A DNA stretch of 64,000 nt from Trinickia symbiotica (GTDB lineage: Bacteria > Pseudomonadota > Gammaproteobacteria > Burkholderiales > Burkholderiaceae), in assembly GCF_002934455.1 (NCBI RefSeq), contig NZ_PTIR01000018.1, forward strand, positions 62,001 through 126,000, written 5' to 3'. Below are positions 1-64,000 of this stretch, in pieces (the first letter of the stretch is position 1; each line of letters opens with the position of its first letter). The notes beneath the pieces were generated by a model, which ran no database searches, was not told the DNA's origin, and saw nothing but the letters and a program-made list of their open reading frames with translations. The translations under genes and the position numbers were made by a program.

Positions 1-1
1 C

Positions 2-1288
2 CGCACGCTCGCGAAGACGCTCCCGGGCGCGGAACTCGGGTGGCTGCGCAGCGCGCGGCGCCACGCGTTCGAACGGTTCGAGGCGCTGCGCTTTCCGACC
101 ACGCACGCCGAGGAATGGAAGTACACGAACGTCGCGCCGATCGAGCAGCACGCATGGCATTTCGCGTCTCCGCGCGGCGACAATGTCGACGTATCGCCGA
201 TCGTCGACGATCTGGTCTTGGATAAATCAGCGGTACGCCTTGTGTTCGTCAACGGACGGCACGCGCCCAAGCTTTCGCAATTGCAAGGCTTGCCCGAAGG
301 CGCTTTCGTCGGCAGCCTCACGCGCGCGCTCCGTGAATTCCCCGAGCGCATGGAGCCGTTGATCGCGCGCGTGATGCCGCATGACGGATTTGCCGCGCTC
401 AATACCGCCTTTCTCAGCGACGGCTACGTCGTCGTGTTGCCGCCGGACTGCCGGATCGAGCGACCGATGCAGATGCTGTTCATCGCGGACGAAGCGGGCC
501 TCGCCACGCATCCCTTCAATGTCGTTCTCGCCGCGCGAGGCTCGCGCTGTTCCATCGTGGAGCAGTTCGTCGGCATCGCGGACGACAGCTATCTGACGAA
601 CGCGGTGACGCATATCGAGGCGGCCGCCGGCGCCGACGTCGAGCACTGCCGTGTCCAGGAAGAGGCGCGCCGCGCCTTTCACGTCGCTCGCGTCGACATC
701 GCCGAGGAGCGCGCAAGCCACGTCGTATCGCATTCTTTCGCATTCGGCGGCACGCTCTCTCGAATCGAGATCGATGTCCGCTTTCGCGGAACCGACGCGC
801 GCACGGACTTGACGGGGCTCTACTTCGCCGGTTCGCGCCAGCACCTCGATCATCACACGCGCATCGACCACGAGTTGCCGCGCTGCACGAGCCGCGAGCA
901 CTACCGGGGCGTACTCGACGGCGCATCGCACGGCGTGTTCGATGGACGCGTGATCGTCCATCAGGGCGCCCAGCAGACCGATGCGCATCTCGAGAATCAA
1001 AACCTGCTGCTTTCGCGCGATGCCGAGATCGACACCAAGCCGCAGCTCGAAATCTATGCCGACGACGTGAAGTGCACGCACGGCGCGACGGTTGGCCGGC
1101 TCGACGACAACCAGCTCTTTTATCTGCGGGCGCGCGGAATCGACGAGCCTGTCGCGCGCGCAACGCTAGTCTGGGCGTTCGCACGCGATGTCATCGATCG
1201 CGTCGGCGCCGATTCGGTGCGCGCGCGGCTCGCGAAGCTGCTGCTGGCCCGCACGCCTGAAGCCGAACGTATCCGCGAATTGACATGA
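2..1288 (+). CDS. sufD: SufD-like Fe-S cluster assembly scaffold protein (5' end outside window)
   Basis: The reading frame is open from the first bases of the window, so the start codon lies upstream and the gene is partial. The first visible residues contain the FPTTHAEEWKYTN stretch typical of SufD N-termini. The rest is the right-handed beta-helix SufB/SufD core, with YLRARGIDEPVARATLVWAFA near the C-terminus. SufD forms the SufBC2D scaffold that builds Fe-S clusters in the cytoplasm. The last codons overlap the sufS start (ATGA), so the two are translationally coupled. sufB and sufC are expected just upstream but cannot be seen. SufD is preferred over SufB because of the length and the N-terminal motif. 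Confidence 0.93.
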   Translation, partial: RTLAKTLPGAELGWLRSARRHAFERFEALRFPTTHAEEWKYTNVAPIEQHAWHFASPRGDNVDVSPIVDDLVLDKSAVRLVFVNGRHAPKLSQLQGLPEGAFVGSLTRALREFPERMEPLIARVMPHDGFAALNTAFLSDGYVVVLPPDCRIERPMQMLFIADEAGLATHPFNVVLAARGSRCSIVEQFVGIADDSYLTNAVTHIEAAAGADVEHCRVQEEARRAFHVARVDIAEERASHVVSHSFAFGGTLSRIEIDVRFRGTDARTDLTGLYFAGSRQHLDHHTRIDHELPRCTSREHYRGVLDGASHGVFDGRVIVHQGAQQTDAHLENQNLLLSRDAEIDTKPQLEIYADDVKCTHGATVGRLDDNQLFYLRARGIDEPVARATLVWAFARDVIDRVGADSVRARLAKLLLARTPEAERIRELT

Positions 1289-2541
1289 AGCTGATCGAAC
1301 CCGTGACGACGATTCCAGACCGCGACGCGGTGGCGCGCTGGCGTGAAGATTTCCCGATCTTGAGCGAACGCGTGCACGGTAAGCCGCTCGTCTACCTCGA
1401 CAACGGTGCAACGACGCAAAAGCCCGCGACCGTCATCGAAGCGGAGCGCCGCTATTACGAGCATACGAATTCGAATGTCCATCGCGGCGTGCACCTGCTC
1501 TCGCAGCGGGCAACGGAAACGTACGAGGCGGCACGCGCGCGCATCGCGCGCTTCATCAACGCGGCGCGGCCGGAAGAGATCGTCTACGTGCGCGGTACCA
1601 CCGAGGCCATCAATCTCGTCGCCCAAAGCGACGTTCGGCCGCGCGTCGCACCCGGCGACGAGATCCTGATCAGCGCGATGGAGCATCATTCGAACATCGT
1701 GCCGTGGCAGATCGTCTGCGAGCAAACCGGTGCCCGGCTCGTCGTCGTGCCGATCGACGACCGGGGCGTGCTCGACATCGCCGCATATGAGCGAATGATT
1801 GGGGAGCGTACGCGTATCGTCGCTCTGACCCATGTGTCGAACGCGCTCGGCACGATCAACCCAGTCGCGCGGCTCATCGAAATCGCGCACGCCCGCGGCG
1901 TGCCGGTGCTGCTCGACGGCGCGCAGGCCATCGCGCATCTGCCGGTGGACGTCAGGGCGCTGGACTGCGATTTCTACGCGTTTTCGGGGCATAAGGTTTA
2001 CGGTCCCACGGGCATCGGCGTGCTGTACGCAAAAGCGGACCGGCTTGAAGCGATGCCGCCGTGGCAAGGCGGCGGCGACATGATTCGCTCGGTGACGTTC
2101 GAGCGGACGACATACAACGCGATCCCATGGAAATTCGAGGCGGGCACGCCGAATATCGCCGGCGCGATCGCGCTCGCGGCGGCGCTCGATTATGTCGACG
2201 CGATCGGCGTCGATGTCATCGGTGCGCACGAGGCCGCGCTGCTCGCTTATGCGACGGACGCGATGCGTGCGTTGCCGCGCGTTCGGCTGATCGGCACGGC
2301 CGACCACAAGGCCGGGATTGTGTCGTTCGTTCACGAGGACGTTCACGCGCACGACGTGGGGACGATTCTCGATCACCACGGCGTCGCGGCGCGCGCGGGG
2401 CATCATTGCGCGATGCCGGTCATGCAGCGCTTCGGGGTGCCGGCCACGGTGCGTGCCTCGTTCGCGCTTTACAACAAACGCGAGGACATCGACGCGCTAG
2501 TCGCGGCAATGACGGAGGTGGAGGAGGTCTTCGGGCGATGA
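1285..2541 (+). CDS. sufS: Cysteine desulfurase SufS (class V aminotransferase fold, PLP)
   Basis: This 418-residue PLP enzyme removes sulfur from L-cysteine as a persulfide for the SUF scaffold. The PLP-binding lysine is in FSGHKVYGPTGIG (about Lys237). The catalytic cysteine is in RAGHHCAMP (about Cys375), the RxGHHCA signature that separates SufS-type (group II) desulfurases from IscS. The start overlaps the end of sufD by 4 bases and the stop overlaps the sufU start by 3, so this is a tight operon. The chromosome also has an IscS-type enzyme at 37.6 kb, so the organism keeps both Fe-S systems. Confidence 0.96.
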   Translation: MKLIEPVTTIPDRDAVARWREDFPILSERVHGKPLVYLDNGATTQKPATVIEAERRYYEHTNSNVHRGVHLLSQRATETYEAARARIARFINAARPEEIVYVRGTTEAINLVAQSDVRPRVAPGDEILISAMEHHSNIVPWQIVCEQTGARLVVVPIDDRGVLDIAAYERMIGERTRIVALTHVSNALGTINPVARLIEIAHARGVPVLLDGAQAIAHLPVDVRALDCDFYAFSGHKVYGPTGIGVLYAKADRLEAMPPWQGGGDMIRSVTFERTTYNAIPWKFEAGTPNIAGAIALAAALDYVDAIGVDVIGAHEAALLAYATDAMRALPRVRLIGTADHKAGIVSFVHEDVHAHDVGTILDHHGVAARAGHHCAMPVMQRFGVPATVRASFALYNKREDIDALVAAMTEVEEVFGR

Positions 2542-2993
2542 GCGATTTGCGCGACCTTTATCAAGAAGTGATCTTCGACCACTACAGGCAGCCGAGGAAT
2601 CGCGGCGTGCTGGCTCACGCGAACCACAAGGCGGACGGCTATAACCCGCTTTGCGGCGACCGAATTACGCTCTATCTGCTCGTGGAAGAGGGCATCGTGA
2701 AGGATGCGCGGTTCGAAGGCGCCGGGTGTGCCATCGCGACGGCCTCGGCGTCGCTGATGACAGAAGCGCTCAAGGGGCGGACCGAGGCCGAGGCTGAAGC
2801 GTTGTTCGGGCGTTTCCACGAAATGGTGACGACGCCTCCGGGCCAGCCTGTCGCCGACGAGGCGGCGCTCGGCAAGCTCGCGACGCTCTCGGGCGTCCGT
2901 GAGTTTCCGGCGCGCGTGAAATGCGCGACGCTGGCTTGGCATACGCTGCATGCGGCGTTGCGCGACGAAACAGGAACAGTCTCCACGGAATGA
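2538..2993 (+). CDS. sufU: SufU-type Fe-S assembly / sulfur-transfer protein (IscU fold)
   Basis: This 151-residue IscU-fold protein has conserved cysteines at about C39 (NPLCGDR), C64 (GAGCAIATAS) and C129 (VKCATLAW). Between the second and third cysteine it has the extra segment RTEAEAEALFGRFHEMV, typical of SufU rather than IscU. In Firmicutes SufU is a zinc-dependent sulfurtransferase partner of SufS, and it is expected to receive persulfide from SufS here. It overlaps the sufS stop codon, and no sufE is seen. The name SufU is based on this insertion and the operon position; scaffold activity cannot be excluded. Confidence 0.9.
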   Translation: MSDLRDLYQEVIFDHYRQPRNRGVLAHANHKADGYNPLCGDRITLYLLVEEGIVKDARFEGAGCAIATASASLMTEALKGRTEAEAEALFGRFHEMVTTPPGQPVADEAALGKLATLSGVREFPARVKCATLAWHTLHAALRDETGTVSTE

Positions 2994-3005
2994 TGGGCGA
3001 ATGCG

Positions 3006-3365
3006 ATGAAGGCGATGGATTGGTTGCGGCGTTCCAACAAGGCCGATGATGACGGTTATGGCGATCTGCAGACGCGTGTGATCGAGGCGTTGCGGACCGT
3101 TTTCGATCCCGAGATTCCCGTCAACATCTACGATCTGGGGCTCGTCTATGAGCTCGCCGTCGACGAAGACGAGGGCCGCGTCGGCGTGCGCATGACGCTG
3201 ACCGCGCCCGGTTGCCCCGTTGCGCAGACGTTTCCCTCGATCGTCGAGGACGCGGTGCGCTCGGTGGATGGCGTCAACGATGCGGTGGTCGAGCTCGTTT
3301 GGGATCCGCCCTGGTCCAGGGAGCGGATGTCGGAAGCCGCTCGGCTGCAATTGGGGCTCGTCTGA
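3006..3365 (+). CDS. sufT: SufT / MIP18 (DUF59) family Fe-S maturation protein
   Basis: This 119-residue protein carries the MIP18/DUF59 core: VFDPEIPVNIYDLGLVYEL at about residues 32-50 and TAPGCPVAQ with the conserved cysteine further on. The family helps Fe-S cluster transfer or maturation (SufT, and PaaD in phenylacetate oxygenase systems). Its place 12 bases after sufU supports SufT. The ATG at 3006 is used; a second in-frame ATG three codons later is also possible. It reads directly into the Rieske gene. Confidence 0.88.
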   Translation: MKAMDWLRRSNKADDDGYGDLQTRVIEALRTVFDPEIPVNIYDLGLVYELAVDEDEGRVGVRMTLTAPGCPVAQTFPSIVEDAVRSVDGVNDAVVELVWDPPWSRERMSEAARLQLGLV

Positions 3366-3375
3366 AAACTACCTC

Positions 3376-3696
3376 ATGTCTGACTGGTTCAACGTAGCGA
3401 AGCTCGATGAATTTGCGCCGGGATCCGTGCGCAGCGTCAACATCGACGGCACGCAAGTCGCCGTGTTCAATGTCGGCGGCGAGTATTTTGCGATTGAGGA
3501 TCTCTGCACGCACGATGGCGGCGTGCTGACGGGTGGGACGTTCGACGGCGATGTCGTCGTTTGCCCGAGACACGGCGCGCGCTTTTGCGTGAAAACCGGA
3601 AAAGCGCTCAGCCCGCCAGCCTATGAGGACGTTGCCGTCTTTCCGGTTCGCCTCGAGGCCGGCGTCGTGCAGGTGCGCGATGCGCGTTGGGATTGA
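3376..3696 (+). CDS. Rieske-type [2Fe-2S] ferredoxin (NirD / oxygenase-ferredoxin family)
   Basis: This 106-residue soluble protein has a complete Rieske cluster motif: C44-T-H46 in CTHDGG and C63-P-R-H66 in CPRHGARF, that is CxH...CxxH. The size and the lack of a membrane anchor match the ferredoxins of aromatic-ring dioxygenases and the small subunit of nitrite reductase. No oxygenase or nitrite reductase large subunit is nearby. The ATG at 3376 lies 10 bases after the sufT stop; longer in-frame starts overlap sufT and lack homologous sequence. Its position, with the reductase that follows, suggests an electron carrier linked to Fe-S assembly, but this is inference. Confidence 0.9.
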   Translation: MSDWFNVAKLDEFAPGSVRSVNIDGTQVAVFNVGGEYFAIEDLCTHDGGVLTGGTFDGDVVVCPRHGARFCVKTGKALSPPAYEDVAVFPVRLEAGVVQVRDARWD

Positions 3697-3838
3697 GCGG
3701 CGAAGGCTGCGGTGCGAGACGAGGCCCGATGAAAGCCGGCCGGCATGATTGATGCAGGAGCGCGGCGTTGACCGCCCCCTGGACGAATCCGCCACATTGC
3801 AGGATGATGCGATTGTCGTTATTGGCCTGGGGGTTGCC

Positions 3839-4564
3839 ATGAGCACCTATGAGACCAAGCTGATCGCGCGCGACATCGTCGCCGCCGATACGATGATCTT
3901 CGAGTTCGAGCGGCCCCAGGGCTTCGATTTCAAAGCCGGGCAAGCGATCGACTTGATTCTCGTTGAGACGGAGGTTGCCGAGGCGAAAGGCGCCCGTCAT
4001 ACGTTTTCGATCGTCAGCGCGCCGTTCGAAAATAAGCTCGCCATCGCCACGCGCATGCGTGCCGCGAGCACGTTCAAGCTGGCGCTCAAGCGGCTCATGG
4101 TCGGCACGCCGGTGCGCATCGAAGGGCCATATGGCTCGCTGACGCTGCGCGACAACTCGCGGCGCGCCGCCGTGATCATCGCGGGCGGCATCGGCATCAC
4201 CCCATTCCTCAGCATGGCGCGCCAGGCCGCGAACGACCAATCCTCTCAGTACCTCATGCTCGTTTATTCGAACCGCCGGCCGGAAGACGCACCGTTTCTT
4301 TCGGAACTGACGCAACTGGAGCGGCTCAATGTCAATTTCCGCCTCGTCGCAACGATGACGCAAGCGAGCAAATCCAATATCCATTGGAACGGCAAGACGG
4401 GGCCCGTCGACGAAAATCTCTTGCAGCAGGCGGCGGGCCATTTCCCCGAGCCTGTCTACTATGTCGCCGGCCCTCCGATGTTCGTCGAGGCGATGCGCGC
4501 GACGCTTGCCGACATGGGCATCGCCGAGAGCTCGATCCACAGCGAGGACTTCTTCGGATACTGA
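3839..4564 (+). CDS. FAD/NAD(P)-binding ferredoxin reductase-like oxidoreductase
   Basis: This 241-residue flavoprotein has the two-domain ferredoxin reductase fold. The FAD site RHTFS is at about residues 53-57, GPYGSLTL is near 97-104, the NAD(P) motif GGIGITPF is at about 116-123, and a YYVAGPPMFVEAM stretch lies near the C-terminus. It has no 2Fe-2S domain, so it needs a separate acceptor, and the Rieske ferredoxin just upstream is the obvious candidate. The ATG at 3839 starts exactly at the conserved MSTYETKLI region. An upstream in-frame start at 3749 would add 30 residues that do not look like part of the family. The gene ends 12 bases before the convergent galM. Confidence 0.88.
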   Translation: MSTYETKLIARDIVAADTMIFEFERPQGFDFKAGQAIDLILVETEVAEAKGARHTFSIVSAPFENKLAIATRMRAASTFKLALKRLMVGTPVRIEGPYGSLTLRDNSRRAAVIIAGGIGITPFLSMARQAANDQSSQYLMLVYSNRRPEDAPFLSELTQLERLNVNFRLVATMTQASKSNIHWNGKTGPVDENLLQQAAGHFPEPVYYVAGPPMFVEAMRATLADMGIAESSIHSEDFFGY

Positions 4565-4576
4565 GCCGTCGAGCCC

Positions 4577-5659
4577 TTACTCGGCCACGCTGAGCCGGTA
4601 CTTCGTGAGTTGCCGGTATGGCTTGCCGGGACGCACGATCAGATGATCGCGGCTCGCCATATTGATTTCGTTTGGAAACGCCCCCGCTTCGAGGCAGAAC
4701 CCGGCGTGACGCGCGTAGCGATGCCCGTTGCGGCCGCGCACGCCGTCGAGATAATTGCCCGTATAGAACTGCAGGCCGCGCTGATCGGTCGATACCGTCA
4801 GCTCCCGGCCGCTGCCGGGATCGTACGCCCGCGCGACCGGTCGAGCGGTACCTGCCGTGCCACTCGTTTCGCCGTTGTTTTGCCCAAGCGACAGCACGTA
4901 GCAATGGTCGAAGCCGCCCGCAAGCGAAAGCTGCGCATGCGGCCATTCGAGCCGCGCGCCGATCGGCGCGCTCTGGCGGAAGTCGAAAGCATTTCCCGCG
5001 ACGGGACTTTCGCGCAACGGAATCAGCGAGGCGTCGACTTCGAGAAAGCGGTCGGCGTCGATCGTCATCAAATGCCCGCGAATATCGGCGTTCGGTTCGG
5101 CCGTCAGATTGAAATAGGCATGGTTCGTCAGGTTTAGCGGTGTCGGCGAATCCGTGTATGCCTCGTAGTCGATCGTCAGTTCCCCATCGTCGTCGAGCGC
5201 ATAACGGACCGACACGGTCACGTTGCCGGGAAAGCCGGCCTCTCCTTCGTCCGAGTTCAAGCGCAGAACGAGCGCGCCGTCATCTTCCTCGGCATCCCAG
5301 AGCGCTCGATGAAAACCGGCGCCGCCGCCATGCAGCAAATTGTCGCCCTCATTGCGATCGAGGGTGTATTCGATGCCGTCGAGCTCGAAGCGCGCACCGG
5401 CGATTCGGTTCGCCCAGCGACCGACGATGGCGCCCATGTAGGCCGTCGATTCGAGGTAGTCGGCGGGCGAGTCATGCCCGAGCAGCACGTCGCCGAGCCG
5501 GCCCGCGCGATCCGGCGCATGCCATGAGACGAGTGTTGCGCCGAGGTCGCTGATGGCAATTCTGATGCCCTGAGCATTACGAAGCGTGAAGAGGCGGGCG
5601 AGGTCGCCGCCGGGAAGGGTGCCCCAGGGCTCGGAAGACAATCTTGCGGTGCTCATCAT
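4577..5659 (-). CDS. galM: Aldose 1-epimerase (mutarotase)
   Basis: This 360-residue protein of the galactose mutarotase family interconverts alpha and beta anomers of aldoses. The family segments are visible: ISDLGATLVSWHAPD near the start, GRWANRIAGARFELDG, NLTNHAYFNL with the catalytic histidine region, and EAGAFPNEIN near the end with the catalytic glutamate. It lies downstream of xylR on the same strand (63-base gap), so it is probably co-transcribed. In this pentose cluster it likely supplies the xylose anomer used by the dehydrogenase. Confidence 0.93.
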   Translation of the reverse strand: MMSTARLSSEPWGTLPGGDLARLFTLRNAQGIRIAISDLGATLVSWHAPDRAGRLGDVLLGHDSPADYLESTAYMGAIVGRWANRIAGARFELDGIEYTLDRNEGDNLLHGGGAGFHRALWDAEEDDGALVLRLNSDEGEAGFPGNVTVSVRYALDDDGELTIDYEAYTDSPTPLNLTNHAYFNLTAEPNADIRGHLMTIDADRFLEVDASLIPLRESPVAGNAFDFRQSAPIGARLEWPHAQLSLAGGFDHCYVLSLGQNNGETSGTAGTARPVARAYDPGSGRELTVSTDQRGLQFYTGNYLDGVRGRNGHRYARHAGFCLEAGAFPNEINMASRDHLIVRPGKPYRQLTKYRLSVAE

Positions 5660-5722
5660 CGAGGAATTCGAAAGAAAGGGCGGGAGGTCAGGCCACGAAA
5701 CAGAAAGCCGCCGGCGCGCGGA

Positions 5723-6943
5723 TCATTGGACCGCCATTTTCGCGCGATCCTGAAATTCGCGCGGCGTGCAGCCCAGCTCGCGGCGAAAGACAGCATACAT
5801 ATATTGCAACGAAGTGAAGCCGCAGCGAATCGCGACGTCGGCGCTCGACGTATCGCCCTTCGCCAGCAGCGCCTTGGCCGCATCGAGCTTTTGCCGCAGG
5901 ATTTCCTGGTGGATCGTGCACTGGAGCTCCCTGCGGAAATGCTCTTCGAGCGACGAGCGCGACACGCCGACATAGTCGGCGACCTGCTCCGTCCGGATCC
6001 CCCGGCAGGCGTATTGCCGGATGAAATGCCGGGCACGCGCGACATACGGGCTTGCAACGGGCCTGTGCTTGGTCGATTCGAGCACGTTGATGCCGACGGG
6101 CGGCACGAGGATGCGCCGCCCGGGGAAGCGTGCGCCGCGCAACATCTGATGCAGCACATGCGCGGCCGTGCGTCCCATTTCCTCGGTGCCTTGCGCCACG
6201 GACGAAAGCGGGATGCGCGTCAGTGTGCGCGCGAGCGGATCGTTGTCGATGCCGATGATCGCGACATCCTCGGGCACCGGAATGCCGGCGATCAGGCAGG
6301 CCTGCAACAGATGCCGCGCACGCGCGTCCGTCACCGCGATGATACCGACGGGCTTCGGCAATGCATGGAGCCACTGCGTCAACTGATCGATTGCCTGATT
6401 CCAGGTCGGCGCGCTCGTGGAAAGGCCGCGATAAATCTCGGCGTCGATGGCTTCGGGCGCGCGGCCGTCGGCGGCCCGCAAGCGAGCGAACGCCAACTCG
6501 CGCTGGTGCGACCAGCGGTTGTTCTGTGAGAGCGGCAGGCTGTAGAGCGCGAAGTTCGTGAGCCCGGCGCCGATCAGATGGGTATAGGCAAGCGAGACGA
6601 GCTTCGTGTTGTCCGTTGCAATATATGGGACGTCCGCTGGATAGTCCGATGCGTCTTCGTACGAAGAGCCGACCGCGACGACGGGCAGCGGGCAGTCGCT
6701 GAGCGCCTCGCAGACGGCCGGATCATCGAAGTCGGCGATGATGCCGTCGCCGTCGAAACGCTCGATGCCCCCGAGACGACAGCGGAAGTCCTCTTCGAGA
6801 AAGACGTCCCAGCCGATCCGGGTGGAGAGCAGATAGTGGCCGACGCCCGTAATGATCTCGCGGTCGTAGACCTTGTTTGCGTTGAAAAGCAGAGCGATGC
6901 GGTGGGCCTTTTGCGCGCGCTGCGGAGCGTCGCGCTTCGTCAT
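5723..6943 (-). CDS. xylR: XylR-type transcriptional regulator of xylose genes (LacI-like sensor + AraC HTH)
   Basis: This 406-residue regulator has two parts. Residues about 15-290 form a periplasmic-binding-protein (LacI-type) sugar sensor, with RIALLFNANKVYDREIITGVGHY, PEDVAIIGIDND and the like. The C-terminal 100 residues are an AraC-type double helix-turn-helix, with VADYVGVSRSSLEEHFRREL and ADVAIRCGFTSLQYMYAVFRRELG. This order is that of E. coli XylR, which activates xylose genes when xylose is bound. It is divergent from xylF across a 371-base intergenic region, the normal arrangement for control of the transporter. Confidence 0.93.
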   Translation of the reverse strand: MTKRDAPQRAQKAHRIALLFNANKVYDREIITGVGHYLLSTRIGWDVFLEEDFRCRLGGIERFDGDGIIADFDDPAVCEALSDCPLPVVAVGSSYEDASDYPADVPYIATDNTKLVSLAYTHLIGAGLTNFALYSLPLSQNNRWSHQRELAFARLRAADGRAPEAIDAEIYRGLSTSAPTWNQAIDQLTQWLHALPKPVGIIAVTDARARHLLQACLIAGIPVPEDVAIIGIDNDPLARTLTRIPLSSVAQGTEEMGRTAAHVLHQMLRGARFPGRRILVPPVGINVLESTKHRPVASPYVARARHFIRQYACRGIRTEQVADYVGVSRSSLEEHFRRELQCTIHQEILRQKLDAAKALLAKGDTSSADVAIRCGFTSLQYMYAVFRRELGCTPREFQDRAKMAVQ

Positions 6944-7314
6944 CGGCGCCCTCGTCCCAGGGCCATGTGCGGCAGCGCACGTCCGGCGTCATGCATGCTC
7001 GTCTCCTTGTCTGGCGCGGGCGCGCTCCGATGCTTGATCGGCGGCCCGTTCGGCGTTGGTAGCGATTCTATGCGGGAAATCCGATGCACGCGAGCCGTGT
7101 GGCGCGCACCGGCAAGAAACATTATCGGTGCTGCGCAATTTCGCAATTGTCGCTCGACGGTGTGCGCGGCAGTATGGCCGGCGTCCCCCAAGGGGACATC
7201 CTTCGGGAGTCTCCGAACGGCTCTCTCTCCAGGGCGCCCCCGGGTGACTTCGATCGGGAGCCCCAACAAGCCGCTTCTTCGGGGCCGCCAATACCAACAA
7301 GCAAGGAGTGAGAC
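6944..7314. other. Intergenic region between divergent xylR and xylF (371 bp)
   Basis: No gene is supported here. The region must hold both divergent promoters and probably XylR sites. Two direct CGCAATT copies lie at 7134-7140 and 7142-7148. The xylF-proximal part, 7183-7276, is a degenerate copy of the UUCG-hairpin repeat family. The xylF ribosome-binding site is AAGGAGTGAGAC just before 7315. No confident -35/-10 pair was found by eye. Confidence 0.6.
7183..7276. repeat. Degenerate UUCG-hairpin repeat in the xylF leader
   Basis: A perfect palindrome GTCCCC-CAA-GGGGAC lies at 7183-7197, followed at once by ATCCTTCGGGAG, which folds as a CC-UUCG-GG tetraloop hairpin. Weaker copies of the same GC-rich stems follow (GGGCGCCCC, then TCTTCGGGGCC). 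The order of palindrome then CCTTCGGG core matches the 50-bp units at 11.2 and 61.1 kb, so this is taken as a decayed member of that family. Confidence 0.7.
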
Positions 7315-8343
7315 ATGAAATTGACTGCACGCCGTTCGTTCCTGGGTTCGCTCGTCAGTGCAGCGATACTCGCGGGCCTGACCTTTGCCGCGCCGCTCGC
7401 GCACGCGAGCAAGGACCATCCCGAGATCGGCTTTTGCATCGACGATCTGCGCGTCGAGCGCTGGTCGAAAGATCGCGATTATTTCGTGGCCGCGGCGAAA
7501 CAGCTCGGTGCGACCGTGTCGGTTCAATCGGCCGATGCGAGCGAGGAGCGTCAGATATCGCAAATCGAAAACCTGATTTCGCGCGGCGTCGATGTCATCG
7601 TCATCGTGCCTTTCAATTCGAAAACGCTCGGCAATGTCGTTGCCGAGGCCAAGAAGGCTGGCATCAAGGTCATCTCGTATGACCGGCTGATTCTGGACGC
7701 CGATGTCGACGCTTATATCTCCTTCGACAACGAGAAGGTCGGCGAGCTGCAGGCGAAGGGCGTCTACGATGCAAAGCCGAAAGGCAACTACTTCCTGCTG
7801 GGCGGCGCGCCTACCGACAACAACGCGAAAATGCTGCGTGAAGGTCAGCTGAAGGTGCTCCAACCCGCGATCGATCGCGGCGAGATCAAGGTCGTCGGTC
7901 AGCAATGGGTGCCCGAGTGGAGCGCTTCGACGGCGATGCGGATCGTCGAGGACGCATTGACGGCCAATGGCAACAAGATCGACGCGATCGTCGCGTCGAA
8001 CGACGGCACGGCCGGCGGAGCGATCCAGGCGCTCGCGGCCCAGCATCTCGCGGGCAAGGTGCCGATCTCCGGGCAGGACGCCGATCTCGCGGCGGTCAAG
8101 CGTGTGATGGCGGGCACGCAGACGATGACGGTGTACAAGCCGATCAAGACCATCGCAAGCGAAGCGGCCAAGCTGGCCGTCGAGCTCGCGAAGGGCGAGA
8201 AGCCGGCTTATAACGCGCAGTACGACAATGGCAAGAAGAAGGTCGACACCATCTTGCTGCAGCCGATCCTCTTGACCAAGAAAAACGCCGACGTCGTCGT
8301 GAAGGACGGTTTCTACACGCAGGCTCAGCTCGCGAGCCAGTGA
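7315..8343 (+). CDS. xylF: D-xylose ABC transporter substrate-binding protein
   Basis: This 342-residue periplasmic binding protein has a clear Sec signal: the basic MKLTARR, a hydrophobic stretch, and a probable cut after AHA near residue 31. The mature part begins PEIGFCIDDLRVERWSKDRD, close to XylF proteins, and contains YDRLILDADVDAYISFDN and the VGQQWVPEW region. It should bind xylose and deliver it to XylGH. The start is well placed behind AAGGAG. It is the first gene of the xylFGH operon, with a 107-base gap to xylG. Confidence 0.94.
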   Translation: MKLTARRSFLGSLVSAAILAGLTFAAPLAHASKDHPEIGFCIDDLRVERWSKDRDYFVAAAKQLGATVSVQSADASEERQISQIENLISRGVDVIVIVPFNSKTLGNVVAEAKKAGIKVISYDRLILDADVDAYISFDNEKVGELQAKGVYDAKPKGNYFLLGGAPTDNNAKMLREGQLKVLQPAIDRGEIKVVGQQWVPEWSASTAMRIVEDALTANGNKIDAIVASNDGTAGGAIQALAAQHLAGKVPISGQDADLAAVKRVMAGTQTMTVYKPIKTIASEAAKLAVELAKGEKPAYNAQYDNGKKKVDTILLQPILLTKKNADVVVKDGFYTQAQLASQ

Positions 8344-8450
8344 GCCCCGGCAACGCGGGAGGCTGATACTGCGCGCGGCGTCGCCCGGCGTCCTGGTCCT
8401 GACGGATCGGGGCGCGCGCACGCCCCGCGCATTGGAGCGAGACAGATCGA

Positions 8451-10007
8451 ATGACGCAACCTCTGCTGACGATGAAGGGCATCGTCAAAGCATTCTCCGG
8501 CGTGAAGGCGCTCGACGGCATCGACCTGAGCGTCTCCCCCGGTGAATGCGTCGGCCTGTGCGGCGAGAACGGCGCGGGCAAATCGACGCTGATGAAAGTG
8601 CTCTCGGGCGTTTATCCGCATGGCACGTGGGAAGGCACGATCCTCTGGGAAGGGGAGGAGCTGAAGGCGGCGAGCGTGCGCGATACCGAGCGGGCGGGCA
8701 TCGTCATCATCCATCAGGAATTGATGCTCGTGCCCGAGCTTTCGGTGGCGGAGAACATTTTTCTCGGCAACGAAATCACGCTGCCCGGCGGGCGGATGAA
8801 CTATGCCGCGATGTATCGGCGTGCCGACGAGCTGCTGCACGGACTCGGCATTCATGGCATCAATGCCGCGCAGCCTGTGATGAACTATGGCGGCGGCCAT
8901 CAGCAGTTGATCGAGATCGCCAAGGCGCTCAACAAGAAAGCGCGCCTCTTGATCCTCGACGAGCCGTCGTCGTCGCTGACGGCCTCCGAAACGAAGATTC
9001 TTCTCGACATCGTCCGCGACCTGAAGCGGCGCGGCGTGGCGTGCGTTTACATCTCGCACAAGCTCGATGAAGTGGAAGCCGTCTGCGACACGATCACCGT
9101 CATCCGCGACGGCCGGCACGTGGCGACGGAGCCGATGCGCGCGCTTTCGACGGATCGAATCATCTCGTTGATGGTGGGCCGCGAGATCAAGAATCTCTTT
9201 CCGCGCGAACCGCATGAGATTGGCGAGGTTGTCTTCGAAGCGCGCAGCGTCACTTGCTTCGACGTGACGAATCCGCGGCGCAAACGCGTCGACGACGTGT
9301 CGTTCAGCGTGCGCCGCGGCGAAATCGTCGGTGTGGCCGGGCTCGTCGGGTCGGGGCGGACCGAGTTGATGTCCGCGATCTTCGGTGCCTGTCCCGGGGC
9401 GAGTTCCGCCGCCGTCGTGCTCGAGGGCAAGCCTCTGACGATCCGCTCACCCTCCGATGCCATACGCGCGGGCATCGCGATGGTGCCGGAGGATCGCAAG
9501 CGCCACGGCATCGTGCCCCAGCTGGGCGTGGGGCACAACATCACGCTCGCCGTGCTGAAGCGGTTCGCCAGGCGCGGCGCGATCGACGCGGCCGCCGAGC
9601 TCGATACGATCCGCAAGGAGATGCAGCGGCTATCGGTTCGGGCGGCGCACCCGATGCTCTCGATCGCGAGCCTTTCCGGCGGCAATCAGCAAAAGGCCGT
9701 TCTCACGCGCATGCTGCTGACCGAGCCGAAGGTGCTGATACTGGACGAGCCGACGCGCGGCGTCGATGTCGGCGCGAAGTACGAGATCTACAAATTGATT
9801 TTCCAACTCGCCAAGGCCGGCATGGCGATCGTGATGGTGTCGTCGGAGCTCCCCGAAGTGCTCGGCATCAGCGATCGCGTGCTCGTGATCGGCGAAGGCC
9901 AGCTGCGTGGCGATTTCATCAACGACGGTCTCACGCAGGAACAGATACTCACGGCCGCGATTCAGCCCGTCGGGGACGCCGTGGACTTGAACGAGGCGCA
10001 TGCATGA
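8451..10007 (+). CDS. xylG: D-xylose ABC transporter ATP-binding protein (two ABC domains)
   Basis: This 518-residue sugar-type ATPase has two tandem nucleotide-binding domains. The first has Walker [10 protein letters not shown] at residues 38-46 and Walker [12 protein letters not shown]. Its signature is degenerate (YGGGHQQ), which is normal for this family. The second has the signature LSGGNQQK and Walker [13 protein letters not shown], but its Walker A is replaced by GLVGSGRTE, also normal for the family. It powers xylose import through XylH. The stop codon overlaps the xylH start by 3 bases (ATGA). Confidence 0.95.
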
Positions 10008-11203
10008 CACCCGATACGATTTCTTCGCGCTCAAGCGGCGGCGCATCGCCCGCGGGCCTCGCCGGCACGCAGCGCGTTCAGCAACTTTTTGCACGCTACA
10101 AGATCCTCGCGCTGCTTTTTGCCGTCGCGGCCATCTGGCTTTTCTTTTCCATCCTCACGCATGGGGCGTTCGCGACACCGCGCAATCTCTCCAATCTGCT
10201 GCGGCAAATGTCGATCAGCGGCATGCTCGCCTGCGGCATGGTCTTCGTGATCATCGCGGGCGAGATCGATTTGTCCGTGGGCTCGCTGCTCGGTCTGGCG
10301 GGCGGCATCGCGGCGATCCTGGACGTGAACCGGCAATGGCCGATCGCGCTGACGGTGCCGATCGCGCTCGCGCTCGGCGTGCTGGCGGGCATGTTCAACG
10401 GATGGCTCTCGACGTATCGGCGCGTGCCTTCGTTCATCGTCGGGCTCGGCGGCATGCTCGCATACCGCGGCGTATTGCTCGGCCTGACCGGCGGCTCGAC
10501 GATCGCACCGGTGTCGGACCGTTTCGTCTTCATCGGGCAGGGCTACTTGCCCCGCTTCGCCGGCGACGCCCTCGCCGTCGTTTTGTTCGTACTCCTTGCG
10601 ATTCTGACGGTCCGGCAGCGTAGCAACCGGCGCCGCTACGAATTGCCGGTGCTGCCGATGTGGCAGGACGGCATGAAGATCGTGGGCGCGGGCGTCATTT
10701 TGGCCGTCTTCGTGGCCGTGCTCGACAGCTACGGCGGCATCCCGGTGCCGGTGTTGCTCGTGCTGGCACTGCTCGGCATCTTCACATGGATCGCGACGCA
10801 GACGGTGTTCGGGCGCCGCATCTATTCGGTCGGCTCCAATCTGGAAGCCACGCGTCTTTCGGGCGTCGATACGAATCGGGTCAAGCTGGCCGTCTTTGCG
10901 TTGATGGGCCTCATGTGCGCGATCGCCGGCATCGTCAATACCGCACGGCTCGCGGCGGGATCGCCGTCGGCGGGCACGATGGGCGAGCTCGACGCGATCG
11001 CCGCGTGCTTCATCGGCGGCACGTCGATGCGCGGCGGATCGGGCACGGTCTACGGCGCGCTGATCGGCGCGCTCGTCATGGCCAGTCTCGACAACGGGAT
11101 GTCGATGCTCGATGTCGACGCTTACTGGCAAATGATCGTGAAGGGCGGGATCCTCGTGCTCGCCGTCTGGATCGATGTCGTATCTGGATCGAATAAGCGC
11201 TGA
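10004..11203 (+). CDS. xylH: D-xylose ABC transporter permease
   Basis: This 399-residue integral inner-membrane protein has about ten hydrophobic segments and belongs to the ribose/xylose permease family. Typical motifs include [20 protein letters not shown] and [16 protein letters not shown]. The extended loop around residues 185-225 ([15 protein letters not shown]) is typical of XylH rather than RbsC. The start at 10004 overlaps xylG; the open frame upstream of this ATG overlaps xylG and is not part of the protein. A tandem-repeat array starts 8 bases after the stop. Confidence 0.94.
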
Positions 11204-11211
11204 AGCGGGAT

Positions 11212-11360
11212 GTCCCTAAAGGGACTTCCTTCGGGGGCCTCCAAGGGTGCCCCCTCCGGTCGCGCCTAAAGGGACTTCCTTCGGGGGCCCCAAAGGGTGC
11301 CCCCCCGGTCGTCCCTAAAGGGACTTCCTTCGGGGGCCTCCAAGGGTGGCCCCTCCGGTC
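11212..11360. repeat. Tandem array of three 50-bp UUCG-hairpin units
   Basis: Three head-to-tail units lie at 11212-11261, 11262-11310 (one base shorter, first stem damaged) and 11311-11360. Each has the palindrome GTCCC-TAAA-GGGAC, then TTCCTTCGGGG (CC-UUCG-GG tetraloop), then a GC-rich stem of the type GGGGGCCCC-AAA-GGGTGCCCCC, and ends CCTCCGGTC. The array fills most of the gap between xylH and the SDR gene. Near-identical units occur 50 kb away at 61039-61163. As RNA these would be very stable and could work as a processing or termination barrier. Confidence 0.9.
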
Positions 11361-11443
11361 GCCCCGCGCGCCGATAGCGCCGTAGGCAGGGCGCCCGGTG
11401 CGGCGTAACATCAAGCACTACTAACGAACTGATCGGAACTCGC

Positions 11444-12214
11444 ATGTCGTATGCAATTTACCCCAGCTTGAGCGGGAAGACCGTCGTCGTCACCGGGGGA
11501 GGGAGCGGTATCGGCGCGGCGATCGTCGAAGCGTTCGCGCAGCAGGGCGCCCGGGTATTCTTCGCCGACGTCGCCGAAGCGGATTCCGTCGCGCTCGAGC
11601 GAAAGCTTGCCGGTTGCGCGCATCCGCCGCGTTTTTACCGTTGCGATTTGCGCGATGTGGCGGCGATAGCGCGCTTGTTCTCCGAAGTCGAGGCTCACGC
11701 GGGTACGATCGACGTTCTCGTCAACAACGCGGCGAACGACGATCGGCACGAGTTCGCGACCGTCACGGCCGAGTACTGGGACGAGCGCATCGCGGTCAAC
11801 CTGCGGCATCAGTTCTTTTGCGCGCAGCATGCGGCTGCCGTCATGAAAAAGGCGGGCAACGGCGCCATTCTGAATCTCGGCTCTATCTCTTGGCACCTTG
11901 CTTTGCCCAGCTTGGCGATCTACATGACAGCGAAGGCAGGCATCGAAGGCCTGACGCGTGGGCTCGCCCGCGATCTCGGCGGCTTTGGCATCCGCGTCAA
12001 CGCGATCATTCCCGGCGCCGTGAAGACCCCAAGGCAGATGAAGCTCTGGCAGTCGCCCGAAAGCGAGGCAAAGCTCGTCGCCGATCAGTGTTTGCCGCAG
12101 CGCATCGAGCCTCACCATGTCGCGCGCATGGCGCTCTTTCTCGCATCGGACGATGCCGAGCGCTGCTCGGGACGAGAGTACTTTGTCGATGCGGGTTGGT
12201 ACGGCGGCCTCTGA
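11444..12214 (+). CDS. SDR-family NAD(P)-dependent sugar dehydrogenase (probable D-xylose 1-dehydrogenase)
   Basis: This 256-residue classical short-chain dehydrogenase has the cofactor motif TGGGSGIG at about residues 18-25, the NNAA motif, and the catalytic set Ser (LGS), Tyr and Lys in YMTAK with the expected S-x12-Y-x3-K spacing. The C-terminus FVDAGWYGG is close to bacterial pentose dehydrogenases. Its place between xylFGH and a sugar-acid dehydratase suggests D-xylose (or L-arabinose) oxidation to the lactone, the first step of the Weimberg/Dahms route. The exact sugar cannot be read from sequence. Confidence 0.85.
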   Translation: MSYAIYPSLSGKTVVVTGGGSGIGAAIVEAFAQQGARVFFADVAEADSVALERKLAGCAHPPRFYRCDLRDVAAIARLFSEVEAHAGTIDVLVNNAANDDRHEFATVTAEYWDERIAVNLRHQFFCAQHAAAVMKKAGNGAILNLGSISWHLALPSLAIYMTAKAGIEGLTRGLARDLGGFGIRVNAIIPGAVKTPRQMKLWQSPESEAKLVADQCLPQRIEPHHVARMALFLASDDAERCSGREYFVDAGWYGGL

Positions 12215-12331
12215 CACCGAACGCGCTGGTCTGCGATCAAAGCCGGGTTGCGACGATCGCATTTCCGTGCAAACAATCGCAACAGTGCTTAACCTGGATT
12301 CCCCGGCAAAGGCTCGGCAAAGGAATATGAC

Positions 12332-14116
12332 ATGTCATCGACGACGACACGAAGACTGAGAAGCCAGAAATGGTTCGACGACCCGGCCCACGCGGACATG
12401 ACGGCGCTGTACGTCGAACGCTTCATGAACTACGGCCTGACGCGCGAGGAATTGCAGTCGGGTCGCCCCATCATCGGCATCGCGCAGACGGGCAACGACC
12501 TCACGCCTTGTAATCGGCACCATATCGAACTCGCGCAACGCACGAAGGCCGGGATTAGAGACGCAGGCGGCATTCCGATGGAGTTTCCCGTCCATCCGCT
12601 TGCCGAGCAGAGCCGCCGGCCGACCGCGGCGCTCGATCGCAATCTCGCCTATCTGGGCCTCGTAGAGGTGCTGCACGGCTATCCGCTCGACGGCGTTGTG
12701 CTGACGACGGGCTGCGACAAGACGACACCGGCCTGCCTGATGGCGGCCGCGACGGTCGACCTGCCTGCGATCGTGCTCTCGGGCGGGCCGATGCTCGATG
12801 GCTGGTACCAAGGCAAACGCGTGGGGTCCGGTACCGTCATCTGGCATGCGCGAAACTTGCTCGCGGCCGGCGAGATCGACTATGAAGGCTTCATGGAGCT
12901 GACCGTCGCGGCATCGCCTTCGATCGGTCATTGCAATACGATGGGCACGGCGCTTTCGATGAACAGCCTGGCCGAAGCGCTCGGCATGTCGCTGCCCGGG
13001 TGCGCTTCCATCCCGGCGGCTTATCGCGAGCGCGGGCAGATGGCCTATGCGACGGGCAAGCGTATCGTCGAACTCGTGCGCGAGGACGTGCGTCCATCGA
13101 AGATTCTGACGCGAGAGGCATTCGAAAACGCGATCGTCGTCGCCTCCGCGCTCGGCGCTTCGACGAATTGTCCGCCGCATTTGATTGCCATCGCGCGCCA
13201 TATGGGAATCGAGTTGAGCCTCGATGATTGGCAGCGCCTCGGTGAGGACGTGCCGCTGCTCGCGAACTGCATGCCCGCGGGCGAGTATCTCGGCGAGGGT
13301 TTCCATCGTGCGGGCGGCGTGCCCGCGGTACTGCGCCAATTGCACGCGGCCGGTTCGGTGCATGGGGAGTGCGTCACGGTGTCGGGGCGTACGATCGCTC
13401 AGATCGCCAGCGCGGCGCCTGATGCGGACGGGGATGTCATTCGCCGATTCGACGAGCCGCTGAAGCAGCGTGCCGGCTTCATCGTGCTGACGGGCAATTT
13501 CTTCGACAGCGCGATCATGAAGATGTCGGTCGTGGGCGACGCGTTCCGCAAGACGTATCTCAGCGAGCCCGGCGCGGAGAATGCGTTCGAGGCCCGTGCG
13601 ATCGTGTTCGACGGCCCCGAGGACTACCACGCGCGGATCAACGATCCGTCGCTCGCAATCGACGAGCACTGCATACTCGTCATTCGCGGCTGTGGCACTG
13701 TCGGCTATCCCGGCAGCGCCGAGGTCGTGAACATGGCGCCGCCCGCGGCGCTCGTGAAGCGCGGCATCGACTCGCTGCCATGCATGGGCGATGGGCGGCA
13801 AAGCGGTACGTCGGCGAGCCCGTCGATACTGAATATGTCGCCGGAAGCGGCCGTGGGCGGCGGCCTCGCGTTGCTGCGCACAGGCGACCGCGTGCGGGTG
13901 GACCTCAATGCGCGGCGTGTCGATGTACTGGTCGACGAGGCAGAGTTAGCGCGCCGCCGCGGTGAGGCGACCCTGCAGGTCCCGCCATCGCAGACGCCGT
14001 GGCAGGAAATCTACCGGCAATTCGTGGGGCAACTTTCGACAGGCGGATGTCTGGAGCCTGCGACGCTCTATCTGAAGGTGGTCGAAACGCATGGCGATCC
14101 GCGTCATTCGCATTGA
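12332..14116 (+). CDS. IlvD/Edd-family sugar-acid dehydratase (probable D-xylonate dehydratase)
   Basis: This 594-residue dehydratase of the IlvD/Edd family has the cysteine motifs expected for an Fe-S cluster: TTGCDKTTPACL, GHCNTMGTALSMN and NCMPAGEY. The sugar-acid subgroup is suggested by FNDLTPCNRH-like text (TGNDLTPCNRH), GGPMLDGWYQG and the C-terminal length. D-xylonate or L-arabonate dehydratase is the best fit; context favours xylonate, giving 2-keto-3-deoxy-pentonate. The gene starts 117 bases after the SDR gene. A lactonase and the later pathway enzymes are not in the window. Confidence 0.88.
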   Translation: MSSTTTRRLRSQKWFDDPAHADMTALYVERFMNYGLTREELQSGRPIIGIAQTGNDLTPCNRHHIELAQRTKAGIRDAGGIPMEFPVHPLAEQSRRPTAALDRNLAYLGLVEVLHGYPLDGVVLTTGCDKTTPACLMAAATVDLPAIVLSGGPMLDGWYQGKRVGSGTVIWHARNLLAAGEIDYEGFMELTVAASPSIGHCNTMGTALSMNSLAEALGMSLPGCASIPAAYRERGQMAYATGKRIVELVREDVRPSKILTREAFENAIVVASALGASTNCPPHLIAIARHMGIELSLDDWQRLGEDVPLLANCMPAGEYLGEGFHRAGGVPAVLRQLHAAGSVHGECVTVSGRTIAQIASAAPDADGDVIRRFDEPLKQRAGFIVLTGNFFDSAIMKMSVVGDAFRKTYLSEPGAENAFEARAIVFDGPEDYHARINDPSLAIDEHCILVIRGCGTVGYPGSAEVVNMAPPAALVKRGIDSLPCMGDGRQSGTSASPSILNMSPEAAVGGGLALLRTGDRVRVDLNARRVDVLVDEAELARRRGEATLQVPPSQTPWQEIYRQFVGQLSTGGCLEPATLYLKVVETHGDPRHSH

Positions 14117-14231
14117 GGTGTCTCCCAGAGTCGTTTCATCCGATCGTAGGGGCGGGCGACCGGGTCCGTTACATGCGACGGAGAGGATGACGGTGCGCGG
14201 CGCGATGCACCGATGAGCGCAAAGTGAGTGT

Positions 14232-14260
14232 TTGACGGCATGTGAAATTCGCGCTATAGT
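14232..14260 (+). promoter_or_regulatory. Sigma-70 promoter of the tRNA-fMet gene
   Basis: A -35 box TTGACG (14232-14237) and a -10 box TATAGT (14255-14260) are separated by exactly 17 bases and sit 13 bases before the mature tRNA 5' end. Both match the consensus well. Confidence 0.8.
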
Positions 14261-14273
14261 TTCATTTCTCTGA

Positions 14274-14350
<77 letters not shown>

Positions 14351-14354
14351 ATCG

Positions 14355-14382
14355 AAAAACCCGTCCTCTGTGGCGGGTTTTG
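14355..14382 (+). terminator. Rho-independent terminator after tRNA-fMet
   Basis: Stem AAAACCCG ... CGGGTTTT with a short loop and a T-rich tail, starting 5 bases after the tRNA CCA end. Confidence 0.8.
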
Positions 14383-14467
14383 TCGTTTACGCGCGCCGTA
14401 GATCCGCCTGACCCACCAGACAGACTGTGCGTTATTCGATGCGTAGCCGCTTCTGGCGCCATACTGC

Positions 14468-14496
14468 TTGAAACTCGTACTGTGTTTTTGTACAGT
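14468..14496 (+). promoter_or_regulatory. dinB promoter with perfect LexA (SOS) box
   Basis: CTGTGTTTTTGTACAG at 14480-14495 is a full CTGT-N8-ACAG LexA operator. It lies between a -35 TTGAAA (14468-14473) and a -10 TACAGT (14491-14496) spaced 17 bases apart, so LexA would cover the spacer and the -10. Transcription should start near 14503. This places an SOS switch directly on the polymerase IV gene. Confidence 0.85.
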
Positions 14497-14506
14497 GTCG
14501 CTCATC

Positions 14507-15661
14507 TTGAGCACGCGTGAACGTCCCTCAACATCTGCCCCCGAGCCTGAGCCGGCGCCACCGAATGCGCAGGCGGTACCGGCTCGCGCAGACTTTTCAC
14601 GCAAGATCATCCATTGCGATTGCGACTGCTTCTACGCGTCCGTCGAGATGCGCGACGACCCGAACTTGCGTGGTCGGCCGCTTGCCGTCGGTGGCCGGCC
14701 CGAGCAGCGCGGCGTCATCGCCACTTGCAACTACGAGGCACGCCGCTTCGGCATTCATTCGGCCATGTCGTCGGCGCTCGCCATGCGCAAGTGTCCCGAG
14801 CTGCTGATCCTGCCGTCGGCGATGGAGAAATACCGCACGGCCTCGCGCCAGATCATGGCCATCTATCGCGATTACACGGCCGATGTCGAGCCCCTTTCGC
14901 TCGACGAAGCCTATCTCGACGTCACGCACTCCGCACGCTGCAAAGGCAGCGCTACGCTGATGGCGGCCGAGATCCGCGAACGGGTGCGCGAGACTGTCGG
15001 CGTAACTGTCTCGGCCGGTGTTGGACCGAACAAGTTCGTCGCGAAGATCGCATCGGACTGGAACAAGCCCGATGGGCTTTTCGTGGTGCGGCCGGAGGAG
15101 GTCGATGCATTCGTCGCGGCGTTGCCCGTGCGCAAGATTTTTGGCGTCGGTAAGGTGACGGCGGCAAAGCTCGAAAAACTCGGCATCGTGACATGTGCCG
15201 ATTTGCGGCAATGGTCGGTCGTCGATTTGCATCGCCGCTTCGGGAAATTCGGCAGGCGCCTCTACGAGCTCTCGCGCGGGATCGATCATCGTCCCGTCGA
15301 AGCCGATCAGGAGCGTAAGTCGATCAGCGTCGAGACGACCTACGTGACGGATTTGCGCACGCTCGAAGAGTGCGCGAGCGAAATCCGGCGTCTTGCCGAG
15401 CAGCTCGACACGCGCATCGGCCGGGCGAGCGCCGCTGCCGGAGTGCGCAAGCTCTTCGTCAAGATCCGCTTCGCCGATTTTCAGCGGACGACGGTCGAAT
15501 GCGTGGCCGGAGCGACGGACCTGCCGACGATACTCTCTCTGCTCGAGAAGGGCTTCGCACGACGCAACAAGCCCGTGCGGCTGCTTGGTGTCGGCGTGCG
15601 TTTGGAAGAGGAAGACGATGCCGCGAAAAACGGACAGTTTCCACTGTTCGACGTCGATTGA
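14507..15661 (+). CDS. dinB: DNA polymerase IV (Y-family translesion polymerase)
   Basis: This Y-family polymerase has the palm motif CDCDCFYASVEMRDD, RPLAVGG, CNYEARRFGIHSAMS and the catalytic SLDEAYLDVT. A helix-hairpin-helix region (IFGVGKVTAAKLEKLGI) and the little-finger domain follow, and the end QFPLFDVD resembles a beta-clamp binding peptide. The frame stays open upstream to 14468, but a start there would lie inside the promoter and LexA box. The TTG at 14507, close to the predicted transcript start, is therefore used, although no clear ribosome-binding site precedes it; GTG 14495 is an alternative. About 35 Pro/Ala-rich residues precede the conserved fold. Confidence 0.9.
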   Translation: MSTRERPSTSAPEPEPAPPNAQAVPARADFSRKIIHCDCDCFYASVEMRDDPNLRGRPLAVGGRPEQRGVIATCNYEARRFGIHSAMSSALAMRKCPELLILPSAMEKYRTASRQIMAIYRDYTADVEPLSLDEAYLDVTHSARCKGSATLMAAEIRERVRETVGVTVSAGVGPNKFVAKIASDWNKPDGLFVVRPEEVDAFVAALPVRKIFGVGKVTAAKLEKLGIVTCADLRQWSVVDLHRRFGKFGRRLYELSRGIDHRPVEADQERKSISVETTYVTDLRTLEECASEIRRLAEQLDTRIGRASAAAGVRKLFVKIRFADFQRTTVECVAGATDLPTILSLLEKGFARRNKPVRLLGVGVRLEEEDDAAKNGQFPLFDVD

Positions 15662-15722
15662 ACCTACGGCGGCTCTACAATCGACGCCGAGCCATTCCCC
15701 ATCAACGAGCGAGGAGTCGCCG

Positions 15723-17012
15723 ATGCTGGACCTGATCATTCGCCGCGCTGCATTACCTTCACATGTCGCGGGGCGGGACACGCTCGTCGACATCGGCATA
15801 GCGGGCGGGGGCATCGCGGCTATCGAACGCCACCTCGCCGTGTCGGCCCGTGACGAGATCGATGCCGCGGGCTCGCTCGTCACGCCGCCGTTCGTCGACG
15901 CGCATTTCCACATGGACGCGACGCTCTCGTACGGTCTGCCGCGCGTGAATCAATCGGGAACCTTGCTCGAAGGCATTGCGTTGTGGGGTGAGCTGAAGCC
16001 GCACCTGACGCAGGAAGCACTGATCGAACGGGCGCTCGAGTATTGCGATTGGGCCGTCGCTCGAGGATTGCTCGCGATCCGCTCGCATGTCGATGTCTGC
16101 GACGAGCGCCTCCTGGCAGTCGAAGCGTTGCTCGAAGTCAAGCGCCGCATCGCGCCCTACCTCGACTTACAGCTCGTCGCATTCCCGCAAGATGGGCTGC
16201 TGCGTAGCGCAGGCGCCTTTCAAAACCTCAAGCGTGCGATCGCCATGGGTGTGGAGGTAGTGGGCGGCATCCCGCACTTCGAGCGCACGATGGCCGATGG
16301 CGCGCAATCGGTGCGCATGCTGTGCGAGTTCGCCGCCGACAAAGGCCTGCCGGTCGACATGCACTGCGACGAATCGGACGATCCGCTATCGCGCCACATT
16401 GAGACGCTATGCGCCGAGACACACCGGCTTGGACTTCACGGACGGGTGACCGGCTCGCATCTTACGTCGATGCATTCGATGGACAACTACTACGTGAGCA
16501 AGCTGCTGCCGCTGATGCGCGAATCGGGCGTGGCCGCCATTGCCAATCCGCTCATCAACATTACGCTTCAAGGCCGCGCCGATACATATCCGAAGCGACG
16601 CGGCATGACACGCGTGCCGGAAATGATGGCGGCCGGTATCGACGTGGCGTTCGGCCACGATTGCGTGATGGACCCTTGGTACAGCCTCGGGTCGGGCGAC
16701 ATGCTCGAAGTGGCCCACATGGGCTTGCATGTCGCGCAGATGACGGGACAAGCGGCGATGCGTGCCGCGTTCGATGCGGTCACGGTGAACCCCGCGCGCA
16801 TTCTCGGCTTGCAGGACTATGGGATCGCGGTGGGTTGTCGGGCCGACTGCGTGCTGCTCGACGCTCGCGATCCGGTCGAGGCGATCAGATTGCGCGCGGC
16901 GAGGCTCGCCGTCATTCGGCGTGGCCGCGTGATCGCGCGCTCGCCTGCCGCGCGTGCCGCGCTATCGATCGAAGGGCGGCCAGCCGACGTCGACTTCAGG
17001 CTGCATCGCTGA
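15723..17012 (+). CDS. codA: Cytosine deaminase-type amidohydrolase
   Basis: This 429-residue metal-dependent hydrolase has the motif HFH (H61 and H63, the same numbers as E. coli CodA). It also has MHCDESDD with the metal His and catalytic Glu-like site, GSHLTSMHS, and GHDCVMDPWYSLG containing the conserved Asp. These fit cytosine deaminase, which converts cytosine to uracil; isocytosine or creatinine deaminases are related alternatives. The ATG at 15723 follows GAGGAG. In-frame starts further upstream lie inside dinB. No cytosine permease (codB) is next to it. Confidence 0.85.
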   Translation: MLDLIIRRAALPSHVAGRDTLVDIGIAGGGIAAIERHLAVSARDEIDAAGSLVTPPFVDAHFHMDATLSYGLPRVNQSGTLLEGIALWGELKPHLTQEALIERALEYCDWAVARGLLAIRSHVDVCDERLLAVEALLEVKRRIAPYLDLQLVAFPQDGLLRSAGAFQNLKRAIAMGVEVVGGIPHFERTMADGAQSVRMLCEFAADKGLPVDMHCDESDDPLSRHIETLCAETHRLGLHGRVTGSHLTSMHSMDNYYVSKLLPLMRESGVAAIANPLINITLQGRADTYPKRRGMTRVPEMMAAGIDVAFGHDCVMDPWYSLGSGDMLEVAHMGLHVAQMTGQAAMRAAFDAVTVNPARILGLQDYGIAVGCRADCVLLDARDPVEAIRLRAARLAVIRRGRVIARSPAARAALSIEGRPADVDFRLHR

Positions 17013-17037
17013 GCGCCACGCGAACTTGCCGCGAGGC

Positions 17038-17074
17038 GCGCACCGGCGCCGCCGTGTGCGCCGACACGGTGCGC
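17038..17074. terminator. Inverted repeat between convergent codA and prlC
   Basis: GCGCACCG at 17038-17045 and CGGTGCGC at 17067-17074 form an 8-bp perfect stem around a 21-base GC-rich loop. It lies between the ends of two convergent genes. There is no T-tract, so termination activity is uncertain. Confidence 0.35.
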
Positions 17075-17090
17075 CTACGCCGCGCCGCCA

Positions 17091-19268
17091 TCAATGCGCC
17101 GACGGCGCGCCGGCCATGCCGTTGTGCCGTAAGAGCGCGTCGATCGTCGGCGCGCGGCCGCGGAACGCCTTGAACGACTCCATGGCCGGCCGGCTACCGC
17201 CTACTTCGAGGATCTCGCGACGATAGCGGCGGCCCGTGTCCGAGTCGAGCACGCTGCCGTTCGCCGCGCGCGCGGCATCTTCGAACGCGGCATAAGCATC
17301 GGCGGAAAGCACTTCTGCCCACTTGTAGCTGTAATAGCCGGCCGCGTAGCCGCCCGCGAATATGTGACTGAACGTGTTCGGCCACCGCGAGAACGGTGCC
17401 TGCGGAATCACGTGGTAGCGTTCGTTGATCTCGCGTGCGAGATCGTTCGCGCTGCGCGCGGCGGTCGCACCTGAGCCGGCCGCGCCTGGGCCGGCCGCAC
17501 CTGAGCCGGTCGCATCGAAGTCCGTATGCAGGCGCATATCGAAGATCGAAAACACGATCTGCCGCAACATGCCGAGCCCGCTCTGGAAGTTCTTGGCTGC
17601 GAGCATTTTGTCGAAAAGCTCGCGGGGCAGGGCGGCGCCGGAATCGACGTGAGACGTCATGCCGGTGAGCACATCCCACTCCCAACAGAAGTTCTCCATG
17701 AATTGCGATGGCAGTTCGACCGCATCCCATTCGACGCCGTTGATGCCCGACACCGCGAGTTCTTCGACGCGCGTCAGCATGTGATGCAGCCCGTGCCCGA
17801 ACTCATGGAAGAGCGTGATGACTTCATCGTGCGTGAAGCACGCCGGCTTGCCGCCCACGGGCGCCGAAAAATTGCACGTGAGATAGGCGACGGGCGTTTG
17901 TACGCCGTGCTCGGTCCTGTGACGCGAGCGCGCGTCGTCCATCCAGGCGCCGCCGCGCTTGCCTTCGCGCGCATAAAGATCGAGATAGAACTGGGCGACG
18001 AGCGAGCCGTCGCGATTCTCGACGCGGAAGAAGCGAACGTCGGGATGCCAGACAGGAGCTTCGTCACGGCGGATCGAGACGCCAAAGAGCGACTCCGCCA
18101 CACGGAAGAGACCGTTCAGCACGACAGGCTCGGGGAAGTATTGCTTGACCTCGTTTTCGGAGAACGCGTAGCGCTTCTCGCGCAGGCGCTCGCTCGCGAA
18201 CGCGACGTCCCACGGTTCGAGCTGCGCGAAGCCCAGCTCGCTCGCGGCGAATTCGCGCAGCTCGCGCCAATCCTCTTCGGCGTACGGGCGTGCGCGTTGC
18301 GCGAGATCGTCGAGGAATGCGACCACCTGATCGGGCGAATCGGCCATCTTCGGCACGAGCGAGACTTCGGCGAAGTTGCGGTAGCCGAGCACCTGAGCCT
18401 CTTCGCGGCGCAGCTTCAGCAGCTCGGCCATGATCTCGGTGTTGTCCCATTCGGACTTGCCCGCGCCGTATGCGCCGCCGAGCTCCGACGCCCGCGTGAC
18501 ATAGGCCCGGTACATCGCCTCGCGCATCGGGCGGTGAGCGGCGTACTGCATCACGGGGAAGTACGACGGGAAATGCAGCGTGAACTTCCAGCCCTCGGCG
18601 CCTGCCGCCTGCGCGGCCTGGCGCGCGGCTTCGACGACGTCTTCGGGCAGTCCGGCGAGCTCGGCCTCGGACTTGGCGATATAGGCGTAGGCGTTCGTCG
18701 AGTCCAGCACATGATCGGAGAACGCCTTCGCGAGCGCGGCCTGCCGCTCCTGCAACTCGCTGAAGCGCGGCTTGCTTTCCTCGGGCAGCTCGGCGCCCGA
18801 CAGCCGGAAATCGCGCAGCGCGTTTTCGAGAATCTTCTTGCGCTCGACGTTGAGCGTCGCGTACTCGGCGCTCGCCGCGATCGCCTTGTACTTCTCGAAT
18901 AGCGCGAGGTTTTGGCCGACGCTCGACCAGAACTCGGTCACGCGCGGCAGGTTTTCGGAGTAGGTTGCGCGCAGCTCGGGCGTATCGGCGACGGCATTGA
19001 GGTGGCCGACCACACTCCAGGCGCGCGAGAGCGGCTCGGTCGCGCACTCGGTGGCGTCGATGACGTCGGACCAGCCGGCGGGCGTTTGCGGGTCGACCGC
19101 ATGTTCGATGGCCGCTTTCGCATCGGCGAGCAGTACGTCGAGCGCGGGCGTGACGTGTTCGGGGCGGATTTCTCCGAAGCGCGGCAGGCCCGAGAAGTCG
19201 AGCAACGGGTTGCCCGACGCGTTCGACGGTTCCTGCGCTTCGGTCGGATGAGACGTGTGCTGGGCCAT
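17091..19268 (-). CDS. prlC: Oligopeptidase A (M3 zinc metallopeptidase)
   Basis: This 725-residue cytoplasmic M3 peptidase degrades short peptides, including cleaved signal peptides. The zinc site HEFGHGLHHMLT is followed by the third-ligand region GINGVEWDAVELPSQFMENF, and FAGGYAAGYYSYKWAEVL lies near the C-terminus, all typical of PrlC. After HTDFDAT there is a low-complexity run of Gly, Ala, Pro and Ser (about 20 residues, near 17450-17515) made of near-repeated 9-base DNA blocks, which looks like a repeat expansion in a surface loop. The start ATG is at 19268. Confidence 0.94.
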   Translation of the reverse strand: MAQHTSHPTEAQEPSNASGNPLLDFSGLPRFGEIRPEHVTPALDVLLADAKAAIEHAVDPQTPAGWSDVIDATECATEPLSRAWSVVGHLNAVADTPELRATYSENLPRVTEFWSSVGQNLALFEKYKAIAASAEYATLNVERKKILENALRDFRLSGAELPEESKPRFSELQERQAALAKAFSDHVLDSTNAYAYIAKSEAELAGLPEDVVEAARQAAQAAGAEGWKFTLHFPSYFPVMQYAAHRPMREAMYRAYVTRASELGGAYGAGKSEWDNTEIMAELLKLRREEAQVLGYRNFAEVSLVPKMADSPDQVVAFLDDLAQRARPYAEEDWRELREFAASELGFAQLEPWDVAFASERLREKRYAFSENEVKQYFPEPVVLNGLFRVAESLFGVSIRRDEAPVWHPDVRFFRVENRDGSLVAQFYLDLYAREGKRGGAWMDDARSRHRTEHGVQTPVAYLTCNFSAPVGGKPACFTHDEVITLFHEFGHGLHHMLTRVEELAVSGINGVEWDAVELPSQFMENFCWEWDVLTGMTSHVDSGAALPRELFDKMLAAKNFQSGLGMLRQIVFSIFDMRLHTDFDATGSGAAGPGAAGSGATAARSANDLAREINERYHVIPQAPFSRWPNTFSHIFAGGYAAGYYSYKWAEVLSADAYAAFEDAARAANGSVLDSDTGRRYRREILEVGGSRPAMESFKAFRGRAPTIDALLRHNGMAGAPSAH

Positions 19269-19377
19269 GGAGCTTCCTGTCTGTCGTGGATGGGATAACG
19301 GGCATCATGCACCCGAATCACCAGTTTGGGACGCCGCGCGAGATTTCCAGCGGCGCGCGCCGTTTTCGCTCGAAAGC

Positions 19378-20250
19378 CTAGACTCGTTTCGCTTCGGCCG
19401 ACGCCGCCATGCGCTCGGCCGCTTCGATCGTGTTGACGAGCAGCATCGTGATCGTCATCGGGCCGACGCCGCCGGGCACCGGCGTGATGAAGCCGGCTAC
19501 ATCGCGTACCGCCGCGAAATCGACGTCGCCGCATAGCTTGCCGGCCTCGTCGCGGTTCATCCCGACGTCGATGACGACGGCCCCGGGCTTCACCATATCG
19601 GCCGTCACAATGTTTCGCCGACCCGTTGCCGCGACGATGACATCAGCTGCCCGCGTGTGCGCCGCGAGATCGCGCGTCTTGCTGTGGCAGATGGTGACCG
19701 TCGCGCCGGCCTCGAGCAGCAGCAGCGCCATCGGTTTGCCGACGATGTTCGAGCGGCCGATCACGACGGCGTTTGCGCCTTTCAGCTCGATGCCGTGCGC
19801 TTCGAACATCTTCATGACGCCGTACGGCGTGCAGGGTCGAAAGAGGGGCTTGCCCGTCAGCAGCGCGCCGGCGTTCGCAATATGAAAGCCGTCCACGTCC
19901 TTTTCGGGAGCGATCGCCTCGATGACTTTATGGCTGTCGATGTGCGGCGGCAGCGGCAGTTGAACGAGGATCCCGTGGATTTGCGGATCGCGATTGAGCT
20001 CGTCGATGCGCGCAAGCAGCTCGGCCTCCGAAAGCGTCGCCGGATAGCGGTCGTACGACGAGTGAATGCCATTGTCTTCACAGGCCTTCACCTTGTTGCG
20101 CACGTAGACTTCGCTCGCGGGGTTGTCCCCGACGAGTACGACGGCAAGGCCCGGCTTGTGTCCGCGCGCCGCGAGCGCCGCGGCGCGCGTCGCGACTTCA
20201 GCGCGCAGAGTCTTGGAAAGGGCGATGCCGTCGATCAATTGGGCTGTCAT
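19378..20250 (-). CDS. folD: Bifunctional methylenetetrahydrofolate dehydrogenase / cyclohydrolase
   Basis: This 290-residue FolD converts 5,10-methylene-THF to 10-formyl-THF using NADP+. Family signatures are the [14 protein letters not shown] segment with the catalytic Lys, [34 protein letters not shown] and [14 protein letters not shown]. Length is normal for the family. It lies upstream of prlC on the same strand with a gap of about 110 bases. Confidence 0.97.
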
Positions 20251-20386
20251 GGATGGTCGGTCGGGACAAAGGAAAAATTATACCGCCGGGCTATTGGCCC
20301 GACTGGCAGTCCAACCGGCGAGGCAGCGAAGCTTGGAGGGGCGAGACGATGCAGCGAAACGCCGCGCGTGGCGTTTCGCCCGGCGC

Positions 20387-21028
20387 CTACTGTTGCTGCG
20401 GCTTGTTCGACAGCGCGAGTCGCAGCAGGTCGGCGACCGTGTTGACGTTGAGCTTTTCCATGATGTTCGCCCGGTGCGCCTCGACGGTCTTGATGCTGAT
20501 CCCGAGGTCATCGGCGATCTGCTTGTTGAGGCGCCCGGCGATGATGCGCTCGAGCACCTGGTGCTCGCGCGCCGTCAACTTCGAGAGCCGCTCAGCGGCC
20601 GCCCGCTGTTGCTGGACCGTGGTGCTCTCGCTGCGCGCCTTCTCGAGCATTCGCTCGACGAGCTTGCGGAGCTCGGCCTCGTCGAACGGCTTCTCGATGA
20701 AATCCATCGCGCCTTTTTTCATCGTCGAGACGGCCATCGGCACATCGCCGTGTCCGGTCACGAAGATGATCGGCAGCGAGGCGTTCTCGGCAATGAGCCG
20801 TTCCTGCAGCTCGAGGCCGCTCATGCCGGACATGCGCACGTCGAGAATCAGGCAGGCGATCTGCCCCGGGTGCTGAGCGGGCTGATAGGCGTCGAGGAAC
20901 TGTTCGGCGCTCGTGAAGCACTGCACCCGATAGCCGTTCGCCTCCAGCAGCCAACGCAGCGAATCGCGCACGGCCTCGTCGTCGTCGACGACAAAGACGG
21001 TTTCCTGAGTGGTGACTGGGCTGCTCAT
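20387..21028 (-). CDS. FixJ-family two-component response regulator
   Basis: This 213-residue protein has a receiver domain: acidic pair in VVDDDEAVRDSL, phospho-acceptor Asp in LILDVRMSGMSGLEL, and Lys in FIEKPFD. A LuxR/FixJ helix-turn-helix follows (LTAREHQVLERIIAGRLNK, ISIKTVEAHRANIMEKL). It overlaps the kinase stop codon by 4 bases (ATGA), so kinase and regulator are co-translated. The pair is divergent from aceE. Control of pyruvate dehydrogenase or of respiration is plausible but not shown. Confidence 0.92.
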   Translation of the reverse strand: MSSPVTTQETVFVVDDDEAVRDSLRWLLEANGYRVQCFTSAEQFLDAYQPAQHPGQIACLILDVRMSGMSGLELQERLIAENASLPIIFVTGHGDVPMAVSTMKKGAMDFIEKPFDEAELRKLVERMLEKARSESTTVQQQRAAAERLSKLTAREHQVLERIIAGRLNKQIADDLGISIKTVEAHRANIMEKLNVNTVADLLRLALSNKPQQQ

Positions 21029-23541
21029 AGTTCTCCCGTGACAGTTTGCGGTCTCTGTGCCTCGGACCCGCCTTGGTTATGATCGGCTGGTTCGCCGATC
21101 GGCAGACTAACGTGAAACGTGGCGCCTGTAACCTTTCCGTCGGCATCGATGTTGTTGACGACCCACAGGCGTCCGCGATGCGACTCGATGATCGATCGGC
21201 AGATGTTGAGGCCCATGCCCATGCCGTCCGACTTCGTGCTGAAAAACGGCTCGAAGAGGCGCTCGATGGCCGCTTCGTCCACGCCCGGGCCCTGATCGAT
21301 CACGCTGATGCAGACGAACCCAGCATCCAGCCGGACGACGATTCGGATTGCCGGATCAACGGCGTTCGGCCGCGCGCCGTGCATCGCTTCGGCGGCGTTC
21401 TTGAGCAGGTTGACGAGCACCTGTTCGATGAGGACCGGGTCCACATAGATGACCGGCAGCCGTGAGCGGATTTCCGTCACGATCCGAATCCGGCGCTTGC
21501 GGGTCTCGATTTCGGCGAGACCCACCGCGTCGGCGACGATGTCGGAGACACGAGCGGCCTGGCGCTTCGGCTCGCTGCGCTTCACGAACTCGCGGATTCG
21601 CTTGATGATCATGCCCGCGCGCACGGCCTGCTGCGCCGTCTTCTCGAGCACGGGCAAGAGCGTATCGGGCGTCGTGCGACCCGCCTTGACGAGCGCCACC
21701 GTGCCCGAGCAGTAGTTGTTGATCGCGGCGAGCGGCTGATTGAGCTCGTGCGCGAGCGAAGAAGCCATCTCGCCCATCGTCATGAGGCGGCTCGTGAACT
21801 GCAGCTTCTCTTCCTGTTGACGCGCGAGCTCCTGCGCCTGCTTGCGCGTCGTGATGTCAGTGGCGATCTGCATCTGCGCGAGATGGCCGTCGACCCACTG
21901 GATATACTGGCGGCGCACCTCGAACCACTTCTGAATGCTCTGGACGTAGACTTCCTGCGCGTCGGCCGTGCCTTCGGTCAGCGCGGCGGCCGGCAGCCCG
22001 GCATAGGTATCCACCATATCGATCGAGTCCGAAGACGCCTGCGTCGAATCGAAGCCGCCGCCGCCCGCGAGCTCGAGGTGCCCGTCGGGCCGAATGCCGA
22101 AAAGGTGCCGGTAATAACGGTTCGCGAACAGCAGCTCGGCTTCGTCGGCGGCGAGCACCGAAACGGCGGCGTCGAGGCTTTCGAGCACGGTCGTGAACCG
22201 CTCGTGGGCCGCGGCGAGCTCTTCGCGCGCGCGCTTGGGCTCCGTGATGTCGGTCATCGACGACATCCAGCCGGTTTGCCGCCCGGAACTGTCGATGAGC
22301 GGCGAGACGTAAAGCCGTGCATGGAAGATCGACCCGTCCTTGCGGCGCACGCGCAATTCGAAACCCGAGGAGGGCGCCTTGCCGCGCAGCGTCATGTCGA
22401 TCTGACGCTGCATTTCGGGATAGGAGTCGCGTGGCCAGTACGGAAAGGGCGGCGTCTTGCCGACGAGGTCGCTCTCGTCCCAGCCCGTCATCCGGCAGAA
22501 CGCGGGGTTCACGTGCGTGATCCGTCCGTGCATGTCGAGCACGCGCATGCCGATCAGCACCGAGTTCTCCATCGCGCGCCTGAAGAACGCCTCCGCATAC
22601 AGCGCCTGCTGTGCCTCGAAGCGCTGGCGCGTGTGCTTCCAGAGGCTCCAGAGACTCCAGAGCACGAAGCACGACAGCCCCGCCACGAGCCACACGAGCG
22701 TGTTGTTCGTGAAGTTCGTGATCTGCGGAAACGCGTAGACGCGCACGGTGAGCCCTTGGCCCGGCGGGTCGAGCGGCAGATCGTAGAAAATGTCGCGCGG
22801 CAGGCGCGGGCGCGTCGACGTCGTCGAGAGCTCCCGGTTGTCCGCGTCGAGCAGCGAAATCTTGTATTTCGCCGAAAGCTCGGGCGGAATGTCGTGCTTC
22901 AAAATCCCTTCGATCGAGAACACGGCGGCAATCGAGCCGAGAAACTCGCGATCGCGATAAACGGGCGTTTGCAGCGTCAGGTAGCCGTTGCCGAGATCGT
23001 CGTAGATGAGCGGCGAGTAGACCTGGCGCCGTGTGCTGCGGGCCTCGCCGAAAGCGGCGGTGACGGCCATGTCCATCTGCGCGTCCGTGAGCCGCGCGAA
23101 ACGCTGCCCCGCGAGCGGCGGCGCCATGTCCGGCCAGTGCAGCGTCTTTCCGCTCGTGTACCAGTTCAGATAGACGATCTCGGGATGCGCCTGCATGATG
23201 TCGGCCGTCGACGTCTGAAACGAGCGTTCCTCCTCGTGGCCGGCCGCGAGATCGCGTGCCACGCCCTGCAATTGTTCCTGCGCGCCCGTCATGGACAGGC
23301 GGATCTGCTGCTGGGCCCACGCCACGTTGCGAAAGAGCGTGTCCTCCTGCTGCTGCTGCTCGCGCCGGTTCAAGCTCCAGAGGATGAGGCTCATCACGAC
23401 GAGGAACACCAGGATCGAGAGGAGCGGCGTCAGCAAATAGGAATTGGACCACCACGGTCCGTGGTGCCAGCGGGACGGCGCCGAGTCCGCCCGGGCACCG
23501 GACGGCCGCGCCGAGCGTGCGAAAAGCCGATCGGTCAACAT
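21025..23541 (-). CDS. Membrane PAS-domain sensor histidine kinase (FixL/DctB-like)
   Basis: This 838-residue kinase has one transmembrane helix at about residues 34-55, a periplasmic sensor of about 220 residues, and a second helix near 280-300. Two PAS-like regions follow (one with HVNPAFCRMTGWDESDLVGKT). The dimerisation domain has the phospho-accepting His598 in LAHELNQPLAAI. The ATPase domain has NLLKNAAEAM, DQGPGVD and GMGMGLNICRSIIE. The HELNQPLAA motif is typical of FixL/DctB-type kinases. ATG 23541 is used; the frame extends to 23595, adding 18 poorly supported residues. A TACAAT box lies just before 23541. Confidence 0.9.
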   Translation of the reverse strand: MLTDRLFARSARPSGARADSAPSRWHHGPWWSNSYLLTPLLSILVFLVVMSLILWSLNRREQQQQEDTLFRNVAWAQQQIRLSMTGAQEQLQGVARDLAAGHEEERSFQTSTADIMQAHPEIVYLNWYTSGKTLHWPDMAPPLAGQRFARLTDAQMDMAVTAAFGEARSTRRQVYSPLIYDDLGNGYLTLQTPVYRDREFLGSIAAVFSIEGILKHDIPPELSAKYKISLLDADNRELSTTSTRPRLPRDIFYDLPLDPPGQGLTVRVYAFPQITNFTNNTLVWLVAGLSCFVLWSLWSLWKHTRQRFEAQQALYAEAFFRRAMENSVLIGMRVLDMHGRITHVNPAFCRMTGWDESDLVGKTPPFPYWPRDSYPEMQRQIDMTLRGKAPSSGFELRVRRKDGSIFHARLYVSPLIDSSGRQTGWMSSMTDITEPKRAREELAAAHERFTTVLESLDAAVSVLAADEAELLFANRYYRHLFGIRPDGHLELAGGGGFDSTQASSDSIDMVDTYAGLPAAALTEGTADAQEVYVQSIQKWFEVRRQYIQWVDGHLAQMQIATDITTRKQAQELARQQEEKLQFTSRLMTMGEMASSLAHELNQPLAAINNYCSGTVALVKAGRTTPDTLLPVLEKTAQQAVRAGMIIKRIREFVKRSEPKRQAARVSDIVADAVGLAEIETRKRRIRIVTEIRSRLPVIYVDPVLIEQVLVNLLKNAAEAMHGARPNAVDPAIRIVVRLDAGFVCISVIDQGPGVDEAAIERLFEPFFSTKSDGMGMGLNICRSIIESHRGRLWVVNNIDADGKVTGATFHVSLPIGEPADHNQGGSEAQRPQTVTGEL

Positions 23542-23734
23542 GGCTCGAATTGTAGCGCAGCGCCGCAGGGCCAATTGGCGTAAAACAGCAAGCAACGACT
23601 GTCAATTCGAGCGTCTTCCGATCGTGGGGCTACCTCGGGAAAGGTCCGATTTGCGGTTCATCTGCGTGCCGTTCGATGTGCGTTGCAACAATATTCCGCA
23701 TTATGAGAAATGATCTCGTAATTCGAAAAATTCG

Positions 23735-23764
23735 TTGCGCGGTGGCGTCTGGGGTCATTACAAT
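23735..23764 (+). promoter_or_regulatory. Candidate aceE promoter
   Basis: TTGCGC (23735-23740) and TACAAT (23759-23764) are separated by 18 bases, about 70 bases before the aceE ATG. Just upstream, an AT-rich stretch carries two AATTCG direct repeats 10 bases apart (near 23720 and 23729), a possible regulator site. No other gene-like feature is seen between the divergent kinase and aceE. Confidence 0.5.
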
Positions 23765-23835
23765 CGCCCACAACTGCCGCGGCCGAACCGGCTCGCGTCG
23801 TCTGTTCGAAGAGCATTTCCTACCAGGAGACGAGA

Positions 23836-26535
23836 ATGTCCGCTGTGCCCGACGAAGTCATGAAGTATGTCGCCGCCGATAAAGACGACGATCCCCAGGA
23901 AACCGGCGAATGGCTCGAGGCACTGGAGGGCGTGATCTCCGCCGTCGGCCCGAACCGTGCGCACTACCTGATCGAAAAGCAGATCGAGTTTGCCCGCGTG
24001 CATGGCGAGCATCTGCCGTTCTCGGCCAACACCCCCTACATCAACACCATTCCGGTCCCGAATCAGGCGAAGATTCCCGGCGACCAGGACATCGAGCACC
24101 GCATCCGCTCCTACACGCGCTGGAACGCGATCGCGATGGTGCTGCGCGCGGGCAAGCACACGAACGTCGGCGGCCACATCGCTTCGTTCGCCTCGGCCGC
24201 GACGCTCTACGACGTCGGCTTCAATCATTTCTGGCACGCGCCGTCGGACAAGCACGGCGGCGACCTCGTATTCGCGCAAGGCCACTCGTCGCCCGGCATC
24301 TATGCGCGCGCCTTCCTGCTCGGCCGGCTGACCGAAACGCAGCTCGACAACTTCCGCCAGGAGGTGGGCGGCGAGGGCATCTCGTCGTATCCGCACCCGT
24401 GGCTCATGCCCGACTTCTGGCAGTTCCCGACCGTCTCGATGGGCCTCGGCCCGATCATGGCGATCTACCAGGCGCGCTTCATGAAGTATCTGCAGGCGCG
24501 CGGCATCGTCAACGCGGAGGGCCGCAAGGTCTGGGCGTTCCTCGGCGACGGCGAGACCGACGAGCCCGAATCGCTCGGCGCGATCGGCATGGCGGGCCGT
24601 GAGCGGCTCGACAATCTCGTGTTCGTCGTCAACTGCAACTTGCAGCGCCTCGACGGCCCCGTGCGCGGCAACGGCAAGATCATTCAGGAGCTCGAGTCGG
24701 AATTCCGCGGCGCGGGCTGGAACGTCGTCAAGGTCATCTGGGGCAGCCGCTGGGACGCGCTCTTCGCGCGTGACAAGACGGGTGCCCTGATGCGCCGGAT
24801 GATGGAAGTCGTCGACGGCGAGTATCAGACGTACAAGTCCGAGTCGGGCGCCTTCGTGCGCGAGCACTTCTTCAACACGCCGGAATTGAAGGCGCTCGTC
24901 GCCGATTGGTCCGACGACGACATCTGGAACCTGAACCGCGGCGGCCACGATCCGCACAAGATCTATGCGGCGTTCCACGCGGCCACGCATCACAAGGGCC
25001 AGCCGACCGTCATCCTCGCGAAGACGATCAAGGGCTACGGCATGGGCGAGGCCGGCCAGGCAATGAACATCACCCACCAGCAGAAGAAGATGCAGGTGGA
25101 TCAGCTCAAGGCATTCCGAGACCAGTTCCGGCTCCCGATCTCCGACGAGCAGATCGTCGACGTGCCGTACCTCAAGTTCGAGGAAGGGTCGAAGGAACTC
25201 GAGTACATGCGCGCCCGGCGCGAGGAGCTCGGCGGCTATCTGCCGGCACGTCGTCAAAAGGCGGCCGAGTCGCTGCCCGTGCCGCCGCTCTCGGCGTTCG
25301 AGCCGCTCCTGAAGGGCACGGGCGAAGGCCGCGAGATCTCGACGACGATGGCGTTCGTGCGGATCCTCAACATCCTGCTGAAGGACAAAGCGCTCGGCAA
25401 GCGCGTCGTGCCGATCGTGCCCGACGAGTCGCGCACGTTCGGCATGGAGGGTCTCTTCCGGCAAATCGGCATCTGGAACCAGGACGGCCAGAAGTATGTG
25501 CCCGAGGATTCCGATCAGCTGATGTTCTATAAGGAATCCGAGACCGGCCAGATCCTGCAGGAAGGGATCAACGAGGCGGGCGGGATGTGCGACTGGATCG
25601 CCGCGGCGACGTCGTATTCGACGCACGGCGAGATCATGGTGCCGTTCTACGTCTTCTACTCGATGTTCGGCTTCCAGCGCATCGGCGATCTCATCTGGGC
25701 GGCCGGCGACATGCGTTCGCGCGGCTTCCTGCTCGGCGGCACGTCGGGCCGCACGACGCTGAACGGCGAAGGCCTCCAGCACGAGGACGGCCATTCGCTG
25801 CTGTGGGCGTCGTCGGTGCCGAACTGCGTCAGCTACGATCCGACGTTCGGCTTCGAGCTCGCGGTCATCATGCAAGACGGCCTGCGCCGGATGGTTCAGG
25901 AGCAGGAGGACGTGTTCTACTACGTCACGGTGATGAACGAGAACTACGAGCACCCGGCGATTCCCGAGGGTGACGACGTGGCCGCTCACATCATCAAAGG
26001 CATGTACTCGCTCAAGAAGGCCGACGGCTCGGGCAAGGCGCCGCGCGTGCAACTCATGGGCGCGGGCACGATCCTGAACGAAGTGATCGCCGCGGCCGAT
26101 TTGCTGAAGAACGACTGGGGGGTGGCCGCCGACCTCTGGAGCGTGCCGAGCTTCACCGAGCTCGCGCGCGAGGGCCAGGAAGTGTCGCGCTGGAACCTGC
26201 TGCACCCGACGGAGCCGCGCAAGCTTTCGCACGTTGAAACGCTGCTGAAGGATACGCAGGGCCCCATCGTCGCTTCGACGGACTACGTGCGGGCGCTGGC
26301 CGATCAGATCCGCGCTTATGTGCCGCGGCGCTTCGTCGTGCTCGGCACCGACGGCTTCGGCCGCTCCGACACGCGCGAGAAGCTGCGTCACTTCTTCGAA
26401 GTCGACCGTTACTGGGTCACCGTCGCCGCGCTGAACGCGCTGGCCGATGAAGGTACCATCGAGCGCAAGGTCGTGGCCGACGCGCTCGCGAAGTACCGCC
26501 TCGACCCCAACAAACCCAACCCGATGACCGTTTAA
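23836..26535 (+). CDS. aceE: Pyruvate dehydrogenase E1 component (homodimeric type)
   Basis: This 899-residue thiamine-diphosphate enzyme decarboxylates pyruvate and acetylates the lipoyl arms of E2. It is the long homodimeric AceE type. Features include the ThDP motif starting GDGETDEPES, the N-terminal region INTIPVPNQAKIPGDQDIE, and GTSGRTTLNGEGLQHEDGHS. The start is behind AGGAGACGAGA. It is the first gene of aceE-aceF-lpdA. A long open frame on the opposite strand is a shadow of its GC-rich codon use. Confidence 0.98.
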   Translation: MSAVPDEVMKYVAADKDDDPQETGEWLEALEGVISAVGPNRAHYLIEKQIEFARVHGEHLPFSANTPYINTIPVPNQAKIPGDQDIEHRIRSYTRWNAIAMVLRAGKHTNVGGHIASFASAATLYDVGFNHFWHAPSDKHGGDLVFAQGHSSPGIYARAFLLGRLTETQLDNFRQEVGGEGISSYPHPWLMPDFWQFPTVSMGLGPIMAIYQARFMKYLQARGIVNAEGRKVWAFLGDGETDEPESLGAIGMAGRERLDNLVFVVNCNLQRLDGPVRGNGKIIQELESEFRGAGWNVVKVIWGSRWDALFARDKTGALMRRMMEVVDGEYQTYKSESGAFVREHFFNTPELKALVADWSDDDIWNLNRGGHDPHKIYAAFHAATHHKGQPTVILAKTIKGYGMGEAGQAMNITHQQKKMQVDQLKAFRDQFRLPISDEQIVDVPYLKFEEGSKELEYMRARREELGGYLPARRQKAAESLPVPPLSAFEPLLKGTGEGREISTTMAFVRILNILLKDKALGKRVVPIVPDESRTFGMEGLFRQIGIWNQDGQKYVPEDSDQLMFYKESETGQILQEGINEAGGMCDWIAAATSYSTHGEIMVPFYVFYSMFGFQRIGDLIWAAGDMRSRGFLLGGTSGRTTLNGEGLQHEDGHSLLWASSVPNCVSYDPTFGFELAVIMQDGLRRMVQEQEDVFYYVTVMNENYEHPAIPEGDDVAAHIIKGMYSLKKADGSGKAPRVQLMGAGTILNEVIAAADLLKNDWGVAADLWSVPSFTELAREGQEVSRWNLLHPTEPRKLSHVETLLKDTQGPIVASTDYVRALADQIRAYVPRRFVVLGTDGFGRSDTREKLRHFFEVDRYWVTVAALNALADEGTIERKVVADALAKYRLDPNKPNPMTV

Positions 26536-26618
26536 GGCATCGCCTTCGCGCGATCCGACGCGTGCGTGAGCCGCCCGAAAGGCGGCTTCACGCGCGTGTG
26601 CCCTGGAGACACCAACAA

Positions 26619-28292
26619 ATGAGTCAAGCGATCGAAGTCAAGGTGCCGGACATCGGCGATTTCAAGGACGTACCCGTCATCGACATCCTCGTGAAACCGG
26701 GCGATACCGTCGAGCCGGAGCAGTCCCTCATCACGCTCGAGTCGGACAAGGCGACGATGGACGTGCCGAGCCCCGCGGCCGGCACCGTCAAGGAAATCCG
26801 AGTGAAGCAGGGCGACACCGTCTCCGAGGGCACGTTGATCGTGCTGCTCGAAGGCGGCGCGGCAGGGGCCGCCAAGCCCGCGCAAGGCAACGGCGCGGCC
26901 GCGCCTTCCCCCGCGCCGGCGGCGGCACCGGCCGCCGCGCCGGCTCCGGCGGCCGCCGCGCCGGCCGGCGGCGCGGTCCAGGAAGTCAAAGTGCCCGACA
27001 TCGGCGACTTCAAGGACATCCCCGTCATCGAGATCGCCGTAAAAGTCGGCGATCGCGTGCAGAAGGAGCAATCGCTCATCACGCTCGAATCCGACAAGGC
27101 GACGATGGATGTACCAAGCCCGGCCGACGGCGTCGTCAAGGATCTGAAGGTAAAGGTGGGCGACACCGTCTCCGAAGGTTCCGTGATTCTGCTGCTCGAA
27201 TCCGGAGGCGCGGGTGCCGAAGCAGCGCCGGCCCCGGCCGCCGCGCCACAGAGGAAGGTGGAAGAGCCCTCCGATTCGCCGCGTCCCGACCTGGCGCACA
27301 AGGCGCCCACGCCGCCATCCGCGCTCGCACAGGCTCCGCTGATTCCAGCGGGAGAGGGCGGCGTGCGCCGGCCGAGCCATGCGTCGCCCTCGGTGCGCAA
27401 GTTCGCGCGCGATCTCGGCGTCGATGTGGCGCTCGTGCCGGGCACGGGCCCGAAAGGCCGCATTACTCAGGAAGACGTGACAGCGTTCGTGAAGGGCGTG
27501 ATGACCGGACAGCGCGCGCCGGCCGGCGTACCCGCGGGCGCGCCGTCCGCGGGCGGCGAGCTGAACCTGCTGCCCTGGCCGAAGATCGACTTCACGAAGT
27601 TCGGCCCGATCGAGGCCAAGCCGCTTTCGCGCATCAAGAAGATTTCGGGCGCGAACCTGCACCGCAACTGGGTGATGATTCCGCACGTCACGAACAACGA
27701 CGAGGCCGACATCACCGAGCTCGAGGCGCTGCGCGTTCAGCTCAACAAGGAAAACGAGAAGGCGGGTGTCAAGGTCACGATGCTCGCGTTCGTGATCAAG
27801 GCCGTCGTGGCCGCGTTGAAGAAGTTCCCGACGTTCAACGCGAGCCTCGATGGCGACAATCTCGTCTACAAGCAGTACTACCACGTCGGCTTTGCGGCCG
27901 ATACGCCGAACGGGCTCGTCGTTCCTGTGATCCGCGACGCGGACAAGAAGGGACTCATCGAGATCGCCAAGGAGATGGCCGAGCTCTCGAAGCTCGCGCG
28001 CGAAGGCAAGCTCAAGCCCGATCAGATGCAAGGCGGCTGCTTCTCGATTTCGTCGCTGGGCGGCATCGGCGGCACGCATTTCACGCCGATCATCAATGCG
28101 CCCGAAGTGGCGATCCTCGGTCTTTCGCGCGGCGCGATGAAGCCCGTCTGGGACGGCAAGCAGTTCGCCCCGCGGCTCACGCTGCCGCTTTCGCTGTCAT
28201 ACGATCATCGTGTCATCGACGGCGCCGAGGCCGCGCGCTTCAACGCCTATCTCACCTCGCTGCTCGCCGATTTCCGGCGCGTGATCCTTTGA
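26619..28292 (+). CDS. aceF: Pyruvate dehydrogenase E2, dihydrolipoamide acetyltransferase (two lipoyl domains)
   Basis: This 557-residue E2 core has two N-terminal lipoyl domains (about residues 2-76 and 122-196), each with the modified lysine in ESDKATMDVPSPA. Ala/Pro-rich linkers separate them. A peripheral-subunit binding domain follows (HASPSVRKFARDLGVD ... GRITQEDV, about 245-290), then the catalytic domain ending with SLSYDHRVIDGAEAARF, which holds the catalytic His and Asp. ATG 26619 follows TGGAGAC; an earlier in-frame start would add 19 residues with no homology. It lies 83 bases after aceE. Confidence 0.97.
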   Translation: MSQAIEVKVPDIGDFKDVPVIDILVKPGDTVEPEQSLITLESDKATMDVPSPAAGTVKEIRVKQGDTVSEGTLIVLLEGGAAGAAKPAQGNGAAAPSPAPAAAPAAAPAPAAAAPAGGAVQEVKVPDIGDFKDIPVIEIAVKVGDRVQKEQSLITLESDKATMDVPSPADGVVKDLKVKVGDTVSEGSVILLLESGGAGAEAAPAPAAAPQRKVEEPSDSPRPDLAHKAPTPPSALAQAPLIPAGEGGVRRPSHASPSVRKFARDLGVDVALVPGTGPKGRITQEDVTAFVKGVMTGQRAPAGVPAGAPSAGGELNLLPWPKIDFTKFGPIEAKPLSRIKKISGANLHRNWVMIPHVTNNDEADITELEALRVQLNKENEKAGVKVTMLAFVIKAVVAALKKFPTFNASLDGDNLVYKQYYHVGFAADTPNGLVVPVIRDADKKGLIEIAKEMAELSKLAREGKLKPDQMQGGCFSISSLGGIGGTHFTPIINAPEVAILGLSRGAMKPVWDGKQFAPRLTLPLSLSYDHRVIDGAEAARFNAYLTSLLADFRRVIL

Positions 28293-28321
28293 TCGCCGGC
28301 GCTAACAAGAAGGGGACGTGA

Positions 28322-30106
28322 ATGAGTCTCGTCGAAGTGAAAGTGCCGGATATCGGCGATTTCAAGGACGTCGATGTCATCGAGGTCAACATCAAGGCTG
28401 GCGACGTCATCGAGAAGGAACAGTCGCTGCTGACGCTCGAGTCCGACAAGGCGTCGATGGAGGTGCCGAGCGATGCCGCCGGCACGGTCAAGGAAGTGAG
28501 GATCAAGGCCGGCGACAAGGTCTCGCAGGGCACCGTCATCGCGCTCGTCGAAGTAAGCGTTGGCGCCGGTGCGGCGAAGCCGGCGCCCGCCGCCCAGTCG
28601 CACGCGCCGGCCGCGGCCCCGGCTCCCGCGCGTGCAGAACCGCCGCGCTCACAGCCGGCTGCGGCGCCTGCCGCAGCCAGCTACACGGGTAACGTCGACA
28701 TCGAGTGCGACATGGTCGTGCTCGGCGCGGGGCCCGGTGGCTACTCGGCGGCCTTCCGCTCGGCCGATCTCGGCATGAAGACGGTACTCGTCGAGCGCTA
28801 TCCGACGCTCGGCGGCGTGTGCCTGAACGTCGGCTGCATTCCGTCGAAGGCGCTGCTGCACACGGCGCTGATCATGGACGAAGTCGGCGAGCTCGCCGAG
28901 CACGGCATCATGTTCGGGGAGGCGAAGATCGACCTTCCGAAGCTGCGCTCATTCAAGTCCGGCGTCGTCAAGAAGCTGACGACGGGCTTGGCAGGCATGG
29001 CGAAAGCGCGCAAGGTCGAGGTCGTGACCGGTGTCGGCTCGTTCCTCGACCCGCACCATATGGAAGTCCAGGGCGAAAGCGGCAAAAGGGTCGTCCGCTT
29101 CAAGCAGGCGATCGTCGCGGCCGGCTCGCAAGCCGTGAAGCTGCCGTTCATGCCCGACGACCCGCGCGTCATCGATTCGACGGGCGCGCTCGAGCTGCCG
29201 CAGATTCCGCAGCGGATGCTTGTCGTCGGCGGCGGCATCATCGGACTCGAAATGGCGACGGTCTATGCGACGCTCGGCGCCAAGATCGACGTCGTCGAGA
29301 TGCTCGACGGCCTTATGCTGGGCGCCGATCGCGACCTCGTGAAGGTTTGGCAGAAGTACAGCGCCAGGCATTTCGCCAACGTCATGCTGAAGACCAAGAC
29401 GACGTCGGCCGAAGCGAAGTCCGACGGCATCTACGTCAAGTTCGAAGGCGAGAGCGCGCCAGCGCAGGCGCAGCGCTACGACCTCGTACTCGTGGCGGTC
29501 GGACGCAGCCCGAACGGCAAGAAAATCGGTGCCGACAACGCGGGGATCGCGGTGACCGATCGCGGCTTCATTGAGGTCGACAAGCAGATGCGTACCAACG
29601 TGCCGCACATCTTCGCGATCGGCGACATCGTCGGGCAGCCGATGCTCGCCCACAAGGCGGTGCACGAAGGGCACGTCGCGGCGGAAGCTGCGCATGGTGA
29701 AAAGGCTTATTTCGACGCGCTGCAGATCCCGTCCGTGGCCTATACCGACCCGGAGGTCGCTTGGGCCGGAAAGACCGAGGACCAGTGCAAGGCCGAGGGC
29801 ATCAAGTTCGGCAAGGCCGTCTTCCCCTGGGCCGCCTCGGGCCGGGCGATCGCGAACGGCCGGGACGAGGGCTTCACGAAGCTGATCTTCGACGAAGAGA
29901 CGCATCGCGTCATCGGCGGCGGGATCGTCGGCCTCAACGCCGGCGATCTGATCAGCGAAGTGTGCCTTGCCATCGAGATGGGGGCGGATGCCACCGACAT
30001 CGGCCGCACGATCCATCCGCACCCGACGCTCGGCGAATCGATCGGCATGGCCGCCGAGCTTTACGAAGGGGTCTGCACCGACCTGCCGCCGCAGCGCAAG
30101 AAGTGA
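28322..30106 (+). CDS. lpdA: Dihydrolipoamide dehydrogenase (E3) with N-terminal lipoyl domain
   Basis: This 594-residue E3 reoxidises the lipoyl groups of pyruvate dehydrogenase with NAD+. Residues 1-78 are a lipoyl domain ([11 protein letters not shown]) followed by an Ala/Pro linker to about 123. The flavoprotein then starts at [20 protein letters not shown], with the redox disulfide in [17 protein letters not shown], the NAD motif [19 protein letters not shown], and the active-site His in [11 protein letters not shown] fused lipoyl domain on E3 is known for some betaproteobacterial and neisserial complexes. It starts 29 bases after aceF. Confidence 0.97.
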
Positions 30107-30205
30107 AGCGGCGCGCGAAGGCTTGGCCGCCCGACTGGGTCGTCAAGTTTTCGGCGCGACGGGCGCTCGGTGGATCGCGGCGCCCGCCGTAACGCATATA
30201 AAAGC

Positions 30206-30244
30206 AAAAACGGCGCGCTTCCGTTGGGAAGCGCGCCGTTTTTT
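30206..30244 (+). terminator. Rho-independent terminator of the aceE-aceF-lpdA operon
   Basis: A strong stem AACGGCGCGCTTCC ... GAAGCGCGCCGTT with a 5-base loop and a run of T after it. A-runs on the other side would let it work for the convergent phasin gene too. Confidence 0.92.
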
Positions 30245-30290
30245 CGTGCGGGGAGGGCCGGAGTTCAGCCCTCGGTTCCCGTCACGACTC

Positions 30291-30866
30291 TCAGGCAACA
30301 GGCTTTTTCGCTGCCGCGCGCGAAGCCGAAGCGGCTTGTTGAGCGGCCTTTTGCGCAGCCGTGGCGGCCGCGTTGAAGTTGCTTTCGGCGATCTCGACGG
30401 CTTGCTTCGTCGCCTTGTGGACCGTTTCGTACGTGGTGTTGGCGGCCGTGATCGCGGACTTCATCACGGCGACAGCCGTTTCCGAGCCGGCGGGAGCGTT
30501 CTTGCCGATGTTGTCGACGAGCGCCTGCACCTTGCGGTTCTGCTCTTCGTACTGCGCTTCCGCGACGCGCGCGAATTCGGCTTGCGTGGCCGACGCGATC
30601 TCATAGAGATGACGGCCGTACGACAGGACCTTCTCAGCCGCGGGCTGCGCGATGCTCGCTTGCAGCGCGAGGAATTCCTGCGCATCCTTCACGGACAGCG
30701 CACGCTGCGCGTTTTCCTGGCCTTCCGCGATCGTCGACTTGACGACTTGCACGTTCAACTCGACCAGCTTCTCGATGCCTTCGAACGCCTTGTTCGTGAG
30801 GCCGAACAGCGCTTCGAGGTTGGCCTTCTGGGCTGCCGCGAATTGCTCAGGTGTCAGCAGAGTCAT
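30291..30866 (-). CDS. phaP: Phasin, PHA granule-associated protein
   Basis: This 191-residue phasin of the PhaP family has the usual start [26 protein letters not shown]. It is largely amphipathic helix and ends with an Ala/Lys-rich tail ([20 protein letters not shown]). Phasins coat polyhydroxyalkanoate granules and control their size and number. The gene stands alone, converging on lpdA, with a strong promoter upstream. It indicates that the organism stores PHB. Confidence 0.95.
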
Positions 30867-31552
30867 GTTTTCGCTCCTGATAGTCGGCCTGTCTGGCGCA
30901 GACCGGGGGGTGGAATGGCAAAACTTTGATCGCGTCGTCTAGCCGACGCGTTTTGTGCGTCGCAACAACGGATCCTATTTTAGGCTCACTTGACCAAATG
31001 TCAAGCGCATTTTTGTGCATTGCACAATGTTAGGGTTTCCACGTAAAAACAACGGCATGACGGTAATTTTGGCCGAGCAAACGCTCGCTTTCCGGGAAAA
31101 AATGCGGCAGTGCTTCGCCCTCGTGCACCAGTCTCGTGATACGATCGCGCCCACGCTCCCGCCGCACTTTGTGCGCGCGTCGACTCGACGTCAACGCAAG
31201 GTCGCCGCCGCGCGTTGAGTCGGCTCGCGACGCGCAATGCAGTTCGAAGGGCGCATCGCGGCCGATCGCCGCCGTCGTGGCGCCCGCCCCTCGGCGCCCG
31301 TCCGTGGCGGGCCAATGCTGTCATTTTTCGTTCAAGTTTGCGTCAAATGCGCCGTTATGTGGCTATCGCCCCATAGCGAACCCGCGTTTTGTCGCATGCT
31401 GAAATCGCGCGTGCGCGGCAGCCGATTCTGCCTGCCAGCACCTACAATTTGCTTCAAGGACCGCCGGTAAGTGCTTCAGATTGCTTATTTTTAATACCTT
31501 TACTACACTTGCCGGAACCTTCCGTCTCTCGCCACCCGTTTTAAGAACACCA
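30867..31552. other. Intergenic region between divergent phaP and pbpG (686 bp)
   Basis: No convincing gene was found. The phaP-proximal 160 bases hold the phaP promoter and palindromes described separately. The middle part, 31030-31480, has only short overlapping open frames without ribosome-binding sites or recognisable protein features. The last 70 bases are AT-rich (TTATTTTTAATACC near 31486) and probably contain the pbpG promoter. Confidence 0.5.
30977..31027 (-). promoter_or_regulatory. phaP promoter with candidate PhaR-type operator
   Basis: On the minus strand, -35 TTGACA (31004-30999) and -10 TAAAAT (30982-30977) are 16 bases apart. The -35 lies inside an imperfect palindrome TTGACATTTGGTCAA (31004-30990). 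Just upstream is the palindrome TTGTGCATTGCACAA (31013-31027). PhaR repressors of PHB bacteria bind TGC-containing inverted repeats near phasin promoters, so this is the likely operator; PhaR itself is not in the window. Confidence 0.6.
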
Positions 31553-32710
31553 ATGAAAACCGCTCTGTTTTCGTCGCTCAAAGTGATGCAAGACGTGGCG
31601 CTTACCAGAGTCGTCTCGGTGACTGCTTCCCTGCTCGCCGCCGCGGTCTTCGCGGCCCCGACCGACGCGCTTGCCGCGCCCAGCTCGACCGACGCCGCTC
31701 AGACCAAGCCCTCCCTCGCGAAGAAAGCGCACAAGATCCGACACGCCGCGGCCAAAGAAGCCGCGAGTGCCGAAAAGCCCGCCGCCCTCGCGGACGAGAA
31801 AACACGCAAGAAGCGCGTTTCGTACACCCTGAGGGCGCACGGGCGTCACGGCGCGATGCGCCGGGTCGCCTTCGAGTCGCGCCTGCCGGCGACCGGCCAG
31901 GCGTTCAAGCTGCAAGAGGGGCCGGAAGGACTCGCGCTGCGCTCGAACGTCGCTTACGTGATCGACCAGAACACGTCCGAAACGCTCTTCGACAAAAACT
32001 CGCGCTCCGTCGTGCCCATCGCCTCGATCACGAAGCTGATGACGGCGATGGTCGTCCTCGATTCCAAGATGCCGCTGACGGACGAGATCGAGGTGACGGA
32101 CGAGGATCGCGACTACGAGAAGCATACCGGCTCGCGGCTCGCCGTCGGCTCGGTGCTGTCGCGCGAGGATATGCTGCACATCGCGCTGATGGCGTCGGAA
32201 AATCGCGCAGCGGCCGCGCTGTCGCGCTACTATCCGGGCGGCCGCGCGGCGTTCATCGCCGCGATGAACGCCAAGGCGAAGGCGCTCGGCATGACGGACA
32301 CGCGTTTCGAGAACCCGACCGGCCTCACGAGCCATAACGTCTCGACGGCGCGCGATCTCGTGAAGATGGTCGACGCGGCCTATCAGTATCCGCTGATCCG
32401 CAAGTTCTCCACGGATCGCAGCTATACGGTCGATACGGGCCGGCGTGAGATCGCCTACAACAGCACCAACGCGCTCGTGCGCAATCCGTCGTGGGAGATC
32501 GGCCTGCAAAAGACCGGTTTCATCAACGAAGCGGGCGAGTGCCTCGTGATGCAGGCGACGATCCAGGGCCGGCCGCTGATCATGGTGCTGCTCGATTCGT
32601 CGGGCAAGTACTCGCGCTTCGCCGACGCCACGCGCCTGCGCACCTGGCTCGACAACGGCGGCGATCAGCGGATCACGAGCGCCGACGCAGGCCCGCGCGG
32701 AGGGACGTGA
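31553..32710 (+). CDS. pbpG: D-alanyl-D-alanine endopeptidase (PBP7-type, S11 family)
   Basis: This 385-residue periplasmic serine peptidase cuts D-Ala-mDAP cross-links in peptidoglycan. The three active-site motifs are SITK (SxxK), SEN (SxN) and KTGF (KTG). An N-terminal hydrophobic stretch with ALAAPS suggests a signal peptide with a cut near residue 42. It is followed by a Lys/Ala-rich linker of about 70 residues before the catalytic domain. ATG 31553 is chosen; a longer frame to 31481 lacks a signal-like start. A strong terminator follows. Confidence 0.92.
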   Translation: MKTALFSSLKVMQDVALTRVVSVTASLLAAAVFAAPTDALAAPSSTDAAQTKPSLAKKAHKIRHAAAKEAASAEKPAALADEKTRKKRVSYTLRAHGRHGAMRRVAFESRLPATGQAFKLQEGPEGLALRSNVAYVIDQNTSETLFDKNSRSVVPIASITKLMTAMVVLDSKMPLTDEIEVTDEDRDYEKHTGSRLAVGSVLSREDMLHIALMASENRAAAALSRYYPGGRAAFIAAMNAKAKALGMTDTRFENPTGLTSHNVSTARDLVKMVDAAYQYPLIRKFSTDRSYTVDTGRREIAYNSTNALVRNPSWEIGLQKTGFINEAGECLVMQATIQGRPLIMVLLDSSGKYSRFADATRLRTWLDNGGDQRITSADAGPRGGT

Positions 32711-32735
32711 CGCGGTGCTTCACCGTCGCGATCAG

Positions 32736-32767
32736 AAAAAAGCCCCGTTCGCGTGACGGGGCTTTTT
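32736..32767. terminator. Bidirectional terminator between pbpG and the IclR gene
   Basis: AAAAAGCCCCGT - loop - ACGGGGCTTTTT. The A and T runs on both sides make it usable for both converging transcripts. Confidence 0.92.
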
Positions 32768-32798
32768 ATCGGCCGGCTGACGTGGCTCAAGCGGTGGC

Positions 32799-33626
32799 TC
32801 AAGCGGTTTTCGCCGCTTTAGTGTCGTGGCCGTTGCCGGCCGTCGCGCTCACCGCTTCGGGGTGGTATCCGAGCGATTCGGAGATGACGAGCGCGGTGCG
32901 GCTCAGGTGACCGAGCCACGCATCCTGCAGCCGGTCTGCCGGAGCCGACAGCGAGAGGCCGGCAACGAGCTTGCCCGTGTCGTCGTAGATTCCGGCGGCG
33001 ATGCAGCGCACGCCGAGCTCGAGCTCTTCGTTGTCGCGGGCGCAAGCCTGCTGACGCACCTGCAGCAACTCTCGCTCGAGCCGTCCGAGGTCCGTGATGC
33101 TATTTTGAGTGTGCCCCGAGAGACCCGTGCGCGTGGCATAGGCACGCACGCGCGGGGCCTCGTCGGCCGCCAGGAAGAGCTTGCCGACCGATGTCAGGTG
33201 CAGCGGGGCCCGGCCGCCGATCGCGCGCACGACCTGCATGCCCGAACGCTCGGAGTAGGCACGTTCGATGTAGACGATTTCGTCGCCCTGGCGCACTGAC
33301 AAGTTGACCGTCTGCCCGGTGAGACGATGCAGCTCGCGCATCGGCGCGAGCGCCGCATCGCGCACGGAGAGGCGGGCCTTGACGAGATTGCCGAGCTCGA
33401 GCAACCGCATGCCGAGCCGGTAAGTGCCCGGATCCGAACGGTCGACCAGGCGGCAGGTGACCATGTCGTTGAGAATGCGGTGCGCGGTCGACGGGTGCAG
33501 CTCCGTGCGCAGGGCGAGCTCCTTGAGGCTGACCGGATCGGTGTGACCGGCAAGGGCGTCCAGCAGGCGCATCATGCGTTCGATGACCTGGATCGACGTC
33601 TTGGTGTCCTGGTTCGTATCGCTCAT
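32799..33626 (-). CDS. IclR-family transcriptional regulator
   Basis: This 275-residue regulator has an N-terminal winged helix (QVIERMMRLLDALAGHTDPVSLKELALRTELHPSTAHRIL, about residues 13-55) and a C-terminal IclR ligand-binding domain (TSVGKLFLAADE, then LELGVRCIAAGIYDDTGKLVAGLSLS). It is divergent from lutAB and probably controls that operon and itself. ATG 33626 begins the MSDTNQDTK stretch just before the helix-turn-helix; longer open sequence upstream has no supporting similarity. The ligand is unknown; L-lactate is a guess from context. Confidence 0.9.
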   Translation of the reverse strand: MSDTNQDTKTSIQVIERMMRLLDALAGHTDPVSLKELALRTELHPSTAHRILNDMVTCRLVDRSDPGTYRLGMRLLELGNLVKARLSVRDAALAPMRELHRLTGQTVNLSVRQGDEIVYIERAYSERSGMQVVRAIGGRAPLHLTSVGKLFLAADEAPRVRAYATRTGLSGHTQNSITDLGRLERELLQVRQQACARDNEELELGVRCIAAGIYDDTGKLVAGLSLSAPADRLQDAWLGHLSRTALVISESLGYHPEAVSATAGNGHDTKAAKTA

Positions 33627-33681
33627 CGTGGATCGAATGACGCAAAGCAAAAAGTCATTGTATCTCGTATTGTGAAAAAAG

Positions 33682-33706
33682 CGAACGCTGTTCGAACGCT
33701 GGTTCG
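33682..33706. promoter_or_regulatory. One-turn direct repeats, candidate operator of the IclR regulator
   Basis: CGAACGCTG occurs at 33682-33690 and again at 33693-33701, 11 bases apart, and each copy continues as an inverted repeat (CGAACGCTGTTCG and CGAACGCTGGTTCG). The site lies in the 159-base divergent gap and overlaps the likely -35 of the iclR-type gene, whose -10 is TACAAT at 33662-33657 on the minus strand. This fits an autorepressor and lutAB operator. Confidence 0.5.
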
Positions 33707-33785
33707 GCACCGTTTTTCGGCGGGTTGCCCGCGCGAGCGGCCGCAATCGACGGATAATGGCAGCGATCGTCTCAACGGAGCCCTC

Positions 33786-34508
33786 ATGCGCGTCGGATTG
33801 TTCGTCACTTGCCTCATCGACCTCATGCGCCCCGAAATCGGGTTTTCGGCCGTCAAGCTGATCGAGCAGGCGGGGTTCGAGGTGGTTGTGCCGCCCGCCC
33901 AGACCTGCTGCGGGCAGCCCGCCTACAACTCGGGCGAGCGGCGCATCGCGCGCGATCTGGCCGAGAAGATGCTGCGCGAGTTCGAGCAGTTCGACTATGT
34001 CGTTGTTCCGTCCGGGTCCTGCGGCGGCATGATCGCTGTCCACTACGCCGATCTTTTTGCCGACGATCCCGAGCTTATGGGACGTTATGGACGCCTTCGC
34101 GCCAAGGTTCATGAACTGACGGACTTTCTCGTGAACGTGGCGAAGGTCGAGCTGTCGCCGGGCCATTTCGTGGGCCCCGTCACCTATCACGACTCCTGCG
34201 CAGGGCTGCGCGAGCTTGGCGTCAAGCTCGAGCCGCGGGCCTTGCTCGCGCAAAAGGGCGTCGAGATCAACGAGATGAAGGGCTGCGAGCACTGCTGCGG
34301 CTTCGGCGGCACCTTTGCGGTCAAGTACGGCAATATCTCGACGGCGATCGTCGACGAAAAGTGCGAAAACATCCGTGCGAGCGGCGCGGACACGGTCGTG
34401 CTCGGGGACCTCGGCTGTATCCTCAACATCGAAGGCCGTCTGCGGCGCACGGGCGATACAGTCACGCGCGTGCTTCACATCGCCCAGGTGCTTGCGGAAG
34501 ACATCTGA
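33786..34508 (+). CDS. lutA: LutA-type (Fe-S)-binding oxidoreductase subunit (CCG domains)
   Basis: This 240-residue protein has two cysteine-rich CCG domains. The first has QTCCGQPAYNSGE with SGSCGGM, and the second has YHDSCAGLRELG with CEHCCGFGGTFAVK. It matches LutA/YkgE, part of the LutABC L-lactate oxidation complex. ATG 33786 follows CGGAG and is divergent from the IclR gene. lutB follows 39 bases later. Confidence 0.92.
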   Translation: MRVGLFVTCLIDLMRPEIGFSAVKLIEQAGFEVVVPPAQTCCGQPAYNSGERRIARDLAEKMLREFEQFDYVVVPSGSCGGMIAVHYADLFADDPELMGRYGRLRAKVHELTDFLVNVAKVELSPGHFVGPVTYHDSCAGLRELGVKLEPRALLAQKGVEINEMKGCEHCCGFGGTFAVKYGNISTAIVDEKCENIRASGADTVVLGDLGCILNIEGRLRRTGDTVTRVLHIAQVLAEDI

Positions 34509-34547
34509 CGCGCCTCTGCCTTTTTGTCTTTTCGATACGGTGCTTTC

Positions 34548-35987
34548 ATGCAAGTCCAATCGATGCACTTCAAGGCGCGCGCGAAAGAGAGTCTCGCCAA
34601 CGCGCGTTTGCAGCAGAACCTGACGAAGCTGTCGACCAAGTTCGTTTCGGCGCGCGCGGTGGCGATGGAGTCGATTAATTTTCCGGCGACGCGCGCGGAG
34701 CTCAAGGTGCGCCGCAACCGGGCGCTCGATGATCTCGACGTCTGGCTCGAGACGTTCGAGCGCGAGGCGACGCGTCGCGGGGTGACGGTGCTCTACGCCG
34801 AGACGACGCGCGACGCGGCGCGGCTCGTGGCCGAGATCGCGCGTCGTCACGACGTCAAGAAGGTCATCAAGACCAAATCGATGGTCTCGGAGGAGATGCG
34901 CCTGAACGCGGTTCTCGGCGAAATGGGCGTGCAATCGATCGAGACAGACCTCGGCGAGTACATCCTGCAGATCAACGACAACGAGCCTCCCAGCCACATC
35001 ATCGCGCCCGTGGTGCACAAGGATAAGGAGGAGATCGCCGATCTGTTCGCGCGAACGCACGCGCGTGCGCGCCTCACCGAAATTCCGCAGATGACGCGCG
35101 AGGCGCGCGACGTCCTGCGACCTCACTTCATGTCGGCCGACATGGGCGTGACCGGGGGCAACTTTCTGATCGCGGAAACCGGCTCCGTCGTGCTCGTCAC
35201 GAACGAAGGCAACGAGGGCATGTGCACGGTCATGCCGCGCGTGCACGTGGCCGTGACCGGCATCGAAAAAGTGCTGCCGACGCTCGAGGACCTGGCGGTC
35301 GCGATGCGGCTTCTGCCGCGCTCGGCGACCGGGCAGTCCATGTCGAATTACTTTTCCCTGCTGACCGGGCATCGCGCCGAGGGCGATGGCGACGGCCCCG
35401 AGGATATGTACGTCGTGCTCGTCGACGGCGGCCGCACCGGTCTCATCGGCGGCGAGTTTCAGGAAATGCTGCGCTGCATACGCTGCGGCGCCTGCATGAA
35501 CCACTGTCCCGTCTATCAGAAGGTGGGCGGCCACGCTTATGGTTGGGTCTACCCGGGCCCGATGGGCTCCGTGCTCACGCCGAGCTATGTGGGGCTCGAC
35601 AAGGCGGTCGACCTGCCGCAGGCGGCCACGCTTTGCGGCGAGTGCAACAGTGTCTGCCCGGTCGGCATACCGATTTCGGACCTCTTGCGCAAGCTGCGCG
35701 AAAAGCAAATGGACCGGCATTTGCGGCCGCTCGCGGAACGCATCGGGCTTGCCGTCTGGGGATTCGTCGCCGTGCGGCCGGCGCTTTACGGGCTGGTCAC
35801 CAAACTTGCGGTTCGCGTGCTCGAAACGATGGGAGGCCGCAGCCGCTCGATCTCGCGGCTGCCGTTCGGGCAGGGGTGGACGGCGACGCGCGAGATGCCG
35901 GCTCCCGTCGGCCGTACGTTCCGCGAGCTCTATGCCGCGCAACGCAGTCATGGTGGCGACCGCGCGCCCCGAAGCGCCGGGTCGTAG
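34548..35987 (+). CDS. lutB: LutB-type iron-sulfur lactate oxidation protein
   Basis: This protein of about 479 residues has the LutB/YkgF arrangement. The N-terminal LUD domain (RRGVTVLYAETTRDAARLVAEIA, then LGEYILQINDNEPPSHIIAP) is followed by two 4Fe-4S motifs: CIRCGACMNHCPVYQ near residue 311 and CGECNSVCPVGI near 363. It transfers electrons from L-lactate with LutA and LutC. ATG 34548 is chosen; a TTG at 34524 would add eight residues. No lutC follows, which is unusual for this operon. Confidence 0.92.
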   Translation: MQVQSMHFKARAKESLANARLQQNLTKLSTKFVSARAVAMESINFPATRAELKVRRNRALDDLDVWLETFEREATRRGVTVLYAETTRDAARLVAEIARRHDVKKVIKTKSMVSEEMRLNAVLGEMGVQSIETDLGEYILQINDNEPPSHIIAPVVHKDKEEIADLFARTHARARLTEIPQMTREARDVLRPHFMSADMGVTGGNFLIAETGSVVLVTNEGNEGMCTVMPRVHVAVTGIEKVLPTLEDLAVAMRLLPRSATGQSMSNYFSLLTGHRAEGDGDGPEDMYVVLVDGGRTGLIGGEFQEMLRCIRCGACMNHCPVYQKVGGHAYGWVYPGPMGSVLTPSYVGLDKAVDLPQAATLCGECNSVCPVGIPISDLLRKLREKQMDRHLRPLAERIGLAVWGFVAVRPALYGLVTKLAVRVLETMGGRSRSISRLPFGQGWTATREMPAPVGRTFRELYAAQRSHGGDRAPRSAGS

Positions 35988-36117
35988 CACGATTGTTTAT
36001 CGTATCGCAACGCTGAATTCGCTATTCCCGGCTTTGTCTCAATAGACGATATCTATAGAATCCTCTCATGTAACGCGGACGCGCAGTGTGCGCGCCCACA
36101 TCAACGAGGGGCGCAAG

Positions 36118-36351
36118 ATGAAAACGAGAATATCGGTCTATTGGCCACTGGCCGTGGCGGTGACCCTGGTCGCCCTTGCGGCGATGCAAGCGCACGGCGA
36201 GAAGGCGCGGCATGAGCCGCTGGCGGCGGAGCAAGTGAGCGCTGAGCTGGCTCGCACGATCTCTTATGGGCTCATCGACGGAACTGAAACCGAGAGCGCG
36301 GCCACCGTGGGGCAACGCGCCTCGAGCGCCGGGAAGCCACAAGCGTCGTAG
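36118..36351 (+). CDS. Small protein with one N-terminal membrane segment, function unknown
   Basis: This 77-residue protein starts MKTRISVYWPLAVAVTLVALAAMQAHG, a short basic start followed by a hydrophobic helix: a membrane anchor or uncleaved signal. The rest is hydrophilic and Ala/Glu-rich. The ATG is preceded by GAGGGGCGCAAG at a good distance, which supports translation. It lies between lutB and the phosphatase gene. No family is recognised. Confidence 0.5.
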   Translation: MKTRISVYWPLAVAVTLVALAAMQAHGEKARHEPLAAEQVSAELARTISYGLIDGTETESAATVGQRASSAGKPQAS

Positions 36352-36390
36352 GAGGGGCGCCTCTATAATGGCGCCTTTCTATCGCCGCCG

Positions 36391-36882
36391 ATGATGAACA
36401 CCGTCTCCGTCTGTTTCGTCTGTCTTGGAAACATCTGCCGTTCGCCGACGGCCGAAGCGGTCATGCGCGCCCAAATCGACGCGGCGGGGCTGCAGGATCG
36501 GATCGTCGTGGATTCCGCCGGCACCGGCGACTGGCATGTCGGGGAAGCGCCCGATGAACGTGCGCAGGCGGCCGCGCTGCGACGCGGTTATGATCTCTCG
36601 GCGCTGAAGGCCAGGCAAGTCGCCCAAGAAGACTTCGAGCGGTTCGACCTGCTGCTCGCGATGGACGGCGAGAACCTGCGTATGTTGCGCCGGCTTTGCC
36701 CGCCGCGGCATCAGCCGAAATTGCGGCTCTTGATGGAATTCGCCGCTCAGCCGGCGGTCAGCGAGGTGGCCGACCCGTACTTCGGCGGCGGGGAAGGCTT
36801 CGAGCAAGTGCTCGATCAATGCGAGGAGGCGTGCCGCGGATTGATCGCGCACCTGCGTGCTCGGACCTTCTTCGTACCCTAA
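36391..36882 (+). CDS. Low-molecular-weight protein tyrosine phosphatase
   Basis: This 163-residue phosphatase has the catalytic P-loop CLGNICRS (Cys11, Arg17) near the N-terminus and the general acid Asp in VADPYFGG near residue 128. This is the full LMW-PTP layout. Targets in such bacteria include tyrosine kinases of exopolysaccharide export, but no such gene is nearby. It ends about 20 bases before the IscR sites. The second ATG (36394) is an equally possible start. Confidence 0.92.
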   Translation: MMNTVSVCFVCLGNICRSPTAEAVMRAQIDAAGLQDRIVVDSAGTGDWHVGEAPDERAQAAALRRGYDLSALKARQVAQEDFERFDLLLAMDGENLRMLRRLCPPRHQPKLRLLMEFAAQPAVSEVADPYFGGGEGFEQVLDQCEEACRGLIAHLRARTFFVP

Positions 36883-36903
36883 TGACCTGTTCGGCGGCAG
36901 GGG

Positions 36904-36955
36904 ATACTTGACTAAAAATGTCATGTATTTATACTTGACCGCAATTGTCAAGAAT
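36904..36955 (+). promoter_or_regulatory. iscR promoter with two tandem IscR-type binding sites
   Basis: Two 25-base near-copies start ATACTTGAC at 36904 and 36931, exactly 27 bases apart, and continue into GTCA(A/T)G before ending near 36928 and 36955. Both match the type 1 IscR site (ATASTTGAC...GTCAAGTAT). The first holds the -35 TTGACT (36908-36913), and the -10 TATACT (36930-36935, 16-base spacer) lies at the junction. IscR with a 2Fe-2S cluster should repress the operon here. Confidence 0.85.
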
Positions 36956-36975
36956 TGCGGTTTCCCCCCAATACC

Positions 36976-37506
36976 ATGAGACTCACCACGAAAGGGCGTT
37001 TCGCCGTCACGGCGATGATCGACTTGGCGCTCCGGCAGGATCAGGGGCCGGTGACGCTCGCTGGAATCAGCCAGCGCCAGCGGATCTCGCTGTCCTATCT
37101 CGAACAGCTGTTCGGCAAGCTGCGTCGTCACGAGATCGTCGAGTCGGTGCGCGGCCCGGGCGGCGGTTACAACCTCGCCCGCAGGGCCAATGAAGTGACG
37201 GTCGCGGACATCATCATCGCCGTCGACGAGCCGCTCGATGCCACTCAGTGCGGTGGCAAGGGCTCATGCGAGGGCACGAAGCAAAGCGACGGCCATTGCA
37301 TGACGCACGAGCTCTGGTCGACGCTGAACCAGAAGATGGTCGAGTACCTCGATTCGGTGTCGTTGCAAGATCTCGTCGATCAACAGCGCTCGCGCGAGGG
37401 CGTGCCGTCGGTCCTGCACGATCGGCGCACCGAGCCGGCTGCGCCCGAGGCGCCGCGTCCCACACCGAAAGGCCCGAACTCGGTATTCAACATCGCGAGT
37501 TCTTAG
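36976..37506 (+). CDS. iscR: Fe-S cluster assembly transcriptional regulator IscR (Rrf2 family)
   Basis: This 176-residue Rrf2-type winged-helix repressor senses Fe-S status with its own 2Fe-2S cluster. The DNA-binding part is MRLTTKGRFAVTAMIDLA ... YLEQLFGKLRRHEIVESVRG. Cluster ligands appear to be C92, C98, C108 and H111; the last pair is four residues further on than in E. coli IscR (C104, H107). ATG 36976 matches the invariant MRLTTKGR start. It heads the isc operon and carries its own sites upstream. Confidence 0.96.
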   Translation: MRLTTKGRFAVTAMIDLALRQDQGPVTLAGISQRQRISLSYLEQLFGKLRRHEIVESVRGPGGGYNLARRANEVTVADIIIAVDEPLDATQCGGKGSCEGTKQSDGHCMTHELWSTLNQKMVEYLDSVSLQDLVDQQRSREGVPSVLHDRRTEPAAPEAPRPTPKGPNSVFNIASS

Positions 37507-37616
37507 CTGATTTGATTTCAGTGCGCTGCCCGTCGAGCCGGCTCGAGCGATCGAGCCGAGCGTAACGGAGCGAGGCGAGCGCCGTACCCAAAACAACGAG
37601 TCCCCCGGAGCGATTG

Positions 37617-38840
37617 ATGATCAACGAAATGCCCCATCTGCCCATCTATATGGACTACAGCGCGACGACGCCCGTCGATCCGCGCGTGGTGGACAAGATG
37701 ATTCCGTTTCTGCGCGAGCAGTTCGGCAACCCCGCGTCGCGCAGCCATTCGTATGGATGGGAAGCGGAGCGCGCCGTCGAAGAGGCGCGCGAGCATGTCG
37801 CCGCGCTGGTCAACGCCGATCCGCGCGAAATCATCTGGACGTCGGGCGCGACGGAGTCGGACAACCTCGCGATCAAGGGGGCCGCGCACTTCTACAAGAG
37901 CCGCGGCAAGCATGTCGTCACGGTGAAAACCGAACATAAGGCGGTGCTCGATACAGCCCGCGAGCTCGAGCGCGAAGGCTTCGAAGTCACGTACCTCGAC
38001 GTTCAGGAGAACGGCCTCGTCGATATCGAGGCGTTCAAGGCGGCCCTGCGTCCCGACACGATTCTCGTCTCCGTGATGTTCGTGAACAACGAGATCGGCG
38101 TGATTCAGGACATCGAAGCGATCGGCGAAATCTGCCGCTCGAAGAACATCATCTTCCATGTCGACGCCGCGCAGGCGACGGGCAAGGTCGAAATCGACCT
38201 CAATCGTCTGAAGGTCGATCTGATGTCGTTTTCCGCGCACAAGACCTACGGCCCGAAGGGCATCGGTGCGCTCTATGTGCGCCGCAAGCCGCGTGTGCGC
38301 ATCGAGGCTCAGATGCACGGCGGCGGCCATGAGCGCGGCATGCGCTCGGGTACGCTCCCGACGCATCAGATCGTCGGGATGGGCGAGGCGTTTCGCATCG
38401 CCCGCGAGGAAATGGCGACCGAAAACGAGCGCGTGCGCATGCTGCGCGACCGGTTGCTCGCCGGCCTCACGGAAATCGAGGAGGTCTATGTCAACGGCGA
38501 CATGGAACGGCGCATTCCGCACAACCTGAACCTGAGCTTCAACTTCGTCGAAGGCGAATCGCTGATCATGGCAATCAAGGAAGTGGCCGTTTCGTCGGGC
38601 TCCGCGTGCACGTCGGCCTCGCTCGAACCGTCGTATGTCCTGCGCGCGCTCGGCCGCAACGACGAGCTCGCGCATAGCTCGATCCGGTTTACCGTGGGCC
38701 GCTTCACGACGGAACAGGAGGTCGAATTCGTGGTCGATCTGTTGAAGAGGAAGATCGCTAAGCTGCGCGACCTGTCCCCGCTCTGGGAAATGCACCAGGA
38801 CGGCATCGATCTTTCGACGATCAAGTGGGCCGCGCACTGA
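37617..38840 (+). CDS. iscS: Cysteine desulfurase IscS
   Basis: This 407-residue PLP enzyme supplies sulfur to IscU, and also to tRNA thiolation and other pathways. The PLP lysine is in [12 protein letters not shown] (Lys209), and the catalytic loop is [19 protein letters not shown] (Cys331), which is the group I IscS type. ATG 37617 gives the usual length; the TTG one codon earlier is not needed. It starts 110 bases after iscR behind CCCGGAG. Confidence 0.97.
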
Positions 38841-38895
38841 AGCGGCATCGGACGACAAACACCGGACGACACAGGAATCAAGGAGAGTTTTGACC

Positions 38896-39333
38896 ATGTC
38901 TTACAGCAATAAAGTGTTGGATCACTATGAGAATCCGCGCAACGTCGGCTCGTTCGCCAAGGACGACGACACGGTGGGCACCGGCATGGTCGGGGCGCCC
39001 GCTTGCGGCGATGTGATGAAGCTGCAGATCCGCGTGGGTGCGGACGGCGTCATCGAAGATGCGAAGTTCAAGACGTACGGCTGCGGTTCGGCTATCGCGT
39101 CGAGCTCGCTCGTCACCGAATGGGTGAAGGGTAAGACGCTCGACGAGGCACTCACGATCAAGAACACGCAGATCGCCGAGGAGCTGGCGCTGCCGCCCGT
39201 GAAGATTCACTGTTCGATCTTGGCCGAGGACGCGATCAAGGCCGCGGTGGCCGATTACAAGCAACGCCATACGGGCGTGGCGGGCGACACGGCTGGAAAG
39301 ACAGTGGTAGATGCAAACCAGCAAGCTGCTTGA
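38896..39333 (+). CDS. iscU: Fe-S cluster assembly scaffold IscU
   Basis: This 145-residue scaffold has the three cluster cysteines C37 (GAPACGDVM), C63 ([11 protein letters not shown]) and C106 (KIHCSILAE), plus the HscA recognition motif LPPVK at residues 99-103. Clusters are built here from IscS sulfur and passed on by HscBA. ATG 38896 follows AAGGAGAG; an in-frame TTG two codons earlier is not needed. The C-terminus has an unusual extra tail of about 18 residues ([19 protein letters not shown]). Confidence 0.97.
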
Positions 39334-39340
39334 ATGAGCC

Positions 39341-39664
39341 ATGGCAATTACATTGACTGACAAGGCCGCGCAGCAAGTCCAGAAGTATCTGGTGCGGCGC
39401 GGCAAGGGAATCGGTCTGCGGCTCGGCGTCCGGACGACGGGCTGCTCGGGCCTCGCGTACAAGCTCGAATACGTCGATGAGCTCGAGCCCGAGGACCAGA
39501 TCTTCGAGTCCAATGGCGTCAAAGTCATCGTCGACCCGAAGAGCCTCGCGTATATCGATGGCACGGAGCTCGACTTCGCGCGCGAAGGATTGAACGAGGG
39601 ATTCAAGTTCAACAACCCGAACGTGAAGGACGAGTGCGGCTGCGGCGAGTCATTCCGCGTCTGA
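39341..39664 (+). CDS. iscA: A-type Fe-S carrier IscA
   Basis: This 107-residue A-type carrier has the three conserved cysteines C35 (TTGCSGLAY), C99 and C101 (ECGCGESF). It carries iron or clusters from IscU to target proteins. It starts 7 bases after iscU. The length and motifs match IscA, and the operon position decides IscA over ErpA or SufA. Confidence 0.96.
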
Positions 39665-39855
39665 CGACGCTCGCGAGCGTTTCGTAGCGGTTCTCCTTCC
39701 TGCAAGCATCGACCGGAGAGAAGGGCGGCGCGAGCCGCCTTTTGTTCGCTCGCACGGCGCGGCGTCGCCGAGGGATGCGCGAGTCGCCCGTGCCGTCGCG
39801 CCGTTGCGCACAAGTGAACATCGCGGCCCCCGAGGCCTTCAACGACCACCGCCTC

Positions 39856-40383
39856 ATGTCTTCGATCCAGCAAAATTACTTTGAGCTTTTCCATCTCCCC
39901 GCACGATTCGCGCTCGATACCGATGCGCTCGATGCGGCCTACCGTACGGTGCAGGCGCAAGTTCACCCTGATCGTTTCGCCGCCGCGGGAGACGCGCAAA
40001 AGCGCATTGCGATGCAGTGGGCCGCACGCGCCAACGAGGCATATAGCACGCTTCGCGATCCGCTGAAGCGCGCCACTTATCTGCTTTCGCTGCGTGGGGC
40101 CGACGTCGAGGCCGAGAACAACACCGCGATGGAATCGGCGTTCTTGATGCAGCAAATGGAATGGCGCGAGCGCGTGGAAGATGCCGCGGGCGCGAAGAAT
40201 GTCGAAGCGCTCAATGCCTTGCTCGATGAACTGCGCGATGAGGAGCGTGCGCGCTTCGCCAAACTCGCCGCATTGCTGGACGGCGGCGCTGATCAGCCGG
40301 CGGCCGAAGCGGTGCGGCAATTGATGTTCATCGAGCGCGTCGCGACCGAAATCGGCGCGCAGATCGAAAAGCTCGAGAACTAG
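39856..40383 (+). CDS. hscB: J-domain co-chaperone HscB
   Basis: This 175-residue co-chaperone has an N-terminal J domain with the HPD motif at residues 37-39 (VHPDRF) and a C-terminal helical domain that binds IscU. It stimulates HscA ATPase. ATG 39856 matches the family start ([12 protein letters not shown] follows). The frame is open back to 39742, but that part is basic sequence with no homology. Confidence 0.95.
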
Positions 40384-40461
40384 GACGACGCCAAGCTGCG
40401 CGGCGACCATCGCGCAGCCGACTCATAATAGCGGGGGCACGGATCCCCGAAGAAACCTCAG

Positions 40462-42327
40462 ATGGCCTTATTGCAAATTTCCGAACCCGGCATGGCGCCA
40501 GCGCCGCACCAACGGCGTGTCGCCGTCGGTATCGATCTCGGTACGACGAATTCGCTGGTCGCCGCCGTGCGCAACGGCGTACCCGACGCGCTGCCCGATG
40601 AGCACGGGCGCGTACTGCTGCCGTCCGTCGTTCGCTATCTCGAGAAGGACGGGCGTCGGATCGGATATGCGGCAAAGGAAGAAGCCGCGATCGATCCGCG
40701 CAATACCATCGTCTCCGTGAAGCGCTTCATGGGGCGCGGCAAGGCGGAGGTCGAAGGCGCCGAGAATGCCCCGTACGACTTTGTCGACGCGCCCGGCATG
40801 GTGCAGATTCGCACAGCCGCAGGGGTCAAAAGCCCCGTCGAGGTGTCCGCCGAAATCCTGGCCACGCTGGGTCAACGCGCCGAAGATACGCTCGGCGATG
40901 AGCTCGTCGGCGCCGTGATTACCGTGCCCGCCTATTTCGACGAGGGGCAGCGGCAGGCGACGAAGGATGCCGCCCGTCTCGCCGGCCTGAATGTGCTGCG
41001 CCTGCTCAACGAACCGACGGCGGCGGCGATCGCCTACGGCCTCGATAACGGAGCGGAAGGGCTCTACGCGGTCTACGACCTCGGCGGTGGGACGTTCGAT
41101 CTGTCAATCCTCAAGCTGACGAAGGGGGTCTTCGAGGTGTTGGCCGCGGGCGGCGATTCGGCGCTCGGCGGCGACGACTTCGACCACGTGCTGTTTCGCC
41201 ACGTCTTGTCCGAGGCCGGCCTCGCGCCGCAAAGCCTCGCGCCCGAGGACGTCCGGCTGCTGCTCGATCGCGTGCGCGCGGCCAAAGAGGCGTTGTCGAG
41301 CGCCAACGAAGTGCTGCTCGAGGCGACGCTGTCCGATGGCACGCGCATCGCTCAGCCGATCAGCGAAGCGCGATTCGCGACGCTCGTCGAGCATCTGGTG
41401 CAGCGCACCCTCGGGCCGACAAAAAAGGCATTGCGCGACGCGAAAATCGCGCCCGCCGACGTCAAGGGTGTCGTGCTCGTAGGGGGCGCGACACGCATGC
41501 CGGTGATTCGCCGCGCCGTCGAAGCGTTCTTCGGCCAGCCCCCGCTCACCAATCTCGACCCCGATCAGGTGGTCGCGCTGGGAGCCGCCGTTCAGGCCGA
41601 CTTGCTTGCCGGCAACCGCGGCGGCGACGACTGGCTCCTGCTCGACGTGATTCCGCTCTCGCTCGGCGTGGAGACGATGGGTGGGCTCGTCGAAAAGATC
41701 ATTCCGCGCAACTCGACGATTCCCGTCGCGCGTGCCCAGGAGTTCACGACGTTCAAGGACGGCCAGACCGCGATGGCGATCCACGTCGTGCAGGGAGAGC
41801 GCGAGCTCGTGTCCGACTGCCGTTCGCTCGCGCGCTTCGAGCTGCGCGGGATTCCGCCGATGGCGGCCGGCGCCGCGCGCATTCGAGTGACCTACCAAGT
41901 CGATGCCGACGGATTGCTTTCCGTCGTCGCACGGGAACAGCATTCGGGCGTCGAGGCGTCCGTCGTCGTGAAGCCTTCGTACGGGCTCGCCGACGACGAC
42001 ATCGCGCGCATGCTCGAAGATAGTTTCAAGTCGGCGGAGGTGGACATGCGAGCGCGCGCGCTGCGCGAAGCGCAGGTCGAGGCCGAGCGGCTGATCGAAG
42101 CGACCGAGGCGGCGCTCGCGGCCGATGGCGAATTGCTCGACGCCGCCGAGCGCGCGCTCGTCGACGCCGCGCTCGTCGATTTGCGCGAAGCGGCACGTGG
42201 CAGCGATGCGGATGCGATCGAAGCCGCCACGAAAGCACTCGCCTCGGCGACGGACGAGTTTGCCGCGCGCCGCATGGACAAGGGCATTCGCGAGGCACTG
42301 AAGGGTCGCCGGCTCGACGAGGTCTAA
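40462..42327 (+). CDS. hscA: Hsp70-type chaperone HscA
   Basis: This 621-residue specialised Hsp70 releases clusters from IscU. The ATPase domain has [27 protein letters not shown] and [14 protein letters not shown]. The substrate-binding domain follows from about residue 390. It is shorter than DnaK and, as usual for HscA, lacks the acidic DnaK tail. It starts 78 bases after hscB. Confidence 0.97.
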
Positions 42328-42365
42328 CAAGCAAGCCCACACTACACTGATTGAACGGAAACCGT

Positions 42366-42707
42366 ATGTCGCAAATCGTTGTGCTGCCCCATGTGGAACT
42401 GTGCCCCGAGGGGGCGGTCATCGAGGCTGAGCCGGGTAAGAGCGTCTGTGCGACGCTGCTCGAGAACGGGATCGAGATCGAGCATGCTTGCGAAATGTCT
42501 TGCGCGTGCACCACTTGCCATGTGATCGTACGCGAGGGCTTCGACGCGCTCGAGCCGTCCGAGGAGAACGAGGACGACCTGCTCGACAAGGCATGGGGAC
42601 TCGAGCCCACTTCGAGGCTTTCATGCCAGGCGGTCGTGCCCGCAGGCGAGGATCTCGTCATCGAGATTCCGCGCTACTCGATCAACCATGCGAAGGAAAA
42701 TCATTGA
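42366..42707 (+). CDS. fdx: [2Fe-2S] ferredoxin of the isc operon
   Basis: This 113-residue adrenodoxin-type ferredoxin has cluster ligands C42, C48, C51 and C87 (CEMSCACTTC ... RLSCQ), plus the extra C46 usual in this family. It supplies electrons for cluster assembly by IscU/IscS. ATG 42366 starts the family-typical MSQIVVLPH. It overlaps none of its neighbours and is followed 19 bases later by iscX. Confidence 0.96.
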   Translation: MSQIVVLPHVELCPEGAVIEAEPGKSVCATLLENGIEIEHACEMSCACTTCHVIVREGFDALEPSEENEDDLLDKAWGLEPTSRLSCQAVVPAGEDLVIEIPRYSINHAKENH

Positions 42708-42726
42708 ACCGAGGAGGGAGCAAGCC

Positions 42727-42924
42727 ATGAAGTGGACGGACGTACAAGAAATCGCAATGGCCCTCACCGATAAACACAGCGGCATCGATCCGCAATACGT
42801 GCGGTTCACGGACTTGCATCGGTGGGTGACGGAGCTCGAAGGGTTCGACGATGATCCGAACCGGTCGAGCGAAAAGATCCTCGAGGCCATCCAGCTAGCC
42901 TGGATCGAAGATGCGGCCGAATGA
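42727..42924 (+). CDS. iscX: IscX (YfhJ) iron-binding Fe-S assembly accessory protein
   Basis: This 65-residue acidic protein has the IscX pattern MKWTDVQEIAMALTDKH, then YVRFTDLHRWV and ILEAIQLAWIEDA. It binds iron and modulates IscS. ATG 42727 follows GGAGGGAG, a strong ribosome-binding site. The frame overlaps the end of fdx upstream, but the conserved start is here. It is the last gene of the operon. Confidence 0.95.
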   Translation: MKWTDVQEIAMALTDKHSGIDPQYVRFTDLHRWVTELEGFDDDPNRSSEKILEAIQLAWIEDAAE

Positions 42925-43005
42925 GCCGCGGCGGGAGCGGACCGGATGGACTAAACGGACGGGCGGCCGCTGAGGCCGCCGGGTCGGGCGGGCCTCATCG
43001 GCCGC

Positions 43006-43041
43006 AAAAAAAGGCGATCCGTCGGCCGAATCGCCTTTTTT
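43006..43041. terminator. Bidirectional terminator of the isc operon and the glycine-zipper gene
   Basis: AAAAAAAGGCGAT - 11-base loop - ATCGCCTTTTTT between two converging genes. Confidence 0.9.
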
Positions 43042-43070
43042 GTATTCCCGAGCGCGGCGCGGCGCGCGGC

Positions 43071-43850
43071 TCAGCGGGCGACGAGCGTACCGCGCTCGAT
43101 CCTGACCGGCTCGCCTTGCTGGAACGGCGGTGCCTGACGGTAGGTGAAATAACGGAGCCGGCCGTTCTCCATCCGCACGCGGACTTGGTAATCCGTCGTG
43201 CTGCGCAGGTGTCGCTCGACCGCATTGCCGGCAAAGCCGCCGCCCACTGCGCCGAGAACCGTCATCGCGGCGCGACCGGTACCGGCGCCGAACTGATTGC
43301 CGAGCAGCCCACCCGCCACAGCGCCGCCCACGGCGCCGATGCCCGTGCCATGACCCTGGTGGCGCACCGTTACGATCGATTCCACGGTGCCGCAGCTCGC
43401 GCACGCGGCTGCCTGCGGCTGCGGTTGTTGTTGCGGCGTGGAGTAGGGTTGCTGCCCGGAATAGGGCTGCTGAGCGTATTGCTGCCCCGGCTGCGCATAG
43501 AGATTCGGCGCGGGCTGAGTGGCGTACTGCCCATGCTGGGCGGGTGGCGCCGCGTTTTGCTCGGGCGACGGTTGAGCCGATTGTTGCGCTTCAGTGGTTG
43601 GGTCAGGCGCCGTCGATCGCGGTGCGGGCGCGACTGCCGCAGCGGCCGGCGCGCGAGCCGACGAATCCACGACCGGTTGATTCGCGATCTGCGCGCTCTG
43701 CGTTTGATCGTTTTGCGCGCCCGTGCTCGAAGCCTTTGGAAAGAGACCGGTAATGGCGGCTGTCGCGGCCAAGCTGGCGACGATGACTGTGGCCGCCGCC
43801 GTGGCGACGAGCGGATGCATGCGGCGCGGCGACGCGGTAGGCTGATTCAT
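43071..43850 (-). CDS. Glycine-zipper 2TM-domain membrane protein
   Basis: This 259-residue protein has an N-terminal membrane segment (about residues 13-36) and a long Gln/Pro/Ala-rich linker (about 40-145). A C-terminal glycine-zipper domain follows with AVGGAVAGGLLGNQFG and VLGAVGGGFAGNAVE, as in the Rick_17kDa/SlyB group. Such proteins sit in the envelope; the function is not known. The ending RMENGRLRYFTYRQ...VRIERGTLVAR is typical of betaproteobacterial members. The gene is alone, converging on isc. Confidence 0.82.
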   Translation of the reverse strand: MNQPTASPRRMHPLVATAAATVIVASLAATAAITGLFPKASSTGAQNDQTQSAQIANQPVVDSSARAPAAAAVAPAPRSTAPDPTTEAQQSAQPSPEQNAAPPAQHGQYATQPAPNLYAQPGQQYAQQPYSGQQPYSTPQQQPQPQAAACASCGTVESIVTVRHQGHGTGIGAVGGAVAGGLLGNQFGAGTGRAAMTVLGAVGGGFAGNAVERHLRSTTDYQVRVRMENGRLRYFTYRQAPPFQQGEPVRIERGTLVAR

Positions 43851-44221
43851 GACGGACCTCGTGTCAGCGTTCTATCCCGAGTTTGCGCTTTGGCTGGCGG
43901 CCAGAGCTCGTGCTTCAGCACTCATTTGGGCGTCGTGCAAGGCGCTTGCCCGATCCCGTGCATAATCGGGACGTACAATGTTCGTACTTAGTTGGACACC
44001 AGTGTCTGCGAAACGCTGCAGGCTTGCGTTTCAATTTGTAACTGATTGCGGACGGCGAGAACCGCGCACAATCTGTTTCGTTGGAAGAAAGCCTTCGGCA
44101 CACCGGCTTATCGGGTCCGGAGCGAGCTGCGCCGCCGCCGGGTCGCAGCTAGCAGCATCGCTTTTACCTGCGGTTACAAACTGTCGGGCTCGCGCAACGC
44201 CCGACAGTCGCCGTCCGACGG
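43851..44221. other. Intergenic region without a convincing gene (371 bp)
   Basis: Upstream of the glycine-zipper gene and downstream of lysS. A near-palindrome GTACAATGTTCGTAC lies around 43973-43987. At about 44070-44170 one frame reads LFRWKKAFGTPAYRV and SSIAFTCGY, faintly like a decayed AraC-type or transposase helix-turn-helix, but it has no start or full domain. The lysS terminator hairpin occupies 44180-44208. Confidence 0.4.
44180..44208 (-). terminator. Candidate terminator of lysS
   Basis: ACTGTCGGGC - 9-base loop - GCCCGACAGT, a perfect 10-bp stem starting 14 bases after the lysS stop on the minus strand, followed by TTTG. The T-tract is short. Confidence 0.6.
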
Positions 44222-45754
44222 TCAGTCCTCGCGGCGCAAGTGAGGGAAGAGAATCACGTCGCGAATGCTCGGGCTGTCGGTCAATAGCATCACGAGGCGG
44301 TCGATGCCGATGCCGCAGCCGCCCGTCGGCGGCATCGCATATTCCAGCGCACGAATGTAATCGGCATCGTAATACATCGCCTCTTCGTCGCCGGCGTCCT
44401 TCTGCTCGACTTGTTTCTTGAAGCGAGCCGCCTGATCTTCCGGGTCGTTGAGCTCAGAGAAGCCGTTCGCGATCTCGCGGCCCGTGATGAAGAGCTCAAA
44501 GCGCTCGGTGATGCCTTCGACCGTATCCGACGCGCGCGCGAGCGGCGAGACTTCGACCGGATAATCGACGATGAACGTCGGCTCCCACAGTTGCGACTCG
44601 GCCGTTTCCTCGAAAAGTGCCAGCTGCAACGCGCCGATGCCGGCGTTCTTGAACGCGGGCTGCGCCGTGTCCACGCCGAACCGCTTCAGCTCGGCGCGCA
44701 AAAACACCGCATCGGCAAGCTGCGCATCGGTGTAGTCGGGCGCGTACTTGCGGATCGCCTGCGTGATCGTCAGCCGATGAAACGGCTTCGAAAAATCGAG
44801 CTCGCGTTGCTGGTACGTGAACGTCGCGGAGCCGAGCGCGTCGATGGCGGCTTGGCGGATCAGACGCTCGGTGAAGTCCATGAGCCAGACGTAGTCCGTA
44901 TAGGCCGCATAGAACTCCATCATCGTGAACTCGGGGTTGTGCCGCGGCGACACGCCCTCGTTGCGGAAATTGCGGTTGATTTCGAAGACGCGCTCGAAGC
45001 CGCCCACGACCAGGCGCTTCAAGTAGAGCTCCGGCGCAATGCGCAGGAACATCTGCATGTCGAGCGCGTTATGGTGCGTGACGAAAGGCTTTGCGGCCGC
45101 GCCGCCCGGAATGGGGTGCAGCATCGGCGTTTCGACTTCCATGAAGTCGGCATCGGCCATGAATTTGCGGATCGAAGCGACGGCCTTCGTGCGGGCGACG
45201 AACGTCTTGCGTGCTTCGGGCGTGACGATGAGGTCGACATAGCGCTGCCGGTAACGCATTTCCTGATCGGCGAGCCCGTGGAACTTATCGGGCAGGGGAC
45301 GCAGCGCCTTCGCCAGCAGCCGCAGTTCGGTGCAACGAACCGACAGCTCGCCCTTGTTCGTGCGGAACAGCACGCCGCGCGCGGCGACGATGTCGCCGAG
45401 ATCCCACTTCTTGAATGCTTCGTACGCTTGCTCGCCGACGTCGGCCGGCGTGACGAAGAACTGGATCTGGCCGGAGCCGTCTTGCACCGTGGCGAAGCTG
45501 GCCTTCCCCATGATTCGCTTCAGCATCATCCGGCCGGCGATGGCAACCGGAAGCGCCGTGGCTTCGAGCGCGTCCTTGTCGGCATCGGCATACGCCGTCT
45601 GCAGTTCGCCGGCGCGATGCGTCGGGCGGAAGTCGTTCGGGTAGGCGACGCCCGACTCGCGCAGCGCACGCAATTTCTCGCGGCGCTCGGCGATGATCTT
45701 GTTTTCGTCGGCGCTGTTGTCCAACGTCGGACTCGTGAGGGTCGGTTCGGTCAT
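44222..45754 (-). CDS. lysS: Lysyl-tRNA synthetase, class II
   Basis: This 510-residue enzyme has an N-terminal OB-fold anticodon-binding domain (about residues 65-160) and the class II catalytic core. Motif 2 is around [14 protein letters not shown] and motif 3 around [12 protein letters not shown] at the C-terminus. It charges tRNA-Lys. It starts 9 bases after the prfB stop, the same prfB-lysS pairing as in E. coli. Confidence 0.98.
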
Positions 45755-45763
45755 GGTCTTGGC

Positions 45764-46868
45764 TTACACACCTTGCTTGAGGCTCGCGCTGATGAATTCG
45801 TCGAGGTCCCCGTCGAGCACGGCTTTCGTGTTGCTGATTTCGACATTCGTCCGCAAGTCCTTGACGCGGCTCTGGTCGAGCACGTAGGAGCGGATCTGAT
45901 GGCCCCAGCCCACGTCGGTCTTGCTCGATTCCAATTTGTCTTGTTCTGCCTGGCGCTTGCGCAGTTCCGCTTCGTAAAGGCGCGACTTCAGCATCGCCAT
46001 GGCTTCCGCGCGGTTGCGGTGCTGCGAGCGGTCGTTCTGGCACTGCACGACGATGCCCGAGGGCAGGTGCGTGATGCGAACGGCCGAATCGGTTTTGTTG
46101 ATGTGCTGGCCGCCCGCGCCCGAAGCGCGGAACGTATCGATGCGCAGATCGGCCGGGTTGATGTCGACTTCGATCGAATCGTCGACTTCCGGGTAGACGA
46201 ACACTGACGAGAACGACGTGTGGCGGCCGCCCGACGAGTCGAACGGCGATTTGCGCACGAGCCGGTGAATGCCCGTTTCCGTGCGCAGGAAGCCATAGGC
46301 ATATTCGCCCTCGACCTTGATCGTCGCGCTCTTGATGCCGGCCACGTCGCCTTCGGACTCTTCGAGCACCTCGGCCTTGAAGCCCTTGCGCTCGCAGTAG
46401 CGCAGATACTGGCGCAACAGCATCGACGCCCAATCGCACGCCTCGGTGCCACCGGCGCCGGCTTGAATGTCGATGAATGCGTTGTTCGGATCGGCCGGAT
46501 TCGCGAACATCCGGCGAAATTCCATGTCCGCGACGCGGTGTTCGAGCGATGCGGCATCGGCTTCGCATGCGACGAGCGTGTCGTCGTCGTTTTCGTCGCG
46601 CGCCATCTCGAACAGATCCTGCGCGTCGCGCAAATCGTTATCGAGCGAGGCGAGGGTGAGGACTACGGCCTCCAGCGACTTTTTTTCCCGGCCGAGGGCC
46701 TGGGCGTGCTTCGAGTCGTTCCAGACGTTCGGGTCTTCGAGTTCCTTGTTGACTTCGGCTAGACGCGCCGTTTTGGCGTCGTAGTCAAAGATACCCCCGT
46801 AGCTCGCCCGCGCGCCGGCGCAGGTCCGCGAGAGAGCCCTCGATCGCGTTCAGACGTTCCGCTTCCAT
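45764..46868 (-). CDS. prfB: Peptide chain release factor 2, with programmed +1 frameshift
   Basis: RF2 ends translation at UGA and UAA. The gene is in two frames: ATG 46868 gives 26 codons to GGG-TAT-CTT, then an in-frame TGA at 46787-46785. A +1 slip on CTTTGAC joins the main frame ([12 protein letters not shown]). Full length is 367 residues. The main part has the stop-recognition SPF motif ([15 protein letters not shown]) and the peptide-release GGQ motif ([14 protein letters not shown]). The G-rich CGGGGG before TATCTT is the internal Shine-Dalgarno-like stimulator. This autoregulates RF2. A gene call starting at 46633 misses the first 78 residues or so. Confidence 0.96.
46785..46800 (-). 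promoter_or_regulatory. prfB programmed +1 frameshift site
   Basis: On the minus strand, CGGGGGTATCTTTGAC: a Shine-Dalgarno-like G-run, a slippery CTT codon, the weak stop TGA and a following C. It is the conserved RF2 autoregulation signal. Confidence 0.93.
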
Positions 46869-46899
46869 GTCGATCAGCTTCGATTCGTAAAAAGGAGAA

Positions 46900-46905
46900 A
46901 TTATA
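46900..46905 (-). promoter_or_regulatory. Candidate -10 box of prfB-lysS
   Basis: TATAAT on the minus strand, 32 bases before the prfB start. No good -35 box is seen at the right distance. Confidence 0.45.
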
Positions 46906-46968
46906 GCCGATCGGGGCTCTTGGCCCGGGGTTTCCATGGATTGCCGGTACTGGCGAAATGCGAACGCA

Positions 46969-48690
46969 CTAGGCGCCGTCCGCCGCTACGGCATGCTCGA
47001 CGATCAACTGCACGCGGGACACGCCGTTCCACGAATCGCAGGCGAGCCGATAAGCGATATGCGCGCGCGCCGGAAGCGGCTCTGTCCGATTGAACCAGAT
47101 CGCCTGGAAGCGTTGACGGCTGCGCATCAGTTGAAGCCTGAGATGCTTGTCTTTGACGAGCGCCTGTGACACCACGTCGAATTCGCCGGAAAACGTCGGC
47201 GCCGGAAAACCCTGGCCCCAGACGGCCGCTTCGAGCATCTCGACGATTTGCGGCGTGAAATACGCGTCTTCGAGCGTGCCGTCCGTCATGACTACGCGCG
47301 CAAGCGCATCTTCCGTCAGCCACTCCCGGCCCACGGCCTCGAACGCGGCGGCAAAGCGGGGCACGTCCACCGCGGCGAGCGTGACGCCGGCCGCCATCGC
47401 ATGCCCGCCGAATTTCGTCAGAAGGCCGGGCTCGCGCTTGGCGACGAGGTCGAGCGCGTCGCGCAAATGGAAACCGGCGATCGAGCGGCCCGACCCCTTG
47501 ACGACCGTACCCGTTGCGTCGGCAGGCGCCAATGTGAATGCGGGGCGGTGAAACTTTTCCTTGAGTCGGCTCGCGACGATTCCGATCACGCCCTGATGCC
47601 ACTCGGGATTGAACAGCGTGATCGTGGCCGAGCCCGCCGGGTCGAGCGCGGCCAGATCGACGAGCGCCTGCTCCTGCATGCTGGCTTCGATCTCGCGGCG
47701 CTCACGGTTCATCGCATCGAGCTGTTGCGCCAGCTCCCAGGCCCGACCGGGATCGTCCGTGATCAGGCACTCGATGCCGAGCGACATGTCCGACAACCGT
47801 CCGGCGGCGTTCAGACGCGGCCCGAGTGCAAACCCCAAGTCGAGACCGGAGGCGGTGCGCGCGTCGCGGCCCGCGGCGCGGAAGAGGGCCGCGACGCCTG
47901 GCTGCATGCGGCCGCGGCGAATGCGCGCGACCCCTTGCGCGACGAGGACGCGATTGTTGTGATCGAGCTTGACGACGTCCGCGACGGTGCCGAGCGCGAC
48001 GAGATCGAGCAGCCCGTCCAGGCGCGGCTCCGCGATGCCCCCCTCGGCGAACGCGCCGCGCTCGCGCAATTGCGCGCGCAAGGCGAGCAGCACGTAGAAC
48101 ATCACGCCGACGCCCGCGATGCACTTGCTCGGGAACGTGCATCCCGGCTGGTTCGGATTCACGATCGCCTGGGCGTCCGGCAACACGTCGCCGGGCAGAT
48201 GATGATCGGTGACCAGGACGTCGATGCCGTGCGAGCGCGCGGCGGCGACGCCGTCGACGCTGGCGATGCCGTTGTCGACCGTAATCAGCAAGTCGGGCGG
48301 TCCCGCCGGGTGTCGCGCGGCCAGCTCGACAATCTCGGGAGTCAGGCCATAGCCGTACTCGAACCGGTTGGGGACGAGATAGTCGACTTGCGCGCCGAAC
48401 ATGCGCAGTCCGCGGACCGCGACGGCGCAAGCGGTCGCGCCGTCGCAATCGTAGTCGGCGACGACGAGGATGCGCCGCTTCGACTCGAGCGCCCGCGCGA
48501 GCAGCGCGCCGGCCTCGGCGGCGCCCTTCAGCTCGAGCGGCGAGGCGAGTCGGGTCAGCGCCGTTTCGATTTCGTCCGGCAAGCGCACGCCGCGTGCGGC
48601 ATACAGGCGGGCAAGGACAGGATGAAGACCGTGGCGGATGAGCGCGGCTTCGTCGGCGGGCGACGGCGCGCGAGTCGCGATTCGGATCAT
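46969..48690 (-). CDS. recJ: Single-stranded-DNA-specific exonuclease RecJ
   Basis: This 573-residue 5'-3' exonuclease acts in recombination and mismatch repair. DHH-family metal motifs are present: VVADYDCDGATA, TVDNGIAS and VTDHHLPGD. The DHHA1 domain carries SGRSIAGFHLRDAL and GGHAMAAG, and an OB-like C-terminal domain is also there. It lies 16 bases after the end of the RpfE-like gene on the same strand, so they are probably co-transcribed. Confidence 0.97.
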   Translation of the reverse strand: MIRIATRAPSPADEAALIRHGLHPVLARLYAARGVRLPDEIETALTRLASPLELKGAAEAGALLARALESKRRILVVADYDCDGATACAVAVRGLRMFGAQVDYLVPNRFEYGYGLTPEIVELAARHPAGPPDLLITVDNGIASVDGVAAARSHGIDVLVTDHHLPGDVLPDAQAIVNPNQPGCTFPSKCIAGVGVMFYVLLALRAQLRERGAFAEGGIAEPRLDGLLDLVALGTVADVVKLDHNNRVLVAQGVARIRRGRMQPGVAALFRAAGRDARTASGLDLGFALGPRLNAAGRLSDMSLGIECLITDDPGRAWELAQQLDAMNRERREIEASMQEQALVDLAALDPAGSATITLFNPEWHQGVIGIVASRLKEKFHRPAFTLAPADATGTVVKGSGRSIAGFHLRDALDLVAKREPGLLTKFGGHAMAAGVTLAAVDVPRFAAAFEAVGREWLTEDALARVVMTDGTLEDAYFTPQIVEMLEAAVWGQGFPAPTFSGEFDVVSQALVKDKHLRLQLMRSRQRFQAIWFNRTEPLPARAHIAYRLACDSWNGVSRVQLIVEHAVAADGA

Positions 48691-48706
48691 GGGAGCGCCG
48701 GGAGCT

Positions 48707-49777
48707 TCATTCGAACAGCGACGCCAGCACGCGGCGGCGCCAGAACCGGCGCAAGTCGCCGCGTGTCGCGGTGAGGGTCGCGGAACTGGTATCGCCGCAA
48801 AGTGTCATCGTCAGCGCGCTCAGGCGGCCGGCTTCGAGCGCGGCGAGCGCGGGTGAGAACCAGTCGCGCTCGAGCGCGGCAAGCGCGCCGCTCCAGGCCG
48901 GCCAGTCTTGTTGCACGAACGGCGTCGAGAAAGGCTCGAGCTCGACGAGGGTCGTGCCGTTTCCTTCCGCGGCCGGCAACGCATCGAAAGCGGGCGGCGC
49001 GGCCGATGGCCCGATACCTGCCGCCAGTGCGAGCCCGCGCGTAGCGGCAGCGTTCGAGAAAACGCGCGCGAACGGGCTCTTGACCGGCTGAGCGGCGCCC
49101 TGCGCATGCAACCAGACCGAGTTCACGGCCGGCAGCCCGCGCGCTTCGCGCGCCTCGTTGACAGGGTGCTCGAACCAGGCCATCTGGACTTCGTTTTGCA
49201 GCTTCATCCAGGCACGCGAGCGCTGGCCGGTATGCGCGTCATGGGGCAGCCAGATTTCGACGCTGCGTCCGCTCGCGCGCAGCGGCGACGCGCTCGCGAG
49301 CATGCCGAGCGCATCGCCGCTCAAATACCAGCGCGTAGCTGTCGGCGCCTCGATTCGTACGCCCAGCTCTTCGACGAGCGGCTTGGCGACGGCAAGCAGC
49401 GTTGCGGCCTCATCGGCGGCGAGCGCCAGCATGGCAGGGTCGACGAGCACCAGATGATCGTGGGCGATGCGCACGTGAACCGGCTCGACGCAGGCCCAGA
49501 CGGTGTTGCCGGGCGTGCCGCCGTCGGCCAGCAGCATGTACGGCGCAAGCGGCGCCTCGTCGGCGGCGTTCGAGGCAACCGCGCCGAATTGACGCGCGAT
49601 CCAGCGCTCGTGCGGCAGCGTACGCTGGAAGTCTTCGCCGGCCACGCGCTCGACGAGCGTGGCGCGGGCGAAAAGCTTGTCGAGGGCGGGGCTTTGCAGA
49701 CTGTGCAGCGCGGTCGAGGCGTCGGCGGCCGTCGGGAGCGCGAAAGGAAGCAGCAGATGAAGACGGTGGGCGTGCAT
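48707..49777 (-). CDS. RpfE-like conserved protein of unknown function
   Basis: This protein of about 356 residues resembles the COG4255 group, also called RpfE-like regulatory proteins in betaproteobacteria and Xanthomonas. Visible stretches include PYMLLADGGTPGNTVWACVEPVHV, VKPLVEELGVRIEAP-like text and SVWLHAQGAA. There is no clear catalytic motif, signal or membrane helix. Its place directly upstream of recJ is shared in related genomes as far as I recall. A TACAAT box overlaps an upstream ATG (49789), which favours ATG 49777. The family assignment is from memory of sequence features. Confidence 0.7.
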   Translation of the reverse strand: MHAHRLHLLLPFALPTAADASTALHSLQSPALDKLFARATLVERVAGEDFQRTLPHERWIARQFGAVASNAADEAPLAPYMLLADGGTPGNTVWACVEPVHVRIAHDHLVLVDPAMLALAADEAATLLAVAKPLVEELGVRIEAPTATRWYLSGDALGMLASASPLRASGRSVEIWLPHDAHTGQRSRAWMKLQNEVQMAWFEHPVNEAREARGLPAVNSVWLHAQGAAQPVKSPFARVFSNAAATRGLALAAGIGPSAAPPAFDALPAAEGNGTTLVELEPFSTPFVQQDWPAWSGALAALERDWFSPALAALEAGRLSALTMTLCGDTSSATLTATRGDLRRFWRRRVLASLFE

Positions 49778-49885
49778 GATGCTGCGCATTGTATGGCAAA
49801 CTGCGCGCTTGATCGGCGGCAAAGCCGGCCGCGGCGCGAATTGGACCGCGGCGGCGGCCGTCGCGTAACAAATTGAAGGATTCGC

Positions 49886-51139
49886 TTGAAGCTTCCGTAC
49901 GAATGGCAAATCGGCTGGCGCTATACGCGCGCCGGCAAGCGCACGACCGGCAACGGTTTCATCTCGTTCATCGCGCTCGTTTCGATGTCGGGGATCGCGC
50001 TCGGCGTGGCGGCGCTCATCGTCGTGCTGTCCGTGATGAACGGTTTTCAGAAGGAAGTGCGCGACCGCATGCTTTCCGTGCTCGCTCATGTCGAGATCTT
50101 TTCGCCGAGCGGCGCCATGCCTGACTGGCAGCTGACGGCCAACGAGGCGCGGCGCAACCCGGAAGTCATCGGTGCGGCGCCCTACGTCGACGCGCAGGCA
50201 CTGCTCACGCGGCAAGACGCCGTGAGCGGCGTGGCGTTGCGCGGCGTCGACCCGGCGCTCGAGCCGCAGGTCTCCGACATCGGCAAGGAAATGAAAGCAG
50301 GGCGCCTGACCGACCTCGTTCCGGGCCAGTTCAATATCGTGCTCGGTGCCGATCTGGCGGAGAACCTCGGCGTGACGGTAGGCGACAAGATCACGCTCGT
50401 CGCGCCGGAAGGCTCGATGACGCCCGCGGGCTTGATGCCGCGCTTGAAGCAATTCACGGTCGCGGGCATGTTTCAGTCCGGTCACTACGAGTACGACAGC
50501 TCGCTTGCGCTCGTGAACATTCGTGACGCCGAGGCGCTCTTTCGCGTACCCGCGCCGACCGGCGTGAGGCTGCGGCTCAAGGACATGCAGCAGGCGCCGC
50601 GCGTGGCGCACGAACTGGCGCGAACGCTGTCGGGCGACCTTTATATCCGCGATTGGACGCAGCAGAACAAGACCTGGTTCTCGGCCGTCAAGATCGAAAA
50701 GCGGATGATGTTCATCATCCTCACGCTGATCATCGCCGTGGCGGCGTTCAATCTCGTGTCCTCGCTCGTGATGACGGTGACGAACAAGCAAGCCGACATC
50801 GCGATTCTGCGAACGCTCGGCGCGCAGCCGGGATCGATCATGAAGATTTTCGTCGTACAGGGTATGACGATCGGTTTCGTCGGCACGGCCACGGGTGTCG
50901 CACTCGGCACGCTCATCGCGTGGAGCATTCCGTGGCTCGTGCCGATGATCGAACATCTGCTCGGCGTGCAATTCCTGCCGCCCTCGGTGTATTTCATCAG
51001 CGAGCTGCCATCCGAACTCGTGCCCGGCGACGTCATCAGAATCGGTGTGATCGCGTTCGTTCTCTCGACGCTCGCCACGCTCTATCCGAGCTGGCGTGGG
51101 GCCAAGGTTCGTCCGGCGGAGGCGCTGCGCTATGAGTGA
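49886..51139 (+). CDS. lolC: Lipoprotein-releasing ABC transporter permease LolC/LolE
   Basis: This 417-residue inner-membrane protein has four transmembrane segments (about residues 26-50, 272-298, 318-345 and 378-400) and a large periplasmic domain between the first two, the FtsX/MacB fold. The start [18 protein letters not shown] and [18 protein letters not shown] are typical of LolC/E. With LolD it extracts outer-membrane lipoproteins. The start is TTG at 49886 behind GAAGGA, the natural start since homology begins at once. Only one permease gene is present, as in many betaproteobacteria (LolF type). Confidence 0.93.
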
Positions 51140-51884
51140 GCTCATGACTGGTCTATCGACGACGAGCGCTGCCACCGGGCGGCAGGCGCTCGACGAGTAC
51201 GTGCTCGAAGCAACGGGTATTTCAAAGGCGTTCGTTCAGGGCGGCTTCAACGTTCCGGTTCTGTCCGGCGCGGATCTCGCCGTGCGCCGTGGCGAGAAAG
51301 TCGCCGTCGTCGGCGCGTCCGGCTCGGGCAAGAGCACGCTGCTGCATGTGCTGGGCGGGCTGGACGAGCCGAGCGCCGGGCGCGTGTCGCTGCTCGGCAA
51401 GCCCTTTACCGAACTCGCCGAGCGCGAGCGCAACGACTTGCGCAATCGCGCGCTCGGCTTCGTCTACCAGTTCCATCATCTGTTGCCCGAATTCAGCGCA
51501 CTCGATAACGTCGCGATGCCCCTGCGCATCCGACGTCTCACAACCGACGAGGCGCGCCGTGAGGCGCTCGAGGTGCTCGCGCGCGTGGGCCTCGAGCACC
51601 GCGCGAAACATCGGCCCGGCGAATTGTCGGGCGGTGAACGGCAGCGCGTCGCCATTGCGCGCGCGCTGGTCGCGAAGCCTGCCTGCGTGCTCGCCGACGA
51701 GCCTACGGGCAATCTCGACGGCGCCACGGCGGACACGGTTTTCAACCTGATGCTCGAACTCTCGGAGAGGCTCGAGACGAGTTTCGTCATCGTCACGCAC
51801 GATGCCGATCTCGCCGCGCGCTGCGATCGCGTCCTGCGTCTGCGCGACGGCGTGCTGCGCGAGGAACCGCCGATACCGGTCTGA
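51132..51884 (+). CDS. lolD: Lipoprotein-releasing ABC transporter ATP-binding protein LolD
   Basis: This 250-residue ABC ATPase has Walker [10 protein letters not shown] at residues 61-69, the LolD-type Q-loop [18 protein letters not shown], signature [15 protein letters not shown] and Walker [12 protein letters not shown]. It drives lipoprotein release with LolC. ATG 51132 overlaps the end of lolC by 8 bases, so the two are coupled. The first 20 residues are an extra N-terminal tail compared with the ABC core. Confidence 0.95.
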
Positions 51885-51919
51885 GGCCGGGCGCACGCGG
51901 CCATCGAGCGACATTCGCC

Positions 51920-52708
51920 ATGTGGATCGATACGCACTGCCACCTGGACGCCGCCGAGTTCGACGTCGACCGCGACGACGTCGCGCGGGCGGCCGAGCAA
52001 GCCGGCGTCGGACGGATCGTCATTCCCGCCATCGGGCGGGCGAACTTCGCGGCGGTGCGCGCGCTCGCTCATCGTGTGGCCGGTGGCGCGTACGCGCTCG
52101 GCATTCATCCGCTCTTTACACCGCAAGCCGAGGAATGCGATCTCGATGCGCTTTCCGCCGAGATCGAAGCGAGCCTCGACGATCCGCGGTTCGTCGGCAT
52201 CGGCGAAATCGGCCTCGACTATTTCGTGCCCAACCTGGACGACGAACGGCAATGGTTCTTCTACGAAGGACAGCTGAAGCTCGCGCGCGAATTTGATTTA
52301 CCGGTCATTTGCCATGTGCGCAAATCTCAGGACAAGGTGCTCAAGGGCCTGCGCCGCATCGGCGTGAAAAAGGGCATCGCGCATGCGTTCAACGGCAGCT
52401 TTCAGCAAGCCCATGCATTCATCGAGCAGGGCCTGCGGCTCGGCTTCGGCGGCAATGTCACGTTCGAGCGCGCGCGGCAGATTCGGCGGCTCGCCGTCGA
52501 CCTGCCGCTGGAGGCGATCGTCGTCGAGACCGACGCGCCCGATATTGCCCCGTCCTGGCGCTATAAAGAGCGCAATACGCCCGATCAGACGGCGCGCATC
52601 GGCGCCGTGCTGGCCGAATTGCGCGGCATCGAAGTCGACCAATTGGCCCTAGGCACAACGGCTAACGCTCACGCCGCACTGCCGCGGCTCGCGCTTTCCT
52701 CTTCATAA
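51920..52708 (+). CDS. tatD: TatD-family deoxyribonuclease
   Basis: This 262-residue metal-dependent hydrolase has TatD motifs: THCHLD (H6, H8), GEIGLDYF, CHVRKSQDKVLKGLR, HAFNGS and VETDAPDIAPSWRYKERNTP. TatD proteins are 3'-5' DNA exonucleases linked to DNA repair. It follows lolD by 35 bases and may be in the same transcript. The subtype (TatD, YcfH or YjjV) cannot be settled by eye. Confidence 0.9.
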   Translation: MWIDTHCHLDAAEFDVDRDDVARAAEQAGVGRIVIPAIGRANFAAVRALAHRVAGGAYALGIHPLFTPQAEECDLDALSAEIEASLDDPRFVGIGEIGLDYFVPNLDDERQWFFYEGQLKLAREFDLPVICHVRKSQDKVLKGLRRIGVKKGIAHAFNGSFQQAHAFIEQGLRLGFGGNVTFERARQIRRLAVDLPLEAIVVETDAPDIAPSWRYKERNTPDQTARIGAVLAELRGIEVDQLALGTTANAHAALPRLALSSS

Positions 52709-52777
52709 TCGCCGGACCGACTGCGCGCCCGATCGACGGCATGCGGGGTTCGAATCGGAGGTGGCGATGGAGGATGG

Positions 52778-55375
52778 ATGCGGCTCGTCCTGTGCGGGTT
52801 CGTGCTCGGTGTCGTGCTATTGCAGCAGCAACCGGCCTTGCCCGGTCCGCTCGGCTGGGGCTTCGGTGCGACGCTCTGGGTCGCGGCGATCGCGCTCGCG
52901 GCTGTGCTTGCCGCTCGTTGCCGGGCGAACCCGGCGGAACCGGGGAACGGGGCGGGCGCACCCATCGCGCGAATGGCAGGGGCAATGCGCCTTGGCGCGT
53001 GCTTTTTCGCGGCGGTGGTCGCCGGTTTCGGCTACGCGGCGGGCCGCGCAGATCTGCGACTGCGCGACGCGCTGCCGGCGCAGTGGGAGGGGCGCGATCT
53101 CGTGCTGTCGGGCCATGTGCACGGGCTGCCCGTGCGCGACGCGCGGAGCATGCGCTTTCTGTTCTCCGTCGACACGGACGAGGTACGCCGCGATAACGGC
53201 ATCGAGCGCTTTCCGCCTCTCGTTCAGTTGAGCTGGCTTCAGCGCGGCGGCGACCGCATGCCGACGCTGGTCCCCGGCGAGCGGTGGCGGCTGACGGTCC
53301 GCTTGAAGCGGCCGCATGGCCATGCCAATTTCGGCGGACACAATCTCGAAGCGACGCTTTTCGCGCGCGGCGTACGGGCGACCGGTTACGTTGCCGGCGC
53401 GGCGACTGCCCGGCGCCTGCCCGGCAGCGCGGGCGGACTCGCATCGGCGATCGATCGGTGGCGCTTCGCGCTCGCCGCGCGCATCGGCGAGGCGCTTTCC
53501 GCCGCGCCGCATCGTGGCATCGTTCTCGCGCTCGCCATCGGCGCGCAAGAAGCGATCGACTCGGCCGATCGCGCCGTTCTGCGCCGCACCGGGACGAGCC
53601 ATCTCGTCGCGATTTCGGGGCTCCACATCGGCTTCGTCGCCGGCCTTGGCGCCGCGCTCGCCGCATGGCTCTGGCGGCGCTCGTGCTTTTTCGGCGCGAA
53701 GCTGGCACGAGACGGCTCGCGTGAATGGCCGCTCATCGTCCCGACACCGATCGTCGCCGCCGTCGCCGGGACCTTCTGCGCAGCCGCGTATGCGGCCCTC
53801 GCCGGCTTCAACGTGCCCGCCCAGCGCGCGTTGTGGATGCTCATCGTCGTCAGCTTGGCGTTCGTGTTCGGACGCAGCGTCGCGCCGTCGCTCGTGCTCG
53901 CCTGGGCCGCGGCCCTCGTCGTCATCGTCGATCCGTGGGCCGTGGTGGCGGCGGGCTTCTGGCTGTCGTTCGGCGCGGTCGCGGCGATCTCGTTGGCGCT
54001 GCACGGGCGATTGCGGATACGGTCGCCCCATGGCGACGAGATGGCGGACGACTTGCTCGACCCGTTCACTGCGACCCCGAGGGCTGCCGACCCGCCGCGC
54101 CGCTCACGATGGCACTTCGTGCGACGCGGCATCGCTCGCGCGCGCGAGCAACTTGCCGGTGCGCTTCGCGCGCAATATGCGGTGACGATCGGGCTCGCGC
54201 CGCTGACGGCCTTCTGGTTTTCGCAAATCTCGCTGGCTGGACCGTTCGCCAACGCATTGGCCGTCCCCTGGGTGAGCGTGCTCGTCACGCCGGTCGTGCT
54301 CATCGGCGTTGCATTGCCCGCACCGTTCGATTCGATCGCTTTCGAGCTCGCGCATGCGTTGCTCGAGCCGCTCATGCGGATTTTGCAGCGACTTTCCGAC
54401 GAACAATGGGCCGAATGGCGCATGCTCCGTCCGTCTGCCGTGGCGCTCGCGTGCGCGGCCGCGGGTGTGGTCTGGTGCCTTATGCCGCGCGGCTGGCCCT
54501 TGCGCTTCGCAGCGCCGATCGCCTGGCTGCCGCTCGCGTTCCCCCCGCCTGCATCGCCCGAGCCGGGCGAATTTCGACTGACCGCGCTCGACGTGGGGCA
54601 GGGCTCGGCCATCGTCGTCGAGACGGCGCGCCACGCCCTGCTTTTCGATGCCGGGCCGGGCCCCGAATCGACGCACGCCGGCGAACGTATCGTCGCGCCC
54701 TATCTACTGGCGAATGGCCTGCCCGAGCTCGATGCGCTGGTGGTCAGTCACGCCGATGCCGACCATGCGGGCGGCGCCCCGGCCGTGCTCGAAGCGGTAC
54801 ACGTGCGCCAGCTGCTCGGTGGATTGCCGCCCGCGAACACGCTTTGGCGCGCGGCGCGCGCGGCGGGCGCCGAAACGGTGCGCTGTGCTTCGGGGCAGCG
54901 CTGGCGATGGGACGGCGTCGATTTCACCATCTTATGGCCGCGGCCCGGCCCGCTGCCGGTGACATCGAACGCGGGCTCCTGCGTCCTCAAGGTGGAGGCG
55001 GACGGCTTTGCCGCGCTGTTGACGGGCGACATCGATGCGGCAGTCGAAGGTGCGCTGCAACGTGAGGCGACCGCTGTATCCGGCGTGTCCGACGCGCTCG
55101 CAGCCGATGTCCTCCTCGTTGCGCATCACGGCAGCAAGACGTCGTCGACCGAGTCTTTCCTCGACTCGGTGCGTCCGCGCATCGCGGTATTTCAGGTAGG
55201 CTATCGCAACCGCTTCGGTCACCCTCATCCAGGCGTCTGGTCGCGCTTCGTCGCGCGCGGCGTCGAGCTGACACGGACGGATCGCGACGGTGCGGCGCGC
55301 ATCGCGCTCCGCAACGGCGTATTGACGCTCGAGCGCTATCGCGACACGCATCGCCGCTATTGGATGGATCGGTGA
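52778..55375 (+). CDS. comEC: ComEC/Rec2 DNA uptake channel
   Basis: This 865-residue multi-domain membrane protein has an N-terminal membrane part, an OB-like DUF4131 region (about residues 60-190), and the competence channel domain with many hydrophobic helices (about 225-580, including SHLVAISGLHIGFVAGLG). The C-terminus is a metallo-beta-lactamase-like domain (LTALDVGQGSAIVVET, SHADADHAGG, LLVAHHGSKTSS). It carries single-stranded DNA across the inner membrane during natural transformation. The start at 52778 is the first reasonable ATG; the true start could differ by some residues. Confidence 0.92.
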   Translation: MRLVLCGFVLGVVLLQQQPALPGPLGWGFGATLWVAAIALAAVLAARCRANPAEPGNGAGAPIARMAGAMRLGACFFAAVVAGFGYAAGRADLRLRDALPAQWEGRDLVLSGHVHGLPVRDARSMRFLFSVDTDEVRRDNGIERFPPLVQLSWLQRGGDRMPTLVPGERWRLTVRLKRPHGHANFGGHNLEATLFARGVRATGYVAGAATARRLPGSAGGLASAIDRWRFALAARIGEALSAAPHRGIVLALAIGAQEAIDSADRAVLRRTGTSHLVAISGLHIGFVAGLGAALAAWLWRRSCFFGAKLARDGSREWPLIVPTPIVAAVAGTFCAAAYAALAGFNVPAQRALWMLIVVSLAFVFGRSVAPSLVLAWAAALVVIVDPWAVVAAGFWLSFGAVAAISLALHGRLRIRSPHGDEMADDLLDPFTATPRAADPPRRSRWHFVRRGIARAREQLAGALRAQYAVTIGLAPLTAFWFSQISLAGPFANALAVPWVSVLVTPVVLIGVALPAPFDSIAFELAHALLEPLMRILQRLSDEQWAEWRMLRPSAVALACAAAGVVWCLMPRGWPLRFAAPIAWLPLAFPPPASPEPGEFRLTALDVGQGSAIVVETARHALLFDAGPGPESTHAGERIVAPYLLANGLPELDALVVSHADADHAGGAPAVLEAVHVRQLLGGLPPANTLWRAARAAGAETVRCASGQRWRWDGVDFTILWPRPGPLPVTSNAGSCVLKVEADGFAALLTGDIDAAVEGALQREATAVSGVSDALAADVLLVAHHGSKTSSTESFLDSVRPRIAVFQVGYRNRFGHPHPGVWSRFVARGVELTRTDRDGAARIALRNGVLTLERYRDTHRRYWMDR

Positions 55376-55437
55376 GCCGCGTGTCGAGCGCCGGGCCGCG
55401 GGGCTGGTGGGGCTTTCAAACGAGGAGGCAGCGAAGC

Positions 55438-56247
55438 TTGAAGGAGATCATTCACTTTTCGCACGCGAACGGATTTCCGGCATCGACTTACCGGACGATG
55501 TTCGCCGAGCTCTCCGACGATTACGAGCTCCGGTACATCGAACGCATCGGCCACGATGCGCGCTACCCGGTGACGAGCGACTGGCCGCATCTCGTCGAAG
55601 AACTGCTCGACGACATCGGCGCTCGCTACGAGGAGCCGGTCTGGCTCGTCGGCCACTCGCTCGGCGGCTACCTGTCGCTGATGGCGGCGCTCAAGCGCCC
55701 GCATTGGGTGCGCGGCGTCGTGATGCTGGACTCGCCCGTGGTCGCGGGTTGGCGCGCGGGCGTGCTCCGTGTGTCGCAATGGACGGGGCTCGACGAGCGG
55801 CTCTCGCCGGCCGCCGCGACGCGCACGCGCCGCACGCATTGGCCGAGCCGCGAGGAAGCGTGGCGGCATTTTCACGCGAAGCCCGCGTTCGCGCGCTGGG
55901 ACGAGCGCGTGTTGTCCGACTACATCGATTTCGGCATACCGCAGACGGCGCCCGACGGCACGCGCACGCTCGCCTTCGACCGCCAGATCGAATACCTGAT
56001 CTATCGGACGCTGCCGCGCACGCTCGGCGCGCGGCTCGCGCATGGCGCGCCCGTTCCGGTAGGCTTCGTGGCCGGGACGCACTCGAAAGAAATTCGCCAG
56101 GTCGGGCTCGAGGCCACGAAGCGGGCAACGGGCGGCAGCATCGAATGGCTCGAGGGCAGCCATCTCTTTCCGATGGAAAAGCCGATCGAGACGGCGCGTG
56201 CCGTGCAGCGGATGCTTCGCGTGCTGAGCGCGGAATTGGTCGCATGA
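55438..56247 (+). CDS. Alpha/beta hydrolase
   Basis: This 269-residue alpha/beta-hydrolase has the oxyanion-side start FSHANGFPASTYR, the nucleophile elbow GHSLGG (Ser in VGHSLGGYLS) and a late His in EGSHLFPMEKP. The acid is probably an Asp in the VMLDSPV or later region. TTG 55438 is chosen: AGGAGG lies 10 bases upstream and homology starts at once, whereas the frame upstream overlaps the comEC end. The substrate is unknown. Confidence 0.85.
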   Translation: MKEIIHFSHANGFPASTYRTMFAELSDDYELRYIERIGHDARYPVTSDWPHLVEELLDDIGARYEEPVWLVGHSLGGYLSLMAALKRPHWVRGVVMLDSPVVAGWRAGVLRVSQWTGLDERLSPAAATRTRRTHWPSREEAWRHFHAKPAFARWDERVLSDYIDFGIPQTAPDGTRTLAFDRQIEYLIYRTLPRTLGARLAHGAPVPVGFVAGTHSKEIRQVGLEATKRATGGSIEWLEGSHLFPMEKPIETARAVQRMLRVLSAELVA

Positions 56248-56372
56248 GCGGCCGCCGGCGGTAGCGGGCGAGGTGTCGTCGCGCTCGTCGGAAGCCTCCA
56301 TCGGGATGACTCGCAAGAGCCTTCGAAAGGCTGTGCCGGCGCTTTCGGAAAGGGGTCCGGGCGGACCTTTAA

Positions 56373-58924
<2,552 letters not shown>

Positions 58925-59034
58925 TGCTCGCGCTTTTCATCGAAACAACCGCATACGAACAAGACGACGCAGACCAAGCGACCCAACGAGAACAACCAAG
59001 AGCGAGCGCAGCTCCACGTCATAAGCGGAATTGA

Positions 59035-60338
<1,304 letters not shown>

Positions 60339-60339
<1 letters not shown>

Positions 60340-60359
60340 CGAGCTGACTCGTTTTTTTT
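60339..60359 (+). terminator. Rho-independent terminator of the pyrG-kdsA-eno operon
   Basis: A short stem ACGAG-CTGA-CTCGT overlapping the eno stop codon region, followed by eight T. Confidence 0.75.
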
Positions 60360-60392
60360 ATCGGTCTTTCCGCCCGCCGCCGCGCGACTCGT

Positions 60393-60502
60393 TCCCCAAG
60401 GGGATTACCTTCGGGGCATCCCCACAGGGGACTACCTTCGGGGCATCCCCACAGGGGACTACCTTCGGGGCGTCCCCACAGGGGATTACCTTCGGGGCAT
60501 CC
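60393..60502. repeat. Tandem array of four 27-bp UUCG-hairpin units
   Basis: ACCTTCGGGG recurs at 60407, 60434, 60461 and 60488, an exact 27-base period. Each unit can fold as GGGGA - three bases - CC-UUCG-GG - three bases - TCCCC, a C(UUCG)G-capped hairpin with a symmetric internal loop. Units differ only at one or two positions (ACTACC or ATTACC). The array fills the gap between the eno terminator and ftsB and shares its core with the 50-bp arrays. Confidence 0.92.
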
Positions 60503-60534
60503 GCGGCGGCGTTGACTATACGGCGCCTTTTCGC

Positions 60535-60981
60535 ATGCGGCTCGTCACTGTCGTTCTTGTCGTCCTGCTCGTGCTGATTCAGTTTCCGCTTTGGTGGGGG
60601 CACGGTGGCTGGCTGCGCGTGCATGAATTACGCGAGGCGCTCGACGCGCAAGCAAAGAAAAACGCCGACGAGAAGCTGCGCAATCAGCGGATCGAAGGCG
60701 AGGTCCAAGACCTGCAAGCCGGCACGGCAGCTGTCGAAGAGCGCGCTCGCTATGAAATGGGGATGGTCAAGGACGGCGAGGTATTCGTTCAGTTCGTCTC
60801 GCCGAATTCGGCGGCGAGCACGGTTGCCGCGGCGTCCGTGAGCGCCGAAACGTCCACGCGCGGGCAAGTGTCGGCGGCGCCCGTCGCCGTCGTGCCGAAT
60901 CCCGTCTCTCGCGTCAAGCCGGCTCACGGGAAGGCCGAGAAAGGCGCCAAGAAGCAGGCGGGCGAGAAACCGAAGCGTTAG
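60535..60981 (+). CDS. ftsB: Cell division protein FtsB
   Basis: This 148-residue bitopic division protein has a single N-terminal membrane helix ([17 protein letters not shown]) and a coiled-coil (about residues 28-70, [29 protein letters not shown]). The FtsB ending [20 protein letters not shown] follows. It forms the FtsQLB complex. The Ala/Ser/Lys-rich tail after residue 95 is longer than in E. coli FtsB (103 residues). The gene follows eno, its usual neighbour. Confidence 0.92.
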
Positions 60982-61038
60982 CCAGGGCGCTCAAGAGGGC
61001 GAACAAGCCCAAGCTCGAGCGTCAGTGGACGCCGGCGA

Positions 61039-61163
61039 GTCCCTGAAGGGACTTCCTCCGGTCGTCCCTAAAGGGACTTCCTCCGGGGGCCCCAAAGGGT
61101 GCCCCCTCCGGTCGTCCCTAAAGGGACTTCCTCCGGGGCCCCCAAAGGGTGCCCCCTCCGGTC
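61039..61163. repeat. Tandem array of 50-bp UUCG-hairpin units (one short, two full)
   Basis: A shortened 25-base unit (61039-61063) is followed by two full 50-base units (61064-61113 and 61114-61163). Each full unit has GTCCC-TAAA-GGGAC, then TTCCTCCGGGG (T changed to C in the tetraloop compared with 11.2 kb), then the GGGG(C)CCC-AAAGGG-TGCCCCC stem, ending CCTCCGGTC. The array lies between the convergent ftsB and lipoprotein genes, 4 bases from the lipoprotein stop, so it would be in both 3' ends. Confidence 0.9.
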
Positions 61164-61167
61164 GTCC

Positions 61168-61554
61168 TTACCACCACCAGCCCGGATAATAGCCGGGGCT
61201 GTAGTATCCCGCCCCCCATCCGCCGTAATAGCCGCCATACCCGCCGTAGACGACCGGTGGCGCGTAATAGGGCGCGTAGTAGCGTGCCCATGCGTCGGCC
61301 GCCATCGCTTCGTTTTGCTCCGAGAGGACTTGCTTGTCGATTTCGTCGTAACGCTTTTTTTCCGCGTCGGTAAGCGGACGCGCGGACGGCGACGCGCCGC
61401 CTTGATCGGGCGGGAGCCGGCTCAAAACCTGTCCGGACGGCGGGGCGACGACGCAGCCGGCGAGCGCCGCGGAGACGACCAGCGCGCCGATGATAGCAAC
61501 GGCTAACGGGCCGCGCGGCGAGAATGGGGCGCGTGCCGGTTTCGACGGGTTCAT
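61168..61554 (-). CDS. Small lipoprotein with Tyr/Gly/Trp-rich tail
   Basis: This 128-residue protein starts with a basic N-terminus and hydrophobic helix ending in the lipobox AALAGC, so it is probably a lipoprotein anchored at Cys34. A short charged region (LTDAEKKRYDEIDKQVL) follows, then a tail rich in Tyr, Gly and Trp (YYAPYYAPPVVYGGYGGYYGG). It resembles the small envelope lipoproteins common in Burkholderia; the function is unknown. The stop is next to a repeat array. Confidence 0.75.
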   Translation of the reverse strand: MNPSKPARAPFSPRGPLAVAIIGALVVSAALAGCVVAPPSGQVLSRLPPDQGGASPSARPLTDAEKKRYDEIDKQVLSEQNEAMAADAWARYYAPYYAPPVVYGGYGGYYGGWGAGYYSPGYYPGWWW

Positions 61555-61590
61555 GCTGAGCCTCCCTAAGAAGCAGCGCGACGGCGCCGC

Positions 61591-62565
61591 TCAGTGGCGC
61601 TGGGTCGTGGCGGGCGTGACACCTGTCGATACGCCGCCTGCCGCGAACAACTGGGCTACATCGACGGGGTCGAACTCGTATCGCTGATTGCAGTACTCGC
61701 AGTGGATCTCGACGTGCCCTTGCTCGTCGAGCACACTTTCGACTTCGCCCCGTCCAAGCATCTTCAGCATCGAGCCGACTTTCTCTCGCGAGCAACTGCA
61801 CTCGAAATGGGCGGCGACGGGCGCGAAGTGCTGAACGTTCTCTTGCCAGAAGAGCCGCTTGAAGAGCGTCTGCGGTTCTTCTTTGAGCAGTTCGTCTTGC
61901 GAAAGCGTCCCACCGAGCACGCAGACCCGCTCCCACGTGTCGGCATCGTGTTCGCCCGCGTGCGGCACGATTCCACCGTCGCCGGGGAGCTTCTGTAACA
62001 GCATGCCGACGGCCCGCTCGTCGTTGGAGGCAAGCCAGAGTCGCGTATCGAGCTGCTCCGAGTGATGCATGTAGTGTTCTAGCACCTGGGCGATCGATTG
62101 CAGCGGCCCGTCGCTGCCGTTGAGCGGCACGATGCCCTGATAGGCTTGCTGACCGGGGCGCTTTTCGCGCGGATCGAGCGTGATGACGCACCGGCCATGA
62201 CCGCTTGCGTTGAGCAGCTCGGCAAAGGGGGGAGGCTCCGCGGCGATTCCCTCGATTGCGAGGTCGTCGGAAAACTTCGCCGTGGCCCGCATGGCCAGCG
62301 CCGAGCTGCATTGGACCACGAGCATCTTGATGGGGCCGTCGCCGAAAATCTGCATGATGAGCGTGCCGTCGAACTTCAGGTTCGCCGACAGTAGCGCGCA
62401 AGCCGCCATCATTTCCCCGAGAATGTCCCGTACCGGCGCCGGATAGCGGCGGCGTGTCAGCACGTCGCGCCACGTATTGCGCAGCGATACGATTTCGCCG
62501 CGCACGGGCGCGGTGCTGAACATGAACTTCTGCAACTGATCTTCCACGGCTTTTCCTCGAAACAT
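61591..62565 (-). CDS. hslO: Redox-regulated chaperone Hsp33
   Basis: This 324-residue chaperone is activated by oxidation. The C-terminal zinc site has CSCSREKV and CEYCNQRYEF, the CxC and CxxC motifs needed for the redox switch. ATG 62565 begins MFRGKAVEDQLQKFMF, the conserved start; a longer upstream frame lacks similarity. It lies downstream of the carbonic anhydrase family gene on the same strand, 52 bases away. Confidence 0.95.
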   Translation of the reverse strand: MFRGKAVEDQLQKFMFSTAPVRGEIVSLRNTWRDVLTRRRYPAPVRDILGEMMAACALLSANLKFDGTLIMQIFGDGPIKMLVVQCSSALAMRATAKFSDDLAIEGIAAEPPPFAELLNASGHGRCVITLDPREKRPGQQAYQGIVPLNGSDGPLQSIAQVLEHYMHHSEQLDTRLWLASNDERAVGMLLQKLPGDGGIVPHAGEHDADTWERVCVLGGTLSQDELLKEEPQTLFKRLFWQENVQHFAPVAAHFECSCSREKVGSMLKMLGRGEVESVLDEQGHVEIHCEYCNQRYEFDPVDVAQLFAAGGVSTGVTPATTQRH

Positions 62566-62617
62566 CGATACTGGGCTCTCCGGCCGCCTGAGCGGGCGGC
62601 CGTTGGCGCGGCGCGGC

Positions 62618-63142
62618 TCAGCCGATACGCACGAGCTGCTCCTTGAAGAGCGCGCGGCGTTGCACATACCCCGCGGCGTTGCTTTCGAGTCGCGCGACTT
62701 CTTCGTCCGTCAACTGGCGCACGACCTTCGCGGGCGCGCCGAGGATCAGCGACCGATCCGGAAATACCTTGCCCTCGGTCACGACGGCACCGGCGCCGAC
62801 CAGACAGTTGCGGCCGATCACCGCTCCATTCAAGACGATGGCCTGAATTCCGATGAGCGCGCCGTCGCGGATCGTGCAGCCGTGGAGCATCGCCTGGTGG
62901 CCGACGGTGACGTTGGTCTCGATAACGAGTGGATAGCCGGGATCCGTATGGAGCACCGCGCCTTCCTGGATATTGCTGCCGGCACCGACTGCGATCGGCT
63001 CGTTATCCCCGCGGATCGCAGCGCCGAACCAGACGCTCGCGTTCTCGTCGAGCGTCACTTGACCGATAATGGTTGCCGTGTCGGCAACGAAAACGCTCTC
63101 GTGAATCGTCGGGGCGTGTTCGCCCAGCTTGTACATCGCCAC
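62618..63142 (-). CDS. Gamma-carbonic anhydrase family protein (left-handed beta-helix)
   Basis: This 174-residue protein has hexapeptide repeats of the left-handed beta-helix. The metal histidines are H65 (GAVLHTD), H82 and H87 (VGHQAMLHG). This matches the gamma-CA/YrdA/PaaY group, where some members have carbonic anhydrase or other metal-dependent activity. GTG 63142 is chosen because AGGAG lies 9 bases upstream; ATG 63136 is an alternative. It is divergent from the DUF455 gene. Confidence 0.9.
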   Translation of the reverse strand: MAMYKLGEHAPTIHESVFVADTATIIGQVTLDENASVWFGAAIRGDNEPIAVGAGSNIQEGAVLHTDPGYPLVIETNVTVGHQAMLHGCTIRDGALIGIQAIVLNGAVIGRNCLVGAGAVVTEGKVFPDRSLILGAPAKVVRQLTDEEVARLESNAAGYVQRRALFKEQLVRIG

Positions 63143-63242
63143 AGTTCAATTCTCCTGTCGGGCCGGCGCCGCGCGGCACATCGTCTGGCCGATCGGCAGT
63201 GCGCGTCGGGCAGCGACGCGGGTGTCGAACCATCTATTGTAA

Positions 63243-64000
63243 ATGGGTAACTGGCCTTCTTCGACTTCTGTCGCCGTTTCGTCCGACCTTCGCGACGCCC
63301 GGACCGGTCGCGGCGAGTCGCTGCGCCGTTTGTCGCTCGCGGCGCTCCTGGCCCGCGACCCCGCCGCGAAAGCCGCCTCGGTGCAGTCGTTGCGGGCGCG
63401 CTGGTTGGCGGGCGAACTCGTCTGTCTGCCGCAAGAGCGGATCGAGGAGCCGGACGGCCTGCCCGGGCGCCCCGAGCGCCCGACGCTCGTTGCGCCGCGG
63501 CTTTTGCGGCACCGCGGCATGCAGTCGCGCGAGGGGCGCGCCGCGCTGCTTCATGCGCTGGCGCACATCGAATTCAACGCGATCAATCTCGCGCTCGACG
63601 CCGTCTGGCGGTTTCCCGACATGCCCGAACCGTTCTATGGCGACTGGTTGCGTGTTGCTGCCGAAGAGGCCCATCACTTCACGCTGCTTGCGGCGCGGCT
63701 TGCGGAGTTCGGCCACGCTTACGGCGATCTGCCTGCGCACGACGGGCTTTGGGAGATGTGCGAGCGCACGCGCGGCGACGTGCTCGCGCGCATGGCCCTC
63801 GTGCCGCGCACGCTCGAGGCGCGCGGTCTCGACGCATCGCCGCCGATTCGCGCGCGGCTCGTCCAGGCGGGAGATCTCGACTCGACCGCGATCCTCGACG
63901 TGATATTGCGCGACGAGGTCGGCCACGTGCGGATCGGCAATCGCTGGTTCCGCTATCTCTGCGAGACGCGCTCGCTCGACCCGCACCCGACCTATCTGCG
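63243..64000 (+). CDS. Ferritin-like DUF455 protein (3' end outside window)
   Basis: The frame is open to the window edge (252 codons). It starts MGNWPSSTS. The helical DUF455 (COG2833) core contains ALAHIEFNAINLALDAVWRF, RVAAEEAHHFTLLAARL and LRDEVGHVRIGNRWF, with the Glu and His residues (E, EEAHH, DEVGHV) expected to bind a di-metal centre. The function is not established. The C-terminal part is missing. Confidence 0.85.
   Translation, partial: MGNWPSSTSVAVSSDLRDARTGRGESLRRLSLAALLARDPAAKAASVQSLRARWLAGELVCLPQERIEEPDGLPGRPERPTLVAPRLLRHRGMQSREGRAALLHALAHIEFNAINLALDAVWRFPDMPEPFYGDWLRVAAEEAHHFTLLAARLAEFGHAYGDLPAHDGLWEMCERTRGDVLARMALVPRTLEARGLDASPPIRARLVQAGDLDSTAILDVILRDEVGHVRIGNRWFRYLCETRSLDPHPTYL

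Follow-up and report, generated by a model that had tools for sequence, protein, structure and literature searches.

Tandem arrays in Trinickia symbiotica as probable amplifications of a 27-bp hairpin-forming mobile element

The tandem arrays found in a 64,000-nucleotide stretch of the Trinickia symbiotica genome (hereafter the window) are probably specific to this lineage and arose by amplification of a mobile element of 27 bp that is non-autonomous, forms a hairpin and has the consensus TCCCCCAAGGGGACTTCCTTCGGGGCG. The comparisons that point to such an element concern the dispersal of the unit, clean gains or losses of 27 bp, a preference for palindrome loops in the main set of copies, the occurrence of both orientations relative to genes, and the arrangement in tandem arrays. 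The evidence for mobility is entirely comparative, no transposition event having been watched.

The unit and its arrays in the window

The window corresponds to positions 62001-126000 of contig 18 in an assembly of 6.71 Mb and 61 contigs. The earlier note had described a 50-bp unit present in three copies at 11212-11360 and in two and a half at 61039-61163, and Tandem Repeats Finder recovered both arrays with a period of 50 (11214-11365, 3.1 copies; 61055-61167, 2.3 copies, with an extra half unit from 61039). The GTCCC-TAAA-GGGAC palindrome of that description is present, as is its CC-TTCG-GG core, the latter being mostly replaced by CC-TCCG-GG in the second array. The basic unit, however, is 27 bp long and not 50 bp: alignment to the consensus resolves the 50-bp unit into a dimer of two diverged copies, each of about 25 bp, of the shorter repeat TCCCCCAAGGGGACTTCCTTCGGGGCG. 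By this alignment the first array (11212-11360, forward strand) is composed of six alternating half units of about 25 bp, and by repeat calling the second (61039-61163, forward strand) of five. Overlooked at first were a third array of four units of about 27 bp, of the TCCCCACAGGGGACTACCTTCGGGGCA type (60392-60500, forward strand), and a lone unit CCCCCAAGGGGACATCCTTCGGGA with divergent genes either side (7185-7208, forward strand). Searching the window for AGGGGACTTCCTTCGGGG with up to three mismatches gave 10 matches against 0.04 expected, a number reached by none of 100 shuffles.

The first array starts 8 bases past the stop, at 11203, of a forward-strand gene (10004-11203) which we take, from an annotated B. 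pyrrocinia homologue, to be xylH, encoding a sugar ABC transporter permease; it is 82-85% identical to Burkholderia records in the plasmid collection. The third array occupies the gap between two forward-strand genes, presumably eno (59056-60339, named from its sequence) and presumably ftsB (60535-60981, matched in each of the 10 congeners). The second array separates ftsB from a gene on the reverse strand (61168-61554) that we assume to encode a lipoprotein; this gene is convergent with ftsB, and its stop codon lies 4 bases past the array. The congeners are the other members of a genus set of 11 genomes that includes T. symbiotica. Their eno-ftsB gap measures 81-135 bp, compared with 195 bp in T. 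symbiotica, and inspection of their 10 ftsB loci by eye revealed no ftsB-side array. Open frames run over the arrays at 11076-11414 (reverse strand), 60358-60624 (reverse strand) and 61099-61506 (forward strand); these are likely to be spurious proteins of a stop-poor repeat.

The consensus amounts to nine codons and is free of stops in all six frames. Outside the core of 132 exact copies the sole preferences are for YGTC upstream (67 copies, with CGTC in 37 and TGTC in 30) and for a pyrimidine downstream (121 copies); the clean 27-bp insert discussed below includes at most the TC of this upstream motif.

Spread among genomes, fold and relation to genes

The suggestion of the earlier note that the repeat is an actively copied, REP-like element is supported by its further copies. 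In the T. symbiotica genome CCCNNAAGGGGACTTCCTTCGGGG occurs at 24 places with up to three mismatches, and the reversed pattern at none; a 23-base pattern at three mismatches gives 21 places in this genome and 0-3 in each of the 10 congeners. A survey of the family at two mismatches found the repeat in 74 of 299 genomes, belonging to 8 of 25 genera; a single genome (G043) has 53 copies, and none of the reversed controls gave a match. At the level of the class, the 25-mer with up to two mismatches was found in 8 of 369 genomes. Two of these (G648 and G651, from other families of the class) have 52 and 17 copies, among which a variant, CACCCCAAGGGCACTTCC, dominates, and several of these copies (among L255-L282) sit inside another repeated sequence. 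The exact 25-base core is present in at least 120 stretches of named genomes with largely unrelated flanks, and its carriers among the matches listed include Burkholderia, Paraburkholderia, Trinickia mobilis, Rhodocyclales, Azonexus, Pseudoxanthomonas and Lysobacter as well as many MAGs, some of them labelled Desulfocapsa and Pedobacter. Phages were considered as a vector and rejected, a 54-base two-unit query having drawn no match at E up to 1 from a set of 50,697 phage records; the exact 25-mer was likewise not found in viral contigs. Among plasmids, six records gave a match to this query, and plasmid pBPHY02 of Paraburkholderia phymatum STM815 contains a near copy of the unit.

One alternative, which seems unlikely, is that the unit belongs to the classical REPs, which RAYTs (REP-associated tyrosine transposases) move in the form of REPINs. 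Such an origin would suit a short palindromic repeat with an extragenic bias: 80 of the 132 exact copies are intergenic, 41 fall within genes and 11 are at the edges of contigs, so that 80 of 121 classified copies are intergenic compared with 1013 of 6000 random positions (17%), where the gene calls come from a home-made finder that errs (PurL was called on the wrong strand) and the copies are not all independent. It would also suit the lack of a clear target duplication and the RAYT-like Y1 transposase gene present in single copy in the T. symbiotica genome (G000:C13:112356-112646, L031; E 1.3e-4). Against it, only 2 of 121 exact copies have GTAG on their upstream or CTAC on their downstream side at a distance of up to 8 bases, and a neighbouring unit within 150 bp is direct at 17 of 121 copies and inverted at 1, although some inverted pairs about 65 bp apart appear among the family genomes (G140, G239, G292). 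Furthermore, the 3291-bp locus of the genome's only Y1 match contains no unit at up to 7 edits. The Y1 family occurs in 283 of the 299 family genomes and the repeat in 74; being nearly universal, Y1 is uninformative by its presence across these genomes and has no predictive value for the repeat. The link to a RAYT gene envisaged in the earlier note was therefore abandoned, since the one Y1 match is not near a unit and presence across the family is uninformative. Most family genomes carry one Y1 match, as if it were vertically inherited.

A role at the RNA level, either as a double hairpin that is reverse transcribed and inserted or as a site of mRNA processing or stability, appears rather improbable. 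A double hairpin is plausible, and two folds compete for the unit: GTCCCC-CAA-GGGGAC plus C-UNCG-G, and CCCC-C-AAGG-loop-CCTT-C-GGGG, which is preferred by the minimum-energy folds of single 27-mers. Among 150 copies, 38 of 149 changes fall on the N of UNCG in a possible cUNCGg tetraloop, a concentration that agrees with the prediction of the first fold and speaks for an RNA form; missing flanking duplications have also been interpreted in this way for the Allomyces elements (PMC2800124). The consensus strand as RNA, on the other hand, is no more stable than its shuffles (z -0.52). The complementary strand folds more stably than shuffles (z -2.38), and the whole arrays reach z values of -3.13 (11212-11360) and -3.50 (60392-60500). 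Positions 4 and 25 form a C-G pair in all but 6 of 240 copies (234), and the outer pairs are poorly kept, 1-15 and 2-14 being non-standard in 78 of 240 copies each. A candidate compensatory change in the 5' hairpin was rejected, as the variant with C at position 13 carries A at position 3 in 24 of 24 cases and never G; the resulting A-C is therefore not compensatory on the consensus strand, and corresponds to G-U on the other. In the window Rfam 15 at the gathering score returned only tRNA elsewhere and no match at the arrays, and for eight loci searched at E up to 1 its sole match, to BTH_s1 and below threshold, was in another part of L026.

The position of the copies relative to genes argues in the same direction. 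The 80 intergenic exact copies comprise 17 in sense and 20 in antisense orientation between co-directional genes, 21 between divergent and 13 between convergent genes, and 9 unclassified; the 21 places in the T. symbiotica genome are divided into 7 sense, 4 antisense, 6 divergent, 2 convergent and 2 coding. There is thus no bias with respect to transcription, and the reading of the arrays as RNA-processing elements placed after genes, which the earlier note had entertained, fails; the first array does follow xylH, but by these counts copies do not as a rule lie directly behind genes. TTTT within 12 bases on the 3' side was found at 1 of 121 exact copies and at none of the three window arrays, and a terminator or 3'-processing element was rejected as failing both the orientation and the T-run tests.

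Filled and empty sites and the loops of other palindromes

In each of four comparisons of filled with empty sites the difference amounts to 27 bp, and no clear duplication of the target accompanies it. In the first, the hosts are of the form CTACTTTTCTTTG^TCTTCCAAAGAAAAGTAG and a single genome (G049) holds both states: the empty hairpin, CTACTTTTCTTTG TCTTC CAAAGAAAAGTAG, has 31 bases and the filled one 58, that is 27 extra, which could equally be read as 25 inserted bases together with the duplication of a TC. Hairpins in both states also occur in a further genome (G135), where those lacking the insert have a different loop and are 32-33 long. In the second comparison, from Burkholderia, the host is CCCGCCATC^AATGGCGGGG, which is empty in L286, empty with one arm change in L288, and filled with 27 bp between the arms, again with one arm change, in L161. 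The third consists of two tandem copies of a host element at one locus (L057), one filled and one empty, and the fourth of TTCCGGC..GCCGGAA, filled in L101 and L107 and empty in L131 (one empty copy found), in different genomes. Outside the genus, the search for an empty counterpart of the xylH array gave none, as different genes follow xylH in B. pyrrocinia.

The comparison of proteins indicates that a unit can also reside within a gene, as a nine-residue peptide. PurL of Paraburkholderia tuberum STM678 carries, at one point, 18 residues (PQGDFLRGVPQGDFLRGV) that are extra relative to a solved PurL, and this insertion is exactly two units, in frame. An insertion in an FtsN-like protein (L056) was rejected as a clean case, because the spacer concerned is variable and repeat-like among congeners and hence provides no clean empty site. 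In the FtsN-like orthologues of the genus (L239-L252) this N-terminal spacer varies in length from species to species, with unit-like PKGTSFGA/AKGTSGA stretches.

From its sequence context, a favoured target in the main set of copies is the loop of another palindrome. This set was derived from 127 exact copies with full flanks, one of which was left out because of Ns and 18 because another unit lay nearby, the remaining 108 giving 68 contexts; arms were required to be perfectly complementary over at least 7 bp and to start no more than 10 bases away. Such inverted arms enclose the unit in 12 of the 68 contexts, compared with 1.3% of mismatched left/right pairs, and in a permutation test (mean 1.04, highest 5) none of 2000 permutations reached 12. 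The other 56 contexts are without 7-bp arms. Some of the 12 look related (L095 with L128; L093 with L107 and L205), so they represent about nine kinds of host palindrome as judged by eye and are not all independent; the arms of L097 hold unit-like letters. In the class-level set, 2 of whose 26 copies come from the T. symbiotica genome, none of the 26 has arms of at least 6 bp. In the family-locus set 5 of 26 have arms of at least 7 bp, against 4.8% of mismatched pairs, but at least four of the five share one host type and we therefore do not count them in support of a loop preference.

Since both ends of larger host repeats are filled in two genomes (G135, G049), some copies have spread with their host. 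One might go further and suppose that there is no mobile unit as such, and that the copies are fragments of larger repeats distributed by host repeats, recombination and slippage; this we also regard as improbable. The palindrome-bounded repeats with a unit at both ends would be in line with such a process, and so would the units embedded in a larger operon-spacer element (L020, L023, L025), but clean gain or loss of 27 bp has occurred in four different hosts and the unit stands alone inside PurL. The CTACTTTTCTTTG palindromes (G135, G049, G121) are often paired about 400-700 bp apart, resembling the ends of MITE-like repeats, with a 27-bp insert possible at both ends. For one host locus of B. 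multivorans (L128), the plasmid collection gave a 48-base match only.

The operon-spacer element is a second, larger repeat (L032, L035, L036, L012, L020, L023, L025 and L033, in the T. symbiotica genome). It reads CCCCCACGCTCACT..GCTGCCCCC..GGGGGC, followed by a hairpin in which the loop TTGGGGCGGCCCGGC is near-constant and the sequence of the stem varies from copy to copy with complementarity kept. In two copies (L032, L036) the sequence of the flanking genes' stop/start junction is found at both ends. The element reads as a mini-ORF (MKRPPRSL...), and unit-like sequence is present in the loops of several copies.

In the window itself, the eno-ftsB array is enclosed by perfect 10-bp arms on the forward strand, CGCCGCCGCG at 60375-60384 and CGCGGCGGCG at 60502-60511; of 3000 positions drawn at random from the window, 0.07% have arms of at least 10 bp. 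Around the xylH and ftsB arrays the arms measure just 5 and 4 bp, respectively. The eno-ftsB gap of the 10 congeners holds a GC-rich hairpin and then a T-rich stretch; by eye, the hairpin loop contains one clear unit in G003, and the gap contains diverged unit-like sequence in G008 and G010, partial sequence in G007 and none in the other six. That the arrays are intrinsic transcription terminators multiplied by slippage, as their standing in place of this hairpin and T run could suggest, is highly improbable given the near absence of T runs, the lack of orientation bias and the copies in coding sequence.

A possible mode of movement and comparison with known systems

Returning to a mobile element of 27 bp, we consider that insertion probably takes place via single-stranded DNA by means of a trans-acting enzyme and is followed by tandem amplification. 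The preference for palindrome loops points to single-stranded DNA. Copying of the unit would occur in trans at times when the DNA is in single-stranded form, with palindrome loops exposed at replication forks or in cruciforms; the mover could be a hairpin-recognising nuclease or transposase of the HUH (Y1) kind, or else replication-coupled strand transfer, and the number of units might afterwards be altered by slippage. A Y1 transposase would fit because there is no target duplication, yet no link to one was found. More tentatively, and with slightly less than even confidence, we propose that the 27-bp hairpin, open in six frames, may by itself suffice as a minimal mobile unit that is moved in trans, targets palindrome loops, is common to Beta- and Gammaproteobacteria, is amplified in tandem, and can add multiples of nine residues in frame to proteins like PurL.

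Such an element would belong with the smallest bacterial mobile units known so far. As filled and empty sites exist within one genome, its mechanism is directly testable, and since it is 27 bp long, stop-free and frame-neutral it would offer a route for new peptide segments into essential proteins. In Burkholderiaceae, it may also be the source of some variable-number repeats and some spurious small ORFs. We searched the literature both by the letters of the repeat, judging matches by title, and by words, in a corpus with few subscription journals, and found no description of it.

With the REPs and REPINs of Pseudomonas and enterobacteria, which are moved by RAYTs, the unit shares a short palindromic sequence, an extragenic bias, non-autonomy and dispersal. 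Some REPs form ordered tandem clusters (PMC3116915). In contrast to REPs and REPINs, the 27-bp unit is shorter, has no GTAG tag, is not organised as inverted doublets, gave no sign of a linked RAYT, and is found in the loops of other palindromes. The CGTC-tagged REPs (Neisseria dRS3, Rickettsia RPE-4/6) are likewise small palindromes, and CGTC or TGTC precedes about half of our exact copies. According to PMC3733652, these REPs have no known dedicated transposase, some of their units are intragenic, and their stem of 8-9 bp opens with A-T pairs and is followed by a three-base tail, mostly CCA. The 27-bp unit differs in that the full YGTC lies outside the clean insert, in that there are no A-T pairs at the base of the stem, in that CCA follows only 2 of 121 exact copies, and in that its units group head-to-tail, whereas CGTC REPs group head-to-head.

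The enterobacterial RU sequences are described as small, mobile, MITE-like and ORF-carrying sequences of 103-168 bp (Delihas, 2007; PMC2759123). The 27-bp unit resembles them in that it may contribute peptide, and is unlike them in being smaller and open in all six frames. The mitochondrial double-hairpin elements and GC clusters of Allomyces, yeast and sponges are tiny, often GC-rich and mostly non-coding; they occur occasionally in genes without a frameshift, and their units merge (PMC4478555, PMC2800124). Flanking duplications are not reported for the Allomyces elements. The mitochondrial elements resemble the 27-bp unit in size, hairpin and location and differ in residing in an organelle and, for the yeast cluster, in using an AG target.

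The SDRs of cyanobacteria, from another lineage, may also be likened to the 27-bp unit. Elhai, in 2008, reportedly characterised them as 'very small mobile repeated elements', hairpin units of a few tens of bases, which apparently move by themselves and also enter other repeats. By these analogies, the 27-bp element would seem close in kind to REPs, SDRs and the mitochondrial double-hairpin elements.
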